Origin: Serpentinicella alkaliphila
GTDB lineage: Bacteria > Bacillota > Clostridia > Peptostreptococcales > Natronincolaceae
NCBI RefSeq assembly: GCF_018141405.1
Contig: NZ_CP058648.1
Coordinates: 573,001 to 637,000 of the forward strand
Length of the DNA: 64,000 nucleotides
Reading direction: 5' to 3'
How positions within the stretch are numbered: the first letter of the stretch is position 1; each line of letters starts with the position of its first letter. The position numbers were made by a program, and so were the translations under genes. Positions 1 through 64,000 of the stretch are shown in pieces. Under the pieces are notes generated by a model. The model was not told where the DNA came from. It made no database searches and saw nothing but the letters and a program-made list of their open reading frames with translations.

Positions 1-143
1 GGTATTACAATACAGTCATATTTATCTAAGTTATCAGTGTCGTGCCATACATATTCAACATCTTTTTTTAAAATATCCTTTAAAACATGGTAACAATCTA
101 TATCACAATTTGATCCAGGAAATACAATTATCCCAAACTTCAT
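1..143 (-). CDS. purQ: Phosphoribosylformylglycinamidine synthase subunit PurQ, N-terminal part
   Basis: The gene runs off the left edge, so only about 47 residues are visible. It begins [16 protein letters not shown], the typical start of the class I glutamine amidotransferase subunit of FGAM synthase. PurQ releases ammonia from glutamine for PurL in the fourth step of purine synthesis. It is the last visible gene of a minus-strand purK-purE-purC-purS-purQ series, and an AGGAGTGAT ribosome binding site lies just upstream of its ATG. Adjacency to purS supports the call, because PurS, PurQ and PurL form one complex in Gram-positive bacteria. The catalytic Cys/His/Glu residues lie outside the window. 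Confidence 0.93.
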
Positions 144-180
144 TTTTATCACTCCTCATAATAAGGCTTATTGGTTAAAT

Positions 181-420
181 TTATATTATTTCGAACTCGT
201 ATTTTTCAATTACTGTATTTGCTAGAAGTTTCTCACACATTTCATTTAATTGTTTTTCTGCTACTTCTTTCGTAATATCCCCTAATTCAATTTCGATTAG
301 CTTTCCAATTCTTACATCCTCAACATTTGAAAAACCTTTTTTATTAAGTGCACCTCTAATTGCGTTACCCTGTGGGTCAGCGATACTATTTTTTAATGTT
401 ACATACACCTTAGCCTTCAT
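181..420 (-). CDS. purS: Phosphoribosylformylglycinamidine synthase subunit PurS
   Basis: This 79-residue protein is of normal PurS length. It starts MKAKVYVTLKNSIADPQG, and the run D-P-Q-G-N-A-I followed by a hydrophobic beta-alpha-beta pattern is characteristic of the family. PurS is the small structural subunit that bridges PurQ and the small-type PurL to make FGAM synthase; it has no catalytic residues of its own. It lies 12 bp after purC and 37 bp before purQ, so all are probably co-transcribed. A separate purS implies that the organism uses the three-subunit enzyme and not the fused proteobacterial PurL. Confidence 0.95.
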   Translation of the reverse strand: MKAKVYVTLKNSIADPQGNAIRGALNKKGFSNVEDVRIGKLIEIELGDITKEVAEKQLNEMCEKLLANTVIEKYEFEII

Positions 421-432
421 TATTTATTCCTC

Positions 433-1146
433 CTATGCCTTTAATCTTCTTAATACTTCTATATATGACTCTTCAACATTACCTAAATCTCTTCTAAAAC
501 GGTCTTTGTCTAATTTCTCATTAGTATTAACATCCCACAATCTACAAGTATCAGGAGATATTTCATCTGCTAAAATAACTCTGTTCTCAAATAATCCAAA
601 TTCTAATTTATAGTCAATCAATCTTAAGTCTTTTTCTAAAAAGTACTTCTCTAAAACCTCATTAATTTTTATACTTAAGGACTTTATAGTATCTAACTGC
701 TCCTTAGTTGCTAAGTTTAAGGCATCAATATGATAGTCATTTATCATTGGATCTCCAAGCTCATCACTCTTATATGCAAATTCGATTACTGTTTTACTTA
801 ACTCAGTCCCCTCATCTAGTCCTAGTCTTTTTGCTAAGGATCCTGCCACTACATTTCGAATCATTACCTCAATCGGAATTATTTCTACTGATTTTACAAG
901 CATTTCTCTTTCATTTAAAAGCTCGATGAAATGGTTTTCAATTCCTGCATCAGCTAGTATTTTAAATAAGTGTGCAGACATCTCATTATTTATTAATCCT
1001 TTATTAGAGATTGTACCTTTTTTCTCACCATTAAATGCTGTTGCATCATCCTTGTACTCTACTATAAATTGCTTTTCGATATTAGTTTTATATACTCTTT
1101 TAGCTTTACCCTCATATAATTTCTCTAACCTTTGTAATTCTCCCAT
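433..1146 (-). CDS. purC: SAICAR synthetase (phosphoribosylaminoimidazole-succinocarboxamide synthase)
   Basis: A 237-residue protein of standard bacterial PurC length. It opens [15 protein letters not shown], the nucleotide-binding N-terminus of SAICAR synthetase, and contains the signature [14 protein letters not shown] near residues 91-104 and the C-terminal block [14 protein letters not shown] near 191-204. It ligates aspartate to CAIR with ATP. The gene follows purE by 30 bp and precedes purS by 12 bp. The start at 1146 has an upstream GGAGGTG ribosome binding site. The product of PurE is its substrate, so neighbouring genes encode consecutive steps. Confidence 0.97.
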
Positions 1147-1176
1147 ATTAACACCTCCACAAATATTGATATTTAA

Positions 1177-1698
1177 TTATTTGTTATTACTTAGATACTT
1201 TTCATAGCCTATTTTCTCTAAATTTTGGGCTTTATCCTCAACCATTTCTCTTAAACTATCCTTGTACTCTTTAACTTTGTCCTTCACACTGCTATTTTCA
1301 AGGGCCACAATTTGAGCTGCTAATATACCTGCATTTTTTGCTCCATCAATTGCAACAGTTGCTACTGGAATTCCTGGAGGCATTTGGACTATAGAGTATA
1401 GTGAATCCACTCCACTAAAGGATTTACTTTTTACTGGTACTCCTATAACCGGTAAGTTCGTTAAAGATGCTACCATTCCAGGAAGATGAGCAGCCCCACC
1501 AGCCCCAGCAATAATAACCTTAATTCCTCTAGATTCTGCTACCTTAGCAAAATCAAACATTCGGTCAGGAGTCCTATGAGCCGAAACTATAGTACATTCA
1601 TAGGGTACCGAAAGTTCATCTAAGATTTGTGCTGCCTCTTTCATAATAGGTAAATCTGAATCGCTTCCCATTATAATACTCACTAATGGATCTCTCAT
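1177..1698 (-). CDS. purE: N5-carboxyaminoimidazole ribonucleotide mutase (PurE class I)
   Basis: This 173-residue protein has the class I PurE motifs in order: GSDSD at about residues 11-15, SAHRTP at about 39-44 with the conserved histidine, and [11 protein letters not shown] at about 65-75. It rearranges N5-CAIR to CAIR, the partner reaction to PurK. purK lies only 10 bp upstream. The presence of both purK and class I purE shows the two-step, ATP-dependent carboxylation route. Length and motif spacing are normal and I see no damage. Confidence 0.97.
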
Positions 1699-1708
1699 AA
1701 AATTCCTC

Positions 1709-2854
1709 CTAACTACTTATTACCTTTAATGTATTTAAAACCATATCACTAATTTCTAAAGCTTTATCTAGATTCTCTTCTAGTATTGTTACATGTCCCA
1801 TCTTTCTTTTTCCACTGGTATCTTTCTTGCCATATATATGGACATTACATTCTGCTATTTTTAAAGTTTCCTCTAAACCAATAACTTCGGTCTTTCCTTC
1901 AAAACCCTCTTCCCCTAAAATATTAACCATAACGGCTGGTTTTAGTAGCTCTGTACTTCCTAAGGGTAATTCCAGAATTGCTCTTAAATGCTGACTAAAT
2001 TGTGATGTCCTGCAGGCCTCGATTGTATAGTGACCAGAATTATGAGTTCTAGGTGCTATTTCATTTATTAAAACATCTCCGTCATTACTTACAAACATTT
2101 CTATACAAAATACGCCTACACCTTTTAGATGCTCCATAGTTTTTAATGCAAGGGCTTTAGCCTTTTTCTCTATCTCTTTATTAATTCTTGCTGGCACAAT
2201 AGTTCTTATTAGAATATTATCCTTATGAATATTTTCTGCCAGAGGGTATATTTCCATTTTTCCATTAATGTCTCTTGCAACTAATGCGGAAATTTCCATA
2301 TTAAATTTTACAAACTCTTCTACCATTAGATTTTCTGAACCTTTACTTAGAGTTTCGTATGCAAGCTCTATTTCATTGTGACTTCTAATTAAATAGTTAC
2401 CCTTTCCATCATAGCCACCTGTACAGCTTTTTAATACTAATGGTAGTCCAAAATCTTTTATAGCTTCAGTAATAGTTTTAACTGAATCTACTTTCATAAA
2501 CCTAGGGGTAGGTATATCATGTTTATTTAAAAATGTTTTCTGTTGATATTTGTCTTGAACCATCTTTAATGTAGATGGTGACGGATAAATTTTATAGCCC
2601 ATTGACTCTAACCTCATAAGATAGTCTGCATTAATATGTTCAAATTCAAAGGTTAATATATCTGTCTTATCTGCTAATTCTTTAATTTTTTCTTCATTAA
2701 AGTAGTTATCGACTATTTGTTCGTCAACTATAGTCGACGCTGGACAATCAGAAGAGGGATCTAGTATTACAAAGCTAAGTCCAAGTTTTTTACCTTCTAA
2801 AATGCTCATTTTTCCTAACTGTCCACCACCGATTATTCCAATTTTTTTATGCAT
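1709..2854 (-). CDS. purK: N5-carboxyaminoimidazole ribonucleotide synthase (ATP-grasp)
   Basis: A 381-residue ATP-grasp protein beginning [14 protein letters not shown], the glycine-rich PurK N-terminus. [18 protein letters not shown] at about 145-162 is the ATP-binding loop, and [24 protein letters not shown] at about 257-280 is the metal/ATP-binding block. It carboxylates AIR with bicarbonate and ATP. It is the first gene of the pur series; a GGGGGTG ribosome binding site lies about 10 bp before the ATG. Only 79 bp separate it from pbuG, and that gap contains a terminator-like hairpin, so expression may depend on read-through from the riboswitch-controlled pbuG transcript. Confidence 0.96.
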
Positions 2855-2892
2855 AGATTACTACACCCCCACTTAAAATACCCTGATTTTTT

Positions 2893-2925
2893 GTAAAAAA
2901 AGACAGCTAAGAGTAACTTAGCTGC
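2893..2925 (-). terminator. Intrinsic terminator between pbuG and purK
   Basis: A perfect 8-bp stem (CAGCTAAG / CTTAGCTG, 2904-2911 with 2917-2924) with a 5-base loop is followed on the minus strand by seven T. It starts 9 bp after the pbuG stop codon. No convincing promoter fits in the roughly 40 bp left before purK. Confidence 0.8.
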
Positions 2926-2933
2926 TCTATAAC

Positions 2934-4259
2934 TTAACGAGGTAAAAATGCTAATTTTGCGATGAACAGTAAAGCCAATACATAGACTGCTGGATGAACA
3001 TCTTTTGATTTTCCTGCCGCTAATTTAGTGATAGGGTAGAAAATTAATCCAGCTCCAATACCATTTGCAATACTGAATGAAAACGGCATAATTGCTATTG
3101 TAAAGAATGCAGGTACTGCTTCTTCAAAATCTTCGAAGTTAATATTTTTAATTGTACTCATCATTAAAACCCCAACAATGATTAATGCTGGTGCTGTCGC
3201 TTCTCCTGGAACCATTAGGGCAAATGGTGCAATAAAGATTGCAAGAATAAACATAATACCAGTTGTTACTGCTGTTAAACCAGTTCTTCCACCTTCTGCT
3301 ACCCCTGCTGCTGACTCAACATAAGTTGTAACAGTTGATGTTCCAAGTAATGCCCCTGCAGAAGTTGCAACTGCGTCTGCCAATAATGCTTTATTCATGT
3401 TTGGCAGTTTACCTTTTTCATCAAGCATTCCTGCTTTAGCTCCAGTTCCAATTAAAGTTCCAATTGTATCGAACATATCTACTAATGCGAAAGAGATAAC
3501 TACTGTTGAAATACTTAGTAATACAGGTCCAAATCCACCTTGCATTCCCATTAAATCTCTGAATCCAGGATTGAAGGCTTTAAATAAAGTGTCTCCAATA
3601 TTTAATGAAAAACTTGTCATTGTTGTATCTGTAACTCCCATAGGAATTCCAATTAATGTTGTAGCAATGATTCCGAATAATAATCCGCCTCTTATATTTT
3701 TAGCCATTAAAAATGCTGTAATTATTAAACCAATAACCGCTAATAAAACAGGTGCTTCTAAGAAGTTTCCAAAAGTTACAAGAGTTGCTCCACTTGGTAC
3801 AACAATTCCTGCATTTTTGAATCCGATAAGTGCTATAAATAATCCAATACCTGCTGCAATCGCATGCTTTAAAGAATTTGGTATAGCTTCAACAATTAAC
3901 TCTCTAACTCCAGTTACTGTTAGAAAAATAAAAAATAAACCAGAAATAAATACCGCTGCTAAAGCTGCTTCCCAAGAGTAACCTAAACCAAATACAACAC
4001 TATACGTAAAGAAAGCATTTAATCCCATACCAGGTGCCTGAGCAAATGGAAGGTTAGCATAAAGTCCCATAATTAAAGTACCAATTGCTGCTGATAAACA
4101 AGTTGCCATAAATACTGCATTAAAGTTCATACCAGTTTCAGATAACATTAGTGGGTTAACAATTAGAATGTAAGCCATTGTTACAAACGTTGTGATCCCT
4201 GCAATAACTTCAGTTTTTACAGTTGTGTTGTGCTCTTTTAGCTTGAAAAATTCATTCAT
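2934..4259 (-). CDS. pbuG: Guanine/hypoxanthine permease, NCS2 AzgA-like family
   Basis: A 441-residue multi-membrane-segment transporter taking up guanine and hypoxanthine. The N-terminal block EVIAGITTFVTMAYILIVNP, then QAPGMGLNAFF, and later GTSTVTTYVESAAGVAEGGRTGL are hallmarks of the AzgA/PbuG branch of NCS2 permeases. I place the start at the ATG at 4259 (MNEFFKLKEH), which has GGAGG 7 bp upstream. A longer open frame extends to 4511 but translates the riboswitch leader. The gene is directly downstream of a guanine aptamer, a PRPP-type aptamer and a regulated terminator, which fits a purine salvage function. The purKECSQ genes follow. Confidence 0.94.
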   Translation of the reverse strand: MNEFFKLKEHNTTVKTEVIAGITTFVTMAYILIVNPLMLSETGMNFNAVFMATCLSAAIGTLIMGLYANLPFAQAPGMGLNAFFTYSVVFGLGYSWEAALAAVFISGLFFIFLTVTGVRELIVEAIPNSLKHAIAAGIGLFIALIGFKNAGIVVPSGATLVTFGNFLEAPVLLAVIGLIITAFLMAKNIRGGLLFGIIATTLIGIPMGVTDTTMTSFSLNIGDTLFKAFNPGFRDLMGMQGGFGPVLLSISTVVISFALVDMFDTIGTLIGTGAKAGMLDEKGKLPNMNKALLADAVATSAGALLGTSTVTTYVESAAGVAEGGRTGLTAVTTGIMFILAIFIAPFALMVPGEATAPALIIVGVLMMSTIKNINFEDFEEAVPAFFTIAIMPFSFSIANGIGAGLIFYPITKLAAGKSKDVHPAVYVLALLFIAKLAFLPR

Positions 4260-4359
4260 TGATGTAGCCTCCTTTTTTTTATAACCCCATTGAGTTTTTT
4301 GAAAAGTCAACTCATAGCTGAATAACAATCCCAATTGTATATATAATACCCGATTTACA

Positions 4360-4418
4360 AAAAAATAAAGCTCGGATGGATAGGTTATTTTATAAGTGAA
4401 ACCTATCCGCCCGGGCTT
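4360..4418 (-). terminator. Regulated intrinsic terminator of the pbuG leader
   Basis: GGATAGGTT (4400-4408) pairs with AACCTATCC (4378-4386). The stem can extend through GCCCGGG and ATCCGAGC, and is followed on the minus strand by TTTATTTTTTT. The 5-prime arm overlaps the 3-prime strand of the PRPP-type aptamer, so aptamer and terminator are mutually exclusive. Confidence 0.85.
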
Positions 4419-4511
4419 TTGTCCCTTCGGTGTGACATCAACGATGATCAACGATGCCTGTATCGCTCGGACCAGCTTCAAAAATGAACGGAACCCTAGA
4501 TACACTTTCAC
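4396..4511 (-). promoter_or_regulatory. PRPP riboswitch (ykkC subtype 2b)
   Basis: The minus strand carries the ykkC-family conserved segments in order: GTGAAAGTGTATCTAGGGTT, then CTGGTCCGAGCGATACAGGC, then ACACCGAAGGGACAAAAGCC followed by CGGG. GTGAAA (4506-4511) pairs with TTTCAC (4396-4401) to close the element. The same core fold serves guanidine-I, ppGpp and PRPP riboswitches. The PRPP assignment rests on purine context and on the adjoining guanine aptamer, an arrangement known from other Firmicutes. Closing the aptamer sequesters the 5-prime arm of the terminator, which predicts activation by PRPP. Confidence 0.85.
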
Positions 4512-4578
4512 TCATAGAAGAATGATTTACGGTCATCCTGTAGAGACTGTCGAACCTTATTTTCGACATTATATGAGT
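4510..4578 (-). promoter_or_regulatory. Guanine riboswitch aptamer (purine riboswitch)
   Basis: P1 is ACTCATA (4572-4578) with TATGAGT (4510-4516). The J1/2 segment TATAATGTCG, the J2/3 segment AGTCTCTAC and the L3 loop CCGTAAA match the purine riboswitch consensus. The base just before the 3-prime P1 strand, equivalent to position 74 of xpt, is C, which specifies guanine and not adenine. It abuts the PRPP-type aptamer and shares its last two P1 bases with that aptamer's closing helix. Confidence 0.93.
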
Positions 4579-4606
4579 TTCTTTTCGATATTTAATTTAC
4601 AACTAT

Positions 4607-4635
4607 ATAATAACAAATGCTTTAAAAAAGGTCAA
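4607..4635 (-). promoter_or_regulatory. SigA-type promoter of the pbuG leader
   Basis: On the minus strand TTGACC (4630-4635) is followed after 17 bp by TATTAT (4607-4612), about 30 bp before the guanine aptamer. It is the only good match upstream of the riboswitches. Confidence 0.75.
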
Positions 4636-4676
4636 ACATTTTTTTATATTTTTATTCTTTTTTTCGTATTTATAGT

Positions 4677-4706
4677 GAAAACGCCTAGAACACTTAAGTC
4701 TAGGCA
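4677..4706 (-). terminator. Intrinsic terminator after guaA
   Basis: GCCTAGA (4699-4705, minus) pairs with TCTAGGC (4683-4689), followed by TTTTC. It begins 9 bp past the guaA stop and separates guaA from the pbuG promoter. Confidence 0.75.
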
Positions 4707-4714
4707 TTTTGCAT

Positions 4715-6247
4715 TTATTCCCACTCTACAGTTGCAGGTGGCTTTGAAGTAATATCGTATACAATCCTATTTACATTTTTTACTTCGTTAACTATTCTGT
4801 TTGAAATTTTCTCTAATACGGAATGAGGTATTCTAGCCCAGTCTGCGGTCATAGCATCTGTACTAGTGATTGCTCTAATGGCAATCGTATGAGCATAGGT
4901 TCTTTCGTCACCCATAACCCCTACACTCTGAATATTTGGAAGTACGGCAAAATATTGCCATATATCTCTATCTAATCCTGCATTTTTAATTTCTTCTCTA
5001 ACTACAGCATCTGCTTCTCTAACTATTTCTAGCTTATCATCAGTTAACTCTCCTAAAACACGAACAGCTAAACCAGGTCCTGGGAATGGTTGTCTCCAAA
5101 CCACTTCATCAGCTAGTCCAAGTTCAGTTCCAACAGCTCTAACTTCATCCTTGAATAATAATCTAAATGGCTCTATTAATTTAAAAGTCATATCCTCTGG
5201 TAAACCACCTACGTTATGATGACTTTTTATAACCGCTGCTGTATCAGTACCGCTCTCTATAACGTCTGAATAAAGAGTTCCTTGAACTAAGAAGTCATAC
5301 TGGCCTATTTTGCTCGCCTCTTCTTCAAATAAACGGATAAATTCTTCACCGATAATTTTTCTCTTTGTCTCTGGGTCACTTACTCCTGCCAATTTTCCTA
5401 AAAAACGCTCCTTAGCATTAACTCTTTTAAAATTCATTTTAAACTCGTTTTTGAATAGCTTTTCTACCTGGTCACCTTCACCTTTACGTAACATTCCATG
5501 ATCAACAAATATACAAGACAAATTGTCTCCAATTGCTCTATGAACAAGAACAGCCGCAACTGAGGAGTCTACACCCCCAGATAATGCACAAAGTACCTTT
5601 TTGTCACCAACAACATTTCTTATTTTCTCAATTTCTTCCTTGATGTAATTTTCAGTTGTCCAAGTTCCTTCGCACTGACAAATTCCAAATACGAAATTTT
5701 GTATAATTTCCCTTCCAAATTCTGTATGCTCAACCTCTGGGTGGAACTGTACCGCATATAATTTATTAGCCTCATCTTCCATTGTAGCTACTGGACAATC
5801 TAGTGTAGTAGCTGTTATTTCAAAGCCTTCTGGTGCTATTTCAATAAAGTCCGTATGACTCATCCAACACACTAATTCACTTGGTAGATTATTGAATAAT
5901 AAAGACTTACTGTTTAATTTTAATGCTGTTTTTCCATACTCTTTTTTATTTGCTCTATTAACATTTCCGCCTAATACTTGGGCCATTAATTGACCACCAT
6001 AGCAGATTCCTAAAATAGGTATACCCATTTTAAATATTTCAACTGGCACAGTAGGAGAATTCTCACTGTATACACTTGCAGGCCCACCACTAAAAATTAT
6101 TCCTTTAGGGTTTTTCTCTTTGATTTTCTCTAAGGGTGTTTTATATGAAACTACTTCACAGAAAACATTTTTTTCTCTAACTCTTCTAGCAATTAATTGA
6201 CTATATTGTCCACCAAAGTCAATTATCAAAATCATTTCATTTGTCAT
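4715..6247 (-). CDS. guaA: GMP synthase (glutamine-hydrolysing)
   Basis: A 510-residue two-domain enzyme that aminates XMP to GMP. The N-terminal class I amidotransferase has the nucleophile in GICYGGQ (Cys near residue 82) and the His/Glu pair in [10 protein letters not shown]. The ATP-pyrophosphatase domain has the P-loop [14 protein letters not shown]. The C-terminal dimerisation domain ends KPPATVEWE, as in the family. The length is standard. guaB lies 66 bp upstream on the same strand, with its own hairpin between, so the two may be partly coupled. GuaB makes XMP for this enzyme. Confidence 0.98.
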
Positions 6248-6279
6248 ATCGTTCTTCCCTTCTTTGTTTAATTAGTTAA

Positions 6280-6309
6280 ATATGGTAAAGCCGAGTATTT
6301 TACTCGGCT
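6280..6309 (-). terminator. Hairpin after guaB
   Basis: AGCCGAGTA (6301-6309, minus) pairs with TACTCGGCT (6289-6297) around a 3-base loop, directly after the guaB stop. The following T tract is short (TTACCATATTT), so it may be a weak terminator that lets guaA be read through. Confidence 0.6.
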
Positions 6310-6313
6310 GAAA

Positions 6314-7786
<1,473 letters not shown>

Positions 7787-7803
7787 TTAATAAATTATCA
7801 CTT

Positions 7804-7832
7804 ATTATACTGCTCGATAAAATTTTTAGCAA
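7804..7832 (-). promoter_or_regulatory. SigA-type promoter of guaB
   Basis: TTGCTA (7827-7832) with a 17-bp spacer and a perfect TATAAT (7804-7809) on the minus strand, about 33 bp before the guaB start codon. It means the RNA unit upstream is not necessarily a guaB leader. Confidence 0.75.
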
Positions 7833-7902
7833 GTTAAAATTTAGTTAAACACTAATGTTAGAATATATATAATTTTCTGAAATTTAAATTTTAGCAATAA
7901 AA

Positions 7903-8092
7903 AACGCATAAGTATTTTACTTTTTAAGTCTATCTCAAAGTAAAATATTTATACGCTTCGTTGGAAATATTGGCTATATAGTCAATATTTTTTTCAGCGA
8001 AACCACATAGAACTCTTCTCTACACAACCCCGCCGTTATAATAAAAATAATCCCTATTTGGGATATTTTATGTAATATTTAGTGTGTATCCA
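7903..8092 (-). ncRNA. Candidate structured RNA of unknown class upstream of guaB
   Basis: A stretch of about 190 bases runs from a promoter-like element (8099-8127) to a strong terminator: TAAATATTTTACTT pairs with AAGTAAAATACTTA, with GCG/CGC closing, then six T at 7898-7905. Upstream are a small hairpin (ATCCC/GGGAT), a GC-rich segment GGCGGGGTTGTGTAG, and a long hairpin whose base is GTTTCGCTG with CAACGAAGC. The last G-C-G of that helix is shared with the terminator stem, so the two may compete. I tested it by eye against purine, ZTP, THF, ykkC, T-box, FMN and preQ1 consensus elements and found no match. It could be an attenuator or a free small RNA. Confidence 0.45.
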
Positions 8093-8098
8093 TTATCT

Positions 8099-8127
8099 AA
8101 ATTATCAAATAATTTAAAAAATGTCAA
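8099..8127 (-). promoter_or_regulatory. Promoter-like element for the RNA upstream of guaB
   Basis: Perfect -35 TTGACA (8122-8127) on the minus strand with TAATTT 17 bp downstream; GATAAT at 15 bp is an alternative -10. Confidence 0.55.
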
Positions 8128-8338
8128 GCAATTTATTAAGTTTTTTCTAAAAAATTAACAAAGTATCAACCATAAAACCAAATGTCTACTTTTATTTTTT
8201 TCTAATTAGTGTTAGTTTATATTCTGATCTACTTTAATTTAGTACTGGAGCAGTAGAAAGCTAACCCTACTACTCCGTACACTTTGGAGCAGAAATCATA
8301 ATTAGATTACATTTGTATTTTGAAGTAAGCTTACATGT

Positions 8339-8977
8339 TTATTTAATTATTGAAAATACCTCTTCAATGGGTTTCCTAGGCCTTGCATTAGGCTGTTGAG
8401 CAGGTCTTCCTATTGGTAATAAGGCAGTTAATACCCATGGCTCGGAAACATAACAATTTCTCCTATTTCTCTATATGCTATAACTGGAGCATACATCCAA
8501 GTAGTACCAAACCCTTTTGCATGAGTAGCTAAAGAAATATTTTGAATAGCAGCTCCCATACTTTGCTGCATTGGATCTATCGGAATAGGAGTATTCACCT
8601 TCATGTTTAACTTATCTAAAGCCAAATCAACCTCATTTGCAGATGGCCGTGAAAAAGCTAAAATAACAGCAGGTGCATCCTTAAAAAAATGTTAAAAAAT
8701 ATTTGTGATGATTAATATTTTCGTACTCAACGTCCTTACATGCAATGATAATAGGATTTACTCTGTTTGATACAACTTTTCCTATTTTTTCTACTAAGTC
8801 TGTATTAGTTACAGCAACAAATTTACACATTTGATGATTTTCAGCATTAGGGGCTAGGGTTCCGGCTTCTACAATTTCTATTATATCCTTTTCGTCTACA
8901 GGGTCTGATAAAAATTTCCTTATACTCCTTCTTTCTCTAATGGCATCGATCAATTCCATAAATTCACATCCATTCAT
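8339..8977 (-). pseudogene. Nitroreductase-family protein, two frameshifts
   Basis: The N-terminal frame has the nitroreductase FMN-binding start MELIDAIRERRSIRKF and a proline-rich PNAENHQ segment. It breaks in a run of seven T near 8685-8691. The reading then continues in another frame as FKDAPAVILAF and QQSMGAAIQNISLATHAKG, typical of the family. A second shift near 8447 moves into WVLTALLPIGRPAQQPNARP and a natural stop at 8339. Restoring both frames gives a complete protein of about 210 residues that would reduce nitro or quinone substrates with NAD(P)H. The first break lies in a homopolymer and could be a sequencing error. The start is either 8977 or the internal ATG at 8959. Confidence 0.85.
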
Positions 8978-9015
8978 ATCAAAACATATCTAATTCTATT
9001 CTAAAATCAAAACAA

Positions 9016-9420
9016 TTATTTCCCTTTGTTTTCTGATTTTTTAATAAATTTTTCTAGCTCAATTATGTAGCGATTATGCAGACCTTCACCTATTTTTTCC
9101 ATTTCATCAAATGCCTCAACCTTGAATAGAAGTTTCTTACCTTCAATCTTAATTAATTCAGCCTTAGCATAGGCTTTCATTCCAATTGGGGTTGAAGCTA
9201 TATGTTTTACGTCTAAATCTATGCCTACGGTTGCAAATCCCTCTGGTAGATGAGGATCTACGGCTTTTAATGAAGCATTCTCCATTAAACCTATCATTAT
9301 TGGAGTACCAAGGACCTTTACCCCACCACTACCAAATGCTAGTGCAGTATCCTTCATCTCTACTGTAATTTCAACTTCTGCCTTCATACCTGTTTGTAAA
9401 TTAAATTCCAAAATTATCAT
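9016..9420 (-). CDS. Hotdog-fold thioesterase, FlK-like family
   Basis: A 134-residue single-domain protein like the fluoroacetyl-CoA thioesterase FlK and its many homologues of unknown substrate. The family catalytic triad appears conserved: Thr in LGTPIM, Glu eight residues later in MEN, and His in VKHIAST. It should hydrolyse a small acyl-CoA. The length matches the family. It stands alone between the broken nitroreductase and an aldo/keto reductase, all on the minus strand. Family membership is well supported, but fluoroacetate activity is not implied. Confidence 0.85.
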   Translation of the reverse strand: MIILEFNLQTGMKAEVEITVEMKDTALAFGSGGVKVLGTPIMIGLMENASLKAVDPHLPEGFATVGIDLDVKHIASTPIGMKAYAKAELIKIEGKKLLFKVEAFDEMEKIGEGLHNRYIIELEKFIKKSENKGK

Positions 9421-9465
9421 CCTTTCAACATAATTTATTATAGATATTCTATATATTAAATATTT

Positions 9466-10569
9466 TTAATGTGCTGGATTTAGGCAACTAATTTCTTTTA
9501 GCCTTTTAATTATAGGTATTTTTTGTGTGCATAATTCCTCACATTTGCCACACTCAATACAATCCTTAGCAAAAACCTCTTCATCCTTTAGTGCACCTTG
9601 TGTTTTTAAAAACTCTAAATATTTTTCCATTTCCTTGTGATCTTTAAAAATACTCATATTATATGCTTCTAGATATCTATTTATTTTTATTTTTTTAGGG
9701 CATTTTAAGCAGTATCCACATGTAGTACATAGTTTATCCATACTTTCATTTATATTACTTTTAATCTCCTTACGCTTAGCCTCAGAAACTACTAGTGGAT
9801 AATTTAAAACCCCAATATTTTCTTCTAATTCTTTTATTGATGATGCTCCTATTAATGCAGTTGTTACCCCTGGCTCTGCTAAAATAAATCTTAGTGCAGA
9901 TTGACAGACAGTCTCATCTTCTGTTTCTTTTAAAAAATTAAAATATTCTGGGCTATTAGGTATAAGTCCCCCACCCAATGGATTCATAACACTTACTCCG
10001 ATATTATTTTCAAGGGCTGCCTTAATACCCTCTTGTCTGTATGGATGGTTAACTACATTATACCCTAGTAAAACTCCTTCAAAACTATTGTCTTCCACTA
10101 TTTTACGTATATCATTTCCACTGCAATGGGTAGAAAAAACTAAGTGATCTATTAAACCCTCTTCCTTTGCCTTTACAGCGCCTTCATAGGGTCCACCCTG
10201 CTCCATAACTTTCTCATATTGTCGTAAATCCATAATGCACCACATATGATAAAAGTCTATTTTATTTACTCCTAATCTCTTTAATGATTTTTCTATTCTT
10301 CTTCTAACATCATCTGCTGTTGGCTCATTAAAAATTCCACTTTTCGTTGAAACATAGAATTCACCGGTCATATTTTTAAATGCTTTTCCAAAAATATCTT
10401 CACTTCTATCACTACAGTAAAAGGGCGCAGTATCAAAATAATTTATTCCTAAATCATTTGCCTTTCTTATTACTTCAACAGCATAGTCTTCATCATTCCC
10501 AAATCTCATACCACCTAAACCAAGCACAGAAATATTTTTATTTGTTTTTCCATATTGCCGGTATATCAA
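9466..10569 (-). CDS. Aldo/keto reductase with C-terminal 4Fe-4S domain
   Basis: About 367 residues. An AKR barrel begins IYRQYGKTNKNISVLGLGGMRF, with the catalytic Asp/Tyr in NYFDTAPFY and a Lys in STKSG. Two ferredoxin-like clusters follow: CTTCGYCLKC near the middle of the C-terminal third, and CIECGKCEELC near the end. I place the start at a TTG at 10569, because AGGGGAG lies 7 bp upstream; an upstream ATG (10620) lacks a ribosome binding site and adds a lysine-rich extension not usual in the family. This AKR class is common in anaerobes and probably takes electrons via the clusters. The substrate is unknown. Confidence 0.85.
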   Translation of the reverse strand: MIYRQYGKTNKNISVLGLGGMRFGNDEDYAVEVIRKANDLGINYFDTAPFYCSDRSEDIFGKAFKNMTGEFYVSTKSGIFNEPTADDVRRRIEKSLKRLGVNKIDFYHMWCIMDLRQYEKVMEQGGPYEGAVKAKEEGLIDHLVFSTHCSGNDIRKIVEDNSFEGVLLGYNVVNHPYRQEGIKAALENNIGVSVMNPLGGGLIPNSPEYFNFLKETEDETVCQSALRFILAEPGVTTALIGASSIKELEENIGVLNYPLVVSEAKRKEIKSNINESMDKLCTTCGYCLKCPKKIKINRYLEAYNMSIFKDHKEMEKYLEFLKTQGALKDEEVFAKDCIECGKCEELCTQKIPIIKRLKEISCLNPAH

Positions 10570-10719
10570 AGTATTTCTCCCCTTTTTTAAGTTTTTTACT
10601 TTTTTTTCATTATACAACATAATATGGTCTTTATCTAATCGATAAATGCATAATTTATTTTCTCCGAAATGCTAATAATAATAAGGCGATTTATTAAAAA
10701 AGCAAAAGGAGTGTGAGAA

Positions 10720-10956
10720 ATGAAAGAAAGTGATAAGAATGAGCCTAAAAATAATCTTCAAAGCGTCTCATTAATCAATGCGCTAAATTCTGCTTCCCGT
10801 TCTGAATATCCATTAAGTAATTTAATTACAGAGCATGCTCTATATGAGCATTCTTCAAATGGATTTGAGAACAATAACAACAATAATGTAATAAATGATG
10901 AAAGTTTAAGAAAAAAATATGGTGATAACTTAGATCAAGACAACAATTTTTTATAA
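10720..10956 (+). CDS. Small asparagine-rich protein, unknown, in a spore-protein cluster
   Basis: A 78-residue hydrophilic protein with a run of Asn near residues 52-57 and no membrane segment, preceded by AAAAGGAG 8 bp before the ATG. I do not recognise a family. It is followed after 36 bp by two ferritin-like spore coat type genes in the same direction, so a role in the spore is plausible from context only. The composition (Asn, Ser, Asp, Glu) resembles small clostridial spore proteins. Confidence 0.6.
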   Translation: MKESDKNEPKNNLQSVSLINALNSASRSEYPLSNLITEHALYEHSSNGFENNNNNNVINDESLRKKYGDNLDQDNNFL

Positions 10957-10992
10957 TTACAATTAGATATTCATTAAAAGGAGGTTTATACA

Positions 10993-11238
10993 TTGTTTAA
11001 TACAGATATGAATAATAATCAAACAATGCAAAACAATAATGGTCAAAAAAAATTAGATTCTAATAACCTGAAGGTTCTAGAGGATCAATTAAACTACGAA
11101 TCTCTAATGAATAAAAAATTTAATAATTATGCGGATTACTGTACTGACACAGAGCTAAAAAACCTTTGTCAACAGGCAGCGCAAAAGCATAAGCAACACT
11201 ATAATAACTTATTAAATTATTTAAATTCTCACCAATAA
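10993..11238 (+). CDS. Small helical spore-coat-like protein
   Basis: An 81-residue protein starting from TTG with a strong AAAAGGAGG upstream; an internal ATG six codons later is possible. After an Asn/Gln-rich start, residues 26-78 form two predicted amphipathic helices with spaced Glu, Tyr and His (LEDQLNYESLMNKKFNNYAD, then KHKQHYNNLLNYL), the pattern of truncated CotF/ferritin-like coat proteins. It sits 18 bp before a clearer CotF homologue. Probable spore coat component; the substrate or partner cannot be seen. Confidence 0.7.
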   Translation: MFNTDMNNNQTMQNNNGQKKLDSNNLKVLEDQLNYESLMNKKFNNYADYCTDTELKNLCQQAAQKHKQHYNNLLNYLNSHQ

Positions 11239-11256
11239 TTTTAAGGAGGTTTTTAT

Positions 11257-11538
11257 ATGCCTACAAATAATCCTGCTTTTTCAGAGAAAGAATTAATGAA
11301 TGATCTAATTGCTTCAGAGAAACAAGTTACTTCTGCTTATAACACTGGTATTACTGAGACTTCTTGCCCTAATTTAAGACAAGAGCTTACAAAATGTCTT
11401 ACTGAAACTCAAGAAATTCAATATCAATTATTTGATGCGATGAAACAAAGAGGTTGGTATCAAACAAAACAAGCCCAACAACAAGATGTACAAAGTGCAA
11501 AAACTAAGTACCAACAAATGAAAACTGAATTGAAATAA
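11257..11538 (+). CDS. CotF-family spore coat protein
   Basis: 93 residues with the CotF-like pattern: a helix starting FSEKELMNDLIASEKQVTSA, then a second helix with CLTETQEIQYQLFDAMKQRG, followed by the family ending WYQTKQAQQQDV. These small helical proteins are found in the coat of clostridial and bacillar spores. An AAGGAGG site precedes the ATG. It forms a three-gene plus-strand cluster with the two preceding genes, closed by a terminator shared with groEL, which converges from the right. Confidence 0.85.
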   Translation: MPTNNPAFSEKELMNDLIASEKQVTSAYNTGITETSCPNLRQELTKCLTETQEIQYQLFDAMKQRGWYQTKQAQQQDVQSAKTKYQQMKTELK

Positions 11539-11544
11539 ATTGTA

Positions 11545-11579
11545 AAGTCGGGTATTCTAAAATACCCGACTTATTAATT
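11545..11579. terminator. Bidirectional terminator between cotF-like gene and groEL
   Basis: AAGTCGGGTATT (11545-11556) pairs perfectly with AATACCCGACTT (11561-11572) around CTAA. T-rich sequence follows on both sides, suiting the convergent genes. Confidence 0.85.
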
Positions 11580-11613
11580 TTAACTATCCCAAGATATTTA
11601 ATTTTTAATGGAA

Positions 11614-13275
<1,662 letters not shown>

Positions 13276-13285
13276 TTATTTATAA

Positions 13286-13591
<306 letters not shown>

Positions 13592-13623
13592 TTATAATAT
13601 TAAAATTATATTTTGCCACTTTA

Positions 13624-13650
13624 TTAGCACTCACTTAGAGCGAGTGCTAA
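13624..13650 (-). promoter_or_regulatory. CIRCE operator (HrcA binding site)
   Basis: A perfect TTAGCACTC-N9-GAGTGCTAA inverted repeat upstream of groES. The HrcA repressor binds this element in Firmicutes. On the minus strand a possible promoter (TTGCTA, 17 bp, TAACAT) lies just upstream, so HrcA would block early transcription. Confidence 0.97.
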
Positions 13651-13786
13651 TTACATTTATATGTTATATAAATTCTTAAATGGTAGCAAATCCGATTATA
13701 TGCTATTATTGCCAATTATGCGGAAATATTAATCATTATCTAGCTATTTTAAATTATTTTTCTATTTTTCTTTGTTTTTTGCATTT

Positions 13787-14569
13787 TTACATTAGATTTT
13801 TAAAAAACTCACTTATTGTAATAAGAAAAGGCTGAAATATAATAAATACAATAGGTATAAATACCGCCGGAAGCATATTCCCTACTTTTATTCTCTTTAT
13901 TTCCAATATATTAATTCCAATACCCGCAATTAAAAGTCCCCCGATAGCTGACATTTCTATAATTACACTTTCAACTAAAAGGGACTTAACATATGTTGCT
14001 GTTAAGGTAATAAACCCTTGATAAACAAAAACTGCGATTGAAGAAAATACAACTCCAATACCCAATGAGGAAGCAAAGATTACAGAAGATACTCCATCTA
14101 ATAGAGATTTTGCAAATAGAGTTTCGTGATTCCCTGTTAAACCACTTTCTAAGGAACCGACTATAGCCATAGCCCCAACACAGTAAATAAGGCTCGCCGT
14201 AACAAAGCCCTTAGTGATTCTGCCTTCATTTTGCCCGCCATTTTGACCTATTTCCTTACCTATTCTTTTCAAGATTGCTTTATACCAATAACTTATTTTC
14301 ATTACAGCCCTTTCCATATGACCGCCTATGGAATTTAATCTCTCTTCAATTTTCAAGGCCTCTCCAATAATAATACCAATAACAATACTAAATATTACTA
14401 ATAGTAGGTTCTGAGTCTTAAAAGCACCCATAAGACCTATTACAGAAACACAAAGCCCAAGGCCTTGCATAATTGTTTCCTTGTAGGTATCAGGTATTCC
14501 CTTCCTAAGCAAAATACCCATTAGTCCTCCAATAATAATAGCTAATGAATTAACCACTGTTCCAAGCAT
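13787..14569 (-). CDS. DUF554 family membrane protein
   Basis: 260 residues with about seven hydrophobic segments, beginning MLGTVVNSLAIIIGGLMG, the family start, and with the conserved GASLGIGV-type segment seen here as FASSLGIGVVFSSIAVFVYQG. Members (YdfK in Bacillus, YqgA in E. coli) are inner-membrane proteins with no firmly known function; transport is usually suspected. It starts 17 bp after the end of the upstream glycosylase gene, so the two could share a transcript. Confidence 0.88.
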   Translation of the reverse strand: MLGTVVNSLAIIIGGLMGILLRKGIPDTYKETIMQGLGLCVSVIGLMGAFKTQNLLLVIFSIVIGIIIGEALKIEERLNSIGGHMERAVMKISYWYKAILKRIGKEIGQNGGQNEGRITKGFVTASLIYCVGAMAIVGSLESGLTGNHETLFAKSLLDGVSSVIFASSLGIGVVFSSIAVFVYQGFITLTATYVKSLLVESVIIEMSAIGGLLIAGIGINILEIKRIKVGNMLPAVFIPIVFIIFQPFLITISEFFKNLM

Positions 14570-14585
14570 AAATAAAAATCCCCCC

Positions 14586-15464
14586 TTATTTCTCTTTTCC
14601 TAGATTTAGTTCCCTAGCGTAGTAGAATAAATATTGCTGAGCATATCCTGCATTCAGACCGAACTTTTCATATGCAAAGTCCTGAATTTTTCGAGGAGTT
14701 GTTATCTCTTTAAAATACAAATGCTCTACAATTCTCTTAATCCAAACATCCACTGGAAAAGCATCTCTTTTCCCTAAGGCAAAAACATTTATACAATGGG
14801 CAACTTTTGGCCCTACCCCAGAAAACCTTGTTAATTCCTTTAAACTCATTTCCGAATTTAACTCTTTGAATAAGTCTAATGTAGTCCTTTCATTAGAAAA
14901 AATTTTAGCAGACTCAATAATATATCCTGCTCTGTAGCCAGTATTACATTCCTTCAAATCCTCTTCCCTTAGCTCTTTCAATATATTAGCATCAGGGAAA
15001 GAAAATCTTTTTTGCCCCTTGTATGTTCCAATATACTCTCCATACCTTTCACAAATCATTTCTATACTCTTTTTAATTCTAGGTATATTATTATTTGCTG
15101 ATATAATAAAGGACACTATAGTCTCCCAAAGTTCTTGATTTAAAATTCTAATTCCACTTCCGAACTCTATTGCTTGTTCTATCATTTCATCCCTATTTAT
15201 ACAGCTCTTTATTTCTCCATAATTTCTACCTAAGTCAAAGTAATTAAACCATATATTTTCAAAATCCTCTTTGTTTGTATCACTAAAAACAAATACGTTA
15301 TTATCTTTTTTTACATTTAATATTTTTCCAAAGGCTATTCCTGTATAACTCCCATCCTCTTCCTCATTCCATCTGAAGCATTGTCCACATTCAAAGGTAT
15401 GCTTCAAGTCAAAATGATCTATATTTTCAATAATAGCTTTATTATTGGAAAAGGTTATTTCCAT
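14586..15464 (-). CDS. ogg: 8-oxoguanine DNA glycosylase, OGG1 type
   Basis: 292 residues. An N-terminal OGG domain (HTFECGQCFRW near residues 22-32) is followed by an HhH-GPD domain: FIISANNNIPRIKKSI, then the hairpin and catalytic Lys in FSGVGPKVAHCINVFAL, then the catalytic Asp in FPVDVWIKRI. It excises 8-oxoguanine and cleaves the strand by beta-elimination. The bacterial clostridial form is of this length. A terminator separates it from ypeB upstream, and the DUF554 gene follows 17 bp later. Confidence 0.93.
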   Translation of the reverse strand: MEITFSNNKAIIENIDHFDLKHTFECGQCFRWNEEEDGSYTGIAFGKILNVKKDNNVFVFSDTNKEDFENIWFNYFDLGRNYGEIKSCINRDEMIEQAIEFGSGIRILNQELWETIVSFIISANNNIPRIKKSIEMICERYGEYIGTYKGQKRFSFPDANILKELREEDLKECNTGYRAGYIIESAKIFSNERTTLDLFKELNSEMSLKELTRFSGVGPKVAHCINVFALGKRDAFPVDVWIKRIVEHLYFKEITTPRKIQDFAYEKFGLNAGYAQQYLFYYARELNLGKEK

Positions 15465-15490
15465 AGGTTTTATCCCCTTTCTGCCATGTA

Positions 15491-15529
15491 GAAAACCCCT
15501 CGGTATTTCCTTTCGGAACCCGGGGGCAT
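15491..15529 (-). terminator. Intrinsic terminator after ypeB
   Basis: On the minus strand a GC-rich stem GCCCCCGGGTTCC, loop GAAA, GGAAATACCGAGGGG is followed by TTTTC. It sits between the ypeB stop and the ogg start. Confidence 0.75.
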
Positions 15530-15532
15530 GTT

Positions 15533-16816
15533 TTAAAGTTGCATTTGTTCATAAAGATGATATAGTTGGTGAACTAATACTCCTGTTCTTACATCATAAT
15601 ATAGTATTAATTGTTGATCTTTTTGAGTTGTTCTAAAACTATGAGTTAAGGTTGGCCTAAATCTAGTCCTAAATGATCTAACTAAGGTCAAACCCTCATA
15701 GGTTAACACACCCAAATCACTTGGATTTTTTGTAAGAATCTCCTGTTGAGAAAAGTATTGTTCTGTCGAAACAACTTTTGTATTATTATAATCATTTGAG
15801 TACTTTAAGATTCTACCAGACTGCGGACACACATTAACAATATATGCATCAGACAAAATTTTTATATTATCCTCTATAGGAATGAATCTGAATGAGTAAA
15901 GTGATGTATTATCGTTATCATTTTTTATATAAAGCATTTCCGTTTGAAAATCACCGGTATAATATTTCTTCAGAAAGTTAGTTGCAATGTTTAAGGTTTC
16001 ATAGCTAGAAAGTAATTTGTTTCCGTCTATTGCTTTTTTATATTCTAAATTTCTAATTGCTCCACTTCTAGCATCAATAGCAACTGTGTACACTAACTCA
16101 TTTTCCTTTCCTAGGTTAAATTGATAATAGTGTACCCCTTCTTTAACAAATACATTTTTACTATCTACTTTAATATCATAATCCTTTAACTCAGTCAACT
16201 GCTCTCCTATACTATTTACAGCTTTTTCAAAGCTTATATATTCAGGATGCTTGTTTGGAATACTACTATGCCTATATAATCTACTCATTTCCTCAAAGTT
16301 ATTAGCTATTTGCCACAAACCACTATCTGCTGAAAAAGGATTTTTAGAATTTTAAATATTATGATATACCAGTAACAATCGATTCATATTTTCATTGAAT
16401 CGTTCTAACATTTCGATATCTTCAACCTGTAGCTGGTCTCCATTTACTATATATTGCCTGTTTAAGTGATGAATAATTGTACTTCTAATAGCTTCAATTC
16501 CATTTAGCCCTTTTTGAATAGTAGTACTGCTAGTCAATTCTTCAGTTTGGTTTAATTGGTACCACTGCATAAGGGATACAGCTAAGTCCTCAACTGTTCT
16601 TTGTAGCCCGAACAACGCCTCTTTTGAGTTTGTATCTATTAATTCTTTTGTGTTTACAATGCTTTGTCTAATATTTCTTTCAACAATTAAAGCAGTATTT
16701 TCATTTATCTCAGTTATTTTATTATTAGCGACATTCAATTTTGTATTTAATGATAAATTAAAAGTTATACTAACTACCAATAAGACTGCTAGGAAAAAAT
16801 AAAAATATTTTTTCAT
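15533..16816 (-). pseudogene. ypeB: Germination protein YpeB interrupted by an in-frame TAA
   Basis: Residues 1-154 start with a hydrophobic segment (YFYFFLAVLLVVSITFNLSL) and a coiled region, as in YpeB. A TAA at 16352-16354 stops this frame. The same frame then continues without a shift (NSKNPFSADSGLWQIANNFEEM) into two PepSY-like repeats: FNLGKENELVYTVAIDARSG and RSGAIRNLEY, then QLILYYDVRTG. The total length without the stop is about 427 codons, close to the normal 450. One C-to-T change (CAA to TAA) would explain it. YpeB stabilises the cortex-lytic enzyme SleB, whose gene normally lies next door but is absent here. It is a pseudogene, a sequence error, or a read-through case. Confidence 0.88.
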
Positions 16817-16961
16817 ATGTTTGCCTCCTATTTTAGGTACTTACATATAATCATATCACAAAACCCTATTAATTCCAATACAGTATCACTTTAGCCTATT
16901 TCCATTATTTTGTTTATTATATATAATTATTTATAAACAAATAGTTAAGGTGGTGTGTGAT

Positions 16962-17147
16962 GTGCAACAAAGAATTAATTGTTTAAAATGCAAATACTAT
17001 TTTACTACCTGGGATCCCCGCTTTCCAAAGGGCTGTAAATTTTTCAACTTTAAAACAACCAAAATTCCGTCTATAGCTGTTTATGAATCTTCAGGCAAAG
17101 AGTGTTTAAATTTCACACCTAAACAACAGACATTTTCTCCTAGATAA
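16962..17147 (+). CDS. Small cysteine-rich protein, possible zinc site
   Basis: 61 residues from a GTG start with AAGGTGG 8 bp upstream; a longer form starting at 16950 would include the ribosome binding site. It contains CLKCKYYFTTWDPRFPKGCK and a later GKECLNF, giving four cysteines that could bind a metal. Similar short proteins are widespread in Clostridia and other anaerobes without known function. It stands alone, divergent from ypeB, before a bidirectional terminator. Confidence 0.7.
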   Translation: MQQRINCLKCKYYFTTWDPRFPKGCKFFNFKTTKIPSIAVYESSGKECLNFTPKQQTFSPR

Positions 17148-17187
17148 AAGGATAATATACATTTTTAATAATAATAGTTATTTACAC

Positions 17188-17225
17188 AAAAATAGTTCAC
17201 ATACTTAAAGTATAGAACTATTTTT
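17188..17225. terminator. Bidirectional terminator before the CheW-like gene end
   Basis: AAAAATAGTTC (17188-17198) pairs with GAACTATTTTT (17215-17225), with T runs on both strands. It serves the converging small Cys-rich gene and the CheW-like gene. Confidence 0.75.
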
Positions 17226-17239
17226 AAGATCATTAGATT

Positions 17240-17725
17240 TTAAATATTTGCTACTTGCTTTACCATTTTCGGACTTATATCATATAGTATTTTTTCAAGT
17301 TCTAACAATATAACTAATTTATCCTCTAGTTTAACAATTCCTGAGGCAATACCACTTTCTGCACCATAAAAACTTTCATCTGGCTTCTCAATGCTTCCTG
17401 GTGAAAGCCTATGTATCCCTATAACTTCATGTACCTCGAAACCCACTGAAGTACCATTAAAATGAGCTATAATATAAAAACTATCCTTAGTATCGATAAC
17501 CGGTAGATTTAAATATTTTGGAAGATCTATAGCCGATATAACTGAATCTCTAATTTTAAATATACCTTTTATACACGGATGAGAATTCGGTATCTTTGTA
17601 ACTTGTAAATAAGGGATTATTTCTCTCACCTTAGACACATTTATTGCAAAATAATTGTCACCAATTTTAAACTCAACTATCTCTATTTCCTCTACTCCGG
17701 TCAAATTTTCCTTTACGTACTCCAT
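17240..17725 (-). CDS. CheW-domain protein
   Basis: 161 residues consisting of one CheW domain: VEFKIGDNYFAINVSKVREII at about 17-37, IKGIFKIRDSVISAIDLPKYL at about 52-72, and the closing SGIVKLEDKLVILLELEKIL near 125-145. CheW couples chemoreceptors to the CheA kinase; a CheV-like role is also possible, but there is no receiver domain. It is not in a chemotaxis operon here. The ATG has AGGGGGA 8 bp upstream. Confidence 0.88.
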   Translation of the reverse strand: MEYVKENLTGVEEIEIVEFKIGDNYFAINVSKVREIIPYLQVTKIPNSHPCIKGIFKIRDSVISAIDLPKYLNLPVIDTKDSFYIIAHFNGTSVGFEVHEVIGIHRLSPGSIEKPDESFYGAESGIASGIVKLEDKLVILLELEKILYDISPKMVKQVANI

Positions 17726-17832
17726 TAGTAATCCCCCTCATCATATGTTATAACCCTTTTAAAAATAATTATATAGTTGAATTATATCACAAATTTCCAT
17801 TAGAGAAACTTGTTTAATTTTATTTTTTTCAA

Positions 17833-17854
17833 TAAAAAAATCCCCTGACGGGGA
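17833..17854 (-). terminator. Intrinsic terminator after the zinc-ribbon-like gene
   Basis: On the minus strand TCCCC-GTC-AGGGGA followed by seven T, directly downstream of the stop at 17861. Confidence 0.85.
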
Positions 17855-17860
17855 CTGTGT

Positions 17861-18139
17861 TTAAAAAGGAATACACTCATCATCTTCTTCTAGGTATGAG
17901 TGTTTTTCTTCTTTTTGTTCACCAAAATAATAAAAATCCTCATTACAATTAGGGCATACCATAATCGGCATACCTTTTCTATTTTTATTTTGTTCTTCGT
18001 CGTACTCTTCGTCACAGTAGGTATCCAAATCTGCAAACTCATCCACAATATCTGCGGGAGCCCACTCCAAATACTTACACTTCAAACAATGATATTTGTA
18101 CAACTTTTCTTTGTAATGGCGCTCTACTAATGGGCTCAT
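17861..18139 (-). CDS. Small acidic protein with two CxxC pairs, unknown
   Basis: 92 residues with CLKCKYLEW near residues 18-26 and CPNCNEDFYYFG near 62-73, separated by a very acidic stretch (DEEYDEEQN). The two CxxC pairs could form a zinc ribbon. I do not recognise a family. GGAGGAAA lies before the ATG and a clean terminator follows, so it is a self-contained gene. It directly borders the nested transposon to its right. Confidence 0.65.
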   Translation of the reverse strand: MSPLVERHYKEKLYKYHCLKCKYLEWAPADIVDEFADLDTYCDEEYDEEQNKNRKGMPIMVCPNCNEDFYYFGEQKEEKHSYLEEDDECIPF

Positions 18140-19033
18140 ATAATATTTCCTCCATATCCCTAGATTCTCTTATATCATATATCACCCCATAGTCTTTATG
18201 CCATATTCTCCATAAAATTTTTCAGTGGTACATTTTACACATAAAAGTGGATTTCTTCCGAAATTCTCTATAATCCTCTCTTTCCAGGTCTTTTTCTTTT
18301 CAAAACTTTTTCTCTTATCCCTAAGCAATTTTTCTATAGACTTTTCCTTCATAAAATTATATAGATGCACTATATCCTTGGATATCTTATTTCTTCTCCT
18401 TGAATACAGTCCATATCTTCTTACTGTCTTGAATCCTTTAGGTACTATATGTTGTGTTATTTTTCCTATAAATTCTAACACATCCATAGTTATCTTTACT
18501 TTTTTTCCATCGTTATGATCTTCATACCAAAACGTAACCTTTTCTCCATCATATTCCTCTATTCTATATTCTGCTATAGCTGCTCTAGCAAGATATCTTC
18601 CTATGTACTTTACTGCTTGTCTTGTATCATTCAGTTTTCTCTTTGCATTAACATAAAACCCATTTGGATATCTTTTATACATCTCACTTATTAGCTGCCT
18701 GGTTTCATAACTATTAAAATATTTCTTAATTATTTCTAGTAGCACCTTCTGCCATGCTTTCTTCAAAAATGGATATGGTATATATTCAACACTCTTCCAC
18801 CAATTATTATTTCTATCTATTGCTCCCTCTGTTACTAATGCATGTATATGTGGGTTCCATTTCAAATCTCTTCCAAAGGTGTGCACTACAGCTATTATAC
18901 CTACTTCATAATCACATTTCCTATTATTTTTATACCAATATGAAATTACGTTGTATACTGCATCCTGCAATTCTTTTAATAATTCTCTCCTTGCATAAAA
19001 GAAGTTTCTCAGTTCCTTAGGCATTGTAAATAC

Positions 19034-19146
19034 ACTATGTCTATGCCCTACCCTTAACATGTTCTGTTGCTGCTTTTCAGCCCATTTTAGTGTATATACT
19101 CTTCCGCATTTATTGCAAAACTTGCTTTTACATGTAAATGGTACTT
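19034..19146. repeat. 113-bp target-site duplication, left copy
   Basis: Identical over 113 bp to 21184-21296. It starts ACTATGTCTATGCCC and ends GTAAATGGTACTT. The bases outside the pair differ, so the repeat is exactly bounded by the inserted element. Confidence 0.95.
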
Positions 19147-21183
19147 CCTGACTTTAGAAGATATTATGCCCATTAAATTTAATAGGAATCTCTGAGGATT
19201 GCTAATGAAGCGGTTTTCAGAGATCTTTTTATTTGTAAAATTTTTATATATTTTGTCCTGTTATTTCCTATTATTTTCTTTCCATTTATACTTAAAAATG
19301 GTATAATAGGAATATAAATAATTATTCAGGGGGAACAGGTTATGTACGTTGCAATAACAGGTTCAGGAAAGGCTCGTGTAATTCAATTTAGAGAAGATAC
19401 TCGCATTCCGGGAACTAATCGCAAGAAAACTCATGTTGTAAAAACTATTGGCAACTATGAACGTATGCTTGCAGAAGATCCAGATATTATTGCAAAATTA
19501 AAAGCCGAAGCAGCTGAAATTACTAAGGCAAAGAAAACTTCTACTGCACCTTTAGCTCTTGAAGTACCCGTTATGGATATTTTGTCTCCTACTGATGTTG
19601 TTCCTTCCTATAACTTCGGTCATGCACTAATCAACCAACTATGGAGTAATATGGCCCTTGATAACTTCTTTGAAGTTAGTTCTGGAAAGCGCAATGCAAA
19701 GACTGTGGCCCAAGCACTTTATTATTTAATTGCTCATCGCTGCGCACACCCATCAAGCATTAATCTAGCGGCTTCAGAGCAAAAACGTTATGCTGGAGTA
19801 CCAATTCTGGGAAACGATATATTTTATGATGTTTTAGACGTTCTTGCCGACCAAAAAGAAGTGTGGTAGCCCATTTAGCAGACTTTTTCAAAAGAAAACG
19901 AACCGAAAAGAGTCTGAAGCTTACTATGATGTAACGACATATTCCTTCGAAAGTACCAAATGGGGCGAACTTAGAATGTTTGGATTTTCAAAAGATCATA
20001 AAAATAATGAAGTTCAAGTAGTAATGGGGCTTTTGATGGATAATAACGGCATTCCAATAACATTTGAGCTTTTTCCAGGGAACACAATGGACCAAAATAC
20101 TTTAGTACAATCTGTTGAAAAACTAAAAAGTTATATGGGTTAGAGAAGATTACCGTGGTAGCAGATAGAGGACTTAATAGTGGAAGTAACTTAGAATACC
20201 TTATCAAAGGTGGACAAGACTTTGTAATTAGTTATACTTTGAAACGTTCTAAAGAACGATTCAAAGAAATGGTTTGGGATGAAAGTAACTGGAATAACAC
20301 TACAGATCCAATGAGTGGTGAAATCATATATCGCAGTAAGGTTGTTAATCAAAATATAGAAGTTAAAGTTCCTCTAAAAGAAGATGAAATTTCAGAAATT
20401 GGCAAACGGGGTAGGCCTAAAAATATAGAATTGAAGAAATACCAGTAAAGATTCATCTGACATGGTCGTCTAAACGCGCTAAAAAAGATAACCAAGATAG
20501 AGAAAGAATGCTTGAAAAATTAAAAAAGAAATTGGATAAGCCATACCAATTAAAAGCAGCTCTAAGAAGAGGATGTAATCAATATCTTGAAATGGAATTA
20601 GATACAGAGGGCTGGAAATTAGATGAAAATAAAATAAATGAAGCATCACGCTATGATGGTTATTATGCAATAATAACAAACAACCTAGAGTTAAGTACAG
20701 AAGAAGTAATGAAAATATACGGGGACTTTGGAAAATAGAAGAAAGCTTTCGTATATTAAAGACAGACCTAAGAGCTCGTCCAGTATTCGTGTGGAGTGAT
20801 AATCATATTAAAGGGCATTTTACAATGTGCTTTCTATGTTTATGTATTTTACGATATATGCAATACCTTTTATCAAGTGAACAAGGTAGGCAGGTGTCAG
20901 TGGCTGAAATTATGGAAGCGATAAGAGAACCACTAGTCTTGGTTCAAGGCAAGTTTCCAAAAGTTGTTGTCACACCTACACGAATTTCTCAATCTTATCT
21001 TGTCTTAGCTGAGATACTAAAATTATCTACACTAAAAAGTAATATGACATTAACGAAGTTCAGAGCTTGCACAAAACTTGATTTATCAGTAAATCTTAAA
21101 TAATAGGACAAGTATAAAGCGGTATAAATGTTTATATATTAACGTTTATACCGTTTTATTCGCCTCTAAGTTCTAAACTCAGG
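19147..21183 (+). mobile_element. IS1634-family insertion sequence, 2037 bp
   Basis: The element lies between the two 113-bp copies. Its ends are imperfect inverted repeats: CCTGACTTTAGAA on the left and CCTGAGTTTAGAA (complement) on the right. A hairpin with a T run (19187-19233) near the left end would stop transcription entering the element. A second strong one (AACGGTATAAACGTT region, 21118-21160) follows the transposase. Long, variable target duplications are a known feature of the IS1634 founder, which agrees with the family of the transposase. It is inserted in the IS91-like transposase gene. Confidence 0.9.
19342..21103 (+). pseudogene. IS1634-family (IS4-like) DDE transposase with multiple frameshifts
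   Basis: The start MYVAITGSGKARVIQFRED is typical of IS1634 transposases and has GGGGGAA upstream. Reading continues in pieces: to about 19860 (then shift), 19844-20143, 20155-20448 with VADRGLNSGSNLEYL, 20508-20738 with RYDGYYAIITNN, and 20789-21103 with the C-terminal FRILKTDLRARPVFVW region just before it. At least four frame changes are needed to rebuild a protein of about 580 residues. The family uses three acidic residues for DDE catalysis; the Asp in VADRG is visible. The element cannot move on its own. Confidence 0.9.
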
Positions 21184-21296
21184 ACTATGTCTATGCCCTA
21201 CCCTTAACATGTTCTGTTGCTGCTTTTCAGCCCATTTTAGTGTATATACTCTTCCGCATTTATTGCAAAACTTGCTTTTACATGTAAATGGTACTT
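21184..21296. repeat. 113-bp target-site duplication, right copy
   Basis: Second copy of 19034-19146 with no mismatch. It encodes part of the IS91-like transposase, including the zinc-site region. Confidence 0.95.
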
Positions 21297-21546
21297 TCGT
21301 TACACTAAAACAATCCTCACATATATATTCGGCATATCCATTTTTAACATCGCTACAATTTATAGCCTTATTTACTAGATCATCTATATGTTCTCTCATA
21401 ACCTTAGGAACTCTAGACCAGTATGTGTTTTTAAAGTCCTCATATCTATCTACCAATATCTCTTTAACTGTTATCTTTTTTCTATTCATATCTCAATCAT
21501 ACCATATGTTATCCACAGATTTTTAATTTTATAATTTCCTATAGAA

Positions 21547-21586
21547 TAAAAAAATCACCTACAAAAAATATTAATCGTAGGCGATT
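21547..21586 (-). terminator. Intrinsic terminator after glutamate dehydrogenase
   Basis: On the minus strand ATCGCCTACGA pairs with TGTAGGTGAT, followed by seven T, 13 bp past the gene's stop. Confidence 0.8.
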
Positions 21587-21598
21587 TATATATACTTA

Positions 21599-22852
21599 TT
21601 AGTACCAACCTCTTAATTTCATAGCTTCAGCAATCCTCTTAATTGACATCATATACGCTGCAGTTCTCATATCTACACCATGTTCTGATTTTAATTGCCA
21701 AATTTCTTCAAAGGCCTTTACCATAATTTTTTCTTGTTTTTCTTGAACTTCTTCAAAGGACCATGAATATCTCATTAGGTTTTGTACCCATTCGAAATAG
21801 GATACAGTAACTCCACCTGCATTAGCAAGAATATCAGGTACAACTACAATCCCTTTATTATTTAAAATCTGATCAGCTTCAGGCGTTGTTGGTCCATTTG
21901 CACCTTCGCTTATAATTTTCGCATTAATATTATGGGCATTCTTTGAAGTTATTTGATTTTCTAAGGCACAAGGCATTAAAATATCAACATCCATAGTTAA
22001 TACAGCATCCCGTTCAAGTGACTCATGAGCCCCATCATATCCTAATATTTGACCTGTCTTGTTAACAAAGTCTATTAAGCTTTTTACATGGAAACCGCTT
22101 TTATTTATAATACAGGATGATGAATCGGATACAGCAACAACCTTTGCTCCCATTTTACTCATATACAAAGCCGCAAAGCTACCTACATTGCCAAAACCTT
22201 GAACTGCTACTTTGGCACCCTCAATAGGAATGTTTAGTTTTTTGGCTGCATCTCTTGCCATTATAGCAACACCATAACCCGTTGCCTCAGTTCTTCCTAA
22301 TGAACCATAAAAGGACACTGGTTTTCCAGTAAATACCCCTGGTTCAAAACGCCCCGTAGCTTTTTCATATTCATCAACCATCCAAGCCATAATTTGAGGG
22401 TTTGTATTTACATCTGGAGCCGGAATATCTTTTCTCTCCCCTATTACAGGGGCTATCGCCCTTGCATAGCCCCTAGCAAGCCTTTCAAGTTCTCTTTGAG
22501 AAAGCTCCTTCGGGTTAACAGCAATCCCACCTTTACCCCCACCATAAGGAATCCCTACTACTCCGCACTTAAATGTCATCCAAGTTGATAAGGCTTTAAC
22601 CTCATCCATATGAACATCCTGATGAAATCTTAACCCACCCTTAAAGGGCCCTATGGCATCATTGTGTTGGGACCTATAGCCAATAAAAGTCCTTATACTA
22701 CCATCGTCCATTTTGACAGGGATTGCTACTTCTACTACTCTCAATGGGTTTTTTAATATTTCATATACCGCTGGTACAGTACCTAGTTTATCACAAGCTA
22801 CTTTTACTTGTTGTTGAGCTATTTCAAAAGGATTTAAAGTTTTTTCAGACAT
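21599..22852 (-). CDS. Glutamate dehydrogenase, probably NAD-specific
   Basis: 417 residues, hexameric GDH family. The substrate-binding segment is GPFKGGLRFHQDV, the catalytic lysine is in MTFKCGVVGIPYGGGKGGI, and the nucleotide-binding Rossmann motif is VQGFGNVGSFAALY. It deaminates glutamate to 2-oxoglutarate and ammonia, feeding amino-acid fermentation. I choose the ATG at 22852 because GGAGG lies 10 bp upstream; the longer frame from 22867 begins inside that ribosome binding site. It is monocistronic, with a terminator. Confidence 0.95.
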   Translation of the reverse strand: MSEKTLNPFEIAQQQVKVACDKLGTVPAVYEILKNPLRVVEVAIPVKMDDGSIRTFIGYRSQHNDAIGPFKGGLRFHQDVHMDEVKALSTWMTFKCGVVGIPYGGGKGGIAVNPKELSQRELERLARGYARAIAPVIGERKDIPAPDVNTNPQIMAWMVDEYEKATGRFEPGVFTGKPVSFYGSLGRTEATGYGVAIMARDAAKKLNIPIEGAKVAVQGFGNVGSFAALYMSKMGAKVVAVSDSSSCIINKSGFHVKSLIDFVNKTGQILGYDGAHESLERDAVLTMDVDILMPCALENQITSKNAHNINAKIISEGANGPTTPEADQILNNKGIVVVPDILANAGGVTVSYFEWVQNLMRYSWSFEEVQEKQEKIMVKAFEEIWQLKSEHGVDMRTAAYMMSIKRIAEAMKLRGWY

Positions 22853-23046
22853 TTTTAAAACCTCCATTTTAAATATGTATTGTCTAAACTTATTCTTAGC
22901 ATTAAAATGCTATTTTATTTAAATGAAATATGCTCCTTTCTAACTTCAATATACACCCCAATTAAGTACTTGTAAATAACATAGAAAATATTAATGCGTT
23001 TTTTGTAGGCTATAAATTTTTTTGTAATTATGATTGAATTTTTTGA

Positions 23047-23862
23047 CTATAGGTCTACTAAACCTTTTACAAATATATTTACTGCAATTACATTTAGGGA
23101 GGTCATCTCTTCAATTTCCTCCTTTACTCTTTCCTGTACAAGCTCTATTATAGGTCTTATAGGGTTTCCATAGACTATATGTGTATCCATTTCTATTATT
23201 ATACCGACATTAAAGTTTGTTATATAGATGTTTTCAATTTTATAGATGCCAATTATTTTATTAGATGTGTAATGTATAAGCTCCCTAATTACGCGATCAG
23301 AAATAGTGTACTTCCCTAGATAGCTAAATGTAGGCCTTACAACAGAATGTTCATCCATTTCCTGTATTTCATCCTTGCTTAAACGTTTGAAAATTCTTAG
23401 TGGATTCAAGAAGTAACCAGAGAATTGCTTTTTTATCTCGAATGTTGGAACTGGTATAACATGTTTTCCTTCTTTTTTTCTAACTTTACTTGCAATTTTT
23501 ATTTCTTCATTTGTAGAAATATCTGCTATATTTACCTTTTTACTAATTTCACCGAGCTTAAGTGCATCCACAATCATTTCAACCATTTTATTAGAAGTGC
23601 CTATCACTAAAATAGATTCCGGCTTTTCTCTATCTAAGATTGAAATAACCTTATTTCTATGTTCATTATCCAAAAATAAGGCCCTTCTTACTGCAGCTAG
23701 CTTAGTCTTTTCTTTTTTAGCAGATGAACCTCCCAATACTTTGTTTCCACTAATCAAAAGTCCATCATCTATTATATATTCTATTCTTTCTTTATTAGCT
23801 AAAGACATAGCCTGATAACTTTTTCCTGTACCACTTGGTCCAACCAATACAACTACTCTCAT
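23047..23862 (-). CDS. P-loop NTPase fused to an Asp23-like domain, function unknown
   Basis: 271 residues. The start MRVVVLVGPSGTGKSYQA contains a Walker A motif (residues 8-15) followed by DDGLLISGNKVLGG, as in a conserved clostridial family. The last 100 residues (STLGKYTISDRVIRELIHYT-like start, ending VIAVNIFVKGL) resemble the Asp23/DUF322 alkaline shock domain. I know no biochemical function. A nucleotide-dependent envelope-associated role would be a guess. It is transcribed alone, between gdh and the ferredoxins. The N-terminal assignment is firm; the C-terminal one is by pattern. Confidence 0.75.
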   Translation of the reverse strand: MRVVVLVGPSGTGKSYQAMSLANKERIEYIIDDGLLISGNKVLGGSSAKKEKTKLAAVRRALFLDNEHRNKVISILDREKPESILVIGTSNKMVEMIVDALKLGEISKKVNIADISTNEEIKIASKVRKKEGKHVIPVPTFEIKKQFSGYFLNPLRIFKRLSKDEIQEMDEHSVVRPTFSYLGKYTISDRVIRELIHYTSNKIIGIYKIENIYITNFNVGIIIEMDTHIVYGNPIRPIIELVQERVKEEIEEMTSLNVIAVNIFVKGLVDL

Positions 23863-24030
23863 TTAAAACACCCCTATTAATGGTAAATATTATATATATT
23901 GTATCATAATTAGCAATTTAATATATTTTAAACATAAATTTTTAATCTAATGATTATTATCGTTTTATATTGTTATACTAACTAATAAAGTAACAATTTA
24001 CTTTATATCTTTAAGAGGAGGAAGTAATTT

Positions 24031-24201
24031 ATGTCTTATGTAATAAAAGACACTTGCATTAGTTGTGGTGCTTGTGAGCCAGAATGTCCAGTTGATGTTA
24101 TTTCAGCAGGAGATAGTATTTATGTAATCGACGAAGATGGTTGTATCGATTGTGGCGCATGTGCTAATGTATGCCCTGTTGACGCACCTGTTCCGAATTA
24201 G
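24031..24201 (+). CDS. 2x[4Fe-4S] ferredoxin
   Basis: 56 residues. Two clusters are marked by CISCGACEPECPVDV and CIDCGACANVCPVDA, the standard clostridial arrangement with CxxCxxCxxxCP twice. It carries low-potential electrons in fermentation, for example from pyruvate:ferredoxin oxidoreductase or from electron-bifurcating Bcd/Etf. AGAGGAGG lies 8 bp before the ATG. A second, very similar ferredoxin gene faces it from the right. The gene ends in its own terminator. Confidence 0.97.
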   Translation: MSYVIKDTCISCGACEPECPVDVISAGDSIYVIDEDGCIDCGACANVCPVDAPVPN

Positions 24202-24209
24202 TTGAAAAT

Positions 24210-24245
24210 AAATGTTGGATAAATTGTCCAACATTTATTTTTTTG
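24210..24245 (+). terminator. Intrinsic terminator after the plus-strand ferredoxin
   Basis: AAATGTTGGA (24210-24219) pairs with TCCAACATTT (24227-24236), followed by ATTTTTTT. Confidence 0.9.
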
Positions 24246-24267
24246 CTAATGACAATGCAAGTCTTAC

Positions 24268-24313
24268 ACAAAAAAATAAGAAAAGGCATTCATATGAATA
24301 CCTTTTCTTTTAA
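24268..24313 (-). terminator. Intrinsic terminator after the minus-strand ferredoxin
   Basis: On the minus strand AAAAGGTATTCATATGAATG folds back with CCTTTTCTT, and a run of T (complement of AAAAAA at 24270-24275) follows. Confidence 0.75.
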
Positions 24314-24332
24314 TAAAATTAATTGTTTTTAA

Positions 24333-24503
24333 TTACGCTTGGTGAATTGCATCAACTGGACAAACGCTTGCGCAAGCTCCACAGTCAATACATCCGTTCT
24401 CATCAATCACGTAAATTCCGTCTCCTGGAGCGATTACATCTACTGGACACTCAGGTTGACATGCTCCACAGCTAATACAGGCATCTTTAATAACAAAAGC
24501 CAT
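24333..24503 (-). CDS. 2x[4Fe-4S] ferredoxin, paralogue
   Basis: 56 residues with CISCGACQPECPVDV and CIDCGACASVCPVDA. It differs from its convergent neighbour at only about ten positions, so the pair is a local inverted duplication. AGGGGGAA lies upstream of the ATG. Both copies are intact with all eight cluster cysteines. They lie next to the acyl-CoA dehydrogenase and etf genes, whose complex can reduce ferredoxin by electron bifurcation in butyrate formers; the link is inferred. Confidence 0.97.
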   Translation of the reverse strand: MAFVIKDACISCGACQPECPVDVIAPGDGIYVIDENGCIDCGACASVCPVDAIHQA

Positions 24504-24723
24504 TTATATTTCCCCCTTAATTGTTATGTATTAATTACAATAATTATTATAATCTATTTGCAGTTGAAAATCAAATAAATATTTTAAAAAAATATTAAAG
24601 GGCTCAAATCCTTGCCCTTCAATATTTTCCAGTTATAGTATAAAATTCTTATTATTATCAATTGCATTAAAGGTTGTAGAATTCCTTTCTAGACCACACA
24701 AACTTTTTCTTCAAATTTTTTTA

Positions 24724-25863
24724 CTATTTAATCACACTACCTGCTATTACCATTTTTTGTACTTCAGACGTACCCTCATATATTTCTGTTATTTTTGCAT
24801 CTCTCATCATTCTTTCTACCGGATAGTCTGTAGTATATCCATATCCACCGTGTAGTTGAACTGCTTTCGTGGTAACATACATTGCCGTTTCTGCTGCGAA
24901 CAGTTTAGCCATAGCAGCTAATTTACCATATGGTCTACCTTCATTTTTTGCAGAAGCAGCTTGATATACTAAAAGTCTAGCTGCTTCAATTTGAGTTGCC
25001 ATATTAGCAATTTCAAATTGAATAGCTTGGAACTTAGAGATAGGTTTGTTGAACTGTTGTCTCTCTTGTACGTATTTAATTGTTTCATCTAATGCCCCTT
25101 GAGCAATACCTAAGGCCTGTGCCGCAATTCCTATTCTTCCACCATCTAATGAAGTCATAGCGATTTTAAAGCCTTGTCCCTCTTCACCTAATAGATTTTC
25201 TTTTGGTACTTTCATATCCTGAAATACTAATTCTGTAGTACTTGAACCTCTAATTCCCAATTTGTCCTCAATCTTTCCAATTGAGAATCCAGGAAATGAT
25301 TTTTCAATTATAAATGTACTGATTCCTTTTAAACCCTTTGACTTATCTGTCATAGCTGAAATAATAAAAGTTTCAGCCACACCACCATTAGTTATAAATA
25401 TCTTTGAACCATTTATAATATAGTGATTACCCTCTAATCTAGCATTAGTCTGTTGTGAAGCTGCATCAGTACCGGCACTTGGCTCAGTTAACGCAAATGC
25501 ACCTATTTTCCTACCACTTGCCACGTCAGGTAAATACTTATCTATTTGCTCTTTTGTTCCATATGTTAATATTGGCCAACAAACTAAAGAGTTATGAGTT
25601 GATATAATACATCCCGTAGTCCCACATACTCTGGATAACTCTTCTATAGCCATAATATAGCTTAAATCATCAAGGGCTGACCCTTCATATTCCTCAGGCA
25701 TAATTGCACCCATCAAGCCCATTTCAGCTAATTTTTCAACTGTTTCCATTGGAAACCTATGGTTTTTGTCAATTTCAGATGCGATAGGTTTTACTTCTTT
25801 TTGAGCAAAGTCTCTTACCATTTTTCTAATTACTTCTTGTTGATCTGTTAAATTAAAATTCAT
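24724..25863 (-). CDS. Short-chain acyl-CoA dehydrogenase (butyryl-CoA dehydrogenase-like), copy 1
   Basis: 379 residues of the acyl-CoA dehydrogenase fold with FAD. FALTEPSAGTDA and FITNGG are the flavin-contacting segments, and [18 protein letters not shown] near the C-terminus contains the catalytic Glu in YEGTSE. It oxidises or forms a short-chain acyl-CoA with EtfAB as partner. It is highly similar to the gene at 26322-27461. A sigma-54-type element lies about 84 bp upstream of the ATG, and a large palindrome lies about 300 bp upstream. The physiological substrate (butyryl-CoA or a branched acyl-CoA) cannot be told from sequence alone. Confidence 0.94.
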   Translation of the reverse strand: MNFNLTDQQEVIRKMVRDFAQKEVKPIASEIDKNHRFPMETVEKLAEMGLMGAIMPEEYEGSALDDLSYIMAIEELSRVCGTTGCIISTHNSLVCWPILTYGTKEQIDKYLPDVASGRKIGAFALTEPSAGTDAASQQTNARLEGNHYIINGSKIFITNGGVAETFIISAMTDKSKGLKGISTFIIEKSFPGFSIGKIEDKLGIRGSSTTELVFQDMKVPKENLLGEEGQGFKIAMTSLDGGRIGIAAQALGIAQGALDETIKYVQERQQFNKPISKFQAIQFEIANMATQIEAARLLVYQAASAKNEGRPYGKLAAMAKLFAAETAMYVTTKAVQLHGGYGYTTDYPVERMMRDAKITEIYEGTSEVQKMVIAGSVIK

Positions 25864-25946
25864 GTACTTTTCCTCCCCTTATTTATATAGTTATTTAAAA
25901 GTAACCCAGTATATATAATTAGCATTTAAACTAATAAAAATAAGAG

Positions 25947-25963
25947 TTGCAATTTGTATGCCA
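25947..25963 (-). promoter_or_regulatory. Candidate sigma-54 promoter of acyl-CoA dehydrogenase copy 1
   Basis: On the minus strand TTGGCATACAAATTGCA matches the -24/-12 consensus TTGGCAC-N5-TTGCA at all but one position, with 10 bases between GG and GC as required. Confidence 0.6.
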
Positions 25964-26159
25964 ATAATCAATTCATCTAGTCATTTTAAAAATTAGGTAG
26001 TTGACAATACTGAATTTTACACATTTTTAAACATTTTTTACTGCTTTACTAATAAGTAATTCAATTAATATTCAAATCAAATAAGTTGCAAACTTGCACC
26101 CAAACTAGGACAAACTTTATTTCCAGATTATAAAAGCTTAATATTTCAATAAATTATAT

Positions 26160-26201
26160 GCCCGTTGCATTTAAGCAAACGTTTGCAATAATGCAACAGG
26201 C
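26160..26201. repeat. Long nested palindrome between the two acyl-CoA dehydrogenase genes
   Basis: Arms GCCCGTTGCATT and AATGCAACAGGC (one mismatch) enclose the perfect 12-bp palindrome GCAAACGTTTGC. TTGCAAACGTTTGCT also fits the catabolite-repression cre consensus WTGNAANCGNWNNCW. It lies about 200 bp upstream of the sigma-54-type element, the usual place of an activator binding site. A hairpin role in RNA is possible but no T run follows. Confidence 0.6.
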
Positions 26202-26321
26202 TATTTTATAGTAGATATTCATAGAATATCTATCTGTGTTTTACTAATATTCATCATATAAATACCCCTAAATCTTATTACCATAGTTAGACTCTATAGA
26301 GAATCAAATAGGAATAGGACT

Positions 26322-27461
26322 TTACTTAATTACGCTCCCTGCAATAACCATTCTCTGTACTTCCGAAGTACCTTCATATATTTCGGTAATTTTTGCATCT
26401 CTCATCATTCTTTCTACTGGATAATCTGTAGTATAACCATAACCACCGTGAAGTTGAACTGCTTTTGTAGTAACATACATGGCTGTTTCTGCTGCAAAAA
26501 GTTTTGCCATAGCAGCTAGTTTACTGTATGGTCTACCCTCTTGTTTTGCCGTAGCAGCCTGATAAGTAAGAAGTCTTGCTGCTTCGATTTGTGTTGCCAT
26601 ATTTGCAATTTCGAATTGTATTGCCTGAAATGATGCTATTGGTTTATTAAACTGTTGTCTTTCAAGAACATATTCTATAGTTTCATCTAAAGCCCCTTGT
26701 GCAATTCCAAGGGCTTGAGCTGCTATACCAATTCTTCCACCATCTAGAGTTTGCATAGCTATTTTGAACCCGTCACCCTCTTTACCCAGTAGGTTTTCCT
26801 TAGGAATTCTCATATCTTGAAATATTAACTCCGTGGTGGAGGAACCACGAATTCCAAGTTTATCTTCTTTTTTACCAATTGAGAACCCAGGAGTTGTACT
26901 TTCTACTATAAAAGCACTTATTCCCTTTAAACCTTTAGTTTTATCTGTCATTGCAAATACTATATAGGTTTCAGCTTTCCCACCATTAGTAATAAACACC
27001 TTTGAACCATTTATTATATATTCTTCACCATCTAATACCGCTACACTGCGCTGAGACGCCGCATCTGTACCAGCACTTGCCTCCGTTAAGGCAAAGGCCC
27101 CAAGCTTTCTACCCGATGCTAGATCGTGTAAATACTTATCCTTCTGTTCTTTAGTACCAAACTTATATATTGGCCAACAGCATAATGATGTATGGGCCGA
27201 TACTATTACTCCTGTTGTGGCACACACACGAGACAATTCCTCCACGGATATAATATAACTTAAGTCATCCGTCCCAGCTCCACCATATTCCGTAGGAATA
27301 ACCATTCCTAAAAATCCTGTTTCAGCAAGTTTTTGAACAGTTTCTTCTGGAAACCTATGATTTTTGTCCACCTCTGCAGCTAGAGGTTTCACCTCATTTA
27401 ACGAAAAATTTCTAATCAACTCTCGAATTGCTTCTTGCTCCTCAGTTAAATTAAAATTCAT
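26322..27461 (-). CDS. Short-chain acyl-CoA dehydrogenase (butyryl-CoA dehydrogenase-like), copy 2
   Basis: 379 residues, the same length as copy 1 and collinear with it. It has [12 protein letters not shown], the FITNGG segment, and [18 protein letters not shown] with the catalytic Glu. It follows etfA in the order etfB-etfA-acd. A terminator and then a second sigma-54-type element (about 98 bp before the ATG) separate it from etfA, so it may be transcribed independently. The remains of a third family member lie upstream of etfB. Both intact copies probably use the neighbouring EtfAB. Confidence 0.94.
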
Positions 27462-27558
27462 AATTTTCCCTCCCTTTAAATTTTAAAAAAATATTTAGAA
27501 TATTTAATACTTAAAACTAATTACTTTTATAATTATTTTTGGTCTTACCAGTTGTTTG

Positions 27559-27574
27559 TGCAAATTTTATGCCA
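27559..27574 (-). promoter_or_regulatory. Candidate sigma-54 promoter of acyl-CoA dehydrogenase copy 2
   Basis: On the minus strand TGGCATAAAATTTGCA has GG and GC 10 bases apart and differs from TGGCAC-N5-TTGCA at one base, the same C-to-T as in the site of copy 1. Confidence 0.6.
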
Positions 27575-27596
27575 TATTTTAGAATTTTGCAAAAAA

Positions 27597-27638
27597 ATAA
27601 AGGTAGATATTCTTAAAAGAATATCTACCTTTTATTTA
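27597..27638 (-). terminator. Intrinsic terminator after etfA
   Basis: AAAGGTAGATATTCTT pairs with AAGAATATCTACCTTT around a short loop, and a T-rich run (TATTTTTTTG) follows on the minus strand. A shorter relative of the same stem, AGATATTC/GAATATCT, follows copy 2 at 26212-26231. Confidence 0.85.
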
Positions 27639-27652
27639 TTAATCTTTAAATC

Positions 27653-28672
27653 TTATAGAAAAATATTTTCTTTGTTATCTAAAGCTGCAATTATTTGAGG
27701 AATTACTTGGTGTAAATCTCCAACTATTCCGTAATCAGCAATTTTAAAGATTGGTGCATCTGGGTTTTTATTGATTGCGATAATATAATCTGATTCTTGC
27801 ATACCAGCTAAATGCTGAATTGCTCCAGAGATACCGCAAGCGATATAGATTTGTGGTCTTACAGTTTTCCCTGTTTGACCTACTTGTCTTTGATATTCAG
27901 CATATCCGATATCTACTGCCGCTCTAGATGCTCCTACTACCCCGTTTAATTTATCTGCAAGTTTTTGAAGTAGTTCGAAGCCTTCTTTACTTCCAACTCC
28001 TCTTCCTCCAGATACGATAAATTCTGCTTCTACTAAATTAACTTTAGCTTTTTTCTCTTTAACAACTTCTACTACAGTTGTTCTGATATCTTCTTTAGCT
28101 AGTTTAACATCTACAGTTACTACTTCACCAGTTCTGCTCTCGTCTTTAGCAGCTTTTTGCATAACTCCTGGTCTTACTGTAGCCATTTGTGGTCTGTGGT
28201 TTGGACAAATGATTGTCGCCATGATATTTCCACCAAATGCTGGTCTTGTTTGAAGTAATTTTTTATCTTCTGCATCTATTTCTAATTTTGTACAGTCTGC
28301 AGTTAATCCTGTTCCTACTTTAGCAGCTACTCTTGGCGCCAAGTCTCTTCCGATATGAGAAGCTCCACATAATACTACTTCTGGCTTATACTCGTTAATC
28401 ATATCTGTGATTACGTTTGCATATCCATCAGTTGTAAATGTTGAAAGTAATGGTGATTGTGCTAAGTATACTTTGTCTGCTCCGAATGCTATTAATTCCT
28501 TAGCTAATCCTTCTACGTTATCTCCTAATAACATCGCGCATAATTCTACTCCGATTTCATTAGCAAGCTTTCTTCCTTCTCCTAATAACTCTATAGCTAC
28601 AGGCATTATTTGGCCTTGTCTTTGCTCAGCAAATACCCATACATTTTTGTATGCTGTTAGATCTTTTGACAT
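27653..28672 (-). CDS. etfA: Electron transfer flavoprotein alpha subunit
   Basis: 339 residues. The N-terminal domain carries [21 protein letters not shown]. The C-terminal FAD domain has the signature [23 protein letters not shown], then [27 protein letters not shown] and the ending [20 protein letters not shown]. With EtfB it accepts electrons from acyl-CoA dehydrogenase or, in the bifurcating form, from NADH. The gene is 21 bp after etfB and preceded by AGGGGAGG. Confidence 0.97.
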
Positions 28673-28693
28673 TTTCTTTAACCTCCCCTTTTC

Positions 28694-29482
28694 CTAGATT
28701 AAGTGCTTACTTTTTAAGTTTGCTACTAATTGTACTGCTACTTCTTGAGGCGTACCTTCTAACATTACACCTTTTCCTTTTACTTCTGGTGTAAAGGATC
28801 TTTTAACTTTTGTTGGGGATCCTTTTAATCCTATTTGATCAAGATCTACTTGAATATCATTCACTGACCATACTTCAATTTCTTTTTCTTGTACTGCAGT
28901 TACGATTCCACCTACTGATGGGTATCTTGGTACGTTTAATTCTTTAATAGCTGTTAATAATGCTGGTTTAGCTATTTTAATCATTTCGTATCCATCTTCT
29001 AATTTTCTTTTCACTAATAATTCTGCACCTTGCTCTTCAAGTGACTCTACATAAGTTACTTGTGGTAAGTTTAATCTTTCTGCGATTTGTGGTCCTACTT
29101 GAGCTGTATCTCCATCGATAGCTTGTCTTCCACAGAAGATTACGTCATACTCACCAATTTTTTTGATTGTTCCTGCTAATGTTTCTGATGTTGCCCATGT
29201 ATCTGCTCCAGCAAACGCTCTATCACTTACTAGGATAGCTCTATCTGCTCCCATTGCTAAACACTCTAAAAGAATTTCTTTTGCTTGAGGTGGTCCCATT
29301 GTTACTACTGTTACATGAGAACCTGGGTTTTTATCCTTTAGAACTAACGCCTCTTCAACAGCATTTCTGTCATCTGGATTTAATATACTTGGTACTCCAT
29401 CACGGATTAATGTACCTGTAACTGGATCGATTCTAATCTCATTTGTATCTGGTACTTGCTTTACACAAACTATAATTTTCAC
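28694..29482 (-). CDS. etfB: Electron transfer flavoprotein beta subunit
   Basis: 262 residues beginning MKIIVCVKQVPDTNEIRIDP, the family start. It contains the AMP/FAD site region VVTMGPPQAKEILLECLAMGADRAILVSDRAFAGADT and the signature FCGRQAIDGDTAQVGP. It forms the dimer with EtfA. The butyryl-CoA dehydrogenase gene that normally precedes etfB in clostridia is present here only as a decayed relic, 20 bp upstream. GGGAGGT is the ribosome binding site. Confidence 0.97.
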   Translation of the reverse strand: MKIIVCVKQVPDTNEIRIDPVTGTLIRDGVPSILNPDDRNAVEEALVLKDKNPGSHVTVVTMGPPQAKEILLECLAMGADRAILVSDRAFAGADTWATSETLAGTIKKIGEYDVIFCGRQAIDGDTAQVGPQIAERLNLPQVTYVESLEEQGAELLVKRKLEDGYEMIKIAKPALLTAIKELNVPRYPSVGGIVTAVQEKEIEVWSVNDIQVDLDQIGLKGSPTKVKRSFTPEVKGKGVMLEGTPQEVAVQLVANLKSKHLI

Positions 29483-29502
29483 TTGTATGACCTCCCTTAT
29501 TA

Positions 29503-30185
29503 TTTAATTACATTTCCTGCCATTACCTTGCAGTATATCTATAAACTACATGTAAAATGTACAGCTATTAGTGTAACCTACATTGCAGTTTCAGATGCAA
29601 ATAGTTTTGCCTAGGATGCTAAATTGTTATACAGTCTTATTACTTACCTTACAGTTATTACTTTAATAATAAGTAATATGCTTAAACTTAATACTTTCAT
29701 ATTTTGCAAATTTTACAATAGATAGCTTAACTTGGCTATATAAGTTTGTTAAATTGTTGTCTTTCCCAAACATATTTAACCCTCTAACCTAAAATAACTA
29801 TAAGCCTAGCTTTAAGCCCTTCAGCTACCTAGCGCCTCATTGCTATAAACCCCTATTCTATTCTCTGATAGATTATTTCTAGTCTTACATAATACAAATC
29901 TTTCTTAAGTATTTGATAAATGTGAGCTATAGAGAAATCAATTTTAGAAACATCAAATAAGGAATTTTTTGAGTTAATTTGTACTACTAATTACTCCCTT
30001 TAAAAATCTCTGTTATGGCCATTATTATAAAGGTTTCTGCTTAAATATTGTTAGTAATAGATATTTCGAACCATTAAATAAATATGTAATAATTCGAGTT
30101 TGTTTTTTATTATGCTGTATAGCTTAAATCGTTACACTCAGTACCATAACCTTTGGCACACTAGTCTTTTGTTGAATTGTATATC
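29503..30185 (-). pseudogene. Decayed third acyl-CoA dehydrogenase gene upstream of etfB
   Basis: No long frame survives, but the minus strand still aligns with copies 1 and 2 over most of its length. A 57-base stretch at 29581-29637 aligns without gaps to the intact gene. It translates LYNNLAS-stop-AKLFASETAM against [18 protein letters not shown]. Its end reads KVMAGNVIK-stop against [10 protein letters not shown]-stop. About 25 codons before this end are deleted. Another match is TAAGTTTGTTAAATTGTTGT near 29740 (copy 1: TAGGTTTGTTGAACTGTTGT). A relic AAAGGAGGG ribosome binding site is at about 30190. The order bcd-etfB-etfA is the ancestral clostridial order. Confidence 0.85.
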
Positions 30186-30559
30186 TACCCTCCTTTAATA
30201 ATAAAAACATTAATAAATTAAAGTCAATACTATGGCTGGCTGGACTCAACTCACTAATAATTGAGTATTCAATTATAAACTAAACATAATTTGTTTTGTA
30301 ATATGTAGCCTTACAATAATATGTAATGCAAGTTTGATATAAAAATAACAACATAGATAGTTTAACATAAAACTATATAATGTGTAAATGGTTTGTTATA
30401 AAACTATAAAAAAAATTTTTTATAATACTTTTGTAGCAAAATCAGACACTTCTCCAAATTACACTAAGCAAATTACACTATTTTATTATTCAATAAGTAT
30501 ATTAAAATATACTTTGTATAAAAAACAATCAATTTCTTGTGTTATTGTTCAATATATAA
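30186..30559. other. AT-rich intergenic region between the acd relic and rex
   Basis: About 370 bp with no coding potential. It holds a relic ribosome binding site at its left edge and a short inverted repeat AATTGA-GTAT-TCAATT at about 30260. TTGACT with T-rich spacing on the minus strand near 30216-30230 is a weak promoter candidate for etfBA. I find no convincing Rex operator (TTGTTAA-N4-TTAACAA). Confidence 0.5.
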
Positions 30560-31210
30560 TCATTTTTCTGTCTTATCATCTTTTTGACTTAACAAATAAG
30601 ATAATGTATATAAACTATCACTTAAGTGAACATTTTCTACTGAGATATCACTTGAAACCTTTAAATCTACAGGAGCAAAGTTCCATATACCTGAAACTCC
30701 ACCATTGCTTAATTTAGTAGCAATCTCCTGAGCATAATCTCTAGGTGTACTTATAATTGCAATATCAACTTTATTATTTTTCAAATATGCTTCTAGCTCA
30801 TCGACAGATTGAATAGTAATGTTTTCAGCTTCTTTTCCTATCATTGCCGGATCATTGTCGAAAATTCCTCGTAACGTAAAACCTGATTTAGTAAAGTTAG
30901 TGTACTTTGAAATTGCTCTACCCATATTACCGTACCCTACTATAATTGTGTTGTATGTTTTTGTAAGCCCAATAATTTTTCTAATTTCATGAAATAGCTC
31001 TTCCACATTATATCCGTAACCTTGCTGTCCAAATTCCCCAAAACAATTTAGGTCTTGTCTTATTTGGGATGCAGTGAAGCCTGTTAGTATACTTAGCTCC
31101 TTAGAAGAAATCCTGTTCACATCTTTGTCTAGTAAATCTCTCAAATAGCGATGATACTTTGGTAGACGCCTAATTACAGCCATCGAAATTTTTCCATATT
31201 GTTTACCCAT
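30560..31210 (-). CDS. rex: Redox-sensing transcriptional repressor Rex
   Basis: 216 residues. The N-terminal winged helix has IRRLPKYHRYLRDLLDKDV, ISSKELSILTGFTASQIRQDL and CFGEFGQQGYGYNVEEL, the DNA-binding part. The Rossmann domain has IIVGYGNMGRAI and FDNDPAMIG, which bind NADH/NAD. Rex represses fermentation genes until NADH rises. Its position next to etfBA and the lactate permease fits, since such genes are Rex targets in other clostridia. TAAGGAGA precedes the ATG. Confidence 0.97.
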   Translation of the reverse strand: MGKQYGKISMAVIRRLPKYHRYLRDLLDKDVNRISSKELSILTGFTASQIRQDLNCFGEFGQQGYGYNVEELFHEIRKIIGLTKTYNTIIVGYGNMGRAISKYTNFTKSGFTLRGIFDNDPAMIGKEAENITIQSVDELEAYLKNNKVDIAIISTPRDYAQEIATKLSNGGVSGIWNFAPVDLKVSSDISVENVHLSDSLYTLSYLLSQKDDKTEK

Positions 31211-31436
31211 GTGTATCTTCTCCTTACATTCTTATTATAATCCGTCCAAGCTATTCATTTCACATACCTTTATTATAAAGATTATTCTTCGAATTAATAC
31301 CGATTATAACAAATTTTTAATAATGTGTAAATTAGTATAATCACTTATTATGCCACAAATTTAACAAAATTTGCCCGAGATAGTAAAAGGATAACTTTGT
31401 ATATATACTCCTGTAAAAAAAATATATTTTTAATTT

Positions 31437-31475
31437 AAAAAAGGAAATCCCTTTTACGGAATTCCCTTTTTGTTA
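31437..31475 (-). terminator. Intrinsic terminator after the lactate permease
   Basis: AAAAAGGGAAT pairs with ATTTCCTTTTT on the minus strand, with T continuing, about 35 bp after the stop. Confidence 0.75.
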
Positions 31476-31507
31476 TATCTTTAAAACAATTATCAATGTC
31501 TATAGAA

Positions 31508-33097
31508 TTACATCATAGTAGACATTACCATACCAGCGATACCTATTAAAATACCGTAGATGATGCATGGTCCTAATGTTTTTCTAATAACATCTCCTTC
31601 TTTACCTACTAATCCAACTACTGCAGTAGCAGCAACAACGTTGTGTACACAAATCATATTACCTGCAGCTCCACCCATTACCTGCTGTGCTAATACTAAG
31701 TTTGTACTTAATCCCATTTGTTGAGCAACGCTGTATTGAATTGGTGAGAATGTTAATGTAGAAACAGTCGCACTACCTGTAATAAACGCCCCAAGAATTC
31801 CTAGGAATGGAGCAATTGATAACCATACACCACCAAGAGTATCTGCCATTGTATTAGCAATGTACTGAGGCATCGGTATTAATCCACTTGTATTCATTCC
31901 AGAGTTTGTGAATACTTGTACTAGTGCTAATGTTGGTATTAAAGCTAAAGCAGCTCCCATTACTGAACCCATAGATACTTTTGAAGCCTCTGTAAAAGCT
32001 GAGAAAGAACTCTTTTGTATATATACAGCTAAAACTGCGGCAATAACTAAAATTGTTCCAGGTGAATATAACACTTGCCATCCTGAGTTGATACCTTGAA
32101 TTCCAAGAATGTTTCTCCAGCTTAAATCTACATATGTTTGTGTAAAACTTTTTACTGCTGGAACTATTCTTGTAGCAAGTAATAAGGCTACTACTATTAA
32201 ATATGGAGTCCATGCAGCTATTAGACCCATATCTGATTTTTTAGTTTCAACTTTGAACCCCTCAACTAATGCATCATTCCAAGTTTCTTTAGGTAGTAAA
32301 ATACCTTTTTTTGCAGTAATAGAAGCTACTGCTAAACCTGTAAGAGATGCTAGTATAGAAACAAACTCTGGTCCAAATAAAGCGGCGTATATAGCAGCTG
32401 ATACAGTATATACAACACCAACCATTAAAGTCCAAGGTAACATTACATATGCATCTTTCATATTTCTTTTACCTTTACTGAAGAAGAATACTAAAAGGAA
32501 TACTAGCATAAAAGGTATAAATAGTCCAACAAGAAAATCCATTCTAGTAATTCTTACAGCAATATCTTGTAAAAATGATTGATTTACCCCTTCAATATTA
32601 CTTAATCCAACAATTACTGGAGTTCCTACAGCACCAAATGATACAGGAACACTATCAGCAACTAAAGATAGAGTTGCAGCGGCTAAAGGTGTAAATCCAA
32701 GTGCAACAAGAAGTGGTCCTGCTACTGCTGCTGGAGTTCCGAATCCTGCAGCTCCCTCGATTAATGCACCAAATAAATATGCTACGATGATTGCTTGAAC
32801 ACGCATATCTGAAGAAATGCCTCTAAAACCTTCATTAATTCTATCAACAGCTCCAGTATTTTTAAGAGTATTTAATAGAACAATTGCTCCAAATAAAATT
32901 AATAATATCGTTATAGCTCTATGCAAACCTTGTAAAAATGAAGCTGCAATAACAGTAGTTTCTACTCCCCAAACCATATAGCCTAGTAACAATACGATAA
33001 TTGCACTATATAACATCCCTTTTTTTGCAGGCATTCTTAGAATAACTAAAAATAAAAACGGTGCAATTATAGCACTAAATGCAGTTAACAATAACAT
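31508..33097 (-). CDS. lctP: L-lactate permease, LctP family
   Basis: 529 residues with about 13 membrane segments. [26 protein letters not shown] near residues 110-135 and [19 protein letters not shown] near 142-160 are LctP signatures. It moves lactate (or glycolate) with protons across the membrane. It is transcribed away from the ABC-F gene, from a 480-bp spacer, with TAGAGGAGG before the ATG. No lactate dehydrogenase is nearby. Rex and etf genes lie just downstream, which suggests lactate fermentation, but this is inference. Confidence 0.95.
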
Positions 33098-33579
33098 ATA
33101 CTTAACCTCCTCTAAAATTTAAAAATACGTTCTGTCATACCTCGAGTTAACCCCTCTATCTCCACCTCCTTAACTGTAACTAAAACTACGAAAAATTTAT
33201 GTTAGTTTTTTTCTATGGAGTTATTTAATCAAGAGGATATAAGACGACAATAATAATATTAACACTTTACACTCAGGTTTTCCACATATTTCGACAAAAA
33301 AATTGTATTATGGTAACAATGATTAATCAATTAGTACTCTAAAAACCGTTTAAATCAATGTTTTCATACTTTAAAAACATGTAAAATCCCTGCAATTGGA
33401 TAATTGTATTATCCCCTGTTTTTTTGTCCTTAAACTTCTTATGATGAATATAGTTTACCTACTAAATTATGTTGTCCAAAATTATCACAATTTAAACAAT
33501 TGTATTTAGTCCGCAGTTTATTTATTTATTTTCTTTTGGTAAACTATATATATCATATTTTTAGGAGGCTTTATAAATA
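33098..33579. other. Divergent intergenic region between lctP and the ABC-F gene
   Basis: 480 bp, very AT-rich and without genes. A weak 5-bp dyad ATTGT-N9-ACAAT is at about 33304-33322. TTGGTAAACTATATATATCATA at 33536-33557 may hold the ABC-F promoter. I see no riboswitch or terminator in it. Confidence 0.5.
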
Positions 33580-35502
33580 ATGATTGTACTTTCTTGTCAT
33601 TTACTTAGTAAATCCTATGGAATACAGGATATACTTAAAGATATAACCTTTAGTATTAACCACGGTGATAAAGTAGGTTTAATAGGTGCTAATGGTGCAG
33701 GTAAAACTACTTTATTTAAAATTCTTACTGGTGAACTTAAACCTGATAGTGGAAATATTTTTGTTTCTAAATCAACAGAAATAGGATATTTAAAACAAAA
33801 CCATACATTTGATATTTCAAATACTATTTACGAGGAAACGGAAAAAGTTTTTTCTGCTTTAATAGAAATGGAAAAAAATATAAAAAAATTAGAAAATGAA
33901 ATTGCTGATTTAGGTGTTCAGGATCCTAACTCCCGACTTTTGGAAGCAAAAATGGAAGAATACTCTACAATTTTAGAAACATTTAATAATTTAAACGGCT
34001 ATGGTTTTCGTAGTGAAGTCAGAGGTGTTCTCCGGGGCTTAGGCTTTACTGAGGAAAACTATTCCCAGCCTATTGGTCACCTAAGTGGTGGTCAGAAAAC
34101 TAGAGTAGCCTTAGCAAAACTATTGCTTTCTAAACCAGATATTCTTTTACTAGACGAGCCTACGAACCATTTAGATATTAGCTCTGTTGAATGGTTGGAA
34201 GGTTTCTTAAAAGATTATTCAGGCACAGTCTTAATAATTTCCCATGATAGATACTTTTTAAACCAAGTAATTAATAAAATAATGGAAATAGAAAACATGG
34301 GGCTACTGAGCTTTACCGGAAACTATTCACAATTTATGAAAAAGAAAGAACAGCTGTTAGAGCAAAGGGCCAGGGAGTTTGAGGCCCTGGAAAGTGAAAT
34401 TTTGAGACAAAAGGATATTATTAGAAAATTAAAGCAGCATGGAACAGAAAAACTAGTTAAAAGGGCCCAAAGCAGAGAAAAACAGCTTGAAAAACTAGAA
34501 AATAATATTCAAACTCCAATGTCACAAAAAAAAGCCGTTAATCTAAGTTTCTCATCAGTTAGTCAAAGTGGCAGAGATGTATTAAATGTTGATAATCTAT
34601 CCAAGTCCTTCGAAGGAAATAATTTATTTGATAATATTTCATTTTCTTTATATCGAGGAGAAAAAGTTGGATTAATTGGTCCAAATGGCATAGGTAAATC
34701 CACTTTATTTAAAATACTAACAAATGAGGTGAATAGTACCTCCGGGTCCATTTCCTTTGGACACCAGGTTACAACTTCCCTCTATGACCAAGAACTAAAT
34801 AATTTAAATCCAGAGAATACAGTTTTAGACGAAATTTGGGATGAATATAGAAAATTAGATCAAACTGAAATTCGTACTCTTCTCGGAGCATTTTTGTTCC
34901 CAGGAGATGATGTATTTAAACAAATCAAATCCTTAAGTGGTGGGGAGAAGGCCCGTTTATCACTTTTAAAATTAATACTTTCTAATTCTAACTTGCTACT
35001 ATTAGATGAGCCTACGAATCATCTAGATATTTCTTCAAAGGAAGTTTTAGAAAATGCCCTTATTGACTATGATGGCACTATATTTGTTATATCCCATGAT
35101 AGATACTTCCTGGACAGAGTTACAACAAAAATAATAGAGTTAACTCCAAATAACTGTGAAGAGTTTTTAGGAAACTATAGCTATTATATTGAGAAAAAAA
35201 GAGAACAGGAACTTTTAAACAACTCCACTTTATCCACAGAATCGAAAACAAAAACTCAAATAAAAGAGGACCGAAAAAAGGAAAAAGAAGAAAAAGCTAA
35301 AATACGACAGTTGCAGAAGAGAAAAGAAGATATTGAAGATGAAATTAGTAGACTAGAAACGGGATTAGAAGAGTTAAAATCTATTATGTGCGAAGAAGAG
35401 GTTTATTCAAATCCTGATAGAAGCAAAGAAGCCCACGAGAAATTTCAACAGTTACAGGAAAAAATAGATAATCTTTATGAGGAATGGCAGGAGTTAGAAT
35501 AG
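33580..35502 (+). CDS. ABC-F family ATPase (ribosome-associated)
   Basis: 640 residues with two ATP-binding domains and no membrane segment. Domain 1 has GANGAGKTT (about 37-45), LSGGQKTRVAL and LLLDEPTNHLDI. Domain 2 has GPNGIGKST, LSGGEKARLSL and LLLDEPTNHLDI. The linker near 240-320 is the helical P-site tRNA interaction region, and the last 90 residues form a charged coiled coil, as in YdiF/Uup relatives. ABC-F proteins act on stalled or antibiotic-bound ribosomes. AGGAGG lies 12 bp before the ATG. Whether it gives antibiotic resistance cannot be told. Confidence 0.93.
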   Translation: MIVLSCHLLSKSYGIQDILKDITFSINHGDKVGLIGANGAGKTTLFKILTGELKPDSGNIFVSKSTEIGYLKQNHTFDISNTIYEETEKVFSALIEMEKNIKKLENEIADLGVQDPNSRLLEAKMEEYSTILETFNNLNGYGFRSEVRGVLRGLGFTEENYSQPIGHLSGGQKTRVALAKLLLSKPDILLLDEPTNHLDISSVEWLEGFLKDYSGTVLIISHDRYFLNQVINKIMEIENMGLLSFTGNYSQFMKKKEQLLEQRAREFEALESEILRQKDIIRKLKQHGTEKLVKRAQSREKQLEKLENNIQTPMSQKKAVNLSFSSVSQSGRDVLNVDNLSKSFEGNNLFDNISFSLYRGEKVGLIGPNGIGKSTLFKILTNEVNSTSGSISFGHQVTTSLYDQELNNLNPENTVLDEIWDEYRKLDQTEIRTLLGAFLFPGDDVFKQIKSLSGGEKARLSLLKLILSNSNLLLLDEPTNHLDISSKEVLENALIDYDGTIFVISHDRYFLDRVTTKIIELTPNNCEEFLGNYSYYIEKKREQELLNNSTLSTESKTKTQIKEDRKKEKEEKAKIRQLQKRKEDIEDEISRLETGLEELKSIMCEEEVYSNPDRSKEAHEKFQQLQEKIDNLYEEWQELE

Positions 35503-35521
35503 TATCTAACCCCTGTTTTTT
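35490..35521 (+). terminator. Weak intrinsic terminator after the ABC-F gene
   Basis: GTTAGA-ATAGTA-TCTAAC overlaps the stop codon and is followed by CCCCTG and seven T. Confidence 0.55.
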
Positions 35522-35599
35522 TATTTATACTGCAATTTATGTTAACTTTTCAATATTCTTTTTTTTGTTTGATTTTTTTACAAATTTCTCTAAAATATT

Positions 35600-35728
35600 T
35601 TATTCACACTAATCCACATCTTTTCCACAGTTTCCACAGTTTTATCCACAGATAGAATAGTGTATATAAGTTTAATAACATTTTTTCCCCATTATCCACA
35701 TTTTTGTTAACAAAAATACTGTGAATAA
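35600..35728. other. Array of DnaA boxes
   Basis: Perfect DnaA boxes (TTATNCACA): 35600-35608, 35642-35650 and 35692-35700 on the plus strand and 35720-35728 on the minus strand. Near matches are TAATCCACA (35610), TTTTCCACA (35621) and GTTTCCACA (35630). The first five begin 10, 11, 9 and 12 bp apart, one helical turn each, all in the same direction. An 18-bp perfect palindrome, ATTTTTGTTAACAAAAAT, lies at 35700-35717, touching one box. T-rich DNA precedes the array. No dnaA, dnaN or rnpA is near, so it is not the usual oriC context. Confidence 0.85.
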
Positions 35729-35812
35729 ATTTTATAAAATTGGGTATAAAAAATCCCATTCTATTATTGAACGGGAAAAATAAAATTGACATAAAACCAA
35801 AATAATATGTAG

Positions 35813-35983
35813 TTATAAAGACTTTTGTTCTAATGACTCCTTAAGTTGCTTAATTAAGGCTTCTTTTTCTTGATTATTAGTAATTAAGACATCAATCACT
35901 TCGTGCATTGAATCAATTAATTGTAGTAATGATAGCTTTTCCATGCTTCCATCAATCTTTCGCATCCATGCCAATTTTTCCAT
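35813..35983 (-). CDS. Small helical protein, unknown
   Basis: 56 residues from the ATG at 35983, chosen because GGGGGAA lies 7 bp upstream; an earlier ATG at 36016 lacks a good site. The sequence MEKLAWMRKIDGSMEKLSLL and the remainder are predicted to be helical with heptad-like leucines and a charged C-terminus (EKEALIKQLKESLEQKSL). I do not recognise a family. It lies next to the DnaA-box array and upstream of nothing in the same operon. Confidence 0.5.
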   Translation of the reverse strand: MEKLAWMRKIDGSMEKLSLLQLIDSMHEVIDVLITNNQEKEALIKQLKESLEQKSL

Positions 35984-36098
35984 AAAAAGTTCCCCCAATC
36001 CGATATTTTTATACATAGTAAATTATATATGAATAGTTAGGGGAATAATACAAGTAATGTTATCTATAACTTGTAATTTATGGTAATGTTACTTTTGA

Positions 36099-37130
36099 TC
36101 ATAATTTTAAATTAGGTATTGCGTTTAAATCTAATCCTGACCTTATACCTCTAATATACTCATAGTAAGCAACACAACCAATCATTGCTGCATTATCTGT
36201 ACATAAATTTAGAGACGGATATTTAACATCAATTTCATAGGGTTTACATTTATCAATTAAATTGGTTCTAAGCCCACTATTTGCCGCTACGCCACCTGCT
36301 AAAACCACTTGCTTAACTTTTTTATCAATTGCACATTGTACTGTTTTATGAACTAATACATCTATTACAGCCTGTTGAAAACTTGCGGCTACATCTTCTA
36401 CAATAATCGGCTCGTTTTTCATTTTTTGTGTATTAATATAGTTTAATACTGCTGATTTGAGGCCACTAAAGCTAAAGTCGAATGAGTTATCTTCTAAAAA
36501 GGCTCTAGGGAACTTTATTTTATCCTTATTCCCTTCCTTTGCTAGCTTATCTATTAAAGGTCCACCAGGATAGCCAAGTTCTAATGCCCTAGCAATTTTA
36601 TCAAAGGCCTCTCCTGCAGCATCATCTCTTGTTCTCCCTAATATTTCATAATCACCATAATCCTTCATATACACTAAATGAGAATGTCCACCGGATACTA
36701 TTAATGCAATAAATGGCGGTTCTAGCTCTGGATGTTCAATAAAATTCGCATAAATATGACCCTCGATATGATTAACTCCATTTAAAGGAATATCCTTTGC
36801 TAAGGCAATGGCCTTTCCTGCGGATAAACCAACTAAGAGAGCTCCAACCAATCCTGGACCATATGTTACTCCTACATGGGTTAAATCGTCAAAGGTAACT
36901 TCAGCCTCTTTTAGTGCAGTTTCAATAATTTGATTTATGAGTTCTATATGTTGTCTCGATGCAACTTCAGGTACAACACCACCAAATTTTTTATGCTGAT
37001 CTATTTGTGAATGGATTACATTGGAAAGTACCCTTCTTCCATTTTTAAGTACACTAACTGAAGTTTCGTCGCAACTAGTCTCTATAGCTAAGGTAATAAC
37101 TTCTTTTTTACATTTACTTAACTGTTCCAT
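36099..37130 (-). CDS. tsaD: tRNA N6-adenosine threonylcarbamoyltransferase TsaD
   Basis: 343 residues, the Kae1/TsaD family of ASKHA ATPases. [14 protein letters not shown] is the phosphate-binding start, NHIEGHIYA has the metal-binding histidines, and [12 protein letters not shown] and [13 protein letters not shown] complete the site. With TsaB and TsaE it transfers threonylcarbamoyl to A37 of ANN-decoding tRNAs. The partner genes tsaE and tsaB are about 7 kb away in this window, also on the minus strand. GGAGAGAG precedes the ATG. Confidence 0.97.
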
Positions 37131-37245
37131 TTATCTCTCTCCTACATATTAAATAATTTAAACAAAAATTTCTATAAACTATTTTTAGTTTTTTTGTAAT
37201 ACTAAAATTAGGACAAAATATTTTTAAAAGGAGTGTATTTATATT

Positions 37246-37422
37246 ATGAGTAATTTTGATGAAAATGATAATGATAAAAAATCCTTTACTGAAGCAATTG
37301 CTGAAAATAATATATTATCTGATGGAATGCTAAATCCAATAAGTGCTACGGATTTAACTATTATGAATATAGCACAACATTCCCCCGAAAATCAAAGCAA
37401 ACAAGGTAAAGATAAAAAGTAA
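37246..37422 (+). CDS. Small hydrophilic protein, unknown
   Basis: 58 residues, MSNFDENDNDKKSFTEAIAE onwards, ending in a lysine-rich tail. AAAAGGAG lies 11 bp upstream, and a strong terminator lies 65 bp after the stop, giving a complete small transcription unit divergent from tsaD. Its Asn/Asp/Ser-rich composition resembles the small protein at 10720. No family is recognised. It may be a small spore protein, but nothing proves it. Confidence 0.6.
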   Translation: MSNFDENDNDKKSFTEAIAENNILSDGMLNPISATDLTIMNIAQHSPENQSKQGKDKK

Positions 37423-37487
37423 TATATATAAACTATGGATTCTATAATATATTCCCTTACAAAAAACAATTTTTGATTCTTGCATTC

Positions 37488-37538
37488 AAGAACCTCCCCC
37501 CACTTTATTTTTAAAGTTAGGGGAGTTCTTATTTTATG
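37488..37538 (+). terminator. Intrinsic terminator after the small plus-strand gene
   Basis: AAGAACCTCCCC pairs with GGGGAGTTCTT, with an inner ACTTT/AAAGT pair, followed by ATTTTATGTTT. Confidence 0.8.
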
Positions 37539-37549
37539 TTTAATACATG

Positions 37550-37581
37550 AAAAAAGTGCTGGTTTTTAATTACCAACACCA
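37550..37581 (-). terminator. Intrinsic terminator after the ABC exporter ATPase
   Basis: On the minus strand GGTGTTGGT pairs with ACCAGCACT around AATTAAAA, followed by six T. Confidence 0.85.
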
Positions 37582-37607
37582 TATATTATATACTATAAAT
37601 ATCGCTC

Positions 37608-38309
37608 CTATAAAGCATATCCTTTTCCAGGTTCTGCTACCTTAATATCCTCTAGCATTTTACCATCCCTAAAACTAATTATCCTATTTGTTTGTTCAGC
37701 AATTTCTGCTTCATGGGTAACAATAATTATTGTTGCCCCCTCATTATTTAATTGTTTAAATAGCTCCATAACATCTTGACTTGACTTTGAATCTAAGTTT
37801 CCAGTAGGCTCATCTGCCAAGATTATAGATGGATTATTTACTAATGCCCTTGCAATGGCAACTCTTTGCTTTTGTCCACCTGAAAGCTCATTTGGCTTAT
37901 GGTCTACTCTGTCTGCTAATCCTACTCTAGCTAAAGCATCTAAGGATCTTTGTTTTCTTTCTTTTTTATTTATTCCCGCATAAAGCATAGGGAGTTCAAC
38001 ATTTTTTAGGGCCGTAGTTCTTGGTAATAGGTTAAAAGATTGAAAAACAAATCCAATTTTACGATTACGAATATCCGCCAACTCATTATCCGATAATGCT
38101 TCAATTTTCTCTCCTGCTAAAACATACAATCCTTCAGTAGCTCTATCTAAGCAACCTAGAATATTCATAAATGTGGATTTACCTGAGCCGGATGGACCGG
38201 TAATAGCAACAAACTCACCTTCTTCTATCCTTAGATCTACTCCGTCTAAGGCTTGGACAGATATACTTCCATTTTTATATGTCTTAAATAAGTTTTTAAT
38301 TTCAATCAT
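37608..38309 (-). CDS. ABC exporter ATPase, MacB/LolD type
   Basis: 233 residues, a single ATP-binding domain: Walker [10 protein letters not shown] near 39-47, Q-loop [11 protein letters not shown], signature [15 protein letters not shown], Walker [13 protein letters not shown] and switch VTHE. It energises the two MacB-type permeases encoded upstream. I place the start at the ATG at 38309 ([11 protein letters not shown]), preceded by AAGGTGA; the longer frame to 38414 runs into IS110-element sequence. An IS110-family element now separates it from the permease genes, which probably disturbs its transcription. Confidence 0.93.
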
Positions 38310-38329
38310 GAGTTCACCTTGTATAATGA

Positions 38330-39880
38330 AAACATAGGGGAAGTCATTATACATTTTCCTTTCTAGATTATTTTCTATATAATCTTTATAGGCGCTGTGG
38401 ATTAGTTTGTTCACCTACGGCAGCTGTCCCTATACAGCCGACTGTTTCTTTTGAGGCTATAACCACAGCTCTATGTTCATTTGTTAATTAGTTAGATAAC
38501 GCTTTGACGTTTTATATATAGCAAGGATACATTTAACATAGGGTTTGTAGAAACATAGCGTACTATATTTAAGGAGTTGATTACTATGTTATTTGTGGGC
38601 ATTGATGTTGCCAAAGCTAAACACGATTGCTGTATCTTAGACTCTGATGGTGTTATTCATACTAATTCTTTACGTATTTCTAATTCTAAGGAAGGTTTTG
38701 ATACCCTATATTCTTCTATCCTTTCTGCTCTTGGCCCAAGAGTATTAACAACGTAAAAATAGGACTTGAATCAACAGGTCATTACAAAGACAAATATCAC
38801 AAATTATCTGTATTCCAAAGGCTTTCAGGTCACCATCCTAAATCCATTGGCTACTAATCTTTTCCGTAAGGCTCAAACCCTTAGGAAAACTAAAACAGAT
38901 AAGACCGACGCTAAGGTCATTGCAACTATGCTCTTTACTGATGAATCTAAATCCTATTCACCAGTATCATATCAGATTCAGGAGCTAAAGTCACTAACAA
39001 GACACCGTCATAGAATGGTTAGTTACCGTTCTAGACTTAAACTTTCAGTTAGTCGCTTAATAGATATCATTTTTCCTGAATTGCCAAGCTTATTTTGGTC
39101 TATACACCAAAGTTCGGCTATGCATTATTAATTGAATTACCAACCCCCGATAGTATTTACAACTGCAATCTGACAAAGTTGACAAACCTAATAAGAACGA
39201 CCTCTAAAGGTAAATATAGCAAAGAGAAAGCAATTGCTTTAAAAGAGCTTGCTATCAAATCTATTGGGTCAAGCAATCGCTCTCTGACCTTCGAATTACA
39301 ACAAACTATTCGCCTCATACAATCTGTACAAACAGAAATAGATGCATTAGATAATCAAATTAAATTAGTCGTACAAGAACTCAATACCCCACTCATTACT
39401 ATTCCTGGCATTGGATATACTCTATTTGCCATTATATTAGCCGAAATTGGTCATATTGATCGTTTCTCCAACTTGACTAAACTTCTTGCATTTGCAGGTA
39501 TGGATCCTTCTACTTACCAATCTGGGACTTACAATGCATCTAAAACTCCAATGGTTAAGAGAGGCTCTACATACCTTAGGTGGGCTATTATGCAAGCATC
39601 TAGACTTGTTGCTATGCGCGATAAAGTCTTTAGTGATTATATGGTCAAAAAGCGTTCTGAAGGCAAACACTTCAATGTTGCCAGATGCCATGTCGGTAAA
39701 AAGTTAATTAGGGTAATTTACTACCTCCTAAAAAACAATACTGCATTTGTTCCACAAGTCTAATTTAATCTATTTTTTTCAGAGCAACTGAGTTGCTCTG
39801 TTTGTCATGCATTTTTTTGTAATAGATGTCTTTAAAATTATTTTCTTCATGACTTCTTTAAATACGAAATTTTTCTTGAC
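38330..39880 (+). mobile_element. IS110-family insertion sequence inside the ABC exporter operon
   Basis: The element lies in the gap between the ATPase start (38309) and the permease end (39914). Outer boundaries are approximate because IS110 elements lack inverted repeats and target duplications. The 38390-38585 stretch upstream of the transposase holds GCAGCTGTCCC, GGGACAGCTGC-like folding potential and no gene; in active IS110 elements this end encodes the target-choosing bridge RNA. A hairpin AGAGCAAC-TGA-GTTGCTCT (39781-39799) follows the transposase. Confidence 0.8.
38586..39763 (+). pseudogene. IS110-family transposase with frameshifts
   Basis: It starts MLFVGIDVAKAKHDC with AAGGAG upstream. 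Frame changes occur near 38745 (after ALGPR), near 38785 (after ESTGHY) and near 39105. Domain pieces are clear: the DEDD N-terminal domain has GIDVAK, ESTGHY and KTDKTDAKVIA. The C-terminal domain has LITIPGIGYTLFAIILAEIG, LLAFAGMDPSTYQSG and VKRGSTYLRWAIMQAS with the serine. Rebuilding gives about 390 residues. The element is dead in this sequence. Confidence 0.9.
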
Positions 39881-39913
39881 TTCATATAGTTAGTCTCAAT
39901 CTAATTTAAGTTA

Positions 39914-41119
39914 TTACTCATATCTAAGGGCATCAATTGGATCTAATTTTGATGCTTTATTTGCAGGATAAACACCAAATATTACTCCTACCATTATAGA
40001 AAAAATAAATGCATATGCTATTGATTTAACTGAAATAACCAAGGATAAACCAAATATATTTACAATACCTAAGCTAATCAATAGGCCTAAAATAAGTCCA
40101 ATTGCTCCTCCTAAAAAGGATAGTATTACGGCCTCTACCAAAAATTGTAGTAGTATAACTCCCCGTCTTGCACCTAGAGCCTTTCTTATGCCTATTTCCC
40201 TCGTTCTTTCAGTTACAGACACTAACATAATATTCATTATTCCTATTCCACCGACGAATAAGGATATAGCAGCTATTCCACCAATAATACTAGTTAAAAG
40301 AGTAATTACGGTAGATACTTGACTGAATTCATTTTCCCTAGTAAAGATTCTATACATGGCTCTTTCTTTATTTCTACGTTCAAGTAAATTTAATATTCGG
40401 TCACCAATGTAACCTAAATCTAAGCCCTCTACAGCCTGTATCATAAATCGTGGATATCTATCATTTACATAGTGTCTTGCAGCTAAGGTTAAAGGCATAA
40501 AGCCGTAAGAATAATCCCCTTGTGCCATATTAATAAGTGCTGAGTCCGACATTTTATCTACACCTATAATCATCATTTCCGTTGTATATGCTGAACTTGT
40601 TAGAGTTACTATTTCACCTATACACTCTGTAGTACCAAACAAATTTCTAGCCGTTCTCTCATCAATAATAATAACATTTCTTCTACCAACTAAATCCTGG
40701 TCTGTCAGAAACCTTCCACTTATAAGATCCATGGTTTCTACTTGATCGTATTTATCATTAACACCCATTATATCTATTCTAATTTCTTTATCCTTATATT
40801 TTAATGTCATCCACCTTCTTAATTCCGGAGATATGGCTACTATTTCATGTTGTAGATTTATAGCTTCTATGTCTTCAGCACTAAAATAGTCTCTATAGGT
40901 TACAGGCCTATCCGCGTTAAATCTTAGATTCATATTTAGTTTTCCCTTACCATATTTATCGAAGGCATTTGTCATATCCGCCTGAGCTGCGTTACCAAGA
41001 GTAGTAATTACAACTACAGATAATATACCAATTATTAAACCAAGCATAGTTAAACTGGAACGTAATTTATTTGACCAAATACTTGATATGGCAATTATGA
41101 AAGTTTCAAATAATATCAT
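39914..41119 (-). CDS. MacB-like ABC transporter permease 2
   Basis: 401 residues: an N-terminal membrane segment (LRSSLTMLGLIIGILSVVVI), a large extracytoplasmic MacB-type domain (residues about 45-270), and three C-terminal membrane segments around IGIMNIMLVSVTERTREIGIRKALGARR, the FtsX-type signature. It ends YPANKASKLDPIDALRYE. It is about 33 bp after the sister permease gene and was probably co-transcribed with it. The pair would form a heterodimer served by the ATPase on the other side of the IS110 element. Confidence 0.92.
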   Translation of the reverse strand: MILFETFIIAISSIWSNKLRSSLTMLGLIIGILSVVVITTLGNAAQADMTNAFDKYGKGKLNMNLRFNADRPVTYRDYFSAEDIEAINLQHEIVAISPELRRWMTLKYKDKEIRIDIMGVNDKYDQVETMDLISGRFLTDQDLVGRRNVIIIDERTARNLFGTTECIGEIVTLTSSAYTTEMMIIGVDKMSDSALINMAQGDYSYGFMPLTLAARHYVNDRYPRFMIQAVEGLDLGYIGDRILNLLERRNKERAMYRIFTRENEFSQVSTVITLLTSIIGGIAAISLFVGGIGIMNIMLVSVTERTREIGIRKALGARRGVILLQFLVEAVILSFLGGAIGLILGLLISLGIVNIFGLSLVISVKSIAYAFIFSIMVGVIFGVYPANKASKLDPIDALRYE

Positions 41120-41152
41120 AGCTACGCCCCCATAATCAAATTATTTCGTTTA

Positions 41153-42358
41153 CTATTCGTATCTAAGGGCTTCAATGGGATCTAATTTTGAAGCACGATT
41201 AGCAGGATAAACTCCAAATATAATTCCAATGCCAATAGCAACAAAAGATGCAATAAGGACTTCCTTTAGCTGAATAAGTGGTGGAAGATTTAAAAATGAA
41301 GAAATAATAAAACCAATAATATATCCAATTATAATTCCAATAATGCCTCCTAAAAGTGATATAATTGCAGATTCTGTAAGGAATTGAAGAAGTATAGTAC
41401 TTCTTTTTGCACCTATTGCCTTTTTAATTCCGATCTCCCTTATTCTCTCAGAAACTGCAACTAGCATTATATTCATAATTCCAATTCCTCCAACCAGCAA
41501 TGCAATAGCAGCTATAGCCCCTAGTACTCTTGTTACGGTTCCCAGAACTTTATTAACAGTCTGTAGCATTTGCTCCATATTAAAGGCCGTATATTTGTCT
41601 TTATTGTTATGAAGCCTTTCCAATAGCTTAATTGCTTGTTCCGATATTTGCTCCATATTATCCTTATTTGTAACCTTAATATTTACTCCGTAATAATCCG
41701 TTAAATTATATATACGCATAATAGTGGAAATAGGAACATATATTTGGGCTCTGCCATTATTCATAGCACCACTGAACATATTGTCTTCATACTTACTTAC
41801 TCCGACTATAACTAACTCTATTTGACCCCTAAAGGTATTCATAGTAACCTGCTCCCCAATAACATCTATTGTCCCAAACAATTCTCTTGCTTCTCTTTCT
41901 GAGATAACTATGTTATTAGTTCTACGGGCTACATCATCATCAGTAATAAACCTTCCCTTTAATAACTCTACATTTGTAATAATCTGGCTATCTTCATTTG
42001 CTCCAACTAGAATTACACTTATCCTATTACCCTTTACACTTAAGGCAGAATTCTCCTCTAATATAGGTGTTATTGCCTCTATACCCTCAAGTTTTCTAAG
42101 TGCCTCAATATCCCTGTCCGTAAGGAAGTCCCTTCGAGTAATCTCTGATTGCTTGGCCCAATTCATATATATCATTAAACGATTTGTACCGAATTGTTCC
42201 ATACTTTTTTGTATTTGATACTTACCACCATTTCCAATGGCTGATATAGCCACAACTGCTGCAATACCAATAATAATACCTAACATTGTTAAAAAGGAGC
42301 GCATTTTATTAGCACCTATTGAAGATAAGGCTAATCTTACATTTTCCATAATATTCAT
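41153..42358 (-). CDS. MacB-like ABC transporter permease 1
   Basis: 401 residues, the same length as permease 2 and the same architecture: an N-terminal membrane segment (MRSFLTMLGIIIGIAAVVAI), MacB periplasmic domain, FtsX signature IGIMNIMLVAVSERIREIGIKKAIGAKR and final YPANRASKLDPIEALRYE. It follows the membrane fusion gene by about 20 bp. Efflux of a peptide or macrolide-like substrate is the usual role of the family; the substrate here is unknown. Confidence 0.92.
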   Translation of the reverse strand: MNIMENVRLALSSIGANKMRSFLTMLGIIIGIAAVVAISAIGNGGKYQIQKSMEQFGTNRLMIYMNWAKQSEITRRDFLTDRDIEALRKLEGIEAITPILEENSALSVKGNRISVILVGANEDSQIITNVELLKGRFITDDDVARRTNNIVISEREARELFGTIDVIGEQVTMNTFRGQIELVIVGVSKYEDNMFSGAMNNGRAQIYVPISTIMRIYNLTDYYGVNIKVTNKDNMEQISEQAIKLLERLHNNKDKYTAFNMEQMLQTVNKVLGTVTRVLGAIAAIALLVGGIGIMNIMLVAVSERIREIGIKKAIGAKRSTILLQFLTESAIISLLGGIIGIIIGYIIGFIISSFLNLPPLIQLKEVLIASFVAIGIGIIFGVYPANRASKLDPIEALRYE

Positions 42359-42377
42359 AGGTCCCCTCCCCTATAAG

Positions 42378-43637
42378 TTAGTCCCTAAGATTAACATTGA
42401 CTTTAATATCTTCTTTCAAATTAGAGGATGGATTCAAGACAACAGTGTCACCCTTATTAATTCCAGAAATTATTTCTATCTCGAAGTCTGATTCTATTCC
42501 TGTCTGAACTTCAACTCTCTTCAGTATATTATCTGGAGTAACAATCCATACAATCTTTGCTCCGTTTTGTTCTGAAACAATTGTGTCAAATGGCACTATT
42601 ATAACATTTTCTTTTTGCTCACTAACAATTCTCGTTCTAACACTAAACCCAGGCTTAACCCCTTCATGAGTTCCATCTACCTTAATAGTTACTGGAACTA
42701 CGGTCTCGTTAACTTGTCCAGAGGCTATTCTTGTAGCTACTGGAGCTATTTTTTCAACTTCACCAAAAAGGGTTCCGTCCCCTATGGCATCTGAATTTAT
42801 TTCAACAAGTTGTCCAACTTTCACTTTTGATATATCATATTCACTTACATTAATCTCTATTTTTAGTTCACTTAAATCGGAGATTATAAAGCTAGGGTTT
42901 GTAGGAGAAACGGTCATCCCTCTCTCTAAATTAACTTTAGTCACTATACCATTTATAGGACTAGTAATCAGTGTACCTGCCCTTTGTTGCTCCTTTTCTA
43001 GTTCTTTAATTTCTAATTTTGTTACATCAATCTTTCTTTTCATTTTTTCTATATCTATTGATAATCCGTCTCTAAAAACGTTAAAATCTAAATATTCTCT
43101 TTCTGCATTTTCTAAGGCCTCAATACTTTTGTTAAGCTCAATTTTAGAAATTGCCCCTGCCTCATATAGGGCCTTACTTCTCTCAGCAGTTTCCTTAGCT
43201 TCTGTTTTTGCACGAGATAAATTTATTCTAGTTCTTTCCCTAGTATTCTCTAGCTTTTCTAGATCTAACTTTTCCATAGCTAGCTGACTTTCTTTAATTT
43301 GTTTTCTAACAGAAACATCATTTGGTTCTAAATGTGCTAGCACTTGGCCTTCTACAACCGATTCCCCTTCTTTAACTTCAACGGACAGGACCTTTGCAAC
43401 ACTTTCATGGACTACTAGATGACGATTAACCTCTTCTATAACACCATTAGCAGGAACCCTAACTACAATATCTCCAGTTTCAACTACCTTTGCAGTTACA
43501 GATACAAGTTTTTGATTGTTTTTTGAAGAATATACCATGCCTAAGGAAGCGATTAACACTATAACAATACAAATTGAAGCATAAATAAATTTCTTTTTCT
43601 TATTTCTTTCCATATTGTCTCCCCTTTCAATATGCAA
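42378..43637 (-). CDS. Membrane fusion protein (HlyD/MacA-like periplasmic adaptor)
   Basis: 419 residues. An N-terminal membrane anchor (FIYASICIVIVLIASLGMVYSS) is followed by a lipoyl-like half (VEVKEGESVVEGQVLAHLEP), a coiled-coil hairpin (about residues 105-215, rich in Glu and Lys), the second lipoyl half (LITSPINGIVTKVNLERGMTV) and a beta-barrel domain. It is the first gene of the exporter operon: adaptor, permease 1, permease 2, (IS110), ATPase. GGGGA precedes the likely ATG at 43613; ATG at 43637 is the longer option. Confidence 0.9.
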   Translation of the reverse strand: MHIERGDNMERNKKKKFIYASICIVIVLIASLGMVYSSKNNQKLVSVTAKVVETGDIVVRVPANGVIEEVNRHLVVHESVAKVLSVEVKEGESVVEGQVLAHLEPNDVSVRKQIKESQLAMEKLDLEKLENTRERTRINLSRAKTEAKETAERSKALYEAGAISKIELNKSIEALENAEREYLDFNVFRDGLSIDIEKMKRKIDVTKLEIKELEKEQQRAGTLITSPINGIVTKVNLERGMTVSPTNPSFIISDLSELKIEINVSEYDISKVKVGQLVEINSDAIGDGTLFGEVEKIAPVATRIASGQVNETVVPVTIKVDGTHEGVKPGFSVRTRIVSEQKENVIIVPFDTIVSEQNGAKIVWIVTPDNILKRVEVQTGIESDFEIEIISGINKGDTVVLNPSSNLKEDIKVNVNLRD

Positions 43638-43652
43638 GTGAGTATTTTAATT

Positions 43653-44102
43653 CTACAATTCCTTCCACATTATAAATGCATCTTCACGATTATCATCATA
43701 ATACTCTTTTCTTATGCCCCCAAGCTTAAACCCTAAATCTTTATATAGGTTTTGGGCTACTATATTAGACTTTCTGACTTCTAAGGTAATATTTTTAATC
43801 TGCTTTTCATAAGCAACTTTTATTATTCGTTCAACTATCTCTCTACCTATACTAAGTCCTCTAAAATGTGGATGTACCGCAATATTTGTTATATGAAACT
43901 CATCTAACACCTGCCAAGCCCCACCGTATCCCAATATTTTATCGTCCTGTTCTGCAGCAAAATATATTGCTAGCTTATTTTCACGAAGCTCCTGATTAAA
44001 GGCATGAAAAGTCCAAGGTATTGCAAAGCAAAGTTTTTCAATCTCTACAACCTGCTCTATATCATCTAAGACCATAGGCCTTATATTTACTCTATCCTTC
44101 AC
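43653..44102 (-). CDS. rimI: Ribosomal-protein-S18-alanine N-acetyltransferase RimI-like
   Basis: 149 residues, a GNAT acetyltransferase. The acetyl-CoA motif is VHPHFRGLSIGREIVERII, preceded by the beta-strand ITNIAV and followed by ITLEVRKSNIVAQNLYKDLGF, as in RimI. It overlaps tsaB by 11 bp, the normal tsaE-tsaB-rimI cluster. The substrate (S18 or another protein) is inferred from the cluster, since RimI-type paralogues are many. Confidence 0.9.
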   Translation of the reverse strand: MKDRVNIRPMVLDDIEQVVEIEKLCFAIPWTFHAFNQELRENKLAIYFAAEQDDKILGYGGAWQVLDEFHITNIAVHPHFRGLSIGREIVERIIKVAYEKQIKNITLEVRKSNIVAQNLYKDLGFKLGGIRKEYYDDNREDAFIMWKEL

Positions 44103-44805
44103 AGCTCATCATCCTCGCTTCATATTGTACTTCTGCCTGTGATTTTCTCATATATATCGGAAGTATTTCGTGAGCTTTATTAAATAATCCATGTTCGTAT
44201 TTTTTTCTTACTAATTCAAGTATAGCCCCTGCTCTTGGAAACATTAAATTTGAAGTAGCAAAGGAGCTTATTTCCGGTATATTGTCATCTATTATAGGTT
44301 TAAACTTTTCTACTCCATCACCTAAAAAGATTACTTGTCTATTCATATCCTTAAGAATGTTTATTAAGTCATTAATCTCAAGGACATCCGCTTCCCGCGA
44401 GGTCTGTAATTCATTATCCTTCCAGCTATATATAGCACTATAAACCGATTCACGTTGGGCATCAATAATTGGACAAATTAATCCACCAAAGTATGGCACA
44501 TTATATGCTAAGCCTTCTAATGTAGATATGCCTACTACAGGTTTATCTAAGGCCTGAGCCATTACTTTTGTTGTAGTTATACCTATTCTTAATCCAGTAA
44601 AGGAACCTGGACCTAAGGATACCCCAAATACATCAATATCCTTTGCTTTTAAATCACAGCTCTTTAGCATTTCGTCAACCATTGGTAATAGTTTTTGAGA
44701 ATGGGTTTTTTTATGGTTAATTGTATATTCGGCTATAAGTTTTTGTTCATCACCTATTGCAACAGATGCAACTATAGAAGATGTATCTATTGTTAAAATG
44801 TTCAT
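44092..44805 (-). CDS. tsaB: tRNA threonylcarbamoyladenosine biosynthesis protein TsaB
   Basis: 237 residues, a TsaD-like ASKHA domain without a full active site. ILTIDTSSIVASVAI and FGVSLGPGSFTGLRIGITTTKVMAQAL are family signatures. It dimerises with TsaD for t6A37 formation. It overlaps tsaE by the ATGA at 44802-44805 and rimI at its end, so the three are translationally coupled. Confidence 0.95.
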   Translation of the reverse strand: MNILTIDTSSIVASVAIGDEQKLIAEYTINHKKTHSQKLLPMVDEMLKSCDLKAKDIDVFGVSLGPGSFTGLRIGITTTKVMAQALDKPVVGISTLEGLAYNVPYFGGLICPIIDAQRESVYSAIYSWKDNELQTSREADVLEINDLINILKDMNRQVIFLGDGVEKFKPIIDDNIPEISSFATSNLMFPRAGAILELVRKKYEHGLFNKAHEILPIYMRKSQAEVQYEARMMSCEG

Positions 44806-45260
44806 TCAGCTAACATCTCCTCTGCTAGATTTTTATAATAATCATTGGTATATTCCAAATGGATTTTTCTTTTGTCTTCCTCAACATGGGTTAACTCTAT
44901 CCACAAATAATTTTTTGGTAAAACATTCTTTATTAAATGAGCCCACTCAATAACACATACACCTTGTCCATATACATATTCATCAAAGCCTATGTCATAC
45001 ATTTCACTTGCATCTGATATGCGATATACATCAAAGTGATATAGGGGTAATCGTCCTTCATATTCCTGGACAATAGTAAATGTTGGGCTAGTTACATAAT
45101 CATTAACCTCCATACCCTTTGCTAGGCTTTGAGTAAAGGTTGTTTTACCCGCGCCTAAGTCTCCTATCAAGCAAATAACATCACCAGATTTAACTAATTT
45201 ACCTAATTTATATGCTAATTTTTGTGTCTCTTCTAAATTATTTATATTTTTTGATAACAT
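44802..45260 (-). CDS. tsaE: tRNA threonylcarbamoyladenosine biosynthesis ATPase TsaE
   Basis: 152 residues, a P-loop ATPase with Walker A CLIGDLGAGKTTFTQSLAKG near residues 30-49 and the conserved TSPTFTIVQEY. It regulates or resets the TsaBD complex. The first gene of the tsaE-tsaB-rimI cluster, it starts at 45260, with AAGGTGA upstream. Confidence 0.96.
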   Translation of the reverse strand: MLSKNINNLEETQKLAYKLGKLVKSGDVICLIGDLGAGKTTFTQSLAKGMEVNDYVTSPTFTIVQEYEGRLPLYHFDVYRISDASEMYDIGFDEYVYGQGVCVIEWAHLIKNVLPKNYLWIELTHVEEDKRKIHLEYTNDYYKNLAEEMLAE

Positions 45261-45420
45261 ATTTCACCTTCTTAAATTACTCTTTTGTTATACCTTCAAT
45301 TATAGTCACTTCTTTATTCTAACACAACTTCAAGGAAAAGACTTTTATTTTTTCCTTCCTAATAGTCATATAATTTCCGATCTTCTGATATCACCTTCGT
45401 ATATACTTTTGTACTATCAA

Positions 45421-45457
45421 AATAAAAATGGTCTTAAACCATCTAAGACCATTAGTA
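45421..45457 (-). terminator. Intrinsic terminator after the 155-residue membrane protein
   Basis: On the minus strand AATGGTCTTA pairs with TAAGACCATT, followed by TTTATTTTG. Confidence 0.8.
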
Positions 45458-45478
45458 TATGTTAGTTTTAAGGATTTA

Positions 45479-45946
45479 TTAAAGATTAAGCCTAGGTTCT
45501 AAATTAAACCTATATTTTCTAACTAATATAATAATTAGTAATAGCTCTAGAAAATAAGGAATAAGGAATATAAATCTTACCCAATTCTTCAAATATATTT
45601 CAATAACTGAGATATCGGTTATTGATAACAATACAAGAGTACTAGTTCCCTTTAAAAGTATTCCTATAGCCATAGCAAATCCAATAGAAATTATAGAATT
45701 CTTTATTCCAATTCTCATTATTAATATTGTGCAAATTACTAGAGTTATATAGTTATAAATAGCTATGATATCAATATTATAATTTACAACTAATATATAC
45801 ATAAACATACTTTGTGCCAATGAAGTAATTAGTGTTTTGCTCCATTTTACATTAATACCTATGAACATCGTCCCTAGAGTGATAGTTAAAAAAGCCTCTG
45901 GAACTAAACAAAGTAGATGGAAATTAAGCGGCATAGGATCTATCAT
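45479..45946 (-). CDS. Membrane protein, unknown
   Basis: 155 residues with about five hydrophobic helices and a short positively charged C-terminus (VRKYRFNLEPRLNL). The arrangement resembles the membrane half of AgrC- or NatK-type sensor kinases, but no kinase domain follows. I do not assign a function. AAAGGGGT lies 7 bp before the ATG and a terminator follows, so it looks like a complete gene. It lies between the t6A genes and an MFS transporter on the same strand. Confidence 0.6.
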   Translation of the reverse strand: MIDPMPLNFHLLCLVPEAFLTITLGTMFIGINVKWSKTLITSLAQSMFMYILVVNYNIDIIAIYNYITLVICTILIMRIGIKNSIISIGFAMAIGILLKGTSTLVLLSITDISVIEIYLKNWVRFIFLIPYFLELLLIIILVRKYRFNLEPRLNL

Positions 45947-46022
45947 AAAATACCCCTTTTCAAATGCAACTATTTTACTATTAGACTAAACTAAACCTAA
46001 AAAAGTTCCATATATTTCCCTT

Positions 46023-47327
46023 TTATTGTAATTTATTATAAATATTTTTGCAATGAGTTTCTTTAACAAATAGGGAAAGTATTAAAGCTACAAAAGCAAA
46101 TCCAAAGCAATAAATAAAGGCCCGTTGGTATATCGTTACAACATCTAATTCAGTGCCCACATATTTATCAAAGGTTTTTCCGAGTATTGGTGGCAGTATA
46201 GCTGCCCCTAAAAATCCCCCGGTGTTTACTACAGAAGTAGCAATACCTGTTATAGATGGATGACTAGTTTCCTTTCCACAGGACCAACACATAACAAAGG
46301 CTGCACAAGAAAATCCTATTAAGAAAAAGATAGGATATAACATAAATACTGGGGGCTTGCCTCCATTTATAAAAACTAAAGCTGCCCAACTGATTGTTGC
46401 TATTCCTGTATATACTATAGTCGGTATCTTTCTTTTTTTAACTGAGTCCGACACTTTTCCTATGACATAGCATCCAATTCCTAATCCTAAAACTGAAACG
46501 CTTGTATAATTCGAAGCAGTTCTAGAAGTCATTTTATAAACGTCCTGTAAATATTTTATACCCCATGTTCCGGTTAGTGCTATATATGCCCCATGTACTC
46601 CTACGAATAAAAAGAATGGAGCCCAAATATGCTTATTCATTAGCACTTGAATTAAGGCTTTAAATAATGGAGGCGTTTCTATCATCTCTACTTTTTTTCG
46701 TTCCTTATCAATTTCTTCAATTTTAGGTAAACCCATTTGTGAAGGTGTATTTCTAACTATAATGTAGCAGAGTATCGCAACAAATAAGGAAACAATCCCT
46801 ATATATATAAAGGTTTCCCTCCAACTTAAATAAAGTACCATAAAGGCCAGGGGTGCCTGGGCTAAAACTCCACCTAAATTTCCCATGAAAGCTGTCAAAC
46901 CTGCCATAGTTGCAAACTCCCGCTCTAAAAACCATTGGGACTGAACCTTTAAAATAGATATAAATATTACAGATACACCAATACCAACGATAAATCTTGA
47001 AACAAAGGCAATAGTAATATTCGGAGACCACCCAAACATAACAGAGCCAATAGCAGCTAAAACCGTACCTATGCTTACGGTTTTTCTAGCACCTATTGAA
47101 TCCGCAAGAATACCCGATGGTATTTGCATAACCATATAGGAATAGAAATACATTGAACCTAAGTTAGCAAAGGTAGTGCTCGACATTTTAAATGTAGTGG
47201 TTAACTGTTCACTTACTACCCCTAAGGCTAATCTATGAAAAAAAACAATTATATAAGCAAGTATTAATACACTCCAAATAGCCCATCTATATTTTAATAG
47301 CTTTCTTGTATTTTGGTCTTTTATCAT
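46023..47327 (-). CDS. Major facilitator superfamily transporter
   Basis: 434 residues with 12 predicted membrane segments. The loop 2-3 motif is GILADSIGARKTVSIG, and the centre carries the usual charged loop (EIDKERKKVEMIET). It resembles the anion:cation symporter/organic-acid branch (hexuronate or phthalate type). The substrate cannot be read from the sequence. It follows tex by 24 bp on the same strand. Confidence 0.88.
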   Translation of the reverse strand: MIKDQNTRKLLKYRWAIWSVLILAYIIVFFHRLALGVVSEQLTTTFKMSSTTFANLGSMYFYSYMVMQIPSGILADSIGARKTVSIGTVLAAIGSVMFGWSPNITIAFVSRFIVGIGVSVIFISILKVQSQWFLEREFATMAGLTAFMGNLGGVLAQAPLAFMVLYLSWRETFIYIGIVSLFVAILCYIIVRNTPSQMGLPKIEEIDKERKKVEMIETPPLFKALIQVLMNKHIWAPFFLFVGVHGAYIALTGTWGIKYLQDVYKMTSRTASNYTSVSVLGLGIGCYVIGKVSDSVKKRKIPTIVYTGIATISWAALVFINGGKPPVFMLYPIFFLIGFSCAAFVMCWSCGKETSHPSITGIATSVVNTGGFLGAAILPPILGKTFDKYVGTELDVVTIYQRAFIYCFGFAFVALILSLFVKETHCKNIYNKLQ

Positions 47328-47351
47328 TTGTACTCCTTACTTAAAAGTAAA

Positions 47352-49502
47352 CTAAATGCCTTTCATACTTAAGGCTACTTTTCCTTTATTATGATCTATG
47401 CCAATAACCTTAACTTGTACAATATCTCCAATTGAAACTACATCCATTGGATTTTTAACAAATTTATCGCTTAATTCAGATATATGTACTAATCCATCGT
47501 TTTTAATACCGATGTCTACAAAGGCCCCAAAATCAATAACATTTCTTACAGTACCTGTTAATACCATGTCCACTTTTAAATCTTCTAATTTTAATACATC
47601 GGTTCTAAAAATTGGTTTTGGTAGCTCTTCCCTAGGGTCTCTACCCGGCTTTTTTAGTTCCTTAATAATATCTCTTAGAGTAGGTATACCCACTCCTAAA
47701 TCCTCTGCTATTTTTTCCTCGGATATCCCCTTTAATTTTTCATCTATAGCTCGAATTCCATCTTTATCTAGTAAAGAGTCATAGCCTAAAGTTTTAAGTA
47801 GGCTTTTAGCAGCCTTATATGATTCAGGATGTACTCCTGTATTATCTAGAGGTTCATCTCCGTCGGAAATTCTTAAGAAGCCTGCACATTGTACAAAGGA
47901 TGATGGTCCTAAACGTTTAACATCATTTAGTTGTTTTCTTGATTCAAACTTCCCATTTTCCTCTCTATATTTAACTATATTATCAGCAACAGACTTACTT
48001 ATACCCGAAATATATTGAAGTAGTGAAGCAGATGCAGTATTCAAATCTACTCCTACACTGTTAACACAGTCCTCTACTACACCCTTTAAAGTTTCATCTA
48101 GTCTTTTTTGATTAACATCATGTTGATATTGTCCCACACCCACATGTTTTGGATCAATTTTAACAAGTTCAGCTAATGGGTCCTGTAGCCTTCTAGCAAT
48201 TGATATTGCACCTCTTAAGGAAACATTTATGTCTGGATATTCCTTAGATGCTAGTTCTGATGCAGAGTAAACCGATGCCCCTGCTTCACTTACTATCATG
48301 TAGAATATTTTTTGATCCATTTCATTTAACATTTCAGCTACAAAGGTTTCAGATTCTCTAGAGGCTGTCCCATTACCGATAGCAATTATTTCTACACCAT
48401 ACTTTCCAATCATTGCTTTTAAAACCTTTTTGCTTCCTTCCACATCATTCTGTGGTGCTGTAGGATAGATTGTGGTTGTATCCAAAAGTTTACCAGTCTC
48501 ATCTACAATAGCAATTTTACAACCAGTTCTATAAGCAGGGTCAAAGCCCATTACTACCTTCCCTTTAATCGGTGGTTGAAGTAATAGTTTTTTTAAATTT
48601 TCCCCAAATACTTTAATAGCCTTCTCTTCAGCTTTCTCCGTAAGTAAGGATCTTATTTCTCTTTCAATAGATGGTGAAATCAATCTTTTATATGCATCAT
48701 CTATAGCTAAAACTACATATGGGGAGGTTATAGTGTTTCCTGCTTTTACAAGCCTACCTCTTAAATAGCTAATTATCTTATCTTCTACTATATCAATTTT
48801 AACCTTCAAAAACTCCTCTTTTTCTCCTCTGTTCATAGCTAAAATCCTATGCTCTAGAACAGTTTTTACCCTTTCCTTATAGTCATAATACATTTCATAA
48901 ACAGACTTGTTTTCTGGATCTGTAGCCTTTGAAATTATAAGACCATCATTCAAGGTAATATCTCTAACCACTTTCCTATAATCACTATTATCTGAAACTA
49001 ATTCCGCAATAATATCCATTGCTCCATTGATAGCATCCTCCATAGTGTTAACATCCAATTCTGGATTGATAAAGGGTTCAACAATAGTTTCTATTTGACC
49101 ATCAACAATTTTTTGCTCCATTATTATATTCGCTAAGGGCTCTAGCCCTTTTTCTTTAGCAATTGTAGCTCTAGTCCTTCTCTTAGGTCTAAAAGGTCTA
49201 TATATATCCTCAATCTCTTGTAGAGTAACAGCTTTCTTAATTTTTTGTTCTATTTCCTCTGTCATTTTTTCCTGTTCGCTAATTAGTCTAAAAACTTCAT
49301 CTCTACGATTTTCTAAATTTCATAAATATATTAATCTTTCTGAAAGCTCCCTTAAAACAGTATCACTTAATTCACCGGTCATTTCCTTACGGTATCTAGC
49401 TATGAATGGGATTGTATTCCCTTCATCAATAAGCTGTATTGTGTTTGAAACCTGAAATTCCTTAAGTTTAAACTCATTTATCAATTGTTTTAAAATAGAC
49501 AT
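47352..49502 (-). pseudogene. tex: Transcription accessory protein Tex, interrupted by an in-frame TGA
   Basis: Codons 1-60 (49320-49502) start [20 protein letters not shown] and end RLIYL-TGA. The same frame continues NLENRRDEVFRLISEQEKMTEE, which matches the family, so no base is lost. The body has the Tex YqgF-like domain (VVMGFDPAYRTGCKIAIVD), the helix-hairpin-helix (GISKSVADNIVKYREENGKF) and a C-terminal S1 domain (VLTGTVRNVIDFGAFVDIGI). The missing codon normally holds an arginine, and one CGA-to-TGA change would explain the stop. The downstream ATG at 49265 could give a truncated protein. Confidence 0.88.
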
Positions 49503-49545
49503 TATCTTTTCCTCCCCTTTACAACACTAAGGATATTATAGCATG

Positions 49546-49590
49546 AACCTCCCACCACTTAAATCCTATCGGATTTTGAAGTGTGGGTTT
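49546..49590. repeat. Right-end hairpin of the IS605-family element
   Basis: Stem AACCTCCCACCACTTAAATCC with GGATTTTGAAGTGTGGGTTT around TATC. In IS605 elements the omega RNA that guides TnpB overlaps this end. Confidence 0.8.
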
Positions 49591-49621
49591 CTTGTGTATC
49601 GAATTTAAGATTTCACTATCT

Positions 49622-51091
49622 CTAGGCAACGCTTAACACAAGTGGCGTGGACACGACGCCTCTATTCCCTTTGCCGAAGGCATCAGGAACTACTTTTCTA
49701 ATGATATTGGCAGCACCGTTCACATCTGCATTTATTAAAATGTCGTTCTTTGTTTTGTACATACCTCGTTTAATTCTTTTACCTGAGAATTGTAACTTCT
49801 CTTCTTTCTTATCTTTATAGCTAGGAATATGGTCATTATCTAAGAAAGACGCTTTTGAGGTGTAACTCTCTTCAGTTATTATCACCTTTATGCACTTCAT
49901 ATTAGCCTTGTAGATCAAAATTTCAATGAACATGCTATATGGTATACCCTTAAAATTAAGCTTTATGTCTTTTCTTAAATTAACATTTTCTTTAAAGTCC
50001 TTGTTTTTACCAATAATAATGGTGTCAATATTTAAGCCTACGGCATATTGGATAATATTAAAGCTAGCCTTATGTAGAAAGTCTTTTACTTTATCTCGTC
50101 TTTTGCTATCTAACTTATCTAATCGACTAGAGGTGAAGGGCCCTTGTTTCTCAGTTTTACCTTGTCTTAGGATTCCATAATAATGAGCTCTCATCTTGTT
50201 GTAGTATTGATTTATACTCTTAAGCACTTTGCCCTTAATAATAATTGGCTGCTGGCCAACATTATTTACGATGGTTGCAAAATTATCAATACCTAAGTCA
50301 ATGCCTAAAATTCTTTCAGGAGTTTCCTTTAAGGGCACCCGCTTCTCTTGAAGCTCAAATACGACTTCGATTGTGTAGTATGTATGCCCTGGTACTATGC
50401 GAACCTGCTTTAACGAGCCTTCAATCTGACCCAGCTTACCTAGATTGATTTTTTCCTTAGTCTTAGGGAACTTAAGATACTTATTATCCTGAATTACACA
50501 GGTCTGATTTGAGAAAAAAGCTATTTTTCGGCCATTTTTTTTAGCGTATCTTGGGGGCTTTGGTTTGCCTTTGTATTTATCAGGATTCTTTTTGTAATCT
50601 TTTGATGCCTCAAAGAAGCTCTTCCAGTCTTGAAATACCAACTTTATCACATGCTGATTGCTGTGTGATGGTAAACTTATGTAATCAACTTGATTTCTGG
50701 TCTTAAAGACACCATCCAGTAGACCATAGCTTGGATAAGAGTTTTCTTCAGTCAAAGATTCGAACAGCTTTGCATCTGCAATTTTCTTCTTTTGGTTTTC
50801 AGGTTTTTGAAGTTCCTTTAATCTTCTTTTTTCAACATAGGCTATCTTGATGTCATTTAAAGTCTGGATAACATCATTTATTTCTTTTATCACTTTAACT
50901 TCATTATCTTGTCTGCTTACTTTATCTTTTTTTAGCCCACTAAAAATTTGGCGAATATAGAAGTTAGTCGTGTTATATAGGTTCTTAGATAGGAAACACA
51001 TGCTATCGCAATAGGTATACAGCCTATGTCCCTTCTTAATTCTAATGCTTTGAGTTCTCAAAATTTTATCTTCATCTTTTTTCTTTTCCAT
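49622..51091 (-). CDS. tnpB: RNA-guided endonuclease TnpB family protein
   Basis: 489 residues. The start at 51091 (MEKKKDEDKILRTQSIRIKK) has AAAGGGGGG 8 bp upstream; a longer frame to 51202 lies in the tnpA remnant. The RuvC acidic residues are visible: Asp in LGIDLGIDNFATIV, Glu in IITEESYTSKASFLD and Asp in INADVNGAANIIRK. The zinc ribbon (two CxxC) of the standard TnpB is missing; instead there is SKASFLDNDHIPSYK followed by KRIKRGMYK, a known variant without cysteines. TnpB cuts DNA guided by omega RNA. The frame is intact although tnpA is dead. Confidence 0.9.
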   Translation of the reverse strand: MEKKKDEDKILRTQSIRIKKGHRLYTYCDSMCFLSKNLYNTTNFYIRQIFSGLKKDKVSRQDNEVKVIKEINDVIQTLNDIKIAYVEKRRLKELQKPENQKKKIADAKLFESLTEENSYPSYGLLDGVFKTRNQVDYISLPSHSNQHVIKLVFQDWKSFFEASKDYKKNPDKYKGKPKPPRYAKKNGRKIAFFSNQTCVIQDNKYLKFPKTKEKINLGKLGQIEGSLKQVRIVPGHTYYTIEVVFELQEKRVPLKETPERILGIDLGIDNFATIVNNVGQQPIIIKGKVLKSINQYYNKMRAHYYGILRQGKTEKQGPFTSSRLDKLDSKRRDKVKDFLHKASFNIIQYAVGLNIDTIIIGKNKDFKENVNLRKDIKLNFKGIPYSMFIEILIYKANMKCIKVIITEESYTSKASFLDNDHIPSYKDKKEEKLQFSGKRIKRGMYKTKNDILINADVNGAANIIRKVVPDAFGKGNRGVVSTPLVLSVA

Positions 51092-51129
51092 GATTTCACC
51101 CCCCTTTAATATTTTTTGATTTCCTACAA

Positions 51130-51440
51130 TTACTTTTCTCCCTGACTTTCGATGTACTGCTCGATTACCTCGATAGTGGCTCCGCCAGTTGAAATCAAGC
51201 AAAAGCTTTTAGACCAACCAAAATGCTCTTGCACAACTTTGATGAGTTGGTGTTGGGATGACAGCTATGCAGAGCATGGACATGGTCCTTGTCGTGATTC
51301 CACTCAGTTAGAGTTATGTTGTAGCTAGGTGCTACTCTTTCAAACACTTCTCTTAATCTAGACGATATCTCATCATCTATAACTTGTCGTCTATACTTTA
51401 CTACAAAAATCAGATGAATGCTAAATACCGAGTGATTATT
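51130..51440 (-). pseudogene. tnpA: IS200-type Y1 transposase TnpA, damaged
   Basis: The minus strand reads NNHSVFSIHLIFVVKYRRQV, then ISSRLREVFERVAPSYNITL, then the HUH motif WNHDKDHVHAL. After that it leaves the family sequence. In another frame the C-terminus appears as SFCLISTGGATIEVIEQYIE followed by SQGEK and a stop at 51130. About 30 residues of the middle, including the catalytic tyrosine region, are deleted or shifted. It cannot transpose the element by itself. Confidence 0.85.
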
Positions 51441-51630
51441 TGACTATTTGGCTCTATTTTCAAATTACCATAATATTTTTTGTTCGTTAAGACTGATTAT
51501 ATTTTAACATAGTAAAAATATGTGTCTCAACCCCATATTTACATAATTCATCCCCCACTTTTAGAAGATGTAGGTTTTCTTTTGAGTTTTAAATAAATTT
51601 TTCCATAACTGGTTTTAGTTATTTAAAAAG

Positions 51631-52882
51631 CTAATGTTCCTTTAATTTTCTGTCATCCTCTTTCCATTTATTCATATATTCATATTGCCAATGGTCTGGA
51701 TTTGTAACTCCATAAATAACGCGATTATGACCAATTGCATATCCTATAATACTTCCCAAGGTTGCTGGTATAGCAATTCTTAAACCTACCATCTCTACTA
51801 ACATAATTGCAGCAGCTAAGGGCACATTTGCAATACCCGCTAAGCTTGCAGTCATACCAGCAATTACTAAAGAGGATGATAACCCACTTTCAGCCCCTAC
51901 AATTACAGATAAACAGTTACCCGTAGCTGCACCTAAAAATAGAGCAGTTATTACTAATCCCGCACTTCCACCAGAAGCTACTGTAAATGAGGTTGCAAGC
52001 ATTTTACCTATAATAATAAGCATTAAAAATCCTAAAGTCATTTGACCAGTAATTAGCTCTTGTATAATATCCGTTCCTTTTCCTGCAACTTTTGGGATAA
52101 ATATTAATACTATTCCAGTTAATAAACCCCAAATAAAAGGGTTTATATTACTCTTTATCCTATTATTAAACAGATCTTGAGTCCACTTAAATATATTAAT
52201 AAATATTAACGAAACTATCCCGGCCAAAATAGACGCAAATATAAATAAAGGGACGTTAAAAACATTAGGTAAATAGTTAGGCAATTGGAAAAATGGTGTG
52301 GATTTATATACCATGCTGTATATGACATATCCCATCGTAGATGATAACATAGCTGGAAAAAGTTCAGTATAGTGTAGGGATGAACGATATAAAACCTCTA
52401 CAACAAATACCCCACCTCCTAAGGGTGATCTAAAAATTGCACCAATAGCACCAGCTGCTCCACATATCATAAGAGTTCTTCTTTCCTCATCAGTAAATAA
52501 CTCGTTTATTTTAATTATTTTTAATATTCCTTCTGTCATTGAACTTCCTATAACTAGCATAGATCCTTCTACGCCGCCCTTTAATTTAAACCTAAGGTTA
52601 TGGCTGTAGCTACAATCTTACTCCATGCGTTTCTAAACTTAATCTAACACCCTCTATTTACGGTTTCTATATATTTATCTGGCCAAAGCCTGAAGCTATG
52701 TTATCAGACCTATAAATTATAATAACTAATAGTCCACCTATAGCTGGAGAAATCCATAGAGGAAGAGACAAACTTAATCTACTTACAATATTTATCGAAA
52801 AGTTTAATATTAGTGCAGCTAACCCCCCACATAAGCCCATAATAGTTGCTATAGTTAGCCATTTTGTCATATATCCACCCAC
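51631..52882 (-). pseudogene. ClC-type chloride channel/transporter, decayed
   Basis: The 5-prime piece (52667-52882) reads MTKWLTIATIMGLCGGLAAL, the first ClC helices. The next 100 bp carry the family sequence in another frame (DKYIETVNRG, AWSKIVATAITLG) with two stops. The 3-prime piece (from 52560) resumes with GVEGSMLVIG, a degraded GxEGP, then GGGVFVVEVLYRSS and the long membrane part to KLKEH. At least two frameshifts and two nonsense codons are needed, so it is a true pseudogene. It is adjacent to the IS605 element. Confidence 0.85.
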
Positions 52883-53021
52883 ATATCAATACCTAATTCT
52901 AGTCATATATATCTCCTTAAATAGATTTTCCATTTATTCTATCCATTTGGAAAGAAAATAATATTTAATAACAAGATAAAAATAGATATTATTGAGTGGC
53001 TTACGTACTATGCCTAATGTT

Positions 53022-53060
53022 AAAAAAAATGGTATAAGATAATCTAGTTATCTTATACCA
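53022..53060 (-). terminator. Intrinsic terminator after ytvI
   Basis: TGGTATAAGATAA (53030-53042) pairs perfectly with TTATCTTATACCA (53048-53060), and eight T follow on the minus strand. Confidence 0.92.
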
Positions 53061-53098
53061 GTGAATTTTCTCTACTATAAAGTTTTATATATTATAAC

Positions 53099-54175
53099 CT
53101 ACTCGACTAATTTTGTTTTATCTGGACTATTTTCTATTTTGTAATATGCCATGACAATTACAACTGCTACAGGTCCAATAATTAATCCTAATACACCCAA
53201 AGTCTTTAATCCTACATACATAGATACTAAAGTAAGAAGTGGATGAATACCAATTTGTTTACCTAGTACTTTTGGCTCCAATAATTGTCTTATAGTCATA
53301 GCACTTACATAAACAATACTTATATATACTGCAACACTATAATCACTTTGCAGAATATTCCACACAATCATAGGTAGATATACAACACTAACTCCTAATA
53401 TCGGTAGGGCATCAATTAGACTTACTATTAAAGCTATTATAGCCGCATACTCAATCCCTACAATATATAATCCAATAATACTTACAGAAAATGTAACAGT
53501 CATTAGAATTAATTGGGCTTTAATATATCCCATTAAGGCAAGAAGTAAATCTTTTTTAAGTGCCCCTGCCTTTTCCCTCCATGATGGCTCAGTATGCTTC
53601 AGCACAAAACTTTGTATTTGTTCCTTATCTCTTGCAAAGAAAAAGGCAGCTATAATTGTAACAATTAAAAATACAAAAGCCTCCGGAACAAAAGTCAGTA
53701 AACTAAGAATAGAAGACAAAACAACACTCATATATAGAGTTATCTTATCTGCTAGGATATTAATTCCATTTAGTAAACTTTGACTTATTTCCTTTGGAAG
53801 TAAATTATAAAAAGCATGAACTTTATCAAATATAAGTCTAGCTTCATCATAGAAATAATTTCTATTTTCAGATAACATAGAAGAGAACTCTATAGTCTCA
53901 ATTGTTATTAACCCTCCTATTATAAATATAACTAAAAGAAAAGTTCCTACTAATAAAGATAAACTAAAATATATTGCAATGGAACGTGATACTCTAAGTT
54001 TTTTCTGAAGAAATCTAATTAATGGTTCGATAAAAAACGCAATCCCCCATGCTAAAACAAAAGGCAAAGTTGCGGAAATAAAAATTGAACCAAAATAATA
54101 TGTTATAGCTAAGCAAACCAATAAAATCACAATTTTCAGAATATTTTTTTGATGTTTTTCATAAAACTCGAGCAT
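53099..54175 (-). CDS. ytvI: Sporulation integral membrane protein YtvI (AI-2E transporter family)
   Basis: 358 residues, about eight membrane segments, with the AI-2E/PF01594 C-terminus: LIVSLIDALPILGVSVVYLPM, then RQLLEPKVLGKQIGIHPLLTLVSMYVGLK. The first segment and the length match YtvI of Bacillus and clostridia. The molecular role is not settled. It is monocistronic, with GGGGGAC before the ATG. It lies between ClC and TnpB relics, so it borders decaying DNA but is itself intact. Confidence 0.9.
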   Translation of the reverse strand: MLEFYEKHQKNILKIVILLVCLAITYYFGSIFISATLPFVLAWGIAFFIEPLIRFLQKKLRVSRSIAIYFSLSLLVGTFLLVIFIIGGLITIETIEFSSMLSENRNYFYDEARLIFDKVHAFYNLLPKEISQSLLNGINILADKITLYMSVVLSSILSLLTFVPEAFVFLIVTIIAAFFFARDKEQIQSFVLKHTEPSWREKAGALKKDLLLALMGYIKAQLILMTVTFSVSIIGLYIVGIEYAAIIALIVSLIDALPILGVSVVYLPMIVWNILQSDYSVAVYISIVYVSAMTIRQLLEPKVLGKQIGIHPLLTLVSMYVGLKTLGVLGLIIGPVAVVIVMAYYKIENSPDKTKLVE

Positions 54176-54310
54176 AATGTCCCCCTCATTTGTTTTTGCC
54201 TCTCATTATAAATGAACCTTTTACTTTATATTTACAAATCCCCACAGTTGCTACAAGTTTACCCAAGCTCTAAGAACAGTACCTGCCCCGATTAGCTACA
54301 TATCTTATAT

Positions 54311-54484
54311 TTACATAGCTAATTTTAGTAGATTTAGACTTGCGTTATAGTCCCTATCTATTTCTAAGCCACATTCAGGGCAGTAATGGTTCTACATGAC
54401 AAATCCTTTATTTGACTTGATTTATTGCCACATGTAGAACAAAGTTGACTACTTGCATAGTTTATTGTTGGATTATGGTTTTAT
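54311..54484 (-). pseudogene. TnpB C-terminal fragment with zinc ribbon
   Basis: The minus strand reads NPTINYASSQLCSTCGNKSS, then after a one-base shift HYCPECGLEIDRDYNASLNL, then LKLAM and a stop at 54311. CSTCG and CPECG are the zinc ribbon and ASLNL the end of the RuvC domain of a standard TnpB. The rest of the gene is absent. It is a different TnpB type from the one at 49622, so it is the trace of a second IS605/IS607 element. Confidence 0.85.
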
Positions 54485-54493
54485 CATTTAGAT

Positions 54494-55753
54494 CTATAGT
54501 ATCGTGAGGATGCGAATGCACTTAATTCTATTCTTGTCAACTCGTTCTACTATAATTTTGGTATTTTCTAACTCTAACTTCTCTCCTAGTTCAGGTAATC
54601 TTCCCAGCTCTTTTATAATAAACCCACCAATTGAGTCAACATCCTGTGACTCAAAGTTTGTACCTATCATTTCATTTACTGTCTCTATTCTTAAACTAGC
54701 ATTAATTATGAATTCGTCCTCTTTAATTACTTCTATATCCTTTATATTATCATCATACTCGTCTTCGATATTCCCAACAATTTCTTCAATAAGATCTTCA
54801 ATTGTTACTATTCCGGCAGTGCCTCCATACTCATCCAGTACAATTGAAATATGAACGCGCTTCTTCTTCATATCTTTAAAAACCTCAGTAATTTTTTTGA
54901 ATTCAAAGGTATAATAAGGTTCTCGTATAAAATTTTCAAGTCTAAAGTTTTCTTTTGCTTCATCATTGAAAGCTATATCTTTAACATTTAGAATTCCAAT
55001 TATGTCATCTATTTTATCTCTATACACAGGATATCTTGAAAATTGTTCACTCTTAATTATATTAATTACCTGCTCATAGCTGTAATCTACATCAATAGCA
55101 ACAGTTTCTGTTCTTTGGACCATAACATCTTTAACCTGTAGGTCGCCGAATTCAAAAACGTTGTGTATCATCTCTCTTTCTTCAACTTCCAATACACCTT
55201 CTTCTTGACTCACATTTACAATAGTTCTTAATTCTTCTTCTGTAATAAATGGATGTTTTTTTTGAATATTTCCACCCATTAACTTTACTAATCCATTAGT
55301 TAAATAAGTAAAAACAACTACGACTGGATTTAGTATTGTTACAATAAAAGATAATAATTTTATAACTTTGAGTGCAACCTTTTCTGAATTTTGTGCTGCT
55401 AAAGATTTTGGTGTAATCTCACAGAAAATTAACACTATAATAGTCATAACTGCTGTTGCTATAGCAATACCACTATCTCTAAAATATTCTATTGCTAATG
55501 ATGTTGCTAGTGCTGAGGCCGCAATGTTTACAGCATTATTTCCCAAGAGTACAGTTCCTAGTAGCTTAGCAGGATGTTGCACAAGCTTATTTATTAAAAC
55601 AGCGCCTTTTACGCCCTCTTCCATCATATTTCTAGTTCTAATTTTACTTAAAGACATTAGTGCTGTCTCTGCTGCTGAAAAAAAAGCCGAAAAAGCCAAA
55701 AGTAAAAATAGAACAATTATTTTCCATAAGTTATCCTGTCCCAAACAAAACAC
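54494..55753 (-). CDS. CNNM/HlyC-CorC family transporter (DUF21-CBS-CorC)
   Basis: 419 residues. The N-terminal DUF21 domain has LLLAFSAFFSAAETALMSLSK and several membrane segments to about residue 140. A tandem CBS pair follows (VKDVMVQRTETVAIDVDYSY, then HISIVLDEYGGTAGIVTIEDL with the DEYGGTAGIV signature), then a C-terminal CorC/HlyC domain ending CIRILTIL. It probably exports or regulates Mg or Co ions. It is monocistronic, with only a weak ribosome binding site (GGGAGTG) upstream of the ATG at 55753. Confidence 0.92.
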   Translation of the reverse strand: MFCLGQDNLWKIIVLFLLLAFSAFFSAAETALMSLSKIRTRNMMEEGVKGAVLINKLVQHPAKLLGTVLLGNNAVNIAASALATSLAIEYFRDSGIAIATAVMTIIVLIFCEITPKSLAAQNSEKVALKVIKLLSFIVTILNPVVVVFTYLTNGLVKLMGGNIQKKHPFITEEELRTIVNVSQEEGVLEVEEREMIHNVFEFGDLQVKDVMVQRTETVAIDVDYSYEQVINIIKSEQFSRYPVYRDKIDDIIGILNVKDIAFNDEAKENFRLENFIREPYYTFEFKKITEVFKDMKKKRVHISIVLDEYGGTAGIVTIEDLIEEIVGNIEDEYDDNIKDIEVIKEDEFIINASLRIETVNEMIGTNFESQDVDSIGGFIIKELGRLPELGEKLELENTKIIVERVDKNRIKCIRILTIL

Positions 55754-55924
55754 TCCCTTTTTGCATTAGAAATATATCTTAATCATACATCATGTCCATT
55801 TATATATCAATATTATATAATCTAGTGAAAAACATAAGTAATAGAATATTTATATTATTTATATTAATAACCTTAATCTACGATAATTACTACTAAAAAT
55901 ACTATAAATCATATAAATAAAACA

Positions 55925-55966
55925 GCCTCCAATATTGCAATTATTTCTAACTACATTGTGGAGGAG
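55925..55966 (-). terminator. Terminator after the flagellin-fliS genes
   Basis: On the minus strand CCTCCACAATG folds against CATTGGAGG-like TATTGGAGG, followed by CTGTTTTATTT. The stem is imperfect but ends a long AT-rich gap after fliS. Confidence 0.6.
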
Positions 55967-56050
55967 TTTTATTTTCTAAAATTTAAATTTTTATACAAAA
56001 TTCAAGTTAATAAAACACTATATAAACAAATAAACTTCAAAGAAATGGTA

Positions 56051-56518
56051 TCAACCTTTTTCCCAACGGGCCTCATTATTTACTACATAATCGTTTAACT
56101 GACCCTTACCGTATGTTACACCAGCAACAATTGATGGCCCCTTATTTTCAGTCGCTACAGCAACCTCTTTAGCGCCTAGTTCTCCCCATGCTTCATATAG
56201 TGGATTGACAATTTTTACTGCTTTTTCTAGCTTCTCAATATCCCTTTCTATTTCACCTTCAGTTATTAGCTTATTTAAAAAGATATACATACTTTTTAAA
56301 TTTTGAGCTATTTCTGACTGACCCTGAACTGTGGATAGTAGTTCTGCTATTATTTCTCTAGCCTTGTATACTGACTTTTTTAGTTTATTTTCATCGTTAT
56401 CTTTTATTGAAACAATTGCTTCATTAATAGTATCTAATAACCCTTCAAAAACAATTTCTACTAGCTGAGCTGGATTAGCTTGAGCAACTCGGCTAGCTAA
56501 GTACTCCTTTTCTATCAT
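56051..56518 (-). CDS. fliS: Flagellar secretion chaperone FliS
   Basis: 155 residues, a four-helix FliS: PAQLVEIVFEGLLDTINEAI at about 16-35, KAREIIAELLSTVQ near 52-65, and the later helices to about 115. The last 40 residues (VATENKGPSIVAGVTYGKGQ) extend beyond the usual FliS end and may be species-specific. It keeps flagellin unfolded before export. It lies 90 bp after the flagellin gene, with GGAGAGGTG before the ATG, so it is co-expressed. Confidence 0.9.
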   Translation of the reverse strand: MIEKEYLASRVAQANPAQLVEIVFEGLLDTINEAIVSIKDNDENKLKKSVYKAREIIAELLSTVQGQSEIAQNLKSMYIFLNKLITEGEIERDIEKLEKAVKIVNPLYEAWGELGAKEVAVATENKGPSIVAGVTYGKGQLNDYVVNNEARWEKG

Positions 56519-56549
56519 TTAGTTCACCTCTCCTAAAATCTTAGAAATT

Positions 56550-56581
56550 TTTAAAAACTTAGGGAGAGTTACACTCTCCCT
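56550..56581 (-). terminator. Partial terminator between flagellin and fliS
   Basis: On the minus strand AGGGAGAG-TGTAA-CTCTCCCT followed by AAGTTTTTAAA. It would reduce but not abolish fliS transcription. Confidence 0.75.
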
Positions 56582-56608
56582 TTGTATTTAATTTAAAATA
56601 TTATATTA

Positions 56609-58591
56609 TCATCCACCAATTAATTGCAGAATAGACTGTGGTCTTTGATTAGCTTGAGCTAACATTGCAGTACCAGACTGCATTAAAATGTTAAGCTTAG
56701 TAAACTCTGACATTTCTAAAGCCATATCCGCATCTTCAATTCTAGATAATGCTGCTGTTAAGTTTTCTGTAGTATTATCTAAGTTAGCTGCTGTATATTC
56801 TAATCTATTTTGAATAGCTCCTAAAGCTCCTCTAAGCTGTGCAACCTTTAAGATAGCATTATCATATACAGTAATAGCCGCTGTTGCTCTGTCTTCTGTG
56901 GATACGTCTAGGGCATATTCAATAACTCCTTCAGAAAGACCATTTGTAACCTCGATTACACTTCTGAAGGCTGAGCCCTTGACTCCAGTATTACCCTCTG
57001 GAGTAGTCCAGCTAATCCCAAGTTTAGTTGCACGAATGTCTCCAATAGACAATCTAAAGCCTTGGCCTTGATTAGGTCCAATTTGTAAATTAGTTATAAA
57101 TTCCTTTGGTGTACCTTCAATAAAGATTGCTTGTCCTTTAAAACCTTCTGCATCTGCAGTTACTATTAATCTTTGTGGAACATCAGGATCAACATCAAGA
57201 TCCACTCCAGCAAACCCTAGTCCAGATAACTCACTAACTAAGCTTTCTATAGTCTTTGAGTTTTGTCCATCTGCCAAGTTAATAGGTCTATTAGAACCTG
57301 TGTACGGCCCTATTCTACTATCATAGAACTCGATTTTTTCGTTTCCTATTGTTAGAGTTGACCCTATTTCAGGTACATCGTTAAAATAAAAACATCCGAC
57401 AGCATTTCCCGTGTCTCTTTCTGCCTCGCCTCTTACAATAAGATTATCTGCAACTGTAGTCCCGAAAATTGCATTTAATATATTATCAGTTCCGGTAATT
57501 TTTACTTCACTGGCCCCCCCAATGGAAGTCGTTCTAAATTCTATTGTCCCTGCATCTGTCCAAACCGCATCCCCTAAATCCCCTAGAGCGTTATTAAAGG
57601 CCTCTAATAAACTAGTAGTAGTTGCATTTTGTGCTGTACCATCTAATTTATTAAGGTTCACAATTCTCTCCTTACCATCAACCCAAATTGAAAGTTGTTG
57701 GGATGTTAGGTTTCCTAATGCCGCTACTTGTGAGTCCCCATTATCACCAACTAATGTAACAGGAGTATTATCTACAGTAATACCACCAAAACGTGAGGCA
57801 GCTGAACTTTCCACCTCCACATCATTAGCATTGGCCCCTATACTTGTAGCAGTTACCCTAAAATCACCAACTCCAGGCCCAGCACTTAAAGTTACACCTG
57901 GAATTGTTAAAGCTCTAATCGCATCCCTAAAATCCTCTTCATCTGCAAGTCCGGTTCTATTTATAGTAACATTTGCTCCAGTAACTGGCGTACCTAAATC
58001 ATGAAAACCAATAACGAATCCATTAATAGTTAATGTATCTCCATTTTGCGGTAAATCAGAAGCATTTACACTGAATACCCCAGTTGCTGCTATACCAAAG
58101 GGTTTTCCAGAAGTGAAAGTTGCGGGTGCTCCTGTGGACATTCTATGTACAGTAGTATTTGAATTAGGTGCCATATTTCCTCTTAATATATTTCTTGTAT
58201 TAAATTCCGTACCATTTGCAATTCTATTTACTTCAGAAGTTAATTGGTTAATTTCATCTTGAATAGCTTTTCTATCTTCATCAGTTGATGTTCCATTTGC
58301 AGATTGTACTGCAAGCTCTCTCATCCTTTGTAGCATAGAGTGAACTTCGTTCATTGCACCCTCTGCAGTTTGAATTAAAGAAATACCATCTAAAGTATTT
58401 TGAGATGCCTTCTTTAGACCCCTTACTTGAGCTTTCATCTTTTCAGATATTGCCATTCCTGCAGCATCATCTGCAGCTTTATTTATTTTTCTTCCTGAAG
58501 AAAGTCTCTCTAATACTCCAGAAGATTTATTCGTATTATGACTTAAAAGTCTGTGTGCATTTAATGCTGGTATATTATTATTAATTCTCAT
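56609..58591 (-). CDS. fla: Flagellin with large central domain
   Basis: 660 residues, much longer than common 270-residue clostridial flagellins. The N-terminal D0/D1 part MRINNNIPALNAHRLLSHNT to about 150 and the C-terminal D1/D0 part (LRGALGAIQNRLEYTAANLD to LAQANQRPQSILQLIGG) are conserved. Residues about 165-560 form the variable exposed domains, with at least two related segments (GDTLTINGFVIGFHDLGTPV and GSTLTIGNEKIEFYDSRIGP), suggesting an internal duplication. Secreted by the flagellar export system with FliS help. A sigma-D promoter lies upstream, and AAGGGGGAT is the ribosome binding site. Confidence 0.95.
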   Translation of the reverse strand: MRINNNIPALNAHRLLSHNTNKSSGVLERLSSGRKINKAADDAAGMAISEKMKAQVRGLKKASQNTLDGISLIQTAEGAMNEVHSMLQRMRELAVQSANGTSTDEDRKAIQDEINQLTSEVNRIANGTEFNTRNILRGNMAPNSNTTVHRMSTGAPATFTSGKPFGIAATGVFSVNASDLPQNGDTLTINGFVIGFHDLGTPVTGANVTINRTGLADEEDFRDAIRALTIPGVTLSAGPGVGDFRVTATSIGANANDVEVESSAASRFGGITVDNTPVTLVGDNGDSQVAALGNLTSQQLSIWVDGKERIVNLNKLDGTAQNATTTSLLEAFNNALGDLGDAVWTDAGTIEFRTTSIGGASEVKITGTDNILNAIFGTTVADNLIVRGEAERDTGNAVGCFYFNDVPEIGSTLTIGNEKIEFYDSRIGPYTGSNRPINLADGQNSKTIESLVSELSGLGFAGVDLDVDPDVPQRLIVTADAEGFKGQAIFIEGTPKEFITNLQIGPNQGQGFRLSIGDIRATKLGISWTTPEGNTGVKGSAFRSVIEVTNGLSEGVIEYALDVSTEDRATAAITVYDNAILKVAQLRGALGAIQNRLEYTAANLDNTTENLTAALSRIEDADMALEMSEFTKLNILMQSGTAMLAQANQRPQSILQLIGG

Positions 58592-58665
58592 TTAACATTT
58601 ATCCCCCTTGCATTTTCATTAGTATTTATGATATTTAATGTTCACCTTTTAAACTCTTATTACAT

Positions 58666-58693
58666 ATATCGACTAATTTCTAAAAAATCTTTA
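58666..58693 (-). promoter_or_regulatory. SigD (sigma-28) promoter of the flagellin gene
   Basis: On the minus strand TAAA (58690-58693) is followed by 16 bp and GTCGATAT (58666-58673), matching TAAA-N14-16-GCCGATAT with one mismatch. It is about 75 bp upstream of the ATG. Confidence 0.85.
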
Positions 58694-58700
58694 ATTATTA

Positions 58701-58985
58701 TTAAAAGAAAGATTTCTTATTACTACCTTTCTCCTTATCTATTCCTTCTACAAAAACTAATATTTGTGCAACTAATTCATACAGTTCCTCTGGTATCTCT
58801 GTCCCTACTTTAAACTGAATCAACTCCTTCACCAGCCTTTCATCTTCATATATGAATACTTCATTTTCTTTAGCTTTCTGTAGAATATTCTCTGCAACTA
58901 CACCCTGTCCCGTTGCAGTAATTTTAGGAGCATTATCCTTTGCTAAGTTATATTTTAATGCAACTGCTTTTTTCATTTTTTCCAT
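58701..58985 (-). CDS. FlhB cytoplasmic-domain homologue (YlqH/FhlB-like)
   Basis: 94 residues equal to the C-terminal cytoplasmic domain of FlhB/EscU: KKAVALKYNLAKDNAPKITA at the start and FIYEDERLVKELIQF, then the end helix EIPEELYELVAQILVFVEGI. The NPTH autocleavage site and membrane part are absent. Such short forms follow a FliK-like gene in Bacillus (ylqG-ylqH) and here too. It probably assists hook-length control of flagellar export. Confidence 0.9.
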   Translation of the reverse strand: MEKMKKAVALKYNLAKDNAPKITATGQGVVAENILQKAKENEVFIYEDERLVKELIQFKVGTEIPEELYELVAQILVFVEGIDKEKGSNKKSFF

Positions 58986-58993
58986 ATCATCAC

Positions 58994-61900
58994 CTAGATT
59001 TTAATGTCTAATTTTGTTCTATTGAGGTTCCCGCTATCATTTGTCTCTGGTAAAATTTCTAGTATATTGTTCTGTTCACTTATGTTATATGAAATATCCT
59101 TAAGCTCATATCCTAGTTGCTTTAAGGTATTAGAAATCTTATCGGTATATTTCTCTATATAGGCCTTATCCTCATGGGCTTGTAGACCCATCTTCATAAC
59201 TACCCTCTTATGATTAACCCCTACATATATATTCAAGTTACCCATATTGTTTGTGTCAAAGTTTAATAATATGGACATATTATTAGGGTCAATTTTTTTG
59301 CTGCCTTTTTTGTTGTTCATAACATAAAGTTGAAGGTTTTTCAGTTGGTCGTTAAACATATATGGCACTTGATAAACATTATCCTCTTTATTAAGTTTAA
59401 CCTGAAGTTCTAGGGAATCAAAAAGCTTTTCTCCTACTTGTCTTAACTGATCCTTTGTTTCTTTTTCTAATAAGTGTGACTTGCTTTCGATTGATTGCAA
59501 TACTTTCCCTAAATCATGATATGGTTTTTCAGGTATCCCTTTTCCTGTTTTTAAGCTTATTGATAAATCATTTAGTATATCTTTTAAGCTTGCAGCTAAT
59601 TCTTTAAATCCTTCCTTACCTTCAGCACCCTTTAGTATATTTAAAATTTCATTTATATTACTCCCTATCTGCTCTTTGTTACCTAAAAAGTTGAATAGTC
59701 CAGTTACCTCTTTTAAATTTACTGGCAGGGCATTTTTCATCAATAGAGATATAATACTATCCCTATGACCTTCCTTTATATTACTGATATTTTTTATTAA
59801 GCTTTGGATGTCTGGTTTCTTTTCATTATCATATGGTTTTGCTAGCTCTTTAATATCTAATGATAATATATCCTTAGTTTCCATTGTAATTTTATTAAAA
59901 TTATCTGTAATATTCTCTAGAGCAAACTCTAATTGTTTATGCTTTTCATGTAAATTTAACAAATTTGTAGTATTTAAAGGAATATTATTTTGAATTAAAC
60001 TCTTTGCATATTGCTTAATATTTATATCCTCAGATAGTTGACCTAGTTTTACTGCATTTTCATTTATATAGGCATTAATTCTACTTTCTATTTCCGGGCT
60101 TATTACTCTAGGCATATTAATAGTTGTTTTTGTTTCAGTTATCATATCCATTTGCTTTATATAGTCTTCTTTAGATATTAGGCCGTCTAAAAACTGTTGA
60201 CTTAGTTTTAAGGCATTGAGGGTCATCGGAAGCTTATTATTTATCTGATATGATAAGGTATCAATCTCTATAGAACTTATAGTTTCAATAATATTAAGCT
60301 TTTCAAATCCTGTCTTAAATAAATCACTTTCATCTAGGTTTACAACTGGACTTAAATTTTGCTCATATTCATTAATAAATTGAGAGAGCTTTACTAATTC
60401 TAATCCCTCAAGTTTTATATTTTCCTTAGATGCCCTAATAGCCATTTGAACTGATAAATTATCTTTTATATACTTTAAACTGTTATTTGTACTTTGAAGC
60501 TCACTCATACCATTTGAGTCTAATGCTTTTAGCTCTTGCTCTGTACTAATCACTTCTTTATTTTCTACCACTCTATTACTTAGGCTTTCTAAAGTAATCG
60601 GTCTTTTCAAATTGATCTCTCGAGCTATGGTTTCATCATTTACATTTTTAACCCGATCAATTAAATTAGATAACTTAAAGCTATATGGAATACCTACTTT
60701 TATTTCACTGCTTTCATTCTCTATGGATTCTACAACCTTATTTTCTATCTGTGGCTTCAATAGTCTATTTAAGGTCTCTAGTTTTATATCTCCACCCCTT
60801 TTGATAAGGTTAATTAATTGTTGATCATCCATTTTCTCCAATACTTTTACTATTTTTTCTACCTCTATTGTTTTATCTAATTTGTCTTTTTCTACTACTT
60901 CCTGTCTATTTATTTCCTGATCTATGTTTTTTAGCTTTTCTGCTATTTCTCTAATATCTATCTTTTCTATTTCTAGTCCAGCTTTTATTAAAATAGATGC
61001 CTTGTCCCCACTTACCAGACCTGTAAGTTCTTTAACTGCATCCTTAAGCCCTTTTATTAATTTAATATTTTCCTTTGTTAAATCAAGCCCCTGCTTTACA
61101 ATGTTTTTTGAAAGATTAACCGTGTCTTCTGAAATCTCTATCTCTTCTCTGCTCAATAAAGTTTTAATATCATCCTCTAATAATCTTAAGTCCTTTTCGC
61201 TAACCTTCGGGCTAATATTTAAACCTTCATATGCTCTATTTGCATAGGAAGCCATCGTACCAATTGATTGAATCGAACCTTTAATAATGTTATTTTTTAT
61301 TTTATAAAGGTTATCTATTGAAGTAGTAACTTTATTTTTTACTAATTCGATTAATGTCTCTTCTTTTATCGACTGTATATCATCAACTTTATTTAAAATA
61401 TCATTAATTCTATATATATTTTCTTTAGTTATTTCTACACCAGATTTATGTAGGGACTTAATAGCATCGACAACATCTTTACCCATTTTACTACCAAATA
61501 TTTTTATTGATAATTGCTCTGCCTCTTCTGTTTTCATTTCCTTTTTAAACTTAAATAAATCTGAAAATGAAAAACTCTTTTTCTCATTTTTAACATTCTC
61601 TATTTCCTCAGCTATCTTTTGAATAGAATCATTTTGTATGTTAACATTCTTTTCTATTAGCTTAATTGCTGTATCATAGTCTAATCCATCTATTAATTTA
61701 TTTAACTGTCTCTTAATTGCAACAAAGGACTGAATATTGCTTTTATTAATAGTCAGATTAAACTTTTCAAGTGCCTTCAATGCCTCTTCAGACTCACTAG
61801 TCTCTGGTACTTGTAAAGCTCTTAATATATTAATTGACTTTTCGTCCTCTATATTACTTGCTTCTTTATCTACAACCTCTGATTTTTCTATATTACTTTT

Positions 61901-62104
61901 ATCTATAACTACTGTATCTCCAATTTCAGCAGAGATTTCCTCTTTAAGTTTAACTTCCAATGTTTTGTTACCACCTAAATCAAGTTTTACATTGCTTCCA
62001 TTTATATCTACTAAAACCCCTCTTATTTTAGAGGAGCTAGGAATTTTATCATAGGAATGTTTAAATACCCTTAAAAGGGATTGACCAAAAATCTGATTCA
62101 TCAA
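58994..62104 (-). CDS. Giant FliK-like protein with repeated helical modules
   Basis: 1036 residues. The N-terminal part (IRGVLVDINGSNVKLDLGGN) suggests a small beta domain. Residues about 115-810 contain at least eleven degenerate modules with a common pattern (long helix, turn, I/L-x-[TN]-x-x-[NS]-L), for example LIQNNIPLNTTNLLNLHEKH, LIKRGGDIKLETLNRLLKPQ and INNKLPMTLNALKLSQQFLD. The end (LQLYVMNNKKGSKKIDPNNM, then GNLNIYVGVNHKRVVMKMGL) resembles the FliK/Flg_hook C-terminal domain. FliK measures hook length and switches export specificity. The following gene is FlhB-like, as in ylqG-ylqH. The size is unusual. Confidence 0.8.
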   Translation of the reverse strand: MMNQIFGQSLLRVFKHSYDKIPSSSKIRGVLVDINGSNVKLDLGGNKTLEVKLKEEISAEIGDTVVIDKSNIEKSEVVDKEASNIEDEKSINILRALQVPETSESEEALKALEKFNLTINKSNIQSFVAIKRQLNKLIDGLDYDTAIKLIEKNVNIQNDSIQKIAEEIENVKNEKKSFSFSDLFKFKKEMKTEEAEQLSIKIFGSKMGKDVVDAIKSLHKSGVEITKENIYRINDILNKVDDIQSIKEETLIELVKNKVTTSIDNLYKIKNNIIKGSIQSIGTMASYANRAYEGLNISPKVSEKDLRLLEDDIKTLLSREEIEISEDTVNLSKNIVKQGLDLTKENIKLIKGLKDAVKELTGLVSGDKASILIKAGLEIEKIDIREIAEKLKNIDQEINRQEVVEKDKLDKTIEVEKIVKVLEKMDDQQLINLIKRGGDIKLETLNRLLKPQIENKVVESIENESSEIKVGIPYSFKLSNLIDRVKNVNDETIAREINLKRPITLESLSNRVVENKEVISTEQELKALDSNGMSELQSTNNSLKYIKDNLSVQMAIRASKENIKLEGLELVKLSQFINEYEQNLSPVVNLDESDLFKTGFEKLNIIETISSIEIDTLSYQINNKLPMTLNALKLSQQFLDGLISKEDYIKQMDMITETKTTINMPRVISPEIESRINAYINENAVKLGQLSEDINIKQYAKSLIQNNIPLNTTNLLNLHEKHKQLEFALENITDNFNKITMETKDILSLDIKELAKPYDNEKKPDIQSLIKNISNIKEGHRDSIISLLMKNALPVNLKEVTGLFNFLGNKEQIGSNINEILNILKGAEGKEGFKELAASLKDILNDLSISLKTGKGIPEKPYHDLGKVLQSIESKSHLLEKETKDQLRQVGEKLFDSLELQVKLNKEDNVYQVPYMFNDQLKNLQLYVMNNKKGSKKIDPNNMSILLNFDTNNMGNLNIYVGVNHKRVVMKMGLQAHEDKAYIEKYTDKISNTLKQLGYELKDISYNISEQNNILEILPETNDSGNLNRTKLDIKI

Positions 62105-62273
62105 AGACCACCTTCCTTCAACATATTTATCGACAGTTCTACTCTACATCTTTAATAAATGGATTTTCATATTTAAAAACTGAATAATTTGTACTATATT
62201 GCCGATATATTAATTGAGTTGATTAAAATCATGCTTTAATGTAGAATTATATGCAAAGAGGTGATAAGTAACT

Positions 62274-62720
62274 ATGAATGGAATTAACGCTATTAATCCT
62301 AATGATCCAATTAGTTTTATAGACAATGCACCAAAACGAAAAGATATTCAGAAGCAGGAATTTATAAATAAGTTTCAAAATGTGCAGTCAGAGCAGGTTA
62401 GAGCTCATTTAGAGTCTCTTTATACTAAAATAGTAGAACAGTCTGAGAAGGTTGGAGAAAGGATTCACCTTAGTGAGGTAGTTAAATACAAGCAGCTTGT
62501 TAGAGAGTTTCTTGATGTTGCCACAAAAAATTCCCATAAGTTTACTAAGCAAAACTTTTTAGATAGAAGGGGCCGTCATAGAGTATACGGAATTGTAAAG
62601 AGAGTGGATAGGGAACTAGAATCTCTTACTAAAGATTTTTTAAACCAAGAAAATGATAGAATATCTATAGTTAAAAGATTAGATGATATAAGGGGTTTAC
62701 TCTTAGATATATTTATGTGA
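62274..62720 (+). CDS. YaaR family (DUF327) protein
   Basis: 148 residues. Coil-forming start to about 35, then the conserved HLESLYTKIVEQSEKVGERI and LSEVVKYKQLVREFLDVATK, ending RDLDDIRGLLLDIF-like SIVKRLDDIRGLLLDIFM. The function is unknown; YaaR-type genes often occur near flagellar or dnaX-region genes. It is divergent from the FliK-like gene and has AGAGGTGA before the ATG. Confidence 0.88.
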   Translation: MNGINAINPNDPISFIDNAPKRKDIQKQEFINKFQNVQSEQVRAHLESLYTKIVEQSEKVGERIHLSEVVKYKQLVREFLDVATKNSHKFTKQNFLDRRGRHRVYGIVKRVDRELESLTKDFLNQENDRISIVKRLDDIRGLLLDIFM

Positions 62721-62758
62721 AAAAGCTAAGTTTTAATAAACGAGGCTTTATTTTTTTG
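62721..62758 (+). terminator. Intrinsic terminator after yaaR-like gene
   Basis: AAAGC-TAA-GTTT-TAAT-AAAC-GAG-GCTTT followed by ATTTTTTTG, directly after the stop codon. Confidence 0.8.
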
Positions 62759-62836
62759 CATAATTATGGAACCCATTCTATTTTAGGTTCGTCTATATAA
62801 GTAATAAAACTAAAATAATAAAAGGAAGTGGTGTAA

Positions 62837-63508
62837 ATGAAAAAAACTATAACTATATGTATAACTTTTCTGCTTTTATTTACTAGTTTTGTATTTGCTT
62901 CAAAGGACGATGTTAGCCTTACGGAATATACATTACTTGTTGAAGGCCAATCTATTCAATTCGATGTTCAACCCCAATTCATTTATGGAAAGCTTATGCT
63001 CCCACTTAGAACGACACTAGAAAAAATGGATTATATAATTACTTGGAACAATGAGGAAAGAGCAGTTGAATTAAGTAAAGGTGTAAACTATGCAAAGGTT
63101 TTCATAGGTAAAAACTCATATTTTAAACATAAAATGGCACCCTTTACCCTAAGCTCTGAACCAATAATTGTTGATGGAAGAACCCTAGTACCAATAGAAT
63201 TTTTCCATGAGGTTTTAAATATCTATTTTGAAATAGAGAATAGTCAAATCACTTTTTATCCAAATGAAGATGTAGATACCTTAGTTACTCATATGGGTTA
63301 TGTATCTAAAATTAATGAGGCTGAAAATACAGTTGAATATCACCTATCTAATGATAAAGAAGACGAAGTACATTTAATTATTCATGCAACAAAAGAAACT
63401 ATTTTCCAAAATACAATTAAAGAAGGAGACTTCATTAGAACGGTTAGCCCTCCCATAATGTTATTAAGCTACCCTGGGCAAACTCGTGGGATAATAATCT
63501 ATAAATAA
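62837..63508 (+). CDS. Secreted protein with copper-amine-oxidase-like N-terminal domain
   Basis: 223 residues. A signal peptide (MKKTITICITFLLLFTSFVFA) is followed by a domain with VQPQFIYGKLMLPLRTTLEK, WNNEERAVELSKGV and DGRTLVPIEFFHEVL, the cell-wall type amine-oxidase-N domain common in clostridia. No catalytic amine oxidase domain follows; residues 150-223 are a beta-rich tail of unknown role. It is probably exported to the cell wall. AAAGGAAG precedes the ATG and a bidirectional terminator follows. Confidence 0.85.
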   Translation: MKKTITICITFLLLFTSFVFASKDDVSLTEYTLLVEGQSIQFDVQPQFIYGKLMLPLRTTLEKMDYIITWNNEERAVELSKGVNYAKVFIGKNSYFKHKMAPFTLSSEPIIVDGRTLVPIEFFHEVLNIYFEIENSQITFYPNEDVDTLVTHMGYVSKINEAENTVEYHLSNDKEDEVHLIIHATKETIFQNTIKEGDFIRTVSPPIMLLSYPGQTRGIIIYK

Positions 63509-63522
63509 ACCTATTTAATAAA

Positions 63523-63572
63523 ACAATAAAGAAAGGATAATATCGGTCTGGATGTTATCCTTTCTTTATTGT
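63523..63572. terminator. Intrinsic terminator after the secreted-protein gene
   Basis: ACAATAAAGAAAGGATAA (63523-63540) pairs perfectly with TTATCCTTTCTTTATTGT (63555-63572). Confidence 0.9.
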
Positions 63573-63653
63573 AATAGTGTTTTAACTTATACATTTAGGG
63601 TAAAATTCTTATATCAGTGTTATGGTAGTTATAGGTAAAAGGGGGATGGGTTT

Positions 63654-64000
63654 ATGCATTTAAATAGATTTACAAAACTCCTAGTTAGTTTTTTTATTGG
63701 TGTTATTACAATTATTATTACATCCTCTCAGCCCTCAGCACTCAATAGTATAAATAATGAACCTACTCCCAAAATTTCTGAAAGAGTTATTATTGTAGGG
63801 GATGATATTGATTATCCACCCTTTAGTTATTTAGATAAGGATAATCGTCCTACAGGTTTTAATATTGAGTTAATTCAGGGAGTTGCCAAAGTTATGGGAT
63901 TCGAAGTTGAATTTCAATTACGTAATTGGAATGAGACCAAGAATAATCTTAGAGAAGGGAAAATAGATATAATATCTGGTATGTTTTACTCAGCCGAAAG
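63654..64000 (+). CDS. Solute-binding-domain (SBP_bac_3) protein, N-terminal part
   Basis: About 115 residues are visible before the right edge. A hydrophobic segment (LLVSFFIGVITIIITSS) acts as signal or anchor. Then IIVGDDIDYPPFSYLDKDNR and PTGFNIELIQGVAKVMGFEV follow, the start of the family-3 solute-binding fold, and GKIDIISGMFYSAER. The start at 63654 has AAGGGGGAT upstream. It is either a free amino-acid-binding protein or, since no lipobox is seen, the sensor part of a histidine kinase or diguanylate cyclase. Confidence 0.85.
   Translation, partial: MHLNRFTKLLVSFFIGVITIIITSSQPSALNSINNEPTPKISERVIIVGDDIDYPPFSYLDKDNRPTGFNIELIQGVAKVMGFEVEFQLRNWNETKNNLREGKIDIISGMFYSAE

Follow-up and report, generated by a model that had tools for sequence, protein, structure and literature searches.

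We find that the leader of a pbuG-like permease gene in Serpentinicella alkaliphila is a real, ordinary member of the known class of tandem guanine-PRPP riboswitches, and that it very probably works by strand exchange, in which a single strand at positions 4516-4510 would choose between two partners of nearly identical sequence. It is established that such tandems follow IMPLY logic and that their two aptamers share one terminator (PMC5912903), and 192 tandem examples have been counted (PMC9481103). All coordinates given here refer to the window, a 64,000-nt stretch of contig NZ_CP058648.1, in which the riboswitch lies on the minus strand. The order on that strand is guaA (end at 4715), a promoter-like sequence, the guanine aptamer, a ykkC-type aptamer, one intrinsic terminator and pbuG (start at 4259). 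As in other members of the class, the guanine aptamer is located immediately 5' of the PRPP aptamer, and the single terminator overlaps the latter. The sigma-70-like promoter candidate (TTGACC-17-TATTAT, 4607-4635, minus strand) comes from a consensus scan and is a consensus match only (10 of 12 positions plus a TG extension). Directly upstream, on the same strand and outside the riboswitch, are guaB-guaA (4715-7771, minus strand), consistent with a published proposal in which gating is confined to IMP synthesis.

The two aptamers lie directly against each other and are followed by a single terminator, all at the positions given in the original prediction. The covariance-model search that it had proposed as a check gave a match to Rfam Purine (RF00167) at 4596-4495 (minus strand) with 86.0 bits (E 3.9e-16, over the curated cut-off) and a match to ykkC/Guanidine-I (RF00442) at 4510-4406 (minus strand) with 64.7 bits (cut-off 63; E 3.4e-11); by these E-values a chance match to either aptamer is far excluded. 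The guanine aptamer extends from P1 to P1 over 4510-4578 (minus strand) and has the conserved core of its family, including the CUA core with C4517 at the equivalent of position 74, which we take to indicate a guanine rather than an adenine aptamer. Elsewhere in the S. alkaliphila genome there are two further guanine aptamers, one before xpt and one before a BmpA-like lipoprotein gene (gene names by sequence inspection), and no second ykkC element reaching E 0.001.

Residue mapping on the numbering of PMC6031431 places the second aptamer at 4398-4509 (minus strand), with a P0 core made up of GAAA (4509-4506) and UUUC (4401-4398). In the portions of PMC6031431 drawn on here, guanidine-I aptamers (subtype 1) are distinguished by A at position 49 (A46 in 5T83) from subtype 2, which has a pyrimidine, and PRPP aptamers (subtype 2b) by G at position 96 from ppGpp aptamers (subtype 2a), in which this position is absent or not G. 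The S. alkaliphila element has C4465 at position 49, G4411 at position 96, and the flanks GAAAG and AGGUUUC closing P0. Among the matches listed, tandem relatives likewise have C or U at position 49 (129 of 130) and G at position 96 (124 of 130), while six guanidine-I loci in relatives (L121, L122, L124-L126 and L146) have A at position 49. Because of C4465 and G4411, the second aptamer is of the PRPP class by every sequence criterion. The Rfam label of the element does read Guanidine-I, this being the sole ykkC model to match; that it might be a guanidine-I or ppGpp aptamer is nevertheless hardly credible. C4465 rules out guanidine-I, whose representatives such as L121-L126 have GUCCGAGAG at that position, G4411 rules out ppGpp by the rule in the same portions of PMC6031431, and the purine operon context and the guanine tandem partner also argue against both. 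The tandem guanine-PRPP identity proposed originally stands, as bases 49 and 96 fit neither the ppGpp nor the guanidine class better.

The P1 helix of the guanine aptamer is formed by ACUCAUA (4578-4572, minus strand) and UAUGAGU (4516-4510). The original prediction counted two bases shared between the aptamers, and 4511 and 4510 are indeed common to P1 and to the P0 pairing of GUGAAA (4511-4506) with UUUCAC (4401-4396). This was, however, an undercount: P0 runs on through A4512, G4513 (a G.U wobble), U4514, A4515 and U4516, paired with 4395-4391, to a total of 11 bp. Because the pairing is unbroken through 4516, the whole 7-nt 3' strand of P1 is contested between P1 and P0. By sequence and constrained folding, UAUGAGU (4510-4516, minus strand) can thus serve either as the 3' strand of P1 or as the upper 5' strand of P0. 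The 3' strand of the P0 extension, ACUUAUA (4397-4391, minus strand), is identical to the 5' strand of P1 at 6 of 7 positions, forms one wobble when paired with UAUGAGU, and would become part of the terminator loop when expression is OFF. Instead of two contested bases, we count as many as seven in S. alkaliphila; relatives usually have four to five.

The single intrinsic terminator (4359-4419, minus strand) consists of a stem at 4419-4367, made from GCCCGGG of P3 and GGAUAGGUU, followed by a U tract to 4359. It folds with -24.9 kcal/mol (z -6.0), and none of 200 shuffled sequences folds as well. Matches to miRNA-like Rfam families across this hairpin are below cut-off and were dismissed as hairpin artefacts. 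The terminator 5' arm had been predicted to overlap the 3' strand of P0 by two bases, which holds for 4401-4400, but the arm takes up more than that, namely the 3' strand of P3 and the PRPP-contacting bases: A101, A103, G104 and G105 in the numbering of the solved PRPP structure correspond to 4406, 4404, 4403 and 4402, all inside the 5' arm. For a transcript without the terminator 3' arm, and ignoring ligands and tertiary contacts, the P0-extended fold reaches -50.1 kcal/mol versus -48.8 kcal/mol for the P1 fold. Because of these energies, P1 and P0 are predicted to be nearly balanced before the 3' arm is made, as a ligand-set switch requires. In the folding model P0 has a probability of about 0.6 while the transcript ends between 4390 and 4381, and is superseded by the terminator once 4378 has been made; for the full-length RNA without ligand, the energy model favours the terminator outright.

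To compare this arrangement across genomes we used at least 133 tandem loci and a set of singlet PRPP loci, both gathered by sequence patterns, which may have biased either set. Among the matches listed, 124 of 133 tandem loci have a distance of 5 nt between CTA of the guanine aptamer and GAAAG, and all of them have 3-6 nt; since the spacing never leaves this range, the P1 and P0 strands overlap at every tandem locus. In the 121 tandem loci with standard spacing (among the matches listed), P1 pairing amounts to 91-100% per position. All four P0 pairs inside the P1 strand (s2-s5) are kept in 100 of these 121 loci, but in only 6 of 64 singlet loci, and the three inner pairs in 107 of 121 versus 21 of 64 (Fisher P 1e-14, relatedness ignored). 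In 21 of the 121 loci (again among the matches listed) the extension is short of one or two of its four pairs, and in loci of the L010 type s5 is a G that pairs with neither side. Some singlets have an extended P0 as well, i.e. the extension is not exclusive to the tandem form. Nonetheless, given the 100 of 121 tandem versus 6 of 64 singlet loci, the P0 extension goes with the tandem form, which supports strand exchange. One could hold that only 4511-4510 are contested and that the P0 extension is irrelevant: GAAA plus these two pairs would already make a six-pair P0, and P0 is short in most singlets. We regard this as unlikely, as the s2-s5 pairing that it leaves without a role is kept in most tandem loci and far less often in singlets.

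A second objection is that the antagonism of the ligands might stem solely from a steric clash of adjacent folded domains, as raised in Sherlock 2018, with the complementarity being a by-product of sequence conservation. Adjacency is in fact universal among the tandem loci in the matches listed, and when the P0 3' strands are shuffled among tandems they still extend P0 by 3.2 bp on average, the sequences being alike. However, the observed mean contiguous extension of 4.0 (tandem loci among the matches listed) exceeds all 2000 shuffles (relatedness ignored), singlet PRPP loci are mostly without an extension (mean 1.4), and in S. alkaliphila the 3' strand of P0 mimics the 5' strand of P1 at six of seven bases. 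A steric clash alone is therefore an improbable account, and strand exchange is the reading we prefer. Position s5 can pair with both partners in 110 of 121 tandem loci versus at most 101 in 5000 shuffles (relatedness ignored), and where s5 is C, G is found on both sides in 17 of 17 cases (both counts among the matches listed). After correction for the tree, the covariation at s5 is consistent in direction and not significant, as the supported branches provide no more than 3 independent pairs; for this reason, dual selection on the shared strand is only suggested by these sequence comparisons.

Several individual loci deserve mention. One contig from Tissierellia (L080) contains two tandems about 1 kb apart (2067-2087 and 3053-3073), before purC and purL; their shared-strand pairs differ yet are consistent, one tandem having U with A in P0 and the other C with G. 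In singlets with an extended P0, a plain upstream hairpin often pairs with the same P0 strand (pairing >0.5 in 14 of 21; mean 0.63 versus 0.40 for shuffled sequences), as if it were a ligand-free stand-in for the guanine aptamer. Singlets of this hairpin type are L008, L016, L023, L045, L048, L056, L057, L078, L095, L097, L104, L113 and L115. In a genome of 1.6 Mb (G010, locus L131) the PRPP aptamer is preceded by a seemingly decayed guanine aptamer, while a congener (L134) keeps its guanine aptamer.

In the mechanism that we infer, the S. alkaliphila RNA would bind guanine and PRPP, and its direction of control and its effect in vivo would be as follows. With guanine bound, 4516-4510 would be held in P1 by 4578-4572 and P0 would be prevented from closing; this would free the 3' portion of the PRPP aptamer (GCCCGGGCGGAUAGGUU) to act as the terminator 5' arm, turning expression OFF. 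With PRPP bound, P0 would close (4516-4506 with 4401-4391) and P1 would be opened, and the ligand-contacting bases, which also belong to the terminator 5' arm, would be kept in the aptamer, leaving expression ON. With neither ligand, P0 could form ahead of the terminator 3' arm and permit at least partial read-through, which would result in IMPLY behaviour as measured in B. megaterium; a gate of this kind is OFF solely when guanine is present and PRPP absent. The sequence, the predicted folds and the comparison of loci all support the competition that had originally been proposed, which was right in kind; it had, however, already been published in outline, and the shared element is larger than the two bases assumed, so that its extent was understated. 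A mutually exclusive formation of guanine P1 and PRPP P0 was predicted for Thermoanaerobacter mathranii (Knappenberger 2018), in a part of PMC6031431 that treats it as a secondary-structure prediction for one RNA and describes neither its extent across loci nor a tandem-linked P0 extension.

The first gene behind the riboswitch codes for a pbuG-like nucleobase permease (2934-4259, minus strand; Pfam PF00860, E 4e-51). The original prediction named this importer, and not a synthesis gene, as the regulated first gene; pbuG is indeed first, but it is followed on the same strand by ten pur genes, namely purK (1709-2854; NCBIfam TIGR01161), purE (1177-1698; TIGR01162), purC (433-1146; TIGR00081), purQ, purL, purF, purM, purN, purH and purD, of which those past the window edge (ORFs of locus L263) were named by sequence inspection. 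Between pbuG and purK, a scan found an intrinsic terminator-like hairpin (2903-2925, minus strand; -13.5 kcal/mol, z -3.2). As intrinsic terminators go it is a good one, so transcription may be lower over the pur genes than over pbuG. The riboswitch would control pbuG directly and, because of the second terminator, perhaps more weakly the genes for de novo purine synthesis that follow. Several relatives (L004, L046, L129 and L141) also have a terminator at the corresponding place. Having pbuG in first place is not unusual; it is the commonest context, found at 67 of 133 tandem loci among the matches listed. Other first genes are purE, long-form purL, purC, purK and, in Brevibacillus-type loci, an xpt-like gene. 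The latter, a phosphoribosyltransferase gene by sequence inspection (L028, L238, L240, L241, L249 and L261), codes for a PRPP-dependent salvage enzyme. The text of Sherlock 2018 (PMC5912903), figures apart, mentions neither pbuG nor a permease.

Ligand effects have been shown for B. megaterium codA (Sherlock 2018, PMC5912903), including opposing in-line probing changes at the 5' end of the PRPP aptamer. The S. alkaliphila locus resembles that system in aptamer order, direct adjacency, the one intrinsic terminator overlapping the PRPP aptamer and the link to purine metabolism; it differs in that pbuG and then the pur operon take the place of codA, and in that the ligand response is predicted here. 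With the T. mathranii tandem and the PRPP structure 6CK5, as far as these are covered by the portions of PMC6031431 used, it shares the conserved ligand-contacting bases. Tandems from its own family, e.g. those of Alkaliphilus serpentinus (L029/L142), are alike in tandem form, spacing and purine-gene context, but vary in the length of the P0 extension and in the hairpins of the PRPP aptamer.

New here are the findings on how far the shared strand reaches, how well it is conserved and how it is linked to the tandem form, together with the mimicry between the two partner strands in S. alkaliphila and the pbuG-first statistics. A prediction for one sequence becomes a pattern over about 120 loci (among the matches listed), with the exact contested bases named. 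This bears on the structural basis of a natural RNA IMPLY gate, since a 2022 review describes the precise structural changes of the tandem gate as yet to be established (PMC9481103). Whether strand exchange is general across Firmicutes we consider evenly poised; if so, a P0 extension evolved in tandems would compete base for base with the 5' strand of P1, one strand would be selected for two partners, the balance of P1 and P0-extension length would set the logic, and extended singlets would have swapped the guanine aptamer for a plain occluding hairpin. The data suggest that a longer or shorter P0 extension could tune the gate.

Follow-up and report, generated by a model that had tools for sequence, protein, structure and literature searches.

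The window analysed here, a 64,000-nucleotide stretch of the Serpentinicella alkaliphila genome, covers positions 573001-637000 of a single 3.26-Mb contig. Two of its genes, one encoding an ABC-F family ATPase and the other the tRNA-modification gene tsaD (gcp), are convergent, and the AT-rich gap between their 3′ ends holds an array of seven DnaA boxes at window positions 35600-35728 (Table 1). DnaA is the protein that starts chromosome replication. On the tsaD side of the gap, a terminator-like hairpin with a T tail would, judging from its sequence, stop transcription ahead of the array. The same side has a small open reading frame that can be aligned in all seven genomes of the family (S. 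alkaliphila and six relatives) and whose product gave no match in a Pfam search. Elsewhere in the window, transposase-like reading frames in two overlapping frames (38766-39763, plus strand) are flanked by ABC transporter genes on the opposite strand; judged by eye, they are probably a broken or frameshifted IS110-type element.

Table 1. Features in and around the gap between the ABC-F gene and tsaD, in window coordinates.
Feature	Position	Strand	Description
ABC-F family ATPase gene	33580..35502	+	3′ end towards array
DnaA box 1	35600..35608	+	TTATTCACA, perfect to TTATNCACA; CACA core in 5/6 same-family relatives
DnaA box 2	35610..35618	+	TAATCCACA, 1 mismatch, step 10; TCCACA core in 7/7 family genomes
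DnaA box 3	35621..35629	+	TTTTCCACA, 1 mismatch, step 11; opens 9/12 triplet
DnaA box 4	35630..35638	+	GTTTCCACA, 2 mismatches, step 9; TCCACA core in 7/7 family genomes
DnaA box 5	35642..35650	+	TTATCCACA, perfect, step 12; identical in 7/7 family genomes
DnaA box 6	35692..35700	+	TTATCCACA, perfect; 50 bp from box 5
Perfect 18-bp palindrome	35700..35717		ATTTTTGTTAACAAAAAT; shares one base with the box at 35692
DnaA box 7	35720..35728	-	TTATTCACA, perfect, opposite direction; recognisable in most of 7 family genomes
Weaker sites	35661 and 35741	both -	one mismatch
Terminator-like hairpin with T tail	35754..35776	-	1 found vs 0.2 expected
Small ORF between tsaD and array	35813..36016	-	67 aa, or 57 aa from inner ATG
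tsaD (gcp), tRNA-modification gene	36099..37130	-	3′ end towards array

The boxes were called as matches to the consensus TTATNCACA, and a call scores likeness to that consensus, not the affinity of this organism's DnaA. All seven sites lie where the sequence-only reading had placed them. Its wording, perfect or near-perfect, fits six of them (four perfect, two with one mismatch) and is generous for the box at 35630, which has two mismatches and retains only the TCCACA core. The same reading described the first five boxes as pointing in one direction about a helical turn apart, and the steps are indeed 10, 11, 9 and 12 bp. This five-box block aligns without gaps in S. alkaliphila and six genomes of the same family, six genera in all; the steps and the TCCACA cores of boxes 2-5 are constant across the seven genomes, and the bases between them vary. 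Box 6 has the same position in five of the seven and is displaced in the other two. The palindrome, correctly reported as perfect and in contact with one box, is absent from the six relatives in the alignment; given this lack of conservation, we rejected it as a part of the element, and it is probably incidental.

The background was estimated on 400 kb of this genome, sampled as 20 stretches of 20 kb each, which also served for GC skew. At one mismatch or fewer, sites occur at 1.2 per kb, and the densest 130-bp stretch of the sample has at most four; for seven sites in 129 bp, the Poisson probability is about 4e-10. Three same-strand CCACA cores 8-13 bp apart are found at this site alone in the 3.26-Mb genome, as two overlapping matches.

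To assess conservation of the array, we collected tsaD loci from an even sampling of genomes across the class, order and phylum to which the window belongs, and defined a cluster as at least four boxes in 150 bp. Within the class, a cluster lies 3′ of tsaD in 32 of the 88 usable genomes (our own included) and 5′ of tsaD in none of the 88; with 30 shuffled motifs, 0.23% of the class loci reach the threshold. The distribution is bimodal, most genomes having either a full cluster or nothing. Since 56 of the 88 genomes lack it, several relatives from the same order among them, the cluster is dispensable in many lineages. The sequence-only reading had proposed a search for the array at the same locus in relatives, and the array was recovered from every one of the six same-family relatives sampled and from 22 of the 28 order loci first sampled (our own included). 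A further 20 order loci, picked among less similar tsaD matches, yielded four clusters. Where the ABC-F gene and tsaD abut without a gap, the cluster is absent. Among Bacilli, represented by the order that contains Metasolibacillus, a cluster 3′ of tsaD is present at 28 of 30 loci, mostly between convergent tsaD and ABC-F genes; an ABC-F gene 3′ of tsaD and pointing towards it was detected in 26 of the 30, and the 5′ side never holds more than two boxes in 150 bp.

A stricter pattern gave a similar picture. The exact triplet, that is, the box pattern with 9- and 12-bp steps that starts at box 3, matches 19 times in the 148 genomes of the class draw, and the phylum draw adds 16 matches. Over both draws (about 390 genomes), 29 of the 35 matches are 3′ of tsaD and on the opposite strand; the reversed pattern, used as a control on these draws, has none. 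In a GTDB-wide scan, 19 of 80 named loci among the matches listed are within 330 bp 3′ of tsaD, 18 of these 19 with tsaD on the opposite strand. The tsaD-linked triplets among the matches listed include those of Sporomusa malonica, Phascolarctobacterium faecium, Thermosyntropha lipolytica and Ruminiclostridium hungatei. The GTDB-wide fraction also means that, among the matches listed, there are groups in which the triplet is not confined to the neighbourhood of tsaD.

The spacing of the boxes follows the helix well beyond the family. With one locus per family (24 groups), a choice by which kinship is only partly removed, the distances between boxes are best described by a period of 10.5 bp, for which the mean cosine is 0.60 vs 0.10 +/- 0.03 for random placement. 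In the 32 class loci, the spacers between groups of boxes are mostly 31-32, 42-44, 52-55 or 64 bp; that is, they differ by whole helical turns among lineages. The 50-bp spacer between boxes 5 and 6 of S. alkaliphila does not fit this rule: five full turns would need about 2.5 bp more. Strict phasing is maintained overall, which titration alone does not explain. Its maintenance suggests an ordered DnaA oligomer, possibly doing more than titration.

In S. alkaliphila, dnaA is at 949.7 kb, and the array is 341 kb away on a chromosome of 3258 kb, about a tenth of its length. In most genomes examined, the cluster is likewise near the origin. Among whole or nearly whole genomes in which tsaD and dnaA could both be placed, the median distance between these genes is 0.11 of the genome where the cluster is present (n = 21) vs 0.29 where it is not (n = 6), a difference with a Mann-Whitney p of 0.03 that is to be read with several genome sizes rounded and with genomes that are not independent. 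Two more genomes without a cluster (G530 and G531), additional to the six, also have tsaD distant from dnaA by our reading. There are exceptions in both directions: G042 keeps the cluster near the terminus (0.48), and G544 lacks it although its tsaD is near the origin (0.06).

The sequence-only reading had passed over the ABC-F gene and tsaD as mere non-oriC neighbours. They are exactly the pair that flanks a DnaA-box cluster of Bacillus subtilis, the one between gcp, which we take to be tsaD, and ydiF, which presumably encodes an ABC-F protein. This cluster is presumably among the six that Okumura et al. 2012 described. In the in vitro DnaA-binding data of Smith and Grossman 2015 (PMC4447404), the region, listed as "downstream of gcp; downstream of ydiF", comes fourth, with 10 sites, a Kd of 0.15 µM for the ATP form, a 16-fold preference for ATP-DnaA at 55 nM and a binding summit at 628 kb of 4.2 Mb. 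Deletion of all six clusters outside oriC leads to early initiation in B. subtilis, according to reviews (PMC5295017, PMC13220808).

The array of S. alkaliphila has the setting of the gcp-ydiF cluster: several boxes, gathered beyond chance in one intergenic region, with tsaD (gcp) and an ABC-F gene converging on them, at a distance from dnaA and on the origin side of the chromosome. The ABC-F proteins of the Bacilli loci are 39-49% identical to that of the window, and, going by identity and layout, the ABC-F gene beside the array is a candidate ydiF orthologue. From this group to Bacilli the element is continuous, if patchy and with many losses. The likeness is drawn from neighbours and published site counts, seven predicted boxes vs 10 reported sites, and the two hosts are different organisms separated by a deep divergence. 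Elements of this kind are already known, and it is the depth of conservation and the fixed phasing that appear to be unreported in the literature searched. That literature yielded no report of a tsaD-linked cluster outside B. subtilis, and earlier reports on conservation within Bacillus may have been missed.

We propose that the array is probably a cluster of the gcp-ydiF kind, passed on together with tsaD across much of Bacillota, at which cooperative binding of DnaA would restrain initiation. Among the options of the sequence-only reading, a DnaA-titrating cluster of Bacillus type is the one best supported, by the gcp-ydiF neighbours and by conservation in relatives, its function being assigned by analogy. 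From what is known of B. subtilis, we infer that the array binds DnaA, prefers the ATP form and affects initiation. DnaA, probably as ATP-DnaA, would form a cooperative assembly over boxes 1-5, which share one direction and follow one another at one-turn steps, and boxes 6 and 7 would anchor it further. Since 341 kb, roughly a tenth of the chromosome, separate the locus from dnaA, it would be copied soon after initiation; the duplicated locus would hold twice as much DnaA, leaving less free DnaA for oriC, and the next initiation would be delayed.

It is tempting to go further and to see the tsaD-linked cluster as an ancestral control element of Bacillota, in which a phased ATP-DnaA complex actively switches or inactivates DnaA instead of serving as a passive sink, a counterpart of datA or DARS where IHF and Hda are missing; we hold this to be doubtful. 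Like the array, E. coli datA and DARS are non-coding clusters of DnaA boxes outside oriC, and they tune initiation; unlike the array as known so far, they need IHF or Fis and work through the nucleotide state of DnaA, in the case of datA by hydrolysis of DnaA-bound ATP, according to a review (PMC5295017). That the array is an active complex in this sense, its phased ATP-DnaA oligomer promoting ATP hydrolysis or nucleotide exchange, would account for phasing that stays constant while spacer length and sequence vary, which is more than a sink needs, and would agree with the strong preference of the B. subtilis counterpart for ATP-DnaA (PMC4447404). However, the phasing could also follow from cooperative binding alone, and B. 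subtilis is without Hda and IHF, according to a review (PMC13220808); we regard such an active complex as unlikely.

It is quite improbable that a DnaA filament at the array controls or insulates the genes on either side, for instance as a roadblock to convergent transcription. The position between convergent genes would suit such a role, and DnaA does regulate transcription at certain sites in B. subtilis (PMC4447404). Against this, the array is 3′ of both genes, no convincing promoter is present, the terminator-like hairpin stands on the tsaD side, and clusters remain at loci with no detected ABC-F gene next to tsaD (L018, L022, L023 and L024). Promoter control of tsaD or the ABC-F gene was rejected on the first of these grounds and because promoter-like matches at the array are no more frequent than in shuffles.

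An origin of replication, secondary or cryptic, would also present clustered DnaA boxes and a T-rich flank, and the 9/12-bp triplet adjoins dnaA itself in L133, L135 and L160, among the matches listed. Nevertheless, over the 20 sampled stretches GC skew is negative on either side of the locus, turning positive at dnaA and switching back only between 2.34 and 2.58 Mb, with no switch at the array. The scan that detects a 27-nt DnaA-trio run in the dnaA-dnaN gap finds none in the array region. With neither a skew switch nor a DnaA-trio run, the array is very unlikely to be an origin, and the extra initiation site entertained by the sequence-only reading, which had asked whether the skew switches here, was rejected. 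That reading was right that the neighbours are not those of oriC, dnaA, dnaN and rpmH being absent from beside the array; moreover, clusters of this sort inhibit initiation in B. subtilis (PMC11019786). That the boxes came together by chance, as AT-rich intergenic DNA might allow, can be dismissed in view of their local density, the uniqueness of the pattern in the genome and its retention in six relatives.

Clusters of boxes also occur at other sites. Among the matches listed, the 9/12-bp triplet is found beside murC in ten Lachnospiraceae-type loci (L095, L103, L109, L115, L121, L122, L123, L126, L131 and L161), most of which carry, on the far flank of the triplet, genes encoding a DnaD-domain protein as well as a DnaC/DnaI-like helicase loader. 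The murC placement is a second recurrent site of the triplet, next to replication genes. Also among the matches listed, the triplet lies near rlmH (yydA) in three Bacilli (L112, L164 and L172) and near mnmE (trmE) in some Clostridia-type genomes (L075, L098, L110, L147 and L157). These two places correspond to the yydA and trmE-jag DnaA-binding regions of B. subtilis, the array itself being at another chromosomal site, and the recurrence of the triplet there means that several B. subtilis clusters may be old. The jag-mnmE gap of S. alkaliphila has one box only. Its genome does have four perfect TTATCCACA boxes after cwlD (C1:1325039-1325176; L006:4040-4177), which lie beyond dnaA as seen from the array, at a distance of 375 kb from that gene, and smaller clusters between dnaB and purA (C1:977876-978211; L008) and upstream of the hpf gene (C1:645033-645140; L007).

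Work on DnaA-box clusters outside oriC has so far dealt with B. subtilis, where they are viewed as redundant sinks. That one such cluster recurs next to tsaD in at least 24 family-level groups, its spacers changing by whole turns, points to selection across much of Bacillota and argues for the importance of the geometry of the DnaA complex. A question that can now be put to the test is whether replication in Gram-positive bacteria is generally held back by titration, or by an ordered DnaA complex.
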